A DNA stretch of 37,051 nucleotides from Calditrichales bacterium. GTDB lineage: Bacteria; Calditrichota; Calditrichia; Calditrichales; J004. The stretch covers positions 1 to 37,051 of the forward strand of contig WGCN01000054.1 of the NCBI GenBank assembly GCA_015493745.1. Direction: 5' to 3'. Shown in pieces: positions 1-37,051 of the stretch. A program made the translations under genes and the position numbers. Under the pieces are notes generated by a model, which saw nothing but the letters and a program-made list of their open reading frames with translations, was not told where the DNA came from and made no database searches. How positions within the stretch are numbered: position 1 is the stretch's first letter; each line of letters opens with the position of its first letter.

Positions 1-326
1 CGTGACAGGTGATGTTCCACGGCCCAGGCCAGCAGGGTGCGCGTGGCATCCACGTTCACCTTTTGGTAGTCCGCCGCTTTCGCCCCCCCCGCCCCGCGTA
101 TGGCGGCCAGATGTACCACGGCGTCGACGGGTTGTTTGATACCCGCCAGAAAATCCGCGTCACCGAAAAAACCTTCCACCACAACCAGACCGGGGAGCCG
201 GCCCTGTTTTAGCACGGAAGCGGAGGCGGAACGAACAGGCGCAATTACCGTATGTCCCTGCAATAACAGCGCCTTTAAAAAATGATGTCCAATAAAACCA
301 TTGGAACCCGTTAATAATATGGTCAT
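1..326 (-). CDS. NAD-dependent epimerase/dehydratase, N-terminal part (runs off the window)
   Basis: This frame opens with ATG at 324-326 and reads without a stop to the left edge, so only about the first 108 residues are present. The start TGSNGFIGHHFLKALLLQGH carries the GxxGxxG dinucleotide-binding turn of the extended short-chain dehydrogenase (Rossmann) family. A later VVHLAAI segment is the typical fourth-strand motif. Such enzymes interconvert or dehydrate nucleotide-activated sugars in the cytoplasm, which fits its place as the last visible gene of a polysaccharide operon, 42 bases after the deacetylase gene. The catalytic YxxxK motif lies outside the window, so the exact reaction (4-epimerase, dehydratase or reductase) cannot be assigned. 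Confidence 0.85.
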   Translation of the reverse strand, partial: MTILLTGSNGFIGHHFLKALLLQGHTVIAPVRSASASVLKQGRLPGLVVVEGFFGDADFLAGIKQPVDAVVHLAAIRGAGGAKAADYQKVNVDATRTLLAWAVEHHLS

Positions 327-368
327 AATGTAATAATTGTAAAGTGTGGAAAAGGGGAAATAACAGAT

Positions 369-1334
369 TTAATACAGAGCGTTCATCTCTTTTAAAGTGA
401 CATAGCGTATATTATGTTTCTTGTTCAGGGCTTCAAAATAACGATCGAGGCGCTGAAGATAATTTTGCACATCCTCTTCCGTTTTACAATACTTCGACCC
501 CCCGGGCATGAGTTCATTGGAATGAAACATCATGTTCAAAAAGGTGTGTCCTCCGGCGATCATGCTGTCGCTTAACTGAAGCATGGCCTTTAAGCCGGCA
601 TAGGAGGGGCGCAGCCAGAACAGATCCACATCAAATACTTTGCTCAGAATTCGGCGGATACCCACATTGGGTAAATCCAGATAGTTGGCCTCCAGCAGCC
701 GGGGTACCTTTTTATTGAAACCCACCGTCAGGGGCACCTCCAACAGTTTTGCCTGCCCCGGACGAAGGACATCCTTATAGTCCGGACGGTACGGTTCGAT
801 ATCGGGTAGGTAGCCGAAAGAGGGCTCATAGCTTTTTTTTCCGCGACGGAAGGGGACCACGCTGGTATCCACCGTATAGCCCAACTCTTCCAGAACAGGT
901 ATGGTGGTGGCGTCAAAACCGTAACGCCCGGCACGGTAGCTTACCGGCTGCCGGCCCATGGCTTCGGCAATCACATCGGTGAGCACTTTCATCTTCTCAA
1001 ATTGCAGCTCAACCGGCAAATTATGTGTGAAGGAATTCCGTACACCCTGTTCCTCCTTATAGGGCGGGTTTACCCAGGGATGCAGATGAGTACCGATTTC
1101 CGCGGCGAAACGGGTGGCAAAATTTTTCAGGATGGCCGTGGCTTCCCTGTCAATGGCCACGGGATAGTCGATCAGATAGGTGGCCTTCACCCCGTGCTTG
1201 TTAAACAGCTCCTGTAAGGGCGCCAGCCATTTGATATTTTCCACCGTATAGTGGGTATGATCCTTGTATTCACTTCCCCACTCCCGCTCTTCCTCGGTAT
1301 CGATGGTTACCAGAAAATTGATTTTCTTATCCAT
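369..1334 (-). CDS. Polysaccharide deacetylase-like protein
   Basis: A 321-residue protein without a signal peptide. It has the hallmarks of the NodB/polysaccharide deacetylase fold: an acidic strand end DTEEE (12-16), a metal-type GTHLHPW motif (H83, H85), a YRAGRYGFD motif (133-141), DTSV (156-159) and a late MMFHSNEL histidine. The family removes N- or O-acetyl groups from glycans using a divalent metal. The ATG at 1334 has GGAAAG just upstream, and the gene starts 21 bases after the stop of the secreted heparinase-like gene, so the two are probably co-transcribed. The absence of a signal peptide suggests a cytoplasmic substrate such as a lipid-linked intermediate. Its substrate is not visible from sequence. 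It is one of two deacetylases in this locus. Confidence 0.85.
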   Translation of the reverse strand: MDKKINFLVTIDTEEEREWGSEYKDHTHYTVENIKWLAPLQELFNKHGVKATYLIDYPVAIDREATAILKNFATRFAAEIGTHLHPWVNPPYKEEQGVRNSFTHNLPVELQFEKMKVLTDVIAEAMGRQPVSYRAGRYGFDATTIPVLEELGYTVDTSVVPFRRGKKSYEPSFGYLPDIEPYRPDYKDVLRPGQAKLLEVPLTVGFNKKVPRLLEANYLDLPNVGIRRILSKVFDVDLFWLRPSYAGLKAMLQLSDSMIAGGHTFLNMMFHSNELMPGGSKYCKTEEDVQNYLQRLDRYFEALNKKHNIRYVTLKEMNALY

Positions 1335-1355
1335 AAGCTTTCCATGACAATCGTC

Positions 1356-3866
1356 TCAGGGTTTTATATTAAAACCGGTGGGTTTGGCCGGAGCGGTGTT
1401 ATCCTGCTGGCCGGATTTACTGATAATGAAGCGGTGACTGCCGCTGAGGGTTGTTTCGAAATAGAGCGTTCCCGTTTTTGTTACCGTGTCCACACCACGA
1501 TAATCCCAGGTTTGCACCACGGGTTCGGTAACCACGTTGGTTTCCGTAGTGGTGGAACCGACGGTATCCTCAATTTTATAAGTGGTGCGCGGCTCCAGGC
1601 CGGTTATAACATGACGCACAACGCCGCTTCCGCTCACGGTATAGGTCACCGTGTTGTTGTTAACCCCATTGGACTTGTTAAACAACACCACATAATTGGG
1701 ACGGGAATTATTTTCCTTTTGAATAAATACCCCCTGCATACTGCTGCCGACTTCGATCAGGGAAGTAGATACCATATTGCCAACCTTATTGGCGTCGGCT
1801 GTTTGAAATACATTTAAAAAGCGCTCATCGGTGTTGAGTTGACGGGGAATGACGGCCACCTGCCAGCGGTGGGTTTTTATGGCCAGTTCATGCTGCCTCT
1901 TGATGACGTCCTTGTCAAACCGGGCCACCCGGGTCACTTCCACATTGACATCATTGGGCAGAAGGTTTTTCACAAAAGCCACCCCATGGGCATTGGCCCC
2001 GCCCACATAATCCTGTTTTCCGCCATCACTGTCCTTTTCCCCGCCGGTACCGTTTAAGGCTTTTACCAGCAGATTCGTGCCGCTGTAACGATCACCGATA
2101 CGATCACTCTCACCGCTGCCGGTGCTTATATCCTGCGGACCACTGCTATAGGAGGCCACGGACGGCTTCCAGGGAACATGATAAACGAACTGCGCTTTGG
2201 TCGGCGCGGAGGCCCGGTCATAAATCACCAGAAAGTCCGAATCGTTTTCCGGGTTGCTGCCGGGAAGCCAGACATATTCCCGGGTATGCTTCACCCCGGA
2301 TGAAAACTCGCGGTCACGCCGTGAGCGTATGTGATAAAAATAGCCATCCTTGACGATCATCTGCTCCAAGCCGCCATGATCATAATTACCGGCGCCGTTG
2401 ATGGCCTCCTTCAGCTCTTTTGGCGTATCCATGGTTTGAAAGGTCTGGCGGTAACCGCCTTCAAAAAAGATAGTGTTCTCCTCATAACCGCCGGGATAGT
2501 TGTTCAGATTGCCATAATTTCTGTGGGCCACATGGCGGGTATTCACCAGCGTACCGAATTTGGTCAGGATAAAGCCGGAATAATCTTCCGCTCCCTGATG
2601 ACCGTCATAACGGTAGTGGCCGTCCATGGCGGCAAAAACGCCATCGGCCGGACTGCTAAAGCCGGTGCGGGCATAAAACACACCCAGATGCTGGTTCCAG
2701 ATATAACGGGGAAAGTTTAGCTCTTCGGGGGTTTTGGGCGGCACCACTTTATATATGCCCAGCCAGACCCATAACCACTGGTGTTCATAATTGGGCCAGG
2801 TGACATTATATTTTTCAATCATGTCACGGATCAGACCGGCCTCGTCATCCAAACCGGCGCGATGCAGCACACCGCCCAGATAGTAGATTTGTTCGCGCAT
2901 GGAGCGGTGACGGAACGAGGGATCCGTGGCTTCGGCGCTGCCCATGCGCAAATAGGTGTAGAAATCGTTAAAGTAACGATGGGGATCCATGGCATAGCGC
3001 ATGAATTTCGGATAGTTCTTCAGGGCGTTGCCGTTGGTAGTCCCCTGTTGGGAGATATAATCCTCTCCGGTGGCCGTATGCCAGCCATCCAGGTTAAGCA
3101 TGTGCGTACGCGGGTGCCAACTGGTATAACCGATCCACTCGGAAAAACCGCCCCACTCTCCGGCCACAAAATTGGTGGCGTCAAGATAGCCGTAATTCAG
3201 CATATCATCATAAAAGGTATCGGCGGCAATATCGGCTTCGGCATCGATGCGGCCATCGCCCCAAAAGGCCAGGGCCTGATACCAGGCGTAATTGGTTTCA
3301 TAGTATTTACTGCTGAACATCTGTTCCGGATTGATCTGCGGATTTTTTATGGAATGATCAAAAACCTTGTGCGTGATTTTACGGGTCAGCATCAGATCGG
3401 CAATCTGGCTGCGCTCGCTGCTGGTCTGAAAATTATAGGTCCAGTCAGCCGTCATGGCCGCCGCGTAGGAGAGATTGTCCCCCGCATTCAACCGGCTGAT
3501 CAGGCGGTTTATGGCCCGGCGGGCATAATCATCAAAGGAGATGGGATAGCTGATACCGGGAACCTGACCCAAAGCGGCAATAAAGGCCTGGTGAATCATC
3601 AGCGCCCGCGTGGGATCGTGACCGGCCTCAAACAGAATATTATAGCTGTCGTTATCATTGGCGTTGGCCGCCCAGTTTACATACTGCTGAAAATTGGAGC
3701 GGAAATTATCGGCAATCACCTGACGTATTTCGGGAATCGTCGTTTCCGTTAAATAGAGACGCGGATGGACGCCCTTGTCCAGAGGACTGCCGGTTTGGGG
3801 GTCCAGGGCCCAAACCATGCTGGCCATGCCGAGAAGAATGAGCGAAATATACAAAACTCTTTTCAT
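1356..3866 (-). CDS. Secreted heparinase II/III-like polysaccharide lyase
   Basis: An 836-residue protein beginning with a clear signal peptide (MKRV, hydrophobic core, cleavage likely after WA around residue 20). It has an alpha-helical toroid-like N-terminal half with many Trp and Tyr residues, then a heparinase II/III-like beta region holding YDGHQGAEDYSGF and NTRHVAHRNYGN. The family cleaves uronic-acid polysaccharides by beta-elimination in the periplasm or outside the cell. Here it may trim or release the polymer made by the cluster. The last residues DNTAPAKPTGFNIKP look like the opening of a fibronectin-III or Ig-like domain, but the frame stops there. The start has AAGGA six bases upstream, and the 117-base gap before it holds a TATAAT box, so it may have its own promoter. 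Family assignment is good; substrate is unknown. Confidence 0.8.
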   Translation of the reverse strand: MKRVLYISLILLGMASMVWALDPQTGSPLDKGVHPRLYLTETTIPEIRQVIADNFRSNFQQYVNWAANANDNDSYNILFEAGHDPTRALMIHQAFIAALGQVPGISYPISFDDYARRAINRLISRLNAGDNLSYAAAMTADWTYNFQTSSERSQIADLMLTRKITHKVFDHSIKNPQINPEQMFSSKYYETNYAWYQALAFWGDGRIDAEADIAADTFYDDMLNYGYLDATNFVAGEWGGFSEWIGYTSWHPRTHMLNLDGWHTATGEDYISQQGTTNGNALKNYPKFMRYAMDPHRYFNDFYTYLRMGSAEATDPSFRHRSMREQIYYLGGVLHRAGLDDEAGLIRDMIEKYNVTWPNYEHQWLWVWLGIYKVVPPKTPEELNFPRYIWNQHLGVFYARTGFSSPADGVFAAMDGHYRYDGHQGAEDYSGFILTKFGTLVNTRHVAHRNYGNLNNYPGGYEENTIFFEGGYRQTFQTMDTPKELKEAINGAGNYDHGGLEQMIVKDGYFYHIRSRRDREFSSGVKHTREYVWLPGSNPENDSDFLVIYDRASAPTKAQFVYHVPWKPSVASYSSGPQDISTGSGESDRIGDRYSGTNLLVKALNGTGGEKDSDGGKQDYVGGANAHGVAFVKNLLPNDVNVEVTRVARFDKDVIKRQHELAIKTHRWQVAVIPRQLNTDERFLNVFQTADANKVGNMVSTSLIEVGSSMQGVFIQKENNSRPNYVVLFNKSNGVNNNTVTYTVSGSGVVRHVITGLEPRTTYKIEDTVGSTTTETNVVTEPVVQTWDYRGVDTVTKTGTLYFETTLSGSHRFIISKSGQQDNTAPAKPTGFNIKP

Positions 3867-3913
3867 GCTAAATCCTTTTTTACACCTTATGGATGAAATA
3901 CCCTACAAATGGA

Positions 3914-3949
3914 ATGCCAGATTATATCCCTTTGTCCATACAGTGTTCC
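3914..3949 (-). promoter_or_regulatory. Candidate sigma-70-type promoter before the secreted lyase gene
   Basis: On the minus strand a perfect TATAAT lies at 3921-3926, with GGAACA 17 bases upstream as a weak -35 match (3 of 6). It sits about 55 bases before the ATG at 3866, in the only gap of more than 100 bases within the downstream half of the polysaccharide operon. The -10 is good and the -35 poor, so this is a moderate call. Confidence 0.35.
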
Positions 3950-3983
3950 CTTTACCGGCTTCCGTTCATTGTGCATGAATTAC

Positions 3984-5153
3984 TCACTTTGTCTTTTTAA
4001 TCATCCCGGCGGCAATTTCCGCCGTTTTACGGGCATTGCCCATCCAGGTAAACTTTTCCAATACTTCCCGGCGGGCCTTTTTACCCAGCCGTTTCCTCAG
4101 AGCGGCATCGCCAATCAGGGCGAGAAGCTTTTGCTTTAAAGAAGCGGCGTCATCCGGGGTAAAGAGTATGCCCGACTGATCCGGGGTGATTAGATCCTTA
4201 ATGTTGGGCATATCAGGGGCCAGGATAGCCTTTTCCATGGCCATATACTCCAGGATTTTCATCGGCGAGGAATAAGGGGTGGCATGGGGACTGATGGCCA
4301 CATCGAACATGGCCACATATTTTTGAATTTCCCTGTGGGGAATGCGCCCCAAAAAGCGGATCACCTTTTCGTTGCCCTTTTCCTTGTTATAGGCCAGCAA
4401 CTCCTCATAACTGGGTCCGTCACCCAGAAAAACCATAGCCGCGTTGTGCTTCTCCAGATCGATCTCTTCCAGGATATTAATCAGCTTATCGATATTGTGC
4501 CAGCTTCGCAGAATGCCTACAAACCCCAGAACCGTTTTTCCCTCCAGCCCAAGTTCTTTTTTTAAGGCGGAAGCATCCAGAGCGGGGTCAAAACGATCGG
4601 GATCGGTGCCGTTGGGCAGTACCATCACTTTGCTGTCATCCACGCCGTAATCGGCAATGATCTGTTTTAAGGGACTGGAAACAACGATGATTTTAGGCGC
4701 CGCTTCAAATATCTTGTGCTCTCCCATTTTCGAGAGGCCGGGAAAGTAGAGTTTTTCCCACTGTCGTTTCTGAATCGAATAGGGAGAGTTCACCTCCAGG
4801 ATAAGCGGCAGGCCGCTTTTTTTCGCCGCCCACAGAGCGGAAAAACTGAAATGGGCATAACGGTCATAAATGATATCCGGCTTAAACTCGCCAATGGCCT
4901 TCATCAGCATGGCCTTGCCCTTGACGTTGTAGGCGATCTCGGCCAGTTCATACACCGGCCGGGGAATGATGTTTTTTATTTTGTCCCATTTGGATTCCCG
5001 GGCCGCCTGCGATGAACGGAACTCGGTTTTTTCTCCTACCAGCGAGACCACCCGCACCTCATGTCCCAGCTCTTTCAGACAATTAACGATCGACTGTATA
5101 TGAATACCTTCGGCTCCGTCACCGAGCGTGCGGTGATGATACAATATGCGCAT
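3984..5153 (-). CDS. Glycosyltransferase family 4
   Basis: A 389-residue GT-B fold enzyme. The N-terminal Rossmann half begins MRILYHHRTLGDGAEGIHI and continues through KPDIIYDRYAHFSFSALWAA. The C-terminal nucleotide-sugar half holds VLGFVGILRSWHNIDKLI, a FLGDGPSYEEL loop and the acidic SSPMKILEYMAMEKAILAPDMP region that contacts the donor. Family 4 enzymes are retaining transferases that add a sugar to a lipid-linked chain at the inner face of the plasma membrane. AAGGA lies seven bases before the ATG. It follows another family 4 gene by 23 bases. Donor and acceptor cannot be deduced. Confidence 0.9.
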   Translation of the reverse strand: MRILYHHRTLGDGAEGIHIQSIVNCLKELGHEVRVVSLVGEKTEFRSSQAARESKWDKIKNIIPRPVYELAEIAYNVKGKAMLMKAIGEFKPDIIYDRYAHFSFSALWAAKKSGLPLILEVNSPYSIQKRQWEKLYFPGLSKMGEHKIFEAAPKIIVVSSPLKQIIADYGVDDSKVMVLPNGTDPDRFDPALDASALKKELGLEGKTVLGFVGILRSWHNIDKLINILEEIDLEKHNAAMVFLGDGPSYEELLAYNKEKGNEKVIRFLGRIPHREIQKYVAMFDVAISPHATPYSSPMKILEYMAMEKAILAPDMPNIKDLITPDQSGILFTPDDAASLKQKLLALIGDAALRKRLGKKARREVLEKFTWMGNARKTAEIAAGMIKKTK

Positions 5154-5176
5154 CCGTTATTCCTTGCTCCTTATCC

Positions 5177-6247
5177 TCATGCTTTTTTGATTAAGTCAAT
5201 TTCCACGCTAATGGTGTCGGGTATCGGTGGCGGGTTCAGATTGGCTTTTATTTCATCGATACGGTCGACGGTGTCCTGGAGTGTGCTGACCATATCATCG
5301 ATATTCCGGTTTTCATAAGTGATGACCCCGCGCGGGCGCGAACCGTTTTCACAGGCCACCACAGGGGTATTCAGGGTCAGTGATTCCAGCACGGAACTGC
5401 TAACCCCATCCTTAAACGGGGTACGCAGATAGATCGTGGACTTGCTCAGCAGGGTCAGGAACTGATCATGATCCAGATCCCCGGCAAAAAAGACGGCGTC
5501 CAGAATGCCTTCTTCCTCCATCTGTGCCTTTATGGTTTCCGAACCGAGGGTCTGTCCCAGCATCACCAGACGGCTATCGGGATTTTTGCGGTGAAAGCGG
5601 GCAAAAGCCGTCACCATATCTTCCAAAAAAAACTCCGGGCGGTAGGCCGCGTAACAGGCAATCACCGGAAAATGATTTTTAAAGATACTCTCCAGTTCCG
5701 CATCCAGGGGCTGCTCTTCAAACTCCATGTATTGTTTGCTGAAAGCCTGTATGGGTACGATTTTTTCTCCGGGAATGCCATAGCTCATGATGTTCTTTTT
5801 TACCGCCTCGTTATTACAGACGATATATTTGGCCACGGTAAAGATATACTTATAGAGGGGCGTCAGCTTAGGCCCCTTGTTTTTGGGAAAATAGAGTTGT
5901 ACCGGCCCGGCATGGAAGGTGATCACCGGACGGCGAAAGGTAAGCAGGCTGATGGTCAGGGAAAGCACCGTCAGCACAAAGCCCTTGGGGGAATCCCCGT
6001 TCAGGTGGTGATGAATCAGATAGCCCTTCAGGCGGAACCGGAACACTTTTTTAATATAATCCAGACTGCCCAGAACCGGCACAAAATCCCTGTCCGTTAA
6101 AAAACGTCCCTTGCCGATATTGAGTACTTCGCAGATATCGCCGTTTTTTTCCATTTCCTTTTTTAAAAAATATACCCGCATCCCCCAGCCGGCACGTGGC
6201 GGCGGATAGGATGTGATATGCAGAACCTTGGTTTGCGTTTTGGCCAT
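5177..6247 (-). CDS. Glycosyltransferase family 4
   Basis: A 356-residue GT-B protein starting MAKTQTKVLHITSYPPPRAGWGMRVYFLKKEM, the glycine-rich first loop typical of family 4 enzymes. The segment VICNNEAVKKNIMSYGIPGEK is the usual linker region of this family. The donor half includes DSRLVMLGQTLGS, VFFAGDLDHDQFLTLLSKSTIYLRTPFKDGVSSSVLESLTLNTPVVACENG, in which the FKDGVSSSVLES stretch is the conserved acidic donor-binding motif. It presumably adds one sugar to the repeat unit on the cytoplasmic face of the membrane. It lies 69 bases after the cytosolic heparinase-like gene and 23 bases before the next glycosyltransferase. Sugar specificity is unknown. Confidence 0.88.
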   Translation of the reverse strand: MAKTQTKVLHITSYPPPRAGWGMRVYFLKKEMEKNGDICEVLNIGKGRFLTDRDFVPVLGSLDYIKKVFRFRLKGYLIHHHLNGDSPKGFVLTVLSLTISLLTFRRPVITFHAGPVQLYFPKNKGPKLTPLYKYIFTVAKYIVCNNEAVKKNIMSYGIPGEKIVPIQAFSKQYMEFEEQPLDAELESIFKNHFPVIACYAAYRPEFFLEDMVTAFARFHRKNPDSRLVMLGQTLGSETIKAQMEEEGILDAVFFAGDLDHDQFLTLLSKSTIYLRTPFKDGVSSSVLESLTLNTPVVACENGSRPRGVITYENRNIDDMVSTLQDTVDRIDEIKANLNPPPIPDTISVEIDLIKKA

Positions 6248-6285
6248 GTTGCTCTTTTCCCGAATTTACTGTTTGCTCTGATTGC

Positions 6286-6310
6286 GGAGGTCTGCCCGCG
6301 GGTAACCTCC
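6286..6310 (-). other. Intergenic hairpin with CCCGCGGG core
   Basis: GGAGGT at 6286-6291 and ACCTCC at 6305-6310 form a six-base stem, with the self-complementary CCCGCGGG in the loop. It lies in the 69-base gap between the heparinase-like gene and the next glycosyltransferase gene. No T-run follows on the minus strand, so it does not look like a terminator; an mRNA processing or stability element is one possibility. Confidence 0.35.
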
Positions 6311-6316
6311 ATGATG

Positions 6317-8608
6317 TCATATTTGGAAGAGTTTGTCTGTTCCGGAATTTACATTCACGGTAAAGCTCAAGTCATCCCGTTCACGCACAACCCTCAGCTC
6401 TCCGCCGTTATTATCGCGGGAAAGTTGTTGGCTTATGCGGTAACTGCCGTTCTCCAGAATCAGGCGCCATTCCCGGGCGGCTTCCCGCAAGAGCTGCGGA
6501 TTAGGGCCATTTTTTCCGGCCGGCATATAAATTTTAAGGCTTTGCCAGGGCAGCGTTGCCTGTTGCCTTATTTTTACCAGCGGCGCGGGGGTGGTGGCGC
6601 GGTAGGTGGGCGAAACCCAGCCCTCGTCCGGTGTGTCACCGCCGCGGGCCAGCGTAACCGCAGGCTCTTCTCCGGCGGTATCTTCAAAAAATATTTCCAA
6701 AACCGACTGCCGGCCCCGGCTTGTAATTTTTTGGTTTTCCGCATCGATCGCCAGCTCTTTATCCGGCGCAAAATGGAGATGCTCGGCCATATCCACTTTC
6801 TCCGTCTGCCCCCTGGCGGAGTAGATAAAATCTATAACCAGCCAAAAAGCGTCATCCACAAAGGCCATATAACGGCGGTGTACCGGAGATCCCGCCTCAT
6901 TTTCATAACCGTAGTGTTCACCGCAAAAGGCCTTGACGCCTTCATCTTTTAAAAAGGCCAGTTGTTTAAAACGGGGAGCGCGGCTCCAGACCAGGATACC
7001 GCCCTGTTTGGCCTGGGAACGGCCATTGATTTCGATGGTATTGTGAGCGGCCGTGCTGCGAAAATAACTGTGCCAGTTAAAATCTCCCCGGTAATTGGAA
7101 AATCCGGGATCAATCAAATGCGACTCTCCAAAGCAGGCCAGTTCAATGGCCAGTTCATCGGCATGGCCATGAGCGGCGGAAGGGGTATTGTCATGATAAA
7201 CACCATGGGCGATGGGGCCGCAATCCATATGACTGTAATGGCCGTCAGGGCCAAAATGGTTACGGAAAATGGCATAGCCGCTCTCTTTTAACCAAAGTGC
7301 CGTCTCTCCGGGGGGCCCGGCCGTGATGCGCTGGTATTTTTGAATGTCCGCTCCGGACAGCAGCCAAAAGGCCTCTTCCGGCAGCCGTTCCAGGCGGTGT
7401 TTAAAGTCGGAACGGTCAAACCAGACGGCACCGATGGCCCGCCAGGCGTCAAAATTCCAGTGGGTCGGATCACCGAAATAGATGGAACGGGCGTCATCGA
7501 TATCCCCCAGGTGCGGCATATCGCCATCGGGCTTGGTGATATAGGCGGAAAACTCCAGGGCTTTTTCCACCCGCCTGGCCATGCGGTCGGGAACGGTTTC
7601 TCCGTTAAGCCCTTTAACGGCCATGGCCTGCAGGTAAAAACCCAGGGTAAAATGGTGGTAGAAAGAGGCCTGTTCCACCGAGGCGCCGTCCGGATGGAAC
7701 TGTTTTTCTATCTGATCGACCAGCACCTGCCAGGCGCGTTTTTCCCATTTTTGGGCGTCGCGGAAACCGGGGAAAAGATATCCGGCCAAAAAGAGTCCGG
7801 CCGCCTCACCTATCAGATGGTTATAGGGACTGAAATAGATGGACAGGTTTTCATAAAGATAGGTGCCGCTGAGATAGATCAGTTTTAGCAAGGCCGCCAC
7901 AACATAAGGCTTGGGCCGCTCCGTCGCCCGGTAAAACTCCAGTGTCCAGATCAGGGCGGTAACCCGCACGCCCACTTCCAGGGCACTGGCCCAGGCCACC
8001 CCTTGTTTGTAAGGATTTTTTTCGATCCAGTCCAGCAGCCACTCTTCCATCTTGAGGATATACTTTTCCTCGCCGGTCAGCCAGCCGGTTTTGGCCAGTT
8101 CAATTAAAAACTGCAGGCGGTTTACTTCCCACACATGTTTTATGTCACCGGCGTTTTTGTTGGTAAAGATATCAATATCCCGGTAAAAGCCCTGTGGATA
8201 TGGGGCCAGGGTCAGCGGATCCGATTGCCAGGGTATGGGATCGGGCAGGGTAAAAGAGACGCCGAGAAAGGAAAAGCGGTGCTCCAGAAAGAGGTCGGCG
8301 CGCCGCACGCTCTTTTCCACTTCGTCACCGTAGTCTTTAAGAAAGCGCTCTTTTTTCTCACTGCTCAGCGGTTCGGACAGTTTGCGGGCAAATTCTTTTT
8401 TTTCCCACAACTCATGTACGGCCGTGGAACGGTAACGTTCAAATAGCCGGGGATGTCCGGGGTCAAAAAAATCAAACTCCGGTTGTAATACTTTGTGCAG
8501 TTCCTTTTGCGCATGGGCTTTTTCCCTGCGGATACGAATCTGCTCACCGATACGGAAAAGTATTTCCCCCGGACTCATACGAAAAATCTTTTTCAGCTTA
8601 CCCACCAT
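6317..8608 (-). CDS. Heparinase II/III family protein
   Basis: A 763-residue protein with two recognisable parts. The N-terminal helical part resembles the heparinase II/III N-terminal domain (MSPGEILFRIGEQ near the start, then Trp-rich helices with NHLIGEAAGLFLAG). The C-terminal part has the classic heparinase II/III pattern: HGHADELAIELACFG, LIDPGFSNYRGD and YFRSTAAHNTIEINGRSQ. No signal peptide is visible. Proteins of this architecture sit in many exopolysaccharide loci and are thought to act on uronic-acid-containing glycans. The ATG at 8608 follows the kinase-like gene's stop by two bases, so the genes are translationally close. Whether it is an active lyase or acts in assembly cannot be told from sequence. 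Confidence 0.85.
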   Translation of the reverse strand: MVGKLKKIFRMSPGEILFRIGEQIRIRREKAHAQKELHKVLQPEFDFFDPGHPRLFERYRSTAVHELWEKKEFARKLSEPLSSEKKERFLKDYGDEVEKSVRRADLFLEHRFSFLGVSFTLPDPIPWQSDPLTLAPYPQGFYRDIDIFTNKNAGDIKHVWEVNRLQFLIELAKTGWLTGEEKYILKMEEWLLDWIEKNPYKQGVAWASALEVGVRVTALIWTLEFYRATERPKPYVVAALLKLIYLSGTYLYENLSIYFSPYNHLIGEAAGLFLAGYLFPGFRDAQKWEKRAWQVLVDQIEKQFHPDGASVEQASFYHHFTLGFYLQAMAVKGLNGETVPDRMARRVEKALEFSAYITKPDGDMPHLGDIDDARSIYFGDPTHWNFDAWRAIGAVWFDRSDFKHRLERLPEEAFWLLSGADIQKYQRITAGPPGETALWLKESGYAIFRNHFGPDGHYSHMDCGPIAHGVYHDNTPSAAHGHADELAIELACFGESHLIDPGFSNYRGDFNWHSYFRSTAAHNTIEINGRSQAKQGGILVWSRAPRFKQLAFLKDEGVKAFCGEHYGYENEAGSPVHRRYMAFVDDAFWLVIDFIYSARGQTEKVDMAEHLHFAPDKELAIDAENQKITSRGRQSVLEIFFEDTAGEEPAVTLARGGDTPDEGWVSPTYRATTPAPLVKIRQQATLPWQSLKIYMPAGKNGPNPQLLREAAREWRLILENGSYRISQQLSRDNNGGELRVVRERDDLSFTVNVNSGTDKLFQI

Positions 8609-8610
8609 GA

Positions 8611-9624
8611 TTAAGCCACCGCCTTTTTTATCCGTTTCATAACATTATACACCACCCAGCGGTTGTAAAGCTTGCCCCGGGTCGATTGCTCCCAAAAGCG
8701 GGCGCTTTTACCCAGGTGGTTGATGACATGAATCATCAAAAATATGCGAAACAGCGGTTTTTCATGGACCGCCCCATCTCCGTAACCTTGAAGGAACTGA
8801 CGTTGCATTTCGTTAACAAAAGCCTTTTTAAAGCTGGGTTTGTATGAAAGTAAAATCAATTGATGGAAAAAACGGGTCAGGTCCTTATAAACCGATCCGG
8901 TTTCCTTTTTCGTAAAATCAAGAACGGTAACGCCCTTTTCATCAAAAAGCACATTGGAAAGGGAAAAATCGGAATGGAGATAGCTGATCGTGTTATCACC
9001 GGCATCCATGCGCGCCCATTGGTCGCGGAGATAGCGGTTAACCTTTTCCTGCAGGGCCGCGTCAAATCCGATATGGGTTTTTTCCACAATCCGGTCCATG
9101 CGCAGATTGATATAGTCAAGCAAATACTCCAGCGTAATCCGGTTTTCTTCGCCGGCATCCACGGGAATATCCTGGAAATAGCGCAACCAGCCGCCGCACA
9201 AGCGCATCATTTCCATGATTTTATCCTTGTCGTCAAACGTACCGAAAAGATGGCCGCTTTTATTGAGATAGGTCTGGATATCATCCCCTTTGCTTTCGCG
9301 GGTAAGCATCACATGGTTTACCACATCCACATAGAGAGGCTCGATCACATTAAACCGTTCACTTTGCTTAAACCGCTCCCACCAAAAAAGGGAGGTATCA
9401 AAGTCCCGCTGCACCACCTCGGCCATATCCTTGCCCGGCAGGGAACGGTAGTATTTCAGATAAACCGTTTCCGTTGCCTGATCGGCCAGGCGGACATGAA
9501 CGCGGGCCACCACGGAGAGGGGCCGCTTCAAAATTTTTTGTACTTTTACCGTATCCACATCGCGATTGTTTTTCGCGGCATAGTCCTTGATAATTTCCTC
9601 GGGGACAAAGGGAAAGGGATTCAT
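8611..9624 (-). CDS. APH-fold phosphotransferase (sugar or lipid kinase-like)
   Basis: A 337-residue protein with the aminoglycoside-phosphotransferase/choline-kinase fold signature: HSDFSLSN (217-224), where the Asp is the catalytic base and the Asn binds metal, then VLDF (D236), the second metal-binding Asp. The N-lobe includes TVYLKYYRS, a likely ATP-anchoring lysine strand. The open frame extends to 9726, but that would overlap the preceding deacetylase gene by about 90 bases with unlikely sequence. I chose the ATG at 9624, which leaves a ten-base gap to the upstream stop. In polysaccharide loci such kinases are thought to phosphorylate a sugar, polyol or lipid. The substrate is unknown. 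Confidence 0.8.
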   Translation of the reverse strand: MNPFPFVPEEIIKDYAAKNNRDVDTVKVQKILKRPLSVVARVHVRLADQATETVYLKYYRSLPGKDMAEVVQRDFDTSLFWWERFKQSERFNVIEPLYVDVVNHVMLTRESKGDDIQTYLNKSGHLFGTFDDKDKIMEMMRLCGGWLRYFQDIPVDAGEENRITLEYLLDYINLRMDRIVEKTHIGFDAALQEKVNRYLRDQWARMDAGDNTISYLHSDFSLSNVLFDEKGVTVLDFTKKETGSVYKDLTRFFHQLILLSYKPSFKKAFVNEMQRQFLQGYGDGAVHEKPLFRIFLMIHVINHLGKSARFWEQSTRGKLYNRWVVYNVMKRIKKAVA

Positions 9625-9634
9625 AAGATTTTGA

Positions 9635-10657
9635 TTATAAGGTAAGTAGTTTTTGTGTTCCGGCCAGATAGGATTTAAACACCGCCATATCCATCCGGGC
9701 GGAGATATTGATACGATACAGGGCATACATGTTTTGCCCGGGATGATTGACGCCCGGTATCTGGGTAACGGCGCTGCTGTATCCCAATTCCTTTAATTGC
9801 CGGAAATGATGGGGCAGAAAATTACCCTCGGCGCCGTTGGGATAACTGAACAGAGTGCAGGCCTGGCCCAACTCTTTCTCCAGCACCTCCTTCGATCCCT
9901 TTAACTCCCGGTAGGATTCTTCCTCCGAAAGCATATTCAGCAGGTAGTGGTTCCGGGTATGCGAGCCTATCTCCATACCGGCCTTTTTCATCTCGCGCAC
10001 TTCATCCCAGCTCATAAAAGCGTAACGCTCGGGATCGTTTTCCACCAGATGCGGTTCATAACCGGTTTCATCCACCAGTTCGCGCAGGATACTCTCCTGT
10101 ACATGGCGTGGTTTATATTTTAGATAGGTGCGTACCTTTACGGAAGCGTTTTCACGCTCGTCATTGTTGGCAAGGGAAATGGTCTGCAAACCGTCAAGAT
10201 GAATGCTGACCTTGCTGACCTCGGCATTCAGCAAAATGGCATTGACCTTTTCCGTCCACAGCATATCCTGGCGGCCGATAAAAGAGGTTGTCACATAAAA
10301 CACCGCGCTTAGTTCCATCTCCTTGAGCAGGGGCAGGGCATAGCTGTAATTATTGCGGAAGCCGTCATCAAAACTAACCACACATTCATAGCCGCTCAGT
10401 TTATTGTCCCTTAGCCGTTCTTCCGCCTCCTTAAGGCTGATGACATGATATTTCCTTTTCAGAAATATGAGCTGTTTTTTAAAGTTTTCCGTGGAAACAC
10501 AGTTACGGTAATCAAAGCTTTCAAACTTTTTCGAGTAAGGCAGAACCGAGTGATAGGTTATAATAAGCAGCGATCTTTTTCGTGTCCGCCGGGCCAGGGC
10601 ATTTACCTGGCCATATTCCAAACCGCTGAATAAAAAGTGTTTAAATCTGTTCCTCAT
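9635..10657 (-). CDS. Polysaccharide deacetylase (NodB homology domain)
   Basis: A 340-residue protein with the NodB motifs in order: ITYHSV (33-38), VVSFDDGF (93-100, the catalytic and metal-binding Asp pair), GSHTRNH (231-237, the two metal-binding histidines) and SYPNG (271-275). The region between motifs carries an insertion (FIGRQDMLWTEKVNAILL and following) often seen in polysaccharide-cluster deacetylases. It would remove acetyl groups from an N-acetylated sugar of the polymer or its lipid-linked precursor. No signal peptide is evident, although the N-terminus is basic. AAGGA lies six bases before the ATG. It follows the flippase gene by nine bases and precedes the kinase-like gene by ten. 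Confidence 0.92.
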   Translation of the reverse strand: MRNRFKHFLFSGLEYGQVNALARRTRKRSLLIITYHSVLPYSKKFESFDYRNCVSTENFKKQLIFLKRKYHVISLKEAEERLRDNKLSGYECVVSFDDGFRNNYSYALPLLKEMELSAVFYVTTSFIGRQDMLWTEKVNAILLNAEVSKVSIHLDGLQTISLANNDERENASVKVRTYLKYKPRHVQESILRELVDETGYEPHLVENDPERYAFMSWDEVREMKKAGMEIGSHTRNHYLLNMLSEEESYRELKGSKEVLEKELGQACTLFSYPNGAEGNFLPHHFRQLKELGYSSAVTQIPGVNHPGQNMYALYRINISARMDMAVFKSYLAGTQKLLTL

Positions 10658-10666
10658 AGCACATCC

Positions 10667-12169
10667 TTATGCTTTTTTGGGCTTTTTCCCTTTGGCAAGG
10701 GCGATTATTTCCTTTACTTCGGCAAACTTGAACAAATAGTTACTTCCGAAAAAGACAAGGGCAGCAGCTATACATAAAAATATCAACATAAGCGGAGAAT
10801 CCTCGGCAAACCATTGCCCGGCGCCATAGCGTACCCCATACAGGGCGGGTATCATCAGCCCCATAATTATTACCGGAGGCCGTATACTGCTGAAGGTATC
10901 ACGCCAGCGCCAGCCGGTGTTGCGGATATATTCCAGGGAATTAAGAAAAAAGCCAAGGGTGGAAGCGCCGACTATGGTCCAGGCCACCATGACAATGCTT
11001 ATCTGGGCGGTAAAGTAGAGTCCCGTTGCCAGAAAAAGAAAAACAACAAAATGTACGCGGGTACGATTTTTTACCAGCCCCTTGGCAATAAAAGCCGGGT
11101 AAAACACCATGGTTACCGATTCGATCAGACCGCTTATGGACATGATTTGCAGCGGCTCCACCACCAGTCCCCATTTATCGCCGTATACCAGCGGAATCAG
11201 AGAGGGGGCGGCAAAGTAGAGCCAGGTCATCGCCGGAAAAATAATCAGCGCCACCGTTCCCATTACCTTGCGCATGGCATTGTTCATGCGCTCATCCTCA
11301 TCCTGGATTTTGGAATAGGTGGCAAACAGGATACCGTTGATCATATCGCCCACCCGTTTGCGCGGCGTATTCATCAGATTATAGGCCCGTTCATAATTCC
11401 CCAGCAATCCCAGCCCCAGGAACTTGCTGATCAGAAAGTAATCGATGTTCTTGTAAAAATATTGTATATAGCTGTACAGATTCATCCACATGCCAAAGGA
11501 AAAAATATGGCGCAGGGCCACGCGGTTCATGCCAAAGCGCGGTACCCATTTTGTGGACAGATAAAAGGCGATCACATACATCAACTCACCCAGAATGGCG
11601 CCAAAGACCAGGCTCCACACCCCAAAACCCCACAGGGCAAAGGCGATGGGGGAAAGAAACTTGGTGACGCCGGCAAATATTCCGATGATCGATTCCTGTT
11701 TGAATTTCAACTTGCGCTTTAACAGGGAATTGGGAACGGTATACAAAGCGATCAGGATAAAATTGAGCGATAACACACGCAACACATTGGTAACCAGGGG
11801 CAGACGCTGCATATCCCCTTCGCTAATGATAAAGGAGGCTATCGACGGAGCAAACACATACAGGATGGACGTCGTCAGGGAAGCGATGATCAGATTCACC
11901 GTAAAAGTGGTACGGATGTGTGTTTCATCGATCAACTTTTTCTGAACCAACACCTGTGTAAAACCGAAACTGCCCAATCGCGTGGCAAAGCGCGTTACGA
12001 TGAGCACAATACCCATGATGCCGAAATCTTCCGGAAAAAGGATGCGGGCCAGAAAAATGGAGGCCAGAAAACGGGCGCCCTGGCTGCTCAGCGAACGCAG
12101 GATGGTCCAGATTACCCCCTGCCGGGCGGTGGCCGTCAGGCTTTGTTCTTCCGGGTTGTTATCTGCCAT
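10667..12169 (-). CDS. Wzx-type polysaccharide flippase (MOP superfamily)
   Basis: A 500-residue, very hydrophobic protein with about 12-14 predicted membrane helices. The start ARQGVIWTILRSLSSQGARF, followed by ARILFPEDFGIMGIVLIVTRF, is typical of the PST/MOP polysaccharide exporter family, as is the later YERAYNLMNTPRKRVGDMI. It would flip undecaprenyl-linked repeat units across the inner membrane before polymerisation by the Wzy-like protein encoded upstream. It overlaps the preceding glycosyltransferase gene by 11 bases, which points to translational coupling. The C-terminus is lysine-rich (KGKKPKKA) and cytoplasmic by the positive-inside rule. Confidence 0.9.
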   Translation of the reverse strand: MADNNPEEQSLTATARQGVIWTILRSLSSQGARFLASIFLARILFPEDFGIMGIVLIVTRFATRLGSFGFTQVLVQKKLIDETHIRTTFTVNLIIASLTTSILYVFAPSIASFIISEGDMQRLPLVTNVLRVLSLNFILIALYTVPNSLLKRKLKFKQESIIGIFAGVTKFLSPIAFALWGFGVWSLVFGAILGELMYVIAFYLSTKWVPRFGMNRVALRHIFSFGMWMNLYSYIQYFYKNIDYFLISKFLGLGLLGNYERAYNLMNTPRKRVGDMINGILFATYSKIQDEDERMNNAMRKVMGTVALIIFPAMTWLYFAAPSLIPLVYGDKWGLVVEPLQIMSISGLIESVTMVFYPAFIAKGLVKNRTRVHFVVFLFLATGLYFTAQISIVMVAWTIVGASTLGFFLNSLEYIRNTGWRWRDTFSSIRPPVIIMGLMIPALYGVRYGAGQWFAEDSPLMLIFLCIAAALVFFGSNYLFKFAEVKEIIALAKGKKPKKA

Positions 12170-13292
12170 TTATGCCATCCATCGCTTTCAGGTAAAAATC
12201 CTCATAAGCCTTAACCATAACATCCAGGGAGAAACGCTGCAAGGCATCCTCGCGGGAAGCCTCTCCAAATTGTTTGCGCAGGGCCGGATTGCACACCAGA
12301 GTTTCCATCTTGGCGGCAAAATCATCGGCATCTTCCGAGGTAAACAGAAAACCGGTTCGTCCGTCACTCACCAGTTCCGGGTTACCCCCGACATTGGTGG
12401 CAATCACCGGCAAGCCCGTGGCCATGGCCTCCTGAATCACATTGGAACAGCCTTCGCTCAGGGAGGGCAGAACAAAAATATCAAAAGCGTTCATCACCCG
12501 CTCCACATCGCTGCGGTTACCCAGGAATTCCACGGTGTCACTCAGCCGGTATTTTTTGATTTTCTCTTCCATCTCCTCGCGGATGCTGTAAAACGGTGAA
12601 TCCCCCACCACCACCATTTTAAAGGGCAACCCCCTGTCCTTTAGAATATGGGCCGCTTCGATCATCAGCGGATGGTTTTTTACCTTTATGGTACGGCCAA
12701 CGGTACCGATGAGTACGGTATCTTCCCTGATGCCCAGTTCGGCACGCACCCGGGCACGGTCTTCGGCATTGGGTTTAAACTTGTCGGTATCCACCCCGTT
12801 AAGGATGGTTTCAAAGGAATTTTCAGGCAGCTCGATGGTTTTTTCCAGGTTGCGCGCCAAAATCCCGGAAACCGACAAGCGGTAATCTGCCCAGCGCCAA
12901 AACAGGTTTTGTACTTTTTTCCGCTTTCCGGTTTTGTGAAAAGTACCATGTTCGCCATGAATAATAACCGGCGTGCGGGCCAGCTTGGCGCCCAGAATGC
13001 CCTCCACCAAAGTACCCCAGGCATGGGTATGCAAGATATCTATTTTCCGCGAACGTAAAATTTTAGCCACCTTAAAGGGCAGCAGGGGATCATTGCCTTT
13101 CTTTTTGTTGATGGCGATAAGTTCCGATTTCTCCACATCGAGGGAGAGCGTATCCCAAACTTTGTCAAAAACAACCAGATAGCCCTGGAACCTTTGCGGA
13201 TCCATGCGATTGAGGAGTTTAACTATGCCCATTTCCTTGCCTGCCGGAGAAAGATGGTTGATCAAATGTGCGACTTTTATAGGTTGAGGCAT
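12159..13292 (-). CDS. Glycosyltransferase family 4, resembling the exosortase-A-associated group
   Basis: A 377-residue GT-B enzyme starting PIKVAHLINHLSPAGKEMGIVKLLN. The stretch DILHTHAWGTLVEGILGAKLARTP is typical of the family 4 subgroup often found beside EpsH/XrtA exosortases; this subgroup call is from memory of its pattern, not a search. The donor half has TVGRTIKVKNHPLMIEAA, VVVGDSPFYSIREEME, VEFLGNRSDVERVMNAFDIFVLPSLSEGCSNVIQEAMA and GLPVIATNVGGNPELV, all standard. It should add a sugar to the lipid-linked repeat. Its ATG overlaps the upstream stop as TGATG, and its own end overlaps the flippase gene. Confidence 0.9.
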   Translation of the reverse strand: MPQPIKVAHLINHLSPAGKEMGIVKLLNRMDPQRFQGYLVVFDKVWDTLSLDVEKSELIAINKKKGNDPLLPFKVAKILRSRKIDILHTHAWGTLVEGILGAKLARTPVIIHGEHGTFHKTGKRKKVQNLFWRWADYRLSVSGILARNLEKTIELPENSFETILNGVDTDKFKPNAEDRARVRAELGIREDTVLIGTVGRTIKVKNHPLMIEAAHILKDRGLPFKMVVVGDSPFYSIREEMEEKIKKYRLSDTVEFLGNRSDVERVMNAFDIFVLPSLSEGCSNVIQEAMATGLPVIATNVGGNPELVSDGRTGFLFTSEDADDFAAKMETLVCNPALRKQFGEASREDALQRFSLDVMVKAYEDFYLKAMDGINGR

Positions 13293-14650
13293 CAGAGACT
13301 CCGGAAAATATCTTCAAGTTTTTTTATGTATTCTTTCATATTGAAAGACTGTATATAGCGGATATCGGACTTAAACTGTGGTTTTTGCAGATGATCCAAT
13401 AGCTTTAATATAGCTTTACGAATTTCGGCCACATCCTGCGAAGCGGCGACAACGCCCAGGGAGCCGTTCTCAATAACTTCCGCCGTGGCGCTGCCCGGTT
13501 CACACAAAGCCAGTATGGGGCGTTCCGTATACATATATTCCAACAGCTTGGCCGGTACCTGTAAATCCGTAAAGGGCTGTACAATGACAAGCACCGAAGC
13601 CTCATACATGGTGGTCAGACTGCTTTCAAAATCGATATTCGGCCTAAAGATAATCAGATCATCCAGATCATAGGCCGCCAGTCTGTCAAACAGGAAATCC
13701 AGTTCGCGGGCCACATAGCCGATAAACTCAAACTGAACCTGGCCGGCAGAAAGCAAGCCCTCCTCCTTTAACTGCCTGACCGCTTCAAACAGTTTTTCGG
13801 GGTTCCGCTTCTTATAGAGGGTTCCGAGATGAATAAAGCGAAGAGGCGGTTTTGTCGGTTCGCATTGTTTACCCTTAAAATCGTCGGCGTCATAGCCGTT
13901 GTAGAAAACATGAAATTTATCGGGATTAAATTGTTGATAGTGACGGGCATACTCCTTTTGGAGCTTATCGGTTACAAAAAGAGCGGCATCCGCGGCTTTT
14001 ATGGCCTTCTTTTCCAAATAGCTCTCCGAGGCCGTTTTGATCCGGCTTCCCTTGTCCCAGCGGGAAAGCGCCCAGGGATCGCGGTAATCCAACACCAGTT
14101 TTACGCCGGTCAGTTTCTTAATGCGCGTGGCCATGACGAACAAGGAATGTGGCGGAGCGGTGGTCAGCAAAATATCGATCTTCTCTTCCCGGACAATACG
14201 CACGCCCTCTTTAACGGCATCTTTGTACCAGCCTATATATTTATCGGGAAATTCCAGAAAGGAGAAGAAAAAATCCCGCCCTTTGTGCGCCAGTCGCGAA
14301 ACCAGGGATTTATTATTTTGCGGCTTCCCGGGTACGCTATTATTACGGTTACCGTTCGCCGGGCGCTCCGTAACCGTTTTTTCCTTTTTTCCGGTGATCA
14401 GCGACTTGACATAGGTAAACCCTTTTGTCAGATCCCGGATGGGAGTGCGGTATACCTTAACCGAATCGGGGATACGTTGTTCCAGCGGCTTATTTTTATC
14501 GTAGGTGTCCCCGTAAAAAGCTTCTTCCAGGGTTAATACATGGAATTCAAATTCGCCGCCATCGATATATTTTAGAATTTTCGTCACCCTTTGGGTGCCC
14601 ACCGTTCTTCCCGGAGGAAAGTTGGAGGTTAAAAACAGTATTTTTTTCAT
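13292..14650 (-). CDS. Glycosyltransferase family 4-like
   Basis: A 452-residue protein with an N-terminal family 4 acceptor domain (MKKILFLTSNFPPGRTVGTQRVTK) and a DYRDPWALSRWDKG motif seen in many polysaccharide-cluster glycosyltransferases. The C-terminal donor domain has FIHLGTLYKKRNPEKLFEA, VLVIVQPFTDLQVPAKLLEYMYTERPILALCEPGSATAEVIE. A Lys/Asn-rich insertion around residues 85-120 makes it longer than its neighbours. It would act at the cytoplasmic face of the membrane. It follows the polymerase gene by 22 bases and shares a TGATG stop-start overlap with the next glycosyltransferase gene. Confidence 0.87.
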   Translation of the reverse strand: MKKILFLTSNFPPGRTVGTQRVTKILKYIDGGEFEFHVLTLEEAFYGDTYDKNKPLEQRIPDSVKVYRTPIRDLTKGFTYVKSLITGKKEKTVTERPANGNRNNSVPGKPQNNKSLVSRLAHKGRDFFFSFLEFPDKYIGWYKDAVKEGVRIVREEKIDILLTTAPPHSLFVMATRIKKLTGVKLVLDYRDPWALSRWDKGSRIKTASESYLEKKAIKAADAALFVTDKLQKEYARHYQQFNPDKFHVFYNGYDADDFKGKQCEPTKPPLRFIHLGTLYKKRNPEKLFEAVRQLKEEGLLSAGQVQFEFIGYVARELDFLFDRLAAYDLDDLIIFRPNIDFESSLTTMYEASVLVIVQPFTDLQVPAKLLEYMYTERPILALCEPGSATAEVIENGSLGVVAASQDVAEIRKAILKLLDHLQKPQFKSDIRYIQSFNMKEYIKKLEDIFRSL

Positions 14651-14672
14651 GAATCGTTTACATTATCCGTTT

Positions 14673-16019
14673 TCAGTTTATAGCCCCCGGCACATTATTC
14701 ACCCCCGGTTCTGTTCCGGAGATGCGGGCCGCTTCCTTAAGCTCTTCCAAAGATTCCTTTTCCTCGGCCAGTTCCGTTATCTGCAGGTTACGCAACACGA
14801 CGGCAAAAGCCCCGAACCAGTAGTAGACCTCCGCGTAGAGACGGTTATGGGTCAGTCCCGCCACAAACAGGGCGATGATCCCCATTTGAATGGCCATGGC
14901 ATCCACATAATATCTGTAACCCGGCGTAAATTTCGATCGTTTTCGCACCCGGCCCAGAATGAGCATGGTGTGTATGGTGAAGCCAAAAAACATGATCAGC
15001 CCAACCGGGCCCCACTCCACCAGAATGAGGAAAAAGGTGGAATGTACCGTTTTGGCGCCGTCTTCCTGCATCTTGACCGCCAGTTCCGGTACATATTCGA
15101 TGACCAGTTCCTCAAATCCTTCTCCCCCCAGACCCAGGGGATGATCCTTCCACATCTCGATGGCGCCATTCCAAAGATAGATCCGGCTTACGGCGGAACC
15201 TTCGTCCTTATAGTTTTTCATGGTATTTTGCCGTTCCCAAAACTGCTCGTTGGCCAGCATAAAAAACAAGATCACGCCGCCCACCAGGCCCAGCAACACA
15301 TACCAGCGCAGGCGCCCCTTTATCCAGATAAAGCTCAGGATGCCAATAACCAGGACCGCCAGAAAGGAGGCCCGGGAGTTGGCCAAAATAATCAGATTGA
15401 TCAACAGGGGGATGGAGAGAAAGGTAATAATTTTTTCCCAGCGCTTTCCCGATAAAAAATAGAGGCCGAAGAAAGGTAACACCGCCGCTACGTGCGCGCT
15501 GATGGCGTTTTCCTCCGTGGCATTGGGCGCAATAACCCCCAGATAGCGGTTTCCGCCCCGCTGGTAAGCGATACGCCCGAAATTGGCTACGCTTAATACC
15601 AGCGTCCAGAGCACCTGATGCATCTCCTTTGTGGTGCGGATCAGATACATCATCAGAAATATCTGAACCGTCATTTTTAAAAAGATTTCAGCCCGTTTAA
15701 AGCTCTCCTTGGGCACAATGGCCACAAAGACGCTGACAAAGTACATCCACAGGGTCATGCCCACCAGCCACCATATCAGGTTGTAGGTCGGGTCTTTCAG
15801 CTTTTTCAGCTTTTGATGATTGATAATCAGGCTGATCAGCGTCACCACCGATACCAGCATCGACCAGCGCAGATCCGGCAGATCCCGTCCCCACCACATA
15901 TAGGGAGGATGATTGTGCCATTCGAATATATAAAGAGCAACGCCCCAGTGCGGCTTCCTTAAGGTCAGGACAATACCGGCAAAATAGAGAACTAAAAAGA
16001 TCAGGGTTGTAGGTGACAT
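14673..16019 (-). CDS. Wzy / O-antigen ligase-type membrane protein
   Basis: A 448-residue protein with about ten to twelve hydrophobic segments. The N-terminus (PHWGVALYIFEWHNHPPYMWWGRDLPDLRWS) resembles the region found in exosortase-A-associated O-ligase-like proteins. The later NSRASFLAVLVIGILSFI, followed by a periplasmic loop with HPLGLGGEGFEELV and HSTFFLILVEWGPVGLIMFFGF, matches the Wzy_C/O-antigen ligase core, where Arg and His residues contact the lipid-linked glycan. It would polymerise or transfer repeat units at the periplasmic face. The ATG is one base after the LarA-like gene's stop (TAA T ATG). The C-terminal tail is hydrophilic. Whether it is a polymerase or a ligase is not decidable here. 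Confidence 0.85.
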   Translation of the reverse strand: MSPTTLIFLVLYFAGIVLTLRKPHWGVALYIFEWHNHPPYMWWGRDLPDLRWSMLVSVVTLISLIINHQKLKKLKDPTYNLIWWLVGMTLWMYFVSVFVAIVPKESFKRAEIFLKMTVQIFLMMYLIRTTKEMHQVLWTLVLSVANFGRIAYQRGGNRYLGVIAPNATEENAISAHVAAVLPFFGLYFLSGKRWEKIITFLSIPLLINLIILANSRASFLAVLVIGILSFIWIKGRLRWYVLLGLVGGVILFFMLANEQFWERQNTMKNYKDEGSAVSRIYLWNGAIEMWKDHPLGLGGEGFEELVIEYVPELAVKMQEDGAKTVHSTFFLILVEWGPVGLIMFFGFTIHTMLILGRVRKRSKFTPGYRYYVDAMAIQMGIIALFVAGLTHNRLYAEVYYWFGAFAVVLRNLQITELAEEKESLEELKEAARISGTEPGVNNVPGAIN

Positions 16020-16020
16020 A

Positions 16021-17226
16021 TTATTTTACCAATTGCATACTGCCATAGGGGAAAATGGCAACTTTAGGTGACGGCGGAAGATATACGGATATATGATTCA
16101 ACAATTCTATCCATTGATCCGTAAAAAAATAGTCTTCACTAAAAACAGTGCTGAAACCTTCCCCATCCACATTTTCCACAAAAAAGGCGACATTGTACGG
16201 TTTTAACAGTCTCAGGGGGCGTGCCTTGCGATAAAGCCTGCCGCCCGCGCCAAACAAGCCGTGATGACCCACTCCCTGGCTGCAGGCGGACATCAGGATG
16301 AGCGTGCCATCCTCCCTGATCAGTCCTTCCTTTTTGGATTTAAGCGGGATCATGGCGTTTTCAGCCTGTAACAGCTCGGTATCCTTGGGATAGGCCGATG
16401 AGATAACCACATCATAAGGCCCGTCCGCCGGCACGGTGCAAAAGGCCGCCGCCACCAGCGATGCCTGGCGATGGGCCTCGACAAAATGACCGCCAAAGAG
16501 ATCACGGATCGACCTGTCGGGGTTCAAAACCAGACCCACAAAAAAATCCAATCCTGCTTTGTGCACAAAGCTTTCGATGGTATCACGGAATTTATTTTGC
16601 TCCACCGTTCCCAACTTGCCCATAAAACCCATCAAAACGGACTTATGGGTTTTGGCAAGGGTTTCCATATCGGCGATTCCCGGTACCAGCATTTTCGCCC
16701 CGCCGGAAAAACCGGCAAAGCTGTGCGGTGTAAGTCCGCTTACCACAATCTTGTATTCCGCCGCCAGGTAGTGACGGTTGAGCCGTATTTCCGTTTTGCC
16801 CCATTCCATGCCAATGGGTTCCGTTTCACCGGGATCGTGATTGATACATTGCAAGCGATCGACAATTTCATTGCCCAGCTTTTTTCGCAAATCCCCATCG
16901 CTAAGGGGCGCGTGGGAACCCAGCCCGATCAATACCTTTATGGCCGACCTTTTTACTCCGGCCCCTTCCAGGCGGGTCACAATTTGCGGCAGCAGCCCGT
17001 CCAGTTGCACGGGCCGGGTCAGGTCATCGACCACGATTACGGCGCTGGCCGGTTTTTTGTCCGTTAAATCCCGGGATAAACCGTCAAGAACCGTTTCCAC
17101 CTTTTGCGGACTAACCTTTTGATCGGCGTCCAGGCCGAAATAGTCGATTTCCCAGGCGTCCGGGAGTTCAAAACGGCGTTGCTTGTCGCCATACCAGGCA
17201 CCCCAGGGCATGGTAAACGTTTTCAT
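16021..17226 (-). CDS. LarA-type lactate racemase homologue (nickel-pincer enzyme)
   Basis: A 401-residue protein of the LarA family, which racemises or epimerises alpha-hydroxy acids using a nickel-pincer nucleotide tethered to a lysine. All the key positions of Lactobacillus plantarum LarA appear with matching spacing: DDLTRP (R71, for R75), GLGSHAPLS (H105, for H108), PHSFAGFSGGAK (H168 and pincer lysine K178, for H174 and K184) and AKTHKS (H194, for H200). It therefore looks catalytically intact. The cofactor enzymes LarB, LarC and LarE are not in the window. Its place is unusual: one base after the acyl carrier protein gene and one base before the polymerase gene, inside a polysaccharide operon. 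AAGGA lies four bases before the ATG. It may set the stereochemistry of a hydroxy-acid substituent or sugar acid; that is inference. Confidence 0.87.
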   Translation of the reverse strand: MKTFTMPWGAWYGDKQRRFELPDAWEIDYFGLDADQKVSPQKVETVLDGLSRDLTDKKPASAVIVVDDLTRPVQLDGLLPQIVTRLEGAGVKRSAIKVLIGLGSHAPLSDGDLRKKLGNEIVDRLQCINHDPGETEPIGMEWGKTEIRLNRHYLAAEYKIVVSGLTPHSFAGFSGGAKMLVPGIADMETLAKTHKSVLMGFMGKLGTVEQNKFRDTIESFVHKAGLDFFVGLVLNPDRSIRDLFGGHFVEAHRQASLVAAAFCTVPADGPYDVVISSAYPKDTELLQAENAMIPLKSKKEGLIREDGTLILMSACSQGVGHHGLFGAGGRLYRKARPLRLLKPYNVAFFVENVDGEGFSTVFSEDYFFTDQWIELLNHISVYLPPSPKVAIFPYGSMQLVK

Positions 17227-17227
17227 G

Positions 17228-17464
17228 TTATCCTTTTTTAGATTCTATAAAAGCGACGATGGCATTTATCGAGTCAAAATTTTCCGGCATCAATTCCTCG
17301 TCATCCACCTCAATACCAAAATTTTCTTCCAGAAAGGAAATCATTTCCATCATTTTAACGGAATCAATGATACCCAATTCCAACAAAGAGTCATCATGAT
17401 CCAGATCATTAAATTCATCTTTTAAACTGTCATCATACAGAAATTCAATAATTTTTTCTTTCAT
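17228..17464 (-). CDS. Acyl carrier protein
   Basis: A 78-residue acidic protein with the carrier-protein motif LLELGIIDSVKMMEMI, in which S35 is the expected 4'-phosphopantetheine attachment site. The usual DSL triplet is DSV here. Length and helix pattern (a later EENFGIEVDDEELMPENFDSI) fit a stand-alone carrier. A strong AAGGAG six bases before the ATG suggests high expression. It is probably loaded by the AMP-forming ligase encoded upstream in the same operon, with nearby transferases (GNAT-like, FemAB-like) as candidates to pass the acyl group to a sugar. It lies 50 bases after the GNAT-like gene and one base before the LarA-like gene. It is not the fatty-acid acpP in context. Confidence 0.93.
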   Translation of the reverse strand: MKEKIIEFLYDDSLKDEFNDLDHDDSLLELGIIDSVKMMEMISFLEENFGIEVDDEELMPENFDSINAIVAFIESKKG

Positions 17465-17514
17465 CTTTCGCTCCTTATAACAGATAATTTCATAGCTCTT
17501 TATTAATCGTTCTG

Positions 17515-18582
17515 TCAGGCGTCACGGTCGCCAACGGTCATAAACCAGTTACGTCCGTCATACAATACCGGCTCCAGTTCCGGATGTTTTTCTGCGGAGG
17601 TATAACAAATAACCGCCGAAGTGGCGTCGTCACGGAACCTGAAACCCAGTTCTTCCAGAACGGGAACAAAGGGGTTATACTCCTGCAAAATAAATGAGAG
17701 GGAAACGATACGCCGCTTATAGGCCGGACGGATATAATTGATAAACATACGGAACAACTGCCCGGCAAAGCGATCGAAATCATCAATCAGAATATCGATG
17801 ATGTGTATGACATCGTTCTTGCGGGTAAAAAAAACGGTACCCACCAGGTTGCTCTTATAAAACATATCAAATTGCTGATATTGGCGGTTAGGATTGGCGG
17901 CAAACTTCCAGTTGATAAATTCCACACTGCGATCGCCGATCACCCGGAATCTTTTTTTCATATATTCAAAAAGATAGGCATGACGTTCATCGACCTGAAT
18001 TTGGTCATGCAACTTTCCGGAAAGACCCAGAAAAGTTGAAAAGCGGTATTTTAAGGACAAAATAAAATTTATGGGCTTGGCGGCCATACGGGCCAGCAAC
18101 TCGTTTTTCAAATAGGCCTGAAGCACCCGGTTAACCCGGAACGGCAGGGCATACCGTTTCATTTGGGCAATTTTTTTATGGCCGGAGCGTAAATGAATCA
18201 CTTCCATGCGCTCATTGGGATGGGCATATAGGAAGGGCACTTCGTCATTGTTAACCGCTTCCCTGGCCGCTTTGCGCAACTTCACGGCCACCCCCAGCGT
18301 ACGGTATTTCTTCTCAATGGAAAAATCACCGCAATTCCACACAGTGTATTCCCGGCCATCCACATAGGCTTTTCTGGGAAAAACGCCGGTAAAGCCGACA
18401 GGAATGTTTTTATCCTCATCCCAGATAATCCAGGCCCTGGCCTTGCCGGTGGGATTGTTGAGATAAATCCACTCAAAGCGTTTATTAAAATCAAAACCCG
18501 GTACATTACGATTGTTTTCCAGGATGGTCACCATAATATGCCGTTCTTTTTCCAGATCGGCAACTTTTACACTATATGCCAT
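17515..18582 (-). CDS. GNAT-fold acyltransferase
   Basis: A 355-residue protein with a GNAT-like region near residues 60-115: VGFTGVFPRKAYVDG, then GDFSIEKKYRTLGVAVKLRKAAREAV, where RTLGVA replaces the canonical acyl-CoA-binding RxxGxG/A loop. The C-terminal half (FINWKFAANPNRQYQQFDMFYKSNLVGTVFF) looks like a second, degenerate GNAT unit. Proteins of this kind in polysaccharide operons are presumed to acylate amino sugars, using acyl-CoA or acyl-ACP. Adjacency to the acyl carrier protein gene favours acyl-ACP as donor here, but that is inference. AGGA lies five bases before the ATG. It follows the family-2 glycosyltransferase gene by 12 bases. Confidence 0.75.
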   Translation of the reverse strand: MAYSVKVADLEKERHIMVTILENNRNVPGFDFNKRFEWIYLNNPTGKARAWIIWDEDKNIPVGFTGVFPRKAYVDGREYTVWNCGDFSIEKKYRTLGVAVKLRKAAREAVNNDEVPFLYAHPNERMEVIHLRSGHKKIAQMKRYALPFRVNRVLQAYLKNELLARMAAKPINFILSLKYRFSTFLGLSGKLHDQIQVDERHAYLFEYMKKRFRVIGDRSVEFINWKFAANPNRQYQQFDMFYKSNLVGTVFFTRKNDVIHIIDILIDDFDRFAGQLFRMFINYIRPAYKRRIVSLSFILQEYNPFVPVLEELGFRFRDDATSAVICYTSAEKHPELEPVLYDGRNWFMTVGDRDA

Positions 18583-18594
18583 TTCATTCCTCGA

Positions 18595-19752
18595 TTATGA
18601 AGCTTCCCGTATTGTTTGCCAGGTGGTGTACTTTTTTCCCAAATAGTTATCGATGATACCCAAAATGGAGGCGATATTCACTGCCGTAAAGTAATAGGGC
18701 GTAGAGAATAAAAAGGGAGCGGTTCCTGTGAACCGTATCATGAGCCAGCCCCCCAGGGCCAACAGGTAAAAGACCACCTGCGCGGCCAAAAACAACTGAT
18801 AAGACCAGTGAACCGGCCATAAAAACAGATTGACGATAAAAAAGGCCAGCAGAAAAACCCCGCCCAGCCAGCGCAGCATTTTGTGCGAAAAAACCTGAAA
18901 GGCGTGAAAACCCGTTTTAAATGGGTTGAGTACGCTTTTGTTCTTCATCAGGCCGCGCCAACTGCGGTTGACAATACGCCGCTTACGGCCGATTTCCTTA
19001 TCAAAACTATCCGCCGTATGTTCATAGCAAATGGCCGCGGGTTCAAAAACACCGCGATAGCCCTGAATGATTATTTGCAGGGGGTTTACAAAATCGTTGA
19101 TATCGTCATCATCCATTTCCAAAAACAACGCCCGGCGGATGGCATATATGGCCCCGTCCCCTCCGACAACCGAACTGAGCCGGGATTCATACATCTTCAA
19201 ACGCACTTCCATATCCCAGTAAGCGCTTTCATGTTCGCCGGCATTGGATTGCTCTTCCTTATAATATTGGGCGTTGCCCACCACATAGCCCACCTTTTCA
19301 TCGGCGAAATGGGCTACCAGTTTTAACAAGGCGTCCTCTTTGTAAATGGCATTGGCATCGGAAAAAACCACGATCTCCGATGTCAGGGCGGGAACAACCG
19401 CCGAAATACCATGGGTTTTCCCCCGGCGTCCTTCCACCCGTATCAAGCGCACACGCGCATCGCCGTAATTTTTCACGATCTCATCCGTCCGGTCATCCGA
19501 GGCATCCGATATCACCACCATTTGGAACTTATCCCGGGGATAGTCCAGCGCGGTCGAATTGGCCAGTTTTTCGCGGATCACCGTTTCTTCATTATAAGCC
19601 GAAATAACCATGGTCAATGATGGCCATTCCGATAAACGGGGAGGCTTTTCTGAACGAACCAGGCGTCCCAGTATCATGGAAAACAGGGGATAACCCACAT
19701 AGATATACCCCAGAAGAAGGAACAAGAACCAGAATAGCCACTTAAGTATCAT
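18595..19752 (-). CDS. Family-2 glycosyltransferase, membrane-bound
   Basis: A 385-residue protein of the processive or semi-processive GT2 group. It has an N-terminal membrane helix (LKWLFWFLFLLLGYIYVGYP), a GT-A core with VISAYNEE (49-56), ISDASDDRTDE (81-91), the metal-binding SDAN (131-134), GGDGAIYAIRR (197-207) and DDDINDFVNP (216-224). An RRIVNRSWRG stretch stands where QxxRW would be; the Q is absent. Three membrane helices follow (about 294-385). Members include beta-1,6-GlcNAc and hyaluronan-type synthases, but this one could also transfer a single residue. Its ATG overlaps the metallophosphoesterase stop (ATGA). Confidence 0.9.
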   Translation of the reverse strand: MILKWLFWFLFLLLGYIYVGYPLFSMILGRLVRSEKPPRLSEWPSLTMVISAYNEETVIREKLANSTALDYPRDKFQMVVISDASDDRTDEIVKNYGDARVRLIRVEGRRGKTHGISAVVPALTSEIVVFSDANAIYKEDALLKLVAHFADEKVGYVVGNAQYYKEEQSNAGEHESAYWDMEVRLKMYESRLSSVVGGDGAIYAIRRALFLEMDDDDINDFVNPLQIIIQGYRGVFEPAAICYEHTADSFDKEIGRKRRIVNRSWRGLMKNKSVLNPFKTGFHAFQVFSHKMLRWLGGVFLLAFFIVNLFLWPVHWSYQLFLAAQVVFYLLALGGWLMIRFTGTAPFLFSTPYYFTAVNIASILGIIDNYLGKKYTTWQTIREAS

Positions 19753-20594
19753 TTTTCAGAGAATCCCGTCTGTTTGTTTTCCGCCGGGGAAGCTCCAGGG
19801 CCCTCTTTAAGGCTGCCCAGGCGATAGTACCAGCGTCGCCCCTTTTCCTTTAGCTGTTGGGGCAGGCGTTTAAAGCTGGTTATACCGAAAACTTCCCGAT
19901 TCTTTTTCTTCAGATGCCGCCATTCTTCCGCGGAGAGAGCAACCGTCTTGTACTCCAGGCTCATTTCCCGCGCGTCAAAAACAACAAAACTCATGGGCAA
20001 ACCGTGACGCGGCTCGCCCAACGTACCCGGATTGACCAGATAACGGCGCCCCGCGTCGATCATGATCCGCCCGGGATCGGTGTTATATTCAATGGCCCCT
20101 GATACCTTATCGCGGATGAAGACTCCCGGACGATGGGTATGGCCGAAAAAGCACAGATCCTTGCCAAGCTTTTCCATCTGCCGGAATTGCGGGACGGCCC
20201 GTTGAACGGTATTGACCGTACGGAAAAGGGAATCAAACCCGGCATGCCAGGCGATGGTTGTTTCATTAAACTCCCATTGAACCGGCCAGCCACGGAGGAT
20301 CTCCTTATCCTCGCTTGTTATCAGCTCCCGGGTAATCCGCACCGCATTTTGTCCGCGCTCGCTTTTGCAACTGTTCAAACTCAGCGTCCCGAGAACCATC
20401 GCCTCATGGTTCCCCGTCAGCGAGGGAATGTTATGTTCTTTCATCAGTTGCAGGCACTCATGGGGAAAGCTGTTGTAGCCGACAACATCACCCAGGGAGA
20501 AAACGGCGTCCGCCTTCAACGCTTCCCGCTGCTCCAACAATTTTTGTAGCCCGAATATATTGGCGTGCACATCCGAAAAAATAAGATAGCGCAT
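19749..20594 (-). CDS. Calcineurin-like metallophosphoesterase
   Basis: A 281-residue protein with the five metallophosphoesterase motifs: FSDVHAN (D8, H10), LGDVVGYNSFP (D36), GNHE (N62, H63), AWHAG (H117) and GHTHRP (H152, H154). The fold binds two metal ions and hydrolyses phosphomonoesters or phosphodiesters. The short YfcE/MJ0936-like layout suits a small-molecule phosphodiesterase. It lacks a signal peptide, so it is cytoplasmic. Stop-start overlaps with both neighbours (TGATG with the ATP-grasp gene, ATGA with the GT2 gene) show it belongs to the operon. It may remove phosphate from a sugar or a phosphopantetheinyl group; I cannot tell which. Confidence 0.9.
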   Translation of the reverse strand: MRYLIFSDVHANIFGLQKLLEQREALKADAVFSLGDVVGYNSFPHECLQLMKEHNIPSLTGNHEAMVLGTLSLNSCKSERGQNAVRITRELITSEDKEILRGWPVQWEFNETTIAWHAGFDSLFRTVNTVQRAVPQFRQMEKLGKDLCFFGHTHRPGVFIRDKVSGAIEYNTDPGRIMIDAGRRYLVNPGTLGEPRHGLPMSFVVFDAREMSLEYKTVALSAEEWRHLKKKNREVFGITSFKRLPQQLKEKGRRWYYRLGSLKEGPGASPAENKQTGFSEK

Positions 20595-21775
20595 CAGAAC
20601 AACTTTTTTACTTTTCTCAAACCGCCTTTAAAGGTATCCCAGGCGGCGTACATCACCGGTTTAAGATCATCCCCGGCCCAGGTTTGGTATATCCGCCTTC
20701 CGGAAAGAGAAGCCAGCCATTGACCGGTGGAAATGAGTCCCTGTTTTTTCATATCGCGAAACGTAAACCACTCCTGAATCCCGCTGATCCATTTAATATC
20801 CGTTTCATAGTCGGTTTGCACTTTTCCGGCAACACCGTCGATGAGATAATGATAAGCCAGCGCCGGCAGGTTTATCCCGGCCCGGGCGCCGATATAGTGC
20901 CACATATTGTAGCGGGGATTCAGTTCCAGCAAATACAGTTTGCCGCTCTTTTCATCCAGCTTATAATCGATTTTTATCGGCCCTTTAAACCGCAGTCTCT
21001 TTAACACATCCAGGCTGATGGCAGCCATTTCCGGGTGTTTTATCAGCCGCAGTGAACAACTCAGACCGTAATCATTGGGGTAGGTGCGTATTTTCCGGCC
21101 ACAGTAATAGGCAAGGGGTTCGGAGTTTTCATCAAAAAAGCTGTGAAAACTTAAGATTTGCGCTTCCGTGCCCGGAACATATTTTTGCACGATATAATCA
21201 ATATTTTCGGCGTCAATCTTGCGGCGATAGTTTTCGAACTCGGCGGCATTGTTTATCAGCAAAATTTTTTGCTGCGCCCCAAGCTCTTTGATAACCTGGG
21301 AATTAAACCAATGGATGCGGCTGGTGGGCTTTATTATCACCGGAAAATCCAGCATATCCGTACCGGTCACCTCATCCTTATGAAAGGTGGGCGGCGTGGG
21401 CAGGTCATATTCCTTTACCATGTCATTGAACAGGTGTTTATCCAGACTGGAATCGATAAGCTTTTTGTGCGGCAAAAGAAAAGTGAAATAGTCGCGCAGC
21501 GTGTCGGCGTGGCTGTTAACCATCTTTAACTGGGCGTCATTGGTATAAAAAAGAGGTAACCCTCCTCCATGCCTTTTGCCTATTTCCAGCAAACCCGCCA
21601 GTGTTGCCGCTTCATTTTTAGCCGGATTTTCCAGCACATGGCCTTCAATGCAGGCTTTGGAATAAAACAGACGCTTATCGTTTTTGGTGGTGATTCCGAT
21701 ATAAGGTATATCCGCCAGCGTAAAACAGCGCCCCATCATCAGATTTCCCAATACAACCGCGGGCTTTTTTTTCAT
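20594..21775 (-). CDS. ATP-grasp family ligase
   Basis: About 393 residues. The pattern is that of ATP-grasp carboxylate-amine ligases: a substrate-binding N-terminal domain (PAVVLGNLMMGRCF), then DMVKEYDLPTPPTF and LDFPVIIKPTSRIHW (ATP-binding lysine), IVQKYVPGTEAQILSF (adenine-binding hinge) and LYLLELNPRYNMWHY (metal-binding Glu and Asn). The family joins a carboxylate to an amine through an acyl-phosphate. The open frame reaches 21853 and would overlap the FemAB-like gene, so I chose an ATG just downstream of that gene. Two adjacent ATGs exist (21778 and 21775); AGGA is five bases before the second. A role in attaching an amino acid to a sugar or carrier is plausible given the FemAB-like and ACP neighbours. 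Confidence 0.87.
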   Translation of the reverse strand: MKKKPAVVLGNLMMGRCFTLADIPYIGITTKNDKRLFYSKACIEGHVLENPAKNEAATLAGLLEIGKRHGGGLPLFYTNDAQLKMVNSHADTLRDYFTFLLPHKKLIDSSLDKHLFNDMVKEYDLPTPPTFHKDEVTGTDMLDFPVIIKPTSRIHWFNSQVIKELGAQQKILLINNAAEFENYRRKIDAENIDYIVQKYVPGTEAQILSFHSFFDENSEPLAYYCGRKIRTYPNDYGLSCSLRLIKHPEMAAISLDVLKRLRFKGPIKIDYKLDEKSGKLYLLELNPRYNMWHYIGARAGINLPALAYHYLIDGVAGKVQTDYETDIKWISGIQEWFTFRDMKKQGLISTGQWLASLSGRRIYQTWAGDDLKPVMYAAWDTFKGGLRKVKKLF

Positions 21776-21786
21776 CATTATCCTGC

Positions 21787-22815
21787 CTAAGGTAAATTTT
21801 TTACAATGGACGGCCCGAGCAGACGGGTAAAAGCCAGCGGCATTTTTTGCCACATACTTATGGCCAGCTTATACTTGGGATTATCCGGGTTTATTTGCGG
21901 CAATTCGCCACCCGATGGCAGGACATAGTACCAGTAAAGCTGCTGTTCCACACTGCCCCACTGTTTTTTAAAACGATACGTTCCGCTGTCACGCGAGCAG
22001 CGGCCGAAATCAAACTGCTTATAGCCCTTTTCAATGGAAAAGCGCAGTACCTCCCAGTACATAAGCATATTGGGACTAAAACGGTTATACTCCCGGAGGG
22101 TGGAGGCCCAGGGAATTTCCATGCGCTGTTTGTAGCCATGTAAAAAAGCGGCGCCGATGGTTTTTCCCTCTTTGGAACGCACCAGGGCAATATGACTGTT
22201 TTCCGGAGTCTCTTCCAGAATGGTTCTAAAAAAATGTTTAGAGTAAACCGGCGTTCCCAGATCACGCATATTGCGGCAAAAAACTTCATAGAAGTCATCG
22301 AGGAACTCCATGCCGCCGACCTCTCCGGTAATCCCTTCCTTGACCGGCCGGCGAATCTGGCTGCGCAGCTTGGCTTTAAATGAGGCCATCAGGTCATCGG
22401 GGGATTCCGGCAAATCCAGAAAGAAGGTTACCTTTTGCGTTTTAACCGGCAGGTGGGTTTCCAGGGGGCGTATGTCACGCAGTTCCACAAAATCCGCGCC
22501 GCACCGTTCCCGAATGGTTTCCGCTTCCGCGGTCAGGGCCTCCATCGCCTCCCGGCTATCCGCCAGAATACCGCCATAGTTTACATAGGGTACGGAAACG
22601 ATGAAATTCCCAAACAGGGCCGATTTAAAATGAACCAGCGGCAATACACCCACGATTTTATCCTGCTCGCCGGCCGCAATGTAGAAGGTCTCTTTTTTGA
22701 AATGCCTTTCGATTATCTTTTTCCAGGCCGATGTATGATAAAGGGAACCGGCCTCATGGGCATGAACATAGGCGTCCCACTCCTGAAAGTTCTCGGTGAT
22801 ATAGGAAACTTGCAT
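21787..22815 (-). CDS. FemAB-like transferase of the PEP-CTERM/exosortase-associated type
   Basis: A 342-residue protein built of two GNAT-like halves, as in FemABX aminoacyl-tRNA-dependent transferases. Key stretches are SLYHTSAWKKIIE near the N-terminus, VSVPYVNYGGILAD, SFKAKLRSQIRRPVKEGI, and PWASTLREYNRFSPNMLMYWEVLRFSIEKGYKQFDFGRCSRDSGTYRFKKQWGS near the C-terminus. The last block is very characteristic of the FemAB group that accompanies EpsH/XrtA exosortase loci. FemAB proteins transfer amino acids to amines; the exosortase-linked group has no proven reaction. It lies four bases after the acyl-AMP ligase gene and just before the ATP-grasp gene. Confidence 0.87.
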   Translation of the reverse strand: MQVSYITENFQEWDAYVHAHEAGSLYHTSAWKKIIERHFKKETFYIAAGEQDKIVGVLPLVHFKSALFGNFIVSVPYVNYGGILADSREAMEALTAEAETIRERCGADFVELRDIRPLETHLPVKTQKVTFFLDLPESPDDLMASFKAKLRSQIRRPVKEGITGEVGGMEFLDDFYEVFCRNMRDLGTPVYSKHFFRTILEETPENSHIALVRSKEGKTIGAAFLHGYKQRMEIPWASTLREYNRFSPNMLMYWEVLRFSIEKGYKQFDFGRCSRDSGTYRFKKQWGSVEQQLYWYYVLPSGGELPQINPDNPKYKLAISMWQKMPLAFTRLLGPSIVKNLP

Positions 22816-22819
22816 GCGC

Positions 22820-24346
22820 TTAAGCCAGGCCTTTCAACTCTTTGATTTTCGTTTTCATAATTTTTCCCGAACTGTTCTTGGGCAGGCTTTCAAACAGGGA
22901 GTAATGTCTGGGTTGCTTAAAAGGCGGTAATTTTTTTCGGATAAAATCCTGTAACTCTTCCTGCCAGGTTTCCGATTGCTCCTTTAACACGATACAGGCG
23001 TCGATGGCCTCACCCAAAATGTCATCCGGGCGGCCGATGACAGCCACTTCCAGAACGTTTTCGTGCTCCAGGATTTTTTCCTCGATCTCCTTGGCGCTGA
23101 TGCGGTTGGCCCCCTGTTTGATCATATCCTTGGAACGCCCCACCACATAAATAAACCCTTCCTCATCCATCCGGCCCAGATCACCGGTGAAATAGAGGCC
23201 GTGGCGCAGCACCATTTTTGTCTCCTTTTGATCCCGCCAGTAACCCTGCATGATGTTAGCCCCGCGGGCCACGATCTCTCCCCGTTCCCCGGCGGGAAGC
23301 GCGCGCCCTTTTTCATCGGCCACAAACAGATCCACATTGGGAATGGCCTTACCGATGGAGCCCCATTTGCTTTCAAGATATTCCGGCGCCAGATAGGAGA
23401 GACGGGCCGAAGCTTCCGTTGCCCCGTACATGATGATCAGCCTGGCGGGCGCCAGTACCTGGGCCACCTCCTTTTGCAGTGTGGGCGCCATGGCCCCGCC
23501 GGCCTGGGTAACGTATCTCAGCTTTGGCAACCGCCGCTCGCGGATATTGGTTTTGGCCAGCAGAATGGCAAAGGTGGAAGGCACGCCGGCAAAACCGGTA
23601 ACCTCATGTTCCTCCATGCTGTTCAGGGCCACATTGGGAAAGGCAAAGCGGTTTTCAATAACCAGACTGCCGCCGACGGCAATATGCGTATTGAGCAGGG
23701 ACAAACCATAAATATAGTAAAACGGGAGCACCACCAGCATCCTGTCCGCCGGGGTCAGCCGGAGATAGGCAATGATCGACTCGGTGTTGGTAACGATATT
23801 GAGATGGCTTAGGGTCACCCCCTTGGGTTTTCCCGTACTCCCGGATGTATAAACGATGGCTGCCAGATCCAGATTGATCAGGCGTACCTGCGGAGGCTGA
23901 GTGGAGTGGCTTTCCAAAATATCACTCAGAATATCGGCCCGGGGAAAATCACTCATGGGCCGCAGCAAAACAAAGGCATCCATCCGCTTTATGCGCGGGG
24001 ATATCGGCTTTAAGTATTTTTTAAAGTTCTTATCGGAGATAAAGACGCGGGCGCCGCAGTTATTTAGCAGATAGCGCAGCGTGTCCGCCGTGGTTTCCGT
24101 ATTCAGTCCAACGGCAACCGCCCCCGCTTTTAGCACCCCGTAATAGGTAACCACATAGCCAAAACCGTTGTCCAGCAAAAAAGCGACCCGGTCACCCCGC
24201 CTTACCCCTTTGGCGCGCAGATAGTTGGCCAGGGAATTGGCCGCTTCATCTATTTCACGATAGGTATACCACCTGCCGGAAAAAAGGGCCGGTTTATCGG
24301 GATATTTTTGCCTGGTTTTCTCAAGAAAAGTATGCAAAAGGTACAT
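22820..24346 (-). CDS. Acyl-AMP ligase (AMP-dependent synthetase), exosortase-cluster type
   Basis: A 508-residue adenylate-forming enzyme. It has the P-loop YTSGSTGKPKG (166-176), a later YGATEAS motif, YFTGDLGRMDEEGFIYVVGRSKDMIKQGANRIS (hinge region) and the C-terminal catalytic lysine in PKNSSGKIMK (K495). It activates a carboxylic acid as the adenylate and loads CoA or, more likely here, the acyl carrier protein encoded six genes downstream. Such a ligase-plus-ACP pair is known from exosortase-associated polysaccharide loci. The ATG at 24346 has no Shine-Dalgarno of its own but comes two bases after the stop of a short leader frame with a strong site, so it is probably translated by coupling. 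Confidence 0.9.
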   Translation of the reverse strand: MYLLHTFLEKTRQKYPDKPALFSGRWYTYREIDEAANSLANYLRAKGVRRGDRVAFLLDNGFGYVVTYYGVLKAGAVAVGLNTETTADTLRYLLNNCGARVFISDKNFKKYLKPISPRIKRMDAFVLLRPMSDFPRADILSDILESHSTQPPQVRLINLDLAAIVYTSGSTGKPKGVTLSHLNIVTNTESIIAYLRLTPADRMLVVLPFYYIYGLSLLNTHIAVGGSLVIENRFAFPNVALNSMEEHEVTGFAGVPSTFAILLAKTNIRERRLPKLRYVTQAGGAMAPTLQKEVAQVLAPARLIIMYGATEASARLSYLAPEYLESKWGSIGKAIPNVDLFVADEKGRALPAGERGEIVARGANIMQGYWRDQKETKMVLRHGLYFTGDLGRMDEEGFIYVVGRSKDMIKQGANRISAKEIEEKILEHENVLEVAVIGRPDDILGEAIDACIVLKEQSETWQEELQDFIRKKLPPFKQPRHYSLFESLPKNSSGKIMKTKIKELKGLA

Positions 24347-24348
24347 AT

Positions 24349-24399
24349 TTAATCAGTTTTGAGTAAAAAAAAGGCTGTACCGGTTGTGTCATATCTCAT
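24349..24399 (-). CDS. Candidate leader peptide, 16 codons, overlapping a terminator
   Basis: The frame MRYDTTGTAFFLLKTD starts at ATG 24397-24399 and ends in TAA at 24349-24351. GGAGG lies seven bases upstream, the best ribosome site in this part of the operon, while the following ligase gene has none. The ATG sits in the loop of the terminator hairpin, and the codons for GTA then FF run through its 3' arm and T-run. A translating ribosome would therefore disrupt the terminator. The stop is two bases before the ligase ATG, in a different frame. I see no run of one regulatory amino acid, apart from Phe-Phe-Leu-Leu. Real expression is unproven; this is a prediction from layout. Confidence 0.5.
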   Translation of the reverse strand: MRYDTTGTAFFLLKTD

Positions 24400-24422
24400 A
24401 ATCACACCTCCGGGGCAGCCTT
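24365..24422 (-). terminator. Intrinsic terminator/attenuator between the kinase and assembly genes
   Basis: On the minus strand AAGGCTG at the 5' side pairs with CAGCCTT, with further CCGG/CCGG and GTGT/ACAC pairing inside, followed at once by eight T residues. This is a convincing Rho-independent terminator 14 bases past the kinase stop. Yet the next gene starts only 19 bases beyond the T-run, leaving no room for a promoter between them, so about 20 downstream genes must depend on read-through or on a promoter inside the hairpin or kinase gene. Confidence 0.75.
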
Positions 24423-24435
24423 AAACTTTTATCTA

Positions 24436-26778
24436 TTAGTAGTTATAATATGAATATTTATAGTTGTCTTTTTTCATATCCAGCTCGGCACAATTGAGAA
24501 TAATGCCGAACAGATGATTTTGAAAGTTTTTGTATTCGGCCAGTTTGGCTTTAACATCTTCCACATTGGTCTTACCGGCGCGGATGACAAACAGACCCTG
24601 ATCCACATACTTGGAAAGCACAATGGAATCGGCCGTAACCATGATGGGCGGGGTGTCCACAATTAAAAAGCCGAAACGCTCACCCATAAATTTAAAAACC
24701 TCGGCCGCCCTTTGGGTGCCCAGAATTTCCGACGGGTTGGGTACGGCCATGCCGCTGCTCATCAAATAAAGATTGGGAATATGCGTTTGCTGAATCACCT
24801 TGCGGATATTCTCATCGGTAATATCGGCATTGCTGTAAAGAAAATCGGCCAAACCGGGTTTTTTATTACAGGCAAAGGAGCTATGCAACACACCGCGTCT
24901 TAAATCGGCATCCACCAACAGGGTGGGGATTTTTTGCTGGGCAAAGGTAATAGCCAGGTTTCCGGCATTCAGCGACTTGCCCTCACTGGGGTTCAGTGAC
25001 GTGACAAACAGAGAACGGTTGCGTTTTTCTTCATTGTTAAACAACAACTGTGTACGCAGACTACGGTAGGCCTCCCCCATGGGCGTTGGCGAGTAATCGG
25101 CCGTAACCAGCTTGGGGTCGATACGCTTGGATTTGTCAAACAACTCCGGGTCGATATCTTTTTCCGATCCGACCACGGGAATTTTAGCCACCACGCGGAT
25201 GGGTACCGCTTTTTCCAGTTCATCGGTGGTGCGTACCGTTTTGTCAAAAAAGTCTACCACCAGCACAAACCCCACACTCAGGCCGAAGCCCATGATAAAG
25301 GCGATCATGCCATATTTCAGGAACAGTCCCAGTTTTCCGGCCGTGGGGGGCACCACGGCGGGATCCAGTACGATGATATCGCCCACTTCCACCGCATCGG
25401 CCACCTTGGCCTGATTAAACCGTACCAGCAGCGAGGAGTAGACCTGATCCGCCACATTTCTTTTACGCTGCAGCTCGGCATATTCCAGTTCCTTGGCCGG
25501 TAAACGTTGAATTTTCAACTGCTGACTGCGAACCTGCGTATCAAAACTTTTTATACGCTCATCATACTGTTTTTCCACATTGCCGGCGGTGAGCAACACC
25601 TTTTGTTCCAACTGGTTCAGTTTCTTTTTATTTTCCAGCAACACCGGATGTCCCGGAGCGTAGGAAGATTCCAGCCGCATACGTTCTTCATTCAGGGTGG
25701 CAAACTCGGCCGCCAAAGCCGGCACGGTTGCCGGGCCGTTTACCGCCAGCCAGGAAAGCAGCTCACTGAGTACGGAATATTTTTCATCCGCGGCCGCCTT
25801 ATTCAAGCGCTGAATAATAGCCTGTAATTCATATTTCTTATTGTTTAATTCGATCTTTTGCGACTCGATGGTGGAAATGTTGGTGATGGTGCCCGCGGCA
25901 TCTCCGGCCAGCCCCACGTAGGGGTTACGCTGACGGAACTGTTTCAGCTCATCGGTGGCGATGTCCAGTTCCTGCTTGGCCTGCTCAAGCTGGGTGGTTA
26001 AAATGCCCAACACTTCACGGGTGTGATACTTTTTAAAATCAAGATTTTGCAAGACAAACTGATCCACCAGCACGTTGAGTGTTTCGGTGATATACACGGG
26101 GTCGGCACCGGTGATTTTTATTTCCATCAGCGTACGCAAGCGGTTTTTAAAATTGGGAGCCAGGGCCAGCCTTAAAATTTCAACCGCCTTAGCCTCTTTT
26201 AGCAGCTTGTAGGCCAGTTCGTCATGGGTTTTCCAGTAACCGGGCTTTATGTACAGGGTCGCTCCGCCATAGGATATCTGGTTGTTTTCCGGTATGGAAG
26301 TTTCCAGAACCACCTGATCCTCTATGGTTTTCTGCGGGTTGGTGAAGTAGAGTTTTAATACATTATTCACCTTTTCGATTCTGTAGTTCCCATACTTCAA
26401 ATCTTTTTCCAGACGTACGGAATCTATGACCGAATAACGCGGCTGCCCTTTTACCTGAAACTGATAATCGGTATGGGCCACTACCCGTTTTAAAAAGGAG
26501 CGACTCATCAACACACCCAGCTTACTGTCGTTTTCCTGACGGCCGCGGGCATTCATGCCGGACAGGGCGCGTTTGTCATCAAATTGCAGCAACGCCGTGG
26601 TGCTGTATAGCTGCTGCGGACCAAAATGGAGGGCAGCGGCAAAAACCACGATAAAGGTCACCGCAAAAACGGCCAGTAACGTCCACTTTTTCCTTTTGAA
26701 TAAACGGATATATTTTTTTATGTCAAACGAACTATCCGAACCTGTCATCGGCGCGTTCGATCCTTGATTGTTTTGCAT
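24436..26778 (-). CDS. Wzc-type polysaccharide co-polymerase and tyrosine autokinase
   Basis: A 780-residue inner-membrane protein. It has an N-terminal Wzz-like part with a membrane helix at about 33-51, a long periplasmic coiled-coil region, a GNVR-type motif (AKELEYAELQRKRNVADQVYSSLL) before the second membrane helix, and a cytoplasmic BY-kinase domain. The kinase has Walker A SLNPSEGKS (594-602), Walker A' LLVDADLRR (D623) and Walker B FLIVDTPP (D708). The C-terminus ends in a tyrosine cluster (Y773, 775, 777, 778, 780), the autophosphorylation site of the family. It controls chain length and couples to the Wza-like exporter encoded 11 bases upstream. GAGG lies five bases before the ATG. 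The gene is followed by an intrinsic terminator. Confidence 0.94.
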   Translation of the reverse strand: MQNNQGSNAPMTGSDSSFDIKKYIRLFKRKKWTLLAVFAVTFIVVFAAALHFGPQQLYSTTALLQFDDKRALSGMNARGRQENDSKLGVLMSRSFLKRVVAHTDYQFQVKGQPRYSVIDSVRLEKDLKYGNYRIEKVNNVLKLYFTNPQKTIEDQVVLETSIPENNQISYGGATLYIKPGYWKTHDELAYKLLKEAKAVEILRLALAPNFKNRLRTLMEIKITGADPVYITETLNVLVDQFVLQNLDFKKYHTREVLGILTTQLEQAKQELDIATDELKQFRQRNPYVGLAGDAAGTITNISTIESQKIELNNKKYELQAIIQRLNKAAADEKYSVLSELLSWLAVNGPATVPALAAEFATLNEERMRLESSYAPGHPVLLENKKKLNQLEQKVLLTAGNVEKQYDERIKSFDTQVRSQQLKIQRLPAKELEYAELQRKRNVADQVYSSLLVRFNQAKVADAVEVGDIIVLDPAVVPPTAGKLGLFLKYGMIAFIMGFGLSVGFVLVVDFFDKTVRTTDELEKAVPIRVVAKIPVVGSEKDIDPELFDKSKRIDPKLVTADYSPTPMGEAYRSLRTQLLFNNEEKRNRSLFVTSLNPSEGKSLNAGNLAITFAQQKIPTLLVDADLRRGVLHSSFACNKKPGLADFLYSNADITDENIRKVIQQTHIPNLYLMSSGMAVPNPSEILGTQRAAEVFKFMGERFGFLIVDTPPIMVTADSIVLSKYVDQGLFVIRAGKTNVEDVKAKLAEYKNFQNHLFGIILNCAELDMKKDNYKYSYYNY

Positions 26779-26789
26779 ATGGGCCTCGG

Positions 26790-27464
26790 CTATCTAACGG
26801 TTCTAAGAAGAATTTGATCTCTCTGATACGTGTTGTACAGTGTCCACACGGTGGCGGTAAGGGTTAAAATCGGCATCACATCGCGGATGGCATCCCAGAT
26901 GGTGCGGGCATCGGGCGAGGGTGTCCACAACTGATCACCCGATTTAAAGCCCATGGCCCGCAGGGAGGTGCCCCGCTCAAAAAAGGGGGTGACATCATCG
27001 TCCGGTTCATCATGCATGCGCTGCCACCTCATCTCTTCGATACCGTCCTCCAGCAAGGTGCCGCCGGCCATATAGACAACATCCCATAAGGAGTTATCTA
27101 TATCCACATAATAGAGACCGGGCCGGATAAAGCCCCCGAGTACGCTCACCCGTACCATCGGTTTCACATAAACATTGGGATATTTCAGATAAATTTTAAA
27201 TGTTTTTTTCAGATATTCGGATAAGTCCCGTGCGGTCATATCCGTCACTTTAATTTTGCCGACAATGGGAAACTCGGCATAACCACGGTCATCGATGGCA
27301 AACACCTGATTGAGGAATGAATTGCTATCGGGGAAGGTGCTGACATAGATGCCGTCCCCCGGATGGAAGGGCTTGGCGGCGGAACTCCCCTGAAAGGCCG
27401 ACAACGGTGCCGTGCCTAAAAATGTAAGTATAAAAAAGAACAATATCTTATGCTTAGTATTCAT
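26790..27464 (-). CDS. Wza-type polysaccharide export protein
   Basis: A 224-residue protein with a signal peptide (FFFILTFLGTAPLSA). It has a polysaccharide export domain (FHPGDGIYVSTFPDSN, AEFPIVGKIKVTDMTARDLSEYLKK, YLKYPNVYVKPM) and one SLBB-like beta-grasp unit (VRVSVLGGFIRPGLYYVDIDNSLWDVVYMAGG). The C-terminus has a hydrophobic segment (VMPILTLTATVWTLYNTYQ) that could be an outer-membrane-spanning helix as in Wza. No lipobox cysteine is present, unlike E. coli Wza, and it is shorter (one SLBB rather than two or three). It would form the outer-membrane exit channel together with the kinase encoded next. It follows the STAS-domain gene by 18 bases. Confidence 0.9.
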   Translation of the reverse strand: MNTKHKILFFFILTFLGTAPLSAFQGSSAAKPFHPGDGIYVSTFPDSNSFLNQVFAIDDRGYAEFPIVGKIKVTDMTARDLSEYLKKTFKIYLKYPNVYVKPMVRVSVLGGFIRPGLYYVDIDNSLWDVVYMAGGTLLEDGIEEMRWQRMHDEPDDDVTPFFERGTSLRAMGFKSGDQLWTPSPDARTIWDAIRDVMPILTLTATVWTLYNTYQRDQILLRTVR

Positions 27465-27482
27465 CTCTTCTACCTGTTAAGG

Positions 27483-28298
27483 TTAACATGACCTGTAAAA
27501 TCTATATCTTTTTTCACGCGTATTAAGATCCAGCATTTTCAACAAGCGCCACAACTTAAAAATACTGACCCGGGTATGTCCGAACTGCTCATGTTTCAAA
27601 ATACGCTTTATTTGCCAGGGCGATACCAAAGGGTTTTCGGCAACGACCTTTTTAATCTTTTCGGTTAACGGCAGTTCTTCCAGTTTCACATCCTGCCGTT
27701 CCAGGGGATCAAAAACCGCTCCGGACACCTTAAATTCCTTGACCGGCGCCGTTGTGCTGGGCACCAGTTCAATCACATCGGCCGTCTCTTTGTCCGTTTC
27801 CCGCGGTGTTTCTTCTCCCGTTTCTTCCGCCGGGCTTTCCTCGATATGAATCTCTTCATGGCGGGCGGGTTCCCGGCTCTGCTCGGGCATGGTGACGCCA
27901 GCCTGTTCGCCCTCGGTCATATCCAGAATATCCTCGGTGGCGTCAAAAGCGGCGGCGGCTTCTTCCACGGTGGCGTAATCTTCCAGAATGTGGTAGAACT
28001 CCAGCATGTTAAAAACATCGGCAATCTCGGAATCCATACGGGCCAGCTTAATATCGCCGCCGTTTTCACGGAAGCGCTTAACCTCGCCCACAAAAATGCC
28101 CCAGCCGGCGCTGCTCATGTAGTTGAGTTCCTTGAAATCCACAATCACCTTAAATACCTGGCTTTCAAGAATATCCTCAAACATCTTTTCCAACTGATAG
28201 CTGTTTGTCTGATCTACATGGCCACCCAGTTCAACGATCATAATTTCACCGTTCTTATCGGCAAATTTGGAATCGATTTGTATCTGTGTTTGACTCAT
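27483..28298 (-). CDS. STAS-domain protein with C-terminal helix-turn-helix-like segment
   Basis: A 271-residue protein. Residues 1-115 form a STAS (anti-sigma-factor antagonist) domain with VIVDFKELNYMSSAGWGIFVGE, where S63 aligns with the phosphorylated serine of SpoIIAA. Residues 120-180 are an acidic, Glu/Thr-rich linker. Residues 211-271 are basic and predicted as three helices (TEKIKKVVAENP, SPWQIKRILKHEQ, SIFKLWRLLKMLD) followed by REKRYRFYRS, which resembles a DNA-binding winged helix or transposase-type HTH. This suggests a partner-switching regulator that binds nucleic acid directly. It sits between the sugar transferase and export genes. A perfect 16-bp palindrome lies about 83 bases before its start. 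The STAS call is firm; DNA binding is inference. Confidence 0.82.
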   Translation of the reverse strand: MSQTQIQIDSKFADKNGEIMIVELGGHVDQTNSYQLEKMFEDILESQVFKVIVDFKELNYMSSAGWGIFVGEVKRFRENGGDIKLARMDSEIADVFNMLEFYHILEDYATVEEAAAAFDATEDILDMTEGEQAGVTMPEQSREPARHEEIHIEESPAEETGEETPRETDKETADVIELVPSTTAPVKEFKVSGAVFDPLERQDVKLEELPLTEKIKKVVAENPLVSPWQIKRILKHEQFGHTRVSIFKLWRLLKMLDLNTREKRYRFYRSC

Positions 28299-28316
28299 AA
28301 GGCTTTCTTCTTTTGA

Positions 28317-28322
28317 ATTATA
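28317..28322 (-). promoter_or_regulatory. TATAAT box before the STAS-HTH gene
   Basis: A perfect TATAAT on the minus strand lies 19 bases before the ATG. A TTGACG stands only 13 bases upstream, too close for a standard -35, and the hexamer at the right distance is poor. If used, it gives a very short leader, so the call is weak. Confidence 0.25.
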
Positions 28323-28380
28323 TACAGCTTCGCCACGTCAAGTGTAATTTTATGCAAACCACACCGAGAAATATGCTTGC

Positions 28381-28396
28381 TTTTAGTGCACTAAAA
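28381..28396. promoter_or_regulatory. Perfect 16-bp palindrome, candidate operator
   Basis: TTTTAGTGCACTAAAA reads the same on both strands. It lies in the 179-base gap between the sugar transferase gene and the STAS-HTH gene, in AT-rich DNA that could hold a promoter. A symmetrical site suits a dimeric DNA-binding protein; the neighbouring HTH-like protein is the obvious candidate. No T-run follows, and the sequence is too symmetrical for a typical mRNA hairpin with a loop. Confidence 0.5.
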
Positions 28397-28477
28397 TTCG
28401 CCATTTCCGTTCATATAATTAATTTTTATTTGAATAATTTGACAGGATTGGTTTGGTATTATTGCCGGGAAAGGCGC

Positions 28478-29464
28478 CTATTGCCCTTCACCCAGCAAAA
28501 CAACAAAGATTGTTTTCCAAAGTATTTTCAGGTTCATCTTAATGGAATCGGCATGCTCAATGTATTCGATGTCGCATCTGATTTTTTCCTTAACATCTTC
28601 CAGCGTTTCATCATACCCCACGGTCACCTGAGCCAGCCCCGTTACCCCCGGCTTGACCTTTAAGCGCTTGGTATACATGGGAATCTGCTTTTTAAAGGAT
28701 TCCACAAAAAAGGGCCGTTCCGGACGCGGACCGATAAAGCTCATATCCCCCTTGAGGATATTCATCAACTGGGGCAATTCATCGATGCGGGTTTTACGCA
28801 TAAAGCGGCCCACCTTGGTAATGCGCGGGTCTTCCTTTTGCGCCCAGACCGGGCCGGAGAGCTTCTCGGCGTCCTGAACCATGGAGCGAAATTTATAGAC
28901 CGAAAAGATTTTGCCGTTTTTACCCACCCGTTGCTGACTGTAAAAAATGGTACCGGGTGATTCCAGCCGAATGGCCAGGGCCACCAGGGCAAAGAAAGGC
29001 AACAATAAGACAATCAAGATCAGGGCAAACACAAAATCAAAAATACGGCGGAAACCAAATTCCTTGGCCGACAGAACGTCGCGAATAACGTCATGCACCA
29101 CATGCTTATAGGCGTCGTCATAAGCGTCGGTCACCACGCGATAGCTGACCTGGGCATGTTTGCAAACGGCTATGATCTTTGAAAGAAAATGTTTTTCACC
29201 GGGGGCGAGAACGATCAACACCTCATCGATATTCAGGGCGTCGATTTTAGCTTCAAACTCAGCCAGACCGCCAACGACGGGGACGTTTTTATAAAAGCTG
29301 TCTTCCTGCATGCCGTCGGGCCGGATAAAGCCCTGCACGTTGAAACCCAATGCCGGAGAACCCAATATTCTGTCGTAAAGGCTGGCCGCTTCATTATTCC
29401 AACCGACGATCAGAATATTTTTATATTTTCGCGATGATTTTTCCAATGCCGCTTCTGCAAGCAA
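28478..29464 (-). CDS. Polyprenyl-phosphate sugar-1-phosphate transferase (initiating transferase), short form
   Basis: A 328-residue enzyme that starts the lipid-linked repeat by moving a sugar-1-phosphate onto undecaprenyl phosphate. It has a Rossmann-like domain (KNILIVGWNNEAASLYDRIL, 15-34), a membrane segment (about 142-166), then the bacterial sugar transferase core: QQRVGKNGKIFSVYKFRSM, TRIDELPQLMNILKGDMSF, IGPRPER (244-250) and KPGVTGLAQVT. The start is TTG at 29464, preceded by AAAGGAG with six-base spacing. Full-length relatives (WcaJ/PssY type) carry four or five further membrane helices before the Rossmann-like domain; these are missing here and not encoded upstream. As the first gene of the locus it probably marks the operon start. 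Sugar specificity is unknown. Confidence 0.92.
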   Translation of the reverse strand: MLAEAALEKSSRKYKNILIVGWNNEAASLYDRILGSPALGFNVQGFIRPDGMQEDSFYKNVPVVGGLAEFEAKIDALNIDEVLIVLAPGEKHFLSKIIAVCKHAQVSYRVVTDAYDDAYKHVVHDVIRDVLSAKEFGFRRIFDFVFALILIVLLLPFFALVALAIRLESPGTIFYSQQRVGKNGKIFSVYKFRSMVQDAEKLSGPVWAQKEDPRITKVGRFMRKTRIDELPQLMNILKGDMSFIGPRPERPFFVESFKKQIPMYTKRLKVKPGVTGLAQVTVGYDETLEDVKEKIRCDIEYIEHADSIKMNLKILWKTIFVVLLGEGQ

Positions 29465-29564
29465 GGTATTCTCCTTTATTTCAGCTTACGTCCGTATAAA
29501 TGCAGGTGCAATAATAAGGATTATCGGCGCAAAGTCGTTGTGTTTTACATCAAAATTGAAGTTT

Positions 29565-29592
29565 ATATTAAATATTAATCAAACAATGTAAA
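29565..29592 (-). promoter_or_regulatory. Candidate promoter for the polysaccharide operon
   Basis: On the minus strand TTTACA (29587-29592) and TAATAT (29565-29570) are 16 bases apart, about 100 bases before the TTG start of the sugar transferase. The region is very AT-rich, so chance matches are likely. Confidence 0.3.
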
Positions 29593-29617
29593 AATAATGC
29601 GTTACGGATGGGGACAT

Positions 29618-29636
29618 GGGCCCGGATAACGGGCCC
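29618..29636 (-). terminator. Hairpin after frr, possible terminator
   Basis: GGGCCCG and CGGGCCC form a perfect seven-base stem with a five-base loop, six bases past the frr stop. No T-run follows on the minus strand; on the plus strand the DNA after it is T-rich but no plus-strand gene ends there. It may slow or end transcription of the rpsB-frr operon before the polysaccharide promoter. Confidence 0.4.
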
Positions 29637-29641
29637 GGATT

Positions 29642-30202
29642 TTATATTTCGAGTACTTCTTTTTCCTTGGCTTCCAGAATGGCCTCGATCTTTTTAATAT
29701 GCTTATCGGTGATCTCCTGAATACGATCCAGCTCCACGCTCAGTTCATCTTCGGAAATCTCATTGTTCTTGTGCAGCTTTTTTAAATGATCGTTGGCGTC
29801 GCGGCGGATATTGCGTACGGCCACGCGGGCATCCTCGCCAAATTTTTTCACCAGTTTCACCAGATCCTTGCGCCGCTCCTCGCTTAATTGCGGGATGGGA
29901 ATACGAATCATCGTACCGTCATTGGAGGGGTTAAGACCCAGATCGGCCTTTTGGATCGCCCTTTCGATTTCCGCTAACAGGGACTTCTCCCAGGGCTGAA
30001 CCACCAAAAGACGCGGTTCCGGCGCCGAAACGTTGGAAGCCTGATTTAAAGGTACCATCTGACCATAGTAATCCACTTTTACCGTATCCAGCAAAGCGGG
30101 TGTGGCCCGGCCGGTTCTGACCTTGGCCAGTTCATGATGCAGGGAATCTATGGTTTTGTCCATACGTGTTTGCGCATCCGCAAAAATCTCTTGCTGATTC
30201 AT
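29642..30202 (-). CDS. frr: Ribosome recycling factor
   Basis: A 186-residue protein matching ribosome recycling factor along its whole length: RMDKTIDSLHHELAKVRTGRATPALLD near the start, VSAPEPRLLVVQPWEKSLL in the beta domain, and RIPIPQLSEERRKDLVKLVKKFGEDARVAVRNIRRDAN in the three-helix body. With EF-G it splits the post-termination ribosome. Length is standard (185 in E. coli). GGGGG lies close before the ATG, overlapping the end of pyrH, whose TAG stop is three bases upstream. It is the last gene of the rpsB-tsf-pyrH-frr operon, the usual bacterial order. Confidence 0.98.
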   Translation of the reverse strand: MNQQEIFADAQTRMDKTIDSLHHELAKVRTGRATPALLDTVKVDYYGQMVPLNQASNVSAPEPRLLVVQPWEKSLLAEIERAIQKADLGLNPSNDGTMIRIPIPQLSEERRKDLVKLVKKFGEDARVAVRNIRRDANDHLKKLHKNNEISEDELSVELDRIQEITDKHIKKIEAILEAKEKEVLEI

Positions 30203-30205
30203 CTT

Positions 30206-30919
30206 CTACCCCCGTACTATTGTTCCTATTTTTTCACCGTTCACCACACGTTGCAGGTTGCCCGGTGTATCAAAATTAAAGACCATGACCGGCATACGGT
30301 TATCCATGGCCAGGGAAATAGCGGTTGTATCCATCACCTTAAGACCTTTGTTCAGCACATCCATATAGCTTAAACGGTCAAATTTAACGGCGTCGGTCAC
30401 CTTTTCAGGATCGGCGCTGTAAACACCATCCACACGGGTACCCTTTAAAATAACATCCGCTTTAACCTCGATGGCTCTGAGCACACCGGCCGTATCGGTA
30501 GTAAAATAAGGATTTCCCGTACCCGCTCCAAATATTACCACCCGTCCTTTTTCCAGATGGCGGATGGCTTTATCGCGGATATAGGGTTCGGCAAACACGG
30601 GCATGGGCGCGGCGGTCATCACACGGGCCGGAATTTCCCGCCGGTTCAACACATCACGCAGAGCCAGGGCATTGATTATCGTGGCCAACATGCCCATATG
30701 GTCGGCGGTTACCCGATCCATGGCCTCGGCATTGGCCGAAAGGCCGCGAAAGATATTTCCACCGCCAATTACGATGGCCACCTGCACACCCGCTTCACGG
30801 GCGGTGGCCACTTCGTTGGCAAAATGTTCCAAAATAGCGGGCGCGATACCATGTTTTTGCGCGCCCGCCAGAGATTCTCCGCTTAATTTAAGCAAAATTC
30901 GTTTATACGCTAAAGACAT
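30206..30919 (-). CDS. pyrH: Uridylate kinase
   Basis: A 237-residue bacterial UMP kinase of the amino-acid-kinase fold. It has [13 protein letters not shown] (phosphate-binding lysine), [34 protein letters not shown] (UMP site) and [17 protein letters not shown] (ATP site). It converts UMP to UDP and supplies precursors both for RNA and, through UDP-sugars, for the nearby polysaccharide locus. Length is standard (241 in E. coli). It starts six bases after the tsf stop, with GGAG inside the end of tsf. Confidence 0.98.
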
Positions 30920-30925
30920 AAAAGC

Positions 30926-31522
30926 TTATTCTCCGATACGGAAACGGGCAAAGCGTTTAATCGTTATGTTTTCACCCACCTTGGCGATGGTTTCCGTCAA
31001 CAGGTCTTTAATGGTTTTGTCGGGATCCTTCACATAAGGCTGCTCCATCAACACGATTTCCGAGTAATATTTCTCGACACGGCCCTGGGCAATCTTCTCG
31101 ATAATATGATCGGGTTTCCCCTGCTGTTTGGCCTGCTCGGTATAAATCTGAATTTCTTTGTCAATGATGTTCTGATCCACCTCTTCACGCTTTACGGCCA
31201 GCGGATTGGTGGCGGCCACATGCATGGCCACATTGCGGGCAAAATCCTTGAAATCATCGGTATTGGAAACAAAGTCGGTTTCGCAATTGACTTCCACCAG
31301 TACCCCCAGCTTGCTGCCGGGATGAATGTACGCCTCAACCACGCCTTCCTTGGCTTCGCGATGGGCCCGTTTTTCAGCCTTGGCCACACCGGACTTACGT
31401 AACACTTCAATGGCTTTTTCCATATCGCCGTCGGTTTCCGTAAGCGCTTTTTTACAATCCATCATGCCCACGCCTGTTTTTTCGCGCAGTTCTTTTACCA
31501 TTGCAGCGGTAATCGTTGCCAT
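30926..31522 (-). CDS. tsf: Elongation factor Ts, short form
   Basis: A 198-residue EF-Ts, the nucleotide exchange factor for EF-Tu. It has the N-terminal UBA-like part with KTGVGMMDCKKALTETDGDMEKAIEVLR, the KAEKRAHREAKEGVV strand and the EF-Tu-contacting VNCETDFVSNTDDFKDFARN. It is about 85 residues shorter than the E. coli protein and resembles the compact Thermus and cyanobacterial forms with one core subdomain; this is a known natural variant, not a truncation. AAGGAG nine bases before the ATG lies inside the end of rpsB. Confidence 0.98.
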   Translation of the reverse strand: MATITAAMVKELREKTGVGMMDCKKALTETDGDMEKAIEVLRKSGVAKAEKRAHREAKEGVVEAYIHPGSKLGVLVEVNCETDFVSNTDDFKDFARNVAMHVAATNPLAVKREEVDQNIIDKEIQIYTEQAKQQGKPDHIIEKIAQGRVEKYYSEIVLMEQPYVKDPDKTIKDLLTETIAKVGENITIKRFARFRIGE

Positions 31523-31525
31523 GAT

Positions 31526-32314
31526 TTAGTTCTCCTTTTTTGTCGTTTTCTTCGGCTTGGCAGCCGTTTTTTCATCGGACCCCGCCTTTTTTTCCTGCTC
31601 GACGGCTTCGGCGATTTCCTTTTCCTGTTTTACTTTTTGACGGGCATCGATGATCACATCGGCCACGCGGCTGATAATCAGACTGATGCTTTTGGCGGCG
31701 TCATCGTTGGCCGGGATAGGATAGTCCACCAATGTGGGATCGCTGTTGGTATCCACCAGGGCGAAAACCGGTATGTTCATTTTACGCGCTTCCTTAAGGG
31801 CGATATGCTCTTTTTTGGTATCGACAATAAAGATGGCGCCCGGCAGACGCTTCATATTTTCAATACCGGAAAGAACGCGGTCAAGCTTCTCTTTTTCCCG
31901 GTCGATGGTTAAACGCTCTTTTTTGGAAATTTTCTCATAGGTACCGTCGGTACTCATGTCCTTGAGGCGCTTAAGATGCTTGATGGAACGCTTGATGGTG
32001 GAAAAGTTGGTCAGCATGCCGCCCAACCAGCGGTGGGTCACATAATACTGATTGCAGCGCTGCGCTTCGCTGGCAATGATCTCCTTGGCCTGTACCTTGG
32101 TACCGACGAAGAGAACGTCATAGCCGTCGAGAACGACTTCACGGATGGCGTCCAGCGCTTTATCCAGGTTGGCCTGGGTCTTTTTAAGATCAATGATATG
32201 AATCCCGTTTTTCTGCATGAAGATATAGGGCTTCATTTTGGGATTCCAACGGCGGGTCAGGTGACCGAAATGTGATCCGGCAGCAAGAAGCTGCTCGAGG
32301 GTAACTGCAGGCAT
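31526..32314 (-). CDS. rpsB: Small ribosomal subunit protein S2
   Basis: A 262-residue S2 protein: VTLEQLLAAGSHFGHLTRRWNPKMKPYIF near the start, IIDLKKTQANLDKALDAI, FVGTKVQAKEII, RWLGGMLTNFSTIKRSIK, PGAIFIVDTKKEHIALKEARKMNIP and a VDTNSDPTLVDYPIPANDDA block. The Lys/Glu-rich tail of about 40 residues makes it slightly longer than the E. coli protein. The frame is open to 32353, but the ATG at 32314 is preceded by AGGAGG at five-base spacing and gives the family's usual N-terminus. It begins a new operon after the rpsI terminator and has a structured leader. Confidence 0.98.
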   Translation of the reverse strand: MPAVTLEQLLAAGSHFGHLTRRWNPKMKPYIFMQKNGIHIIDLKKTQANLDKALDAIREVVLDGYDVLFVGTKVQAKEIIASEAQRCNQYYVTHRWLGGMLTNFSTIKRSIKHLKRLKDMSTDGTYEKISKKERLTIDREKEKLDRVLSGIENMKRLPGAIFIVDTKKEHIALKEARKMNIPVFALVDTNSDPTLVDYPIPANDDAAKSISLIISRVADVIIDARQKVKQEKEIAEAVEQEKKAGSDEKTAAKPKKTTKKEN

Positions 32315-32354
32315 AAATCCTCCTATGTACGGGTTAAACCTCCACCCTGCCAAT

Positions 32355-32388
32355 ACGCGCTATAACCTTGCGGCACCCTATGGCGCGC
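32355..32388 (-). promoter_or_regulatory. Structured leader hairpin before rpsB
   Basis: On the minus strand GCGCGCCATA and TATAGCGCGT can pair over ten positions with one mismatch and one G-U pair, enclosing a 14-base loop. It lies 41-74 bases before the rpsB start, between the rpsI terminator and the rpsB ribosome site. Ribosomal-protein operons are often autoregulated through such leaders by S2 itself in other bacteria; this one matches no motif that I can name. It could instead overlap the promoter. Confidence 0.4.
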
Positions 32389-32414
32389 TAACAGGATGTG
32401 TGTGATATGTAAAC

Positions 32415-32444
32415 GAAAAAAGCCCCGCCAACGGGACGGGACTT
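32415..32444 (-). terminator. Intrinsic terminator after rpsI
   Basis: On the minus strand AAGTCCCGTC pairs with GGCGGGGCTT through a ten-base stem (two G-T pairs) with a five-base loop, followed by TTTTTT. It starts ten bases past the rpsI stop and closes the rplM-rpsI operon. Confidence 0.88.
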
Positions 32445-32453
32445 GTAAAAATT

Positions 32454-32840
32454 CTATCTTTTGGAAAACTGGAAACGTTTCCGTGCCTTGGCCAAACCGT
32501 ATTTTTTACGTTCGGTCTCACGGGGATCGCGGGTCATAAATCCTTCACGCTTCAAAGCGGGACGGAAGTCTTCCGAATAGGCCACCAGGGCCCGGGCAAT
32601 ACCCAGACGCACCGCGCCGGCCTGACCACTCAGACCGCCACCGTTTACACGGATACGAAAATCAAAACTCTCCACATTCTCGGTAACTTCCAGAGGCTGC
32701 ATGATATCCATCAACAGCGTTTCACGCTTAAAATAGTCCAGCATCTCCTTGCCGTTCACGACAATCTTTCCACTACCCGGCGTCATGCGTACGCGGGCAA
32801 CGGACTGTTTTCTTCTACCAACGGTAATATATTCTTCCAT
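32454..32840 (-). CDS. rpsI: Small ribosomal subunit protein S9
   Basis: A 128-residue S9: [26 protein letters not shown] at the start, [23 protein letters not shown] in the core, and the C-terminal tail [17 protein letters not shown], whose final Lys-Arg reaches the P-site tRNA. The ATG at 32840 is preferred over a TTG one codon upstream. It follows rplM by 12 bases, the usual L13-S9 pair. Confidence 0.98.
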
Positions 32841-32852
32841 CAAAATCGCCTT

Positions 32853-33293
32853 TTAGTTTTTAATTTCCAAAGGTTGCGGTTGCTGAGCCACATGCGGATG
32901 TTCGCCGCCGGCATAAACCTTCAGCTTTCTCAGCATCTGACGCCCCAGACTGTTCTTAGGCAACATCCCCTTTACGGCATAGGTAACTACACGCTCGGGA
33001 TGGCGCTGCAACATCAAACGCACCGGTGTGATTTTTTCCCCGCCGGGATAACCCGAATGGCGAAAATAGGTTTTCTGATTCATTTTATTACCGGTCAGGC
33101 GCACCTGTTCGGCATTGATGACGATAACGAAATCGCCCATATCATAATGCGTGCCGTAGGTGGGCTTATGCTTACCCTTAAGCACATGCGCTACCTGACT
33201 GGCAAGACGACCAAGCGTTTTTCCCTTGGCGTCAACGATAAACCAACCTCTGGGCTGATCCAGGTCTGCTTTCTTCGCAGAATAAGTTTTCAA
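32853..33293 (-). CDS. rplM: Large ribosomal subunit protein L13
   Basis: A 146-residue L13: [34 protein letters not shown], then [44 protein letters not shown] and [24 protein letters not shown]. The open frame could begin at a TTG at 33305, but GGAGG at 33299-33303 lies five bases before a second TTG at 33293, which also gives the family's normal N-terminus (M)KTYSAK. The start is therefore TTG at 33293. It heads the rplM-rpsI operon behind a good sigma-70-like promoter. Confidence 0.97.
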
Positions 33294-33329
33294 AACGGCC
33301 TCCAACTATCAACATTTAAAAGAGCAGTT

Positions 33330-33358
33330 AATATAAAGCGTTGATCCCTTTGAATCAA
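33330..33358 (-). promoter_or_regulatory. Sigma-70-type promoter for rplM-rpsI
   Basis: TTGATT (33353-33358) and TATATT (33330-33335) on the minus strand are exactly 17 bases apart and lie 37-65 bases before the rplM TTG start. The -10 matches 5 of 6 and the -35 4 of 6 consensus bases. This is the best promoter in the window. Confidence 0.65.
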
Positions 33359-33546
33359 GCCTATTTTAAATGATTTTTTGGGCTCTATTATACAGATGAA
33401 TGACCACCTGAAAGGGTATTATGAATTGTGTCCGGCAAAAAACAGGTACTTTAGCTGAAGAGATCAGCCGATCATAGCAACGGGTGACCTTCAAATACAG
33501 TGAGAATTTCTATTTGGTGTAGGGTAAGTTTATGGTGTAAAATTGC

Positions 33547-33641
33547 AACGGGCAATCCTGGCGAAAATGGCGCGCCCGGAAAACCTTATAACTTCGCCCA
33601 AACCGGACTCACGGCATTCTCCGCTTGAGCAACTTGTCAAA
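33547..33641. repeat. 95-bp direct repeat, copy 1
   Basis: This copy is identical to copy 2 (36329-36423) at 93 of 95 positions, with no gaps. It starts AACGGGCAATCC and ends CTTGTCAAA. It holds GGCGCGCC, several inverted pairs (CGGGC/GCCCG, GGCGAA/TTCGCC) and a 26-codon plus-strand frame read the same in both copies. It lies in the 586-base gap between rplM and the AlkC-like gene. Apart from this repeat, the rplM promoter and a possible ORF remnant, that gap shows nothing I recognise. Confidence 0.93.
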
Positions 33642-33712
33642 CAATTTCTTCTTATAATTCCTTATTCAAACCCAATTCTTACAGCGCTGCTTTTGTTTCT
33701 TCTCCTTTGTGA

Positions 33713-33880
33713 GTAGCACTGGATGTATCTTCCTCAACTTCAAAACTAATTGTAACTTTCAAAGATGGATTTGTGGCCAACCCATCCAAAACTTTCAAAA
33801 CAAACACTGATCTTAAGGTTCTTAATATCGCTAAAGAAGCAAAGGAAAAACACTTCCCGGGGCAGCTTGTTGGCTTTTGA
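33713..33880 (+). pseudogene. Possible 3' remnant of an unknown plus-strand gene
   Basis: A 55-codon frame between two TGA stops, without ATG, reads with a natural-looking amino acid composition (for example VTFKDGFVANPSKTFKTN and KEAKEKHFPGQLVGF). It ends 11 bases before the convergent AlkC-like gene's stop. I do not recognise the family. It may be the tail of a gene carried on the accessory segment and cut off, or a chance frame in AT-rich DNA. Confidence 0.25.
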
Positions 33881-33891
33881 TTACCGGAAAT

Positions 33892-34632
33892 TCAGACCCT
33901 TATCTTTCTTGTTGCGCGTTTAACAATCCATTTTGTGTGTTCATTGTCAGACTTTTGCCACCTCCTCAGTAATTTGGCTGTCGGGGCATAGTTTACTTTC
34001 AGCCAATCCGTTAGATGATTGCCTACTGATTTTTTAACAAACATGATTTCATCTTCTTTCAGCAATTCAAGTATTTCAAAGACCGGCTCAGGATTGTCGT
34101 TAAACGTATCGAGCCTGGTTGACCATGGGAGTTTGGGTCTCAGGCCCTCACTTGCCAGTCTTCGGAGATGGAAATTATCTGATTGAGCCCAGTTATTCAT
34201 TTGTTTTAAACAAAGATCAGGGTATTGACGGATGAAGGGTCTTATGGCGTATTCCCCTGTATTACGCTTGGTGATCTCCTCAATCGCCTTTATCGACAGT
34301 TCATAATCGTCAAGACCGAATAATTCGACAAACTTGCCGACAGGCATAATCCACCAGTAGTGCGTGAACATACCTGTCTCGTTGGGATTTTCTTTGCCCA
34401 GAATAGCGAGCAGGATGCCAATCGCTTCAGCATAATCTTCCGGAAGGTGTTCGAAGAGTTGCTCTGCAATAAAAACAACTCTTTGGGTGTAGGTTTTGCC
34501 GACCACCCCTTCCTCGACTGCCTGAACAAAGGAAGGCGAATCAAAACCTGTATAGGCCGGTCGGATTTTCTCAGATAGTAGCAGGGCCAGAGATTTTCCG
34601 AATTGTTCTGTTATATTGAGTCGTTCTGCCAT
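33892..34632 (-). CDS. AlkC-like DNA alkylation repair protein (HEAT-like repeats)
   Basis: A 246-residue all-helical protein with the pattern of the AlkC/AlkD DNA glycosylase superfamily. Indicative stretches are FIRQYPDLCLKQMNNWAQSDNFHLRRLASEGLRPKLPW, EDEIMFVKKSVGNHLTDWLKV and LLRRWQKSDNEHTKWIVKRATRKIRV. These enzymes remove bulky or methylated bases (3-methyladenine and similar) without base flipping. It lies two bases after a VOC-fold gene, so it belongs to the araC-voc-voc-alkC unit read from the minus strand. The AlkC rather than AlkD assignment is from motif memory. Base composition is more AT-rich than the polysaccharide locus. Confidence 0.8.
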   Translation of the reverse strand: MAERLNITEQFGKSLALLLSEKIRPAYTGFDSPSFVQAVEEGVVGKTYTQRVVFIAEQLFEHLPEDYAEAIGILLAILGKENPNETGMFTHYWWIMPVGKFVELFGLDDYELSIKAIEEITKRNTGEYAIRPFIRQYPDLCLKQMNNWAQSDNFHLRRLASEGLRPKLPWSTRLDTFNDNPEPVFEILELLKEDEIMFVKKSVGNHLTDWLKVNYAPTAKLLRRWQKSDNEHTKWIVKRATRKIRV

Positions 34633-34634
34633 AA

Positions 34635-35006
34635 TTATGCGTAATGGACAATATCAATCAACAAGCCGCCAGGGGCTTTGATCGTAAAATGATGACCATT
34701 TATTTCTTCTTTTGTGAGCTCGACAACAATATCAATCCCGGAGTCTTTTATCCGTTTGTATTCTTGTTCAACATTCTCTACTTCAAATTGTATGATGACA
34801 CCTTTTCCATCAAACTCTGGGTGAAAGACGGGGTGTACAAACGGAGAATTTGGCTGACAAAATAACAACTCATACTCCGGGTGTTCGATATGTTGAAGCA
34901 CGACAAAACCTTCCGCTCGTGATTTAACCCTGAAACCAAAATGACTGACGTAGAAGCGTTCACAGGCGTCTACATCAGATGTATAGATTTCGGTACTTAT
35001 TCTCAT
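34635..35006 (-). CDS. VOC-fold (glyoxalase/bleomycin-resistance-like) protein
   Basis: A 123-residue protein with the two beta-alpha-beta-beta-beta modules of the vicinal-oxygen-chelate fold: STEIYTSDVDACERFYVSHFGFRV, then VIIQFEVENVEQEYKRIKDSGIDIVVELTKEEINGHHFTIKAPGGLLIDIVHY. Members bind or modify small reactive compounds; metal-ligand residues cannot be assigned securely. It is a paralogue of the protein encoded just upstream and overlaps that gene by four bases (ATGA). The AlkC-like gene follows two bases later. Confidence 0.88.
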   Translation of the reverse strand: MRISTEIYTSDVDACERFYVSHFGFRVKSRAEGFVVLQHIEHPEYELLFCQPNSPFVHPVFHPEFDGKGVIIQFEVENVEQEYKRIKDSGIDIVVELTKEEINGHHFTIKAPGGLLIDIVHYA

Positions 35007-35383
35007 TGATCCGGTGCAGAATATTTTACGATGTCAATACCTACTCCGTTCGGGTCTTCGATGGAAAAGTGCCTGTCACCCCAAGGTTCATCTCTGAGTT
35101 CTATTTTTATTTCCACTCCCTTTTTCTTTAATTCATCATATAGGGTGTCAACTTCATCCATTTCAATCGTCAGATACATTCCACTCCCATTATAAGCTGT
35201 GTGAAAAAAAGGTTGTTGAGTCGGGTGGTCCGGAAGCAGGAATGAGAGTTCGGCCTGTTTGTTGGGTGTATGCATCAAAAGGTAGAACTCATTTTCGAAT
35301 GTGACGCCAAACCCTAAATTGTCTGAATAGAAGGCCTTGCTTTCTGCTAGTTTTTCTGTGATTACTCCGGCATTTAACTTCAT
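35003..35383 (-). CDS. VOC-fold (glyoxalase/bleomycin-resistance-like) protein
   Basis: A 126-residue VOC protein: LNAGVITEKLAESKAFYSDNLGFGV at the start and MYLTIEMDEVDTLYDELKKKGVEIKIELRDEPWGDRHFSIEDPNGVGIDIVKYS at the end. It is the upstream member of a tandem VOC pair; the two align along their whole length, so they arose by duplication or act as a heterodimer. It lies 91 bases after the AraC-type regulator gene. Substrate is unknown; drug, electrophile or metabolite binding are all possible. Confidence 0.88.
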   Translation of the reverse strand: MKLNAGVITEKLAESKAFYSDNLGFGVTFENEFYLLMHTPNKQAELSFLLPDHPTQQPFFHTAYNGSGMYLTIEMDEVDTLYDELKKKGVEIKIELRDEPWGDRHFSIEDPNGVGIDIVKYSAPDQ

Positions 35384-35474
35384 CTTTGTGCTCCTGTCTG
35401 AAATTCGACATCTGGTTTGTTATGAGCATAAAGATACGCTAGTCACGCCTAAAATCATTGTATAAATCGGACAT

Positions 35475-36287
35475 TTATTCTCTTCCAAATGCTCGACTCG
35501 GAGTAACACCATAGAAGTTTTTGAAATCTTTGATAAAATGAGCCTGATCATAGTAACCAAAATCGTAGAATAGTTTGCTGCGCCTTAAACTCTGTGAGGA
35601 GGGTTTGGTTTTCAGTATGTTTTGAAATTGAACGACTTTACTAAACGATTTCGGCGTATCGCCAATGTAGTATTTAAAAAGCCTCCTGAGTTGCCGCTCG
35701 CTGATACCGGTATTGATTTCAGTCGCCAAATTAACAATCCCGCACTTTTTTAAAATAACATCAATGGCGCTGTAAAGCCGACTGTCCAGGACAAAGTTCT
35801 TTTCATCAACCGCATCCAGAAAATATTGGTCAAATATGAAAGGAATTTGTTGGCTTGTGATGTCTCTGTCGAAATAATCCCCGATAAAACGGGAAGTAGC
35901 CGGAGATACATGAGATAGCGGTTGAAACCTGTTACTCAGAAAAGAGGCGTCGATATTGAATATCTGAGAAAATGTGGTTGGTAAAAAGCGTACACCTATA
36001 TAATGGAACGGACTCTCAAGAGGGAATTCGGTGTATTTTTTGCAAAATCCCATAACGTAGCTGTTATCCGGATGATGCAACTCAAAAAAGATATCGATGC
36101 AACCGTCTGTGACAACACGATAGGTAAAAGGGTTATCAAGTTTTGCGATGGTCTTTAGTTCCCAATAGCAGTATATGAATGGAAGTAATTCTGTCTGTGG
36201 CAAGAATTCTTGATAGCTTACCTGATTACCCGACTTTTTTACGGTGGGCTGTATGGGGGCATACAAATTTCTTATTTTTTCAATCAT
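35475..36287 (-). CDS. AraC-family transcription regulator
   Basis: A 270-residue regulator. The N-terminal sensor-like part (FLPQTELLPFIYCYWELKT, TDGCIDIFFELH, GVRFLPTTFSQIF) is of the type often annotated as DUF6597. The C-terminal AraC DNA-binding domain has VNLATEINTGISERQLRRLFKYYIGDTPKSFSKVVQFQNIL and the second helix-turn-helix LFYDFGYYDQAHFIKDFKNFYGVTPSRAF. The open frame extends to 36422, but those first 45 codons come from the 95-bp repeat, so I chose the internal ATG at 36287. It probably controls the two VOC genes and the AlkC-like gene that follow. Confidence 0.9.
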   Translation of the reverse strand: MIEKIRNLYAPIQPTVKKSGNQVSYQEFLPQTELLPFIYCYWELKTIAKLDNPFTYRVVTDGCIDIFFELHHPDNSYVMGFCKKYTEFPLESPFHYIGVRFLPTTFSQIFNIDASFLSNRFQPLSHVSPATSRFIGDYFDRDITSQQIPFIFDQYFLDAVDEKNFVLDSRLYSAIDVILKKCGIVNLATEINTGISERQLRRLFKYYIGDTPKSFSKVVQFQNILKTKPSSQSLRRSKLFYDFGYYDQAHFIKDFKNFYGVTPSRAFGRE

Positions 36288-36328
36288 AACCAGTTCTTTA
36301 AGGACTGTGTGGATTTTAATATTGAGAT

Positions 36329-36423
36329 AACGGGCAATCCTGGCGAAAATGGCGCGCCCGGAAAACCTTATAACTTCGCCAAAACCGGACTCACGGCATT
36401 CTCCGCTTGAGTAACTTGTCAAA
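36329..36423. repeat. 95-bp direct repeat, copy 2
   Basis: The second copy of the repeat at 33547-33641. It begins 24 bases after the YoeB-like toxin gene's stop and ends about 40 bases before the AraC gene's start, so it sits exactly between two functional units. With copy 1 it brackets 2.8 kb carrying four genes. A TGGCGAA/TTCGCCA pair forms a seven-base stem here (one base differs in copy 1). Confidence 0.93.
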
Positions 36424-36447
36424 TCGCCCGTATATTTTTATTGAATG

Positions 36448-36738
36448 CTATTTTTCCGATGGTAATTTTCCGGGAATATCGTAATGTCCGCCAATGGCAA
36501 AAATATAAATATAGTTCCGGTCAAATTTATAAATCAGCCTGTCTTTTTGGGATATTCTTCTTGACCACAAGCCCTTCAAATTATGTTTTAGCACTCCCGG
36601 CTTGCCTAAACCGGCAGATGGATCATTGCGTTGCATTTCTTTTAGAGGTTTGCTGAGATTTTTATGAAGAGTCTTGTCTTTTGTACGCAGTTCTTCATAT
36701 CTGGCCCGGGAATTTCCCTCAAATACTATCGATCTCAT
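36448..36738 (-). CDS. YoeB-family toxin (RelE-type mRNA interferase)
   Basis: A 96-residue protein close to YoeB: LGKPGVLKHNLKGLWSRRISQKDRLIYKF aligns with E. coli KGKPEPLKHNLSGFWSRRI and what follows, and the C-terminal GGHY matches the catalytic RYHY histidine and tyrosine. The glutamate of E. coli YoeB at position 46 is replaced by Ala (PSAGLGKP), a position that varies in the family. YoeB cuts ribosome-bound mRNA. An extra tail (DIPGKLPSEK) follows the usual end. The gene overlaps the antitoxin frame by 20 bases, as is normal for yefM-yoeB pairs. The antitoxin is damaged. Confidence 0.9.
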   Translation of the reverse strand: MRSIVFEGNSRARYEELRTKDKTLHKNLSKPLKEMQRNDPSAGLGKPGVLKHNLKGLWSRRISQKDRLIYKFDRNYIYIFAIGGHYDIPGKLPSEK

Positions 36739-36985
36739 CCATTTCTTCTTTTACAGGCTTGTATCCGCAATTCGTGTTGTTCGTTTTTAGAAATTCATTA
36801 ATCTGGGCCATTAATGATGAATTTTGAAGAACATATAAAGTCTCTTGTTCCCGTTCCCAGTCCTCGGCGCTCATAACAATAAAATCGCCACCTGCCCGTC
36901 TTCGCACCCTGATAGGGATGTGGTCATTTATAGATTATTCTACAAAAGTTTTTAAATTTGACCTAAATTTATTGGTGCTATGTCG
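36719..36985 (-). pseudogene. YefM/Phd-type antitoxin, apparently broken in its N-terminal part
   Basis: From a GTG at 36905-36907 a 62-codon frame reads RRRAGGDFIVMSAEDWEREQ and on to a toxin-binding C-terminal tail, matching the middle and end of YefM/Phd antitoxins. In the same frame further upstream the sequence continues with the expected N-terminal family pattern: TNKFRSNLKTFVE, then a TAA at 36935-36937, then SINDHIPIR. No ATG, GTG or TTG precedes that first part before another in-frame stop. The N-terminal DNA-binding half therefore seems lost by a nonsense change and start loss. A shortened product from the GTG, still able to bind toxin, remains possible. Confidence 0.65.
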
Positions 36986-37051
36986 TTTTGTGTGGGTAGT
37001 TTAAAAATATTCACTAAATTAGCATCATGAATTCAGCACAGTTATTTACAC

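Follow-up and report, generated by a model that had tools for sequence, protein, structure and literature searches.

An intrinsic terminator inside a Calditrichota polysaccharide operon and a class-wide, ops-like element at the operon head

This study focused on a polysaccharide operon of a member of the Calditrichota, carried on a stretch of 37,051 nucleotides (the window, about 37 kb); the genes discussed are all encoded by its minus strand. A hairpin followed by eight T residues between the kinase and ligase genes is well supported as a functional intrinsic terminator, which would divide the operon into a proximal export and kinase part and a distal assembly part. An ops-like element, made up of a hairpin and an adjoining 18-mer, is found 3.9 kb upstream of the terminator, before the STAS-domain gene, and is likewise well supported, as a feature shared across the class Calditrichia. 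A connection from the one to the other is what we infer. In the explanation preferred here, to which we would give an even chance, the element loads an antiterminator of the UpxY/RfaH type that carries RNA polymerase past the mid-operon terminator.

The operon and its internal terminator

The gene order begins with ribosomal and translation genes, frr and a sugar-phosphate transferase gene, followed by genes for a STAS-domain protein, a Wza/EpsE-like export protein, a Wzc-type tyrosine kinase and an AMP-ligase-like (acyl-CoA-ligase-like) protein (Table 1). Behind the latter come an XrtA/PEP-CTERM-type FemAB gene, an ATP-grasp-like gene and then glycosyltransferase-, flippase- and polymerase-like genes, down to the end of the window, the operon itself ending near position 171. 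Some of these functions were assigned by reading the sequences, beyond profile matches. The FemAB-type protein (21787-22815, minus strand) scored 408.8 against an XrtA/PEP-CTERM cut-off of 260, while the ligase and an O-ligase-like protein of the same operon both scored under theirs. A relative of the LarA-type nickel racemases is also encoded within the polysaccharide operon (16021-17226, minus strand), with scores under the curated cut-offs.

Table 1. Features of the operon and of the putative regulatory system. Coordinates are window positions unless a contig is given.
Feature	Coordinates	Strand	Remarks
Sugar-phosphate transferase gene	28478-29464	-	
Hairpin directly upstream of the 18-mer	28341..28365	-	z -3.1
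Ops-like 18-mer, TGACGTGGCGAAGCTGTA	28323..28340	-	24 nt ahead of the STAS start codon
STAS-domain gene	27483..28298	-	behind the ops-like element
Wza/EpsE-like export gene	26790..27464	-	weak EpsE match and gene order
Wzc-type tyrosine kinase gene	24436..26778	-	last before the terminator
Intrinsic terminator (well supported)	24365..24422	-	stem-loop 24422-24371, then T8 24372-24365
GGAGG Shine-Dalgarno sequence of the leader	24407..24411	-	partly in the 5' arm of the stem
Leader frame, MRYDTTGTAFFLLKTD	24349..24399	-	16 codons, through the 3' arm and T-run; clade-limited
AMP-ligase-like gene	22820..24346	-	first behind the terminator; no Shine-Dalgarno sequence
UpxY/RfaH-type NusG paralog gene	G000:C23:49356-49862		passes the UpxY profile cut-off

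The kinase and ligase genes are separated by a gap of 89 nt that contains the hairpin and its T8. The kinase stop codon (TAA, 24438-24436) is 13 nt ahead of the stem (AAGGCTG...CAGCCTT, 24422-24371), and the ligase ATG occupies 24346-24344. The hairpin has a z-score of -4.6, with none of 200 shuffled sequences being equally stable, and its stem, at -25.1 kcal/mol, is the most stable among the T-run hairpins on both strands of the window. From the STAS gene to the operon end no other intergenic T-run hairpin occurs, and this one has the sequence expected of an intrinsic terminator, a stable GC-rich stem with a U-run directly behind it. The minimum-energy fold of 275 nt retains the terminator, so that an alternative fold with upstream RNA was rejected, as was a repeated element, since the hairpin region matches only once in the genome. 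A search for known RNA families at the hairpin gave none at the gathering threshold, only implausible eukaryotic matches with E-values of about 1 and above.

The comparison covered six family genomes, most of them assembled from metagenomes: the window genome (G000), its congeners G001-G003, and G004 and G005 from a sister genus. A scan of genome contigs for further species brought up these close relatives again and added no congener. Wherever contigs reach, the order sugar transferase, STAS, Wza, kinase, ligase, FemAB is kept. The kinase/ligase junction carries a terminator in all six, the hairpin sequences differing between the two genera, and in G001 the hairpin is retained through compensating changes. 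The position of the terminator thus persists under sequence turnover. Together with its z-score and its rank among the T-run hairpins of the window, this bears out an earlier reading of the window, made from its sequence only, in which a terminator had been placed in the middle of the operon. The kinase gene ends in a tyrosine-rich tail (YKYSYYNY; DNA 24436-24500, minus strand) whose synonymous sites are unusually well conserved in G002/G003 (about 92% for the final 60 bases).

A conserved place with turnover of sequence requires no regulator, and a simple, unregulated leaky terminator is a serious rival explanation, though we consider it unlikely. It would set a fixed ratio of export and kinase to assembly products, or damp stray transcription, and do so with no dedicated antiterminator. 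Ribosomes that finish the kinase gene may in addition weaken the hairpin: in E. coli, a terminating ribosome less than 27 nt from the stem lowers termination (PMC4824070), and the kinase stop codon falls inside that range.

Unless a promoter is hidden at the terminator, readthrough must control the assembly genes. Such a promoter is assumed by another alternative, under which the kinase transcript ends at the hairpin and the ligase block has a promoter of its own, overlapping the hairpin and giving a near-leaderless mRNA. Strong terminators between genes often mark the ends of transcription units, and the ligase gene lacks a Shine-Dalgarno (SD) sequence in all six family genomes; in the window its start has a value of +0.6 kcal/mol, i.e., none, weak SD sequences being found also at many other window genes. 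However, a scan for sigma-70-like promoters (that type only) near 24370-24450 of the minus strand was negative, and T-run and ATG are separated by only 14-21 nt, the sequence of which is not conserved between the genera. A unit end at this point is improbable.

A leader frame across the terminator

The sequence-only reading had also described a 16-codon frame, led by GGAGG, that runs through the terminator between the kinase and ligase genes and stops 2 nt before the SD-less ligase ATG. All of this was found in the sequence as described: the leader ATG (24399-24397) has GGAGG 7 nt ahead of it, and the frame closes with TAA at 24351-24349. It was proposed that a ribosome translating the leader opens the terminator hairpin and then passes on to the ligase start, the state of translation thereby setting the expression of the whole assembly block. 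Strength of the SD sequence (-13.3 kcal/mol), good spacing, a frame through the T-run and a stop at the ligase ATG all speak for this. Two copies of the arrangement GGAGG-N4-9-ATG occur along the 37 kb of the minus strand, and the second of them (32323) fits the real rpsB start. There, GGAGGATTTATG at 32312-32323 (minus strand) points to ATG 32314 as the start of the rpsB-like gene, in place of the TTG at 32353 given in the mechanical list of open reading frames. Chance rates were taken from a 355-kb sample of the genome with 211 loosely defined T-run hairpins, eight of which have a start with an SD of -8 kcal/mol or stronger that reads through the T-run, and the leader SD is the strongest among these eight. 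The leader is therefore unusual, though it was picked post hoc.

Physically, a switch of this kind is disfavoured. In the predicted fold the leader ATG is free (p about 0.96 for being unpaired), but the stem takes up three of the five bases of GGAGG and so, once folded, partly locks the SD. Opening a 30S-sized stretch of the folded hairpin costs about 18 kcal/mol, and since this exceeds what the SD duplex gains (-13.4 kcal/mol), a ribosome would have to initiate on the leader before the hairpin folds. From the emergence of the SD to the end of the T-run the polymerase has just about 35 nt to transcribe, and cited initiation times are 1-2 s (PMC4824070). In a similar layout in E. coli, a translated second short ORF with a terminator 30 bp after its AUG, termination was lowered by only about 10% (PMC4824070). 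A fusion of leader and ligase by frameshifting was rejected: the sequence T TTT TTA looks slippery, but a TGA occurs in the -1 frame before the ligase ATG.

G002 and G003 retain the SD, loop and frame, and their leader stop overlaps the ligase start (TAATG). A block of 37 nt is identical in these two genomes, despite an identity of 52-55% at four-fold sites of the genes (70-74% near the kinase end), which favours the leader within this clade. In G001, however, there is no SD, TTG replaces ATG, and the frame ends at the T-run, 21 nt ahead of the ligase gene, while the terminator of G004 and G005 is a short hairpin with T8 that is unrelated in sequence and has no leader with it; all three nevertheless have the terminator and an SD-less ligase gene. 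Loss of frame, SD and ATG in G001 while the hairpin stays is the outcome that the sequence-only reading had itself named as telling against its proposal. The leader is confined to one three-species clade and is unneeded for the switch in the explanation preferred here. A local, clade-limited role, as opposed to a general one, is possible, since SD, loop and frame are unchanged within that clade, but control of the assembly block by the leader is improbable. Of the translation-coupled expression once proposed, the terminator and control by readthrough stand, and the leader as a general switch, being found in only three close species, does not.

The earlier reading could match the layout to no named system, but the E. 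coli pyrBI operon resembles it: the attenuator, an intrinsic terminator ahead of the first structural gene, is contained in the frame of the leader peptide, and a ribosome can suppress termination there. Pausing keeps ribosome and polymerase coupled across the pyrBI leader. The frame described here (24399-24349) likewise extends over stem and T8, but its SD lies inside the stem itself, the leader is not conserved along with the terminator (G001, G004 and G005), and coupling by pausing is a feature of pyrBI. A neat leader-over-terminator layout can be lineage-specific, and genomes should be compared before a switch is named.

The ops-like element and the UpxY-type paralog

Alignment of the other gaps in the operon revealed a block, ACTTGACGTGGCGAAGCTGTAT, that is nearly identical in both genera and lies between the sugar transferase and STAS genes. 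A pattern search detected it in 18 of 21 genomes of the order, with 27 matches against nine for the reversed-pattern control, mostly ahead of STAS-Wza-kinase operons, SLBB-type export genes and Gfo/Idh-type sugar genes; positions -6 to -1 (TGTAAY) are also conserved, though they lie outside the search pattern. A model using sequence only recovered the element at E <= 0.002 in 38 of 40 genomes of the class, and none of 20 outside genomes gave a value below 0.1. Among them, 18 of 19 genomes from families on which the model had not been built had the element at E <= 0.001. The hairpin 5' of the 18-mer varies in sequence, and over 51 sites, scored with the six conserved bases held fixed, its mean z was -2.1 (SE 0.14, the related species not being independent). 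As with RfaH and ops, the element takes a leader position, mostly heading polysaccharide operons, with a few matches before other long operons. A strong copy (G029:C1:3588918-3588945) precedes a hydrogenase-like operon in a single-contig genome with no UpxY-family protein over the cut-off.

That the element is a hairpin and 18-mer common to the class is well supported by these searches, and upstream hairpins of differing sequence point to action in the transcribing complex, less so to a promoter. An ordinary promoter was judged unlikely, given the differing hairpins before it, its frequent placement 15-25 nt before a start codon, and the NusG-paralog genes that adjoin it.

The window genome has a housekeeping NusG and a second NusG-domain protein. 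The latter scored 145.4 bits against the curated UpxY profile (cut-off 100), and fell below the cut-offs of the RfaH equivalog (95.8 bits, cut-off 144.5) and LoaP (50.5 bits, cut-off 125) profiles. Its gene, which has other genes next to it on contig C23, lies outside the window operon and so is not the first gene of the operon it would regulate. UpxY-type proteins over the cut-off are present in 34 of the 40 class genomes and in one of the 20 outside genomes, G029 being an exception in that it has the element and no such protein. The element and the UpxY gene lie on the same strand and within 7 kb of each other in nine genomes (G007, G009, G010, G011, G020, G024, G026, G027 and G034), where well under one genome would be expected by chance, by an estimate assuming about two sites per 4 Mb. 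The element is immediately upstream of the UpxY gene in G024 and G026, and about 0.6 kb upstream in G034.

A leaky terminator would leave both the class-wide element and the UpxY-type gene unaccounted for, although both could serve other features of the operon. In favour of that rival, element and terminator are not always found together: G006 and G017 have the element in a similar operon that lacks this terminator. Internal terminators were also rejected as a general mark of element-led operons, there being none behind the kinase gene in G006 and G017 and some in G031.

Proposed antitermination and related systems in other bacteria

Under the preferred explanation, RNA polymerase would pause while transcribing the ops-like element and be joined there by the UpxY/RfaH-type NusG paralog, whose gene lies in another part of the genome. 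The paralog would then ride along and lower termination 3.9 kb downstream, the assembly genes being made through readthrough of the terminator; where the factor is absent, most transcripts would stop after the kinase gene. In favour of antitermination are the conserved place of the terminator, the class-wide element, the UpxY gene and its proximity to the element, and a precedent, in that RfaH recruited by ops cuts termination at the intrinsic terminator Thly from about 40% to 18% in vitro (PMC2871177). Against it are the element without the terminator in G006 and G017, the lack of a UpxY protein over the cut-off in G029, and the description of RfaH as rather inefficient on intrinsic terminators (PMC7819879). 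Genes controlled by RfaH have no SD sequences (PMC7819879), with which the SD-less ligase gene agrees, an observation that is consistent but general.

Among systems worked out in other bacteria, the hly operon of E. coli comes closest, as it likewise has an intrinsic terminator inside a long operon and a recruitment element for a NusG paralog at its head (PMC2871177; PMC6391919). It differs in the sequence of the element, which here has a hairpin in front, and in the paralog, which here is of the UpxY family, and the effect on the Calditrichota terminator is a predicted one. The class-wide core GGCGGAGCTGTA and the ops core (GGCGGTAG..., PMC2871177) have GGCGG in common and differ in the bases after it; the window copy, GGCGAAGC, is thus not a 12-nt ops with the conserved RfaH core. 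In Bacillus, the LoaP/dfn system also combines a NusG paralog with a small RNA hairpin at the head of long operons that contain several intrinsic terminators (PMC12691694), but that hairpin is of the UNCG type, whereas here the hairpins vary, the conserved part is the adjoining 18-mer, and the paralog scores under the LoaP cut-off. In Bacteroides, as here, UpxY-family NusG paralogs, polysaccharide operons and antitermination go together (PMC7819879, PMC12632263). Each Bacteroides UpxY is encoded in its own locus and acts there on termination in the 5' leader, whereas in the Calditrichia there is usually one paralog gene, often located away from the operons it would control, and 3.9 kb of the operon precede the terminator. 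Bacteroides UpxY is said, in work by Saba et al. of 2024, to recognise the paused polymerase through exposed and upstream DNA, aided by nascent RNA hairpins. Recognition of that kind would fit an element made of hairpin plus motif.

More broadly, the Calditrichia may have an RfaH-like regulon of their own, a tentative proposal that we rate at slightly under even. It would consist of one trans-acting UpxY-family paralog, a composite element that it recognises (variable hairpin plus TGACGKGGCGRAGCTRTA), heading polysaccharide operons and some few long operons of other kinds, and, in the family of the window, a conserved internal terminator serving as a checkpoint, which polymerase loaded with the antiterminator would pass. 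In the literature consulted here, recruitment sites are described for few specialised NusG paralogs, namely RfaH in detail, the RNA hairpin of LoaP, and UpxY of Bacteroides. A class-wide element tied by position to a UpxY-type gene would provide, for a phylum that has received little study, a recruitment code that can be tested, with a natural intrinsic terminator on which readthrough can be measured.
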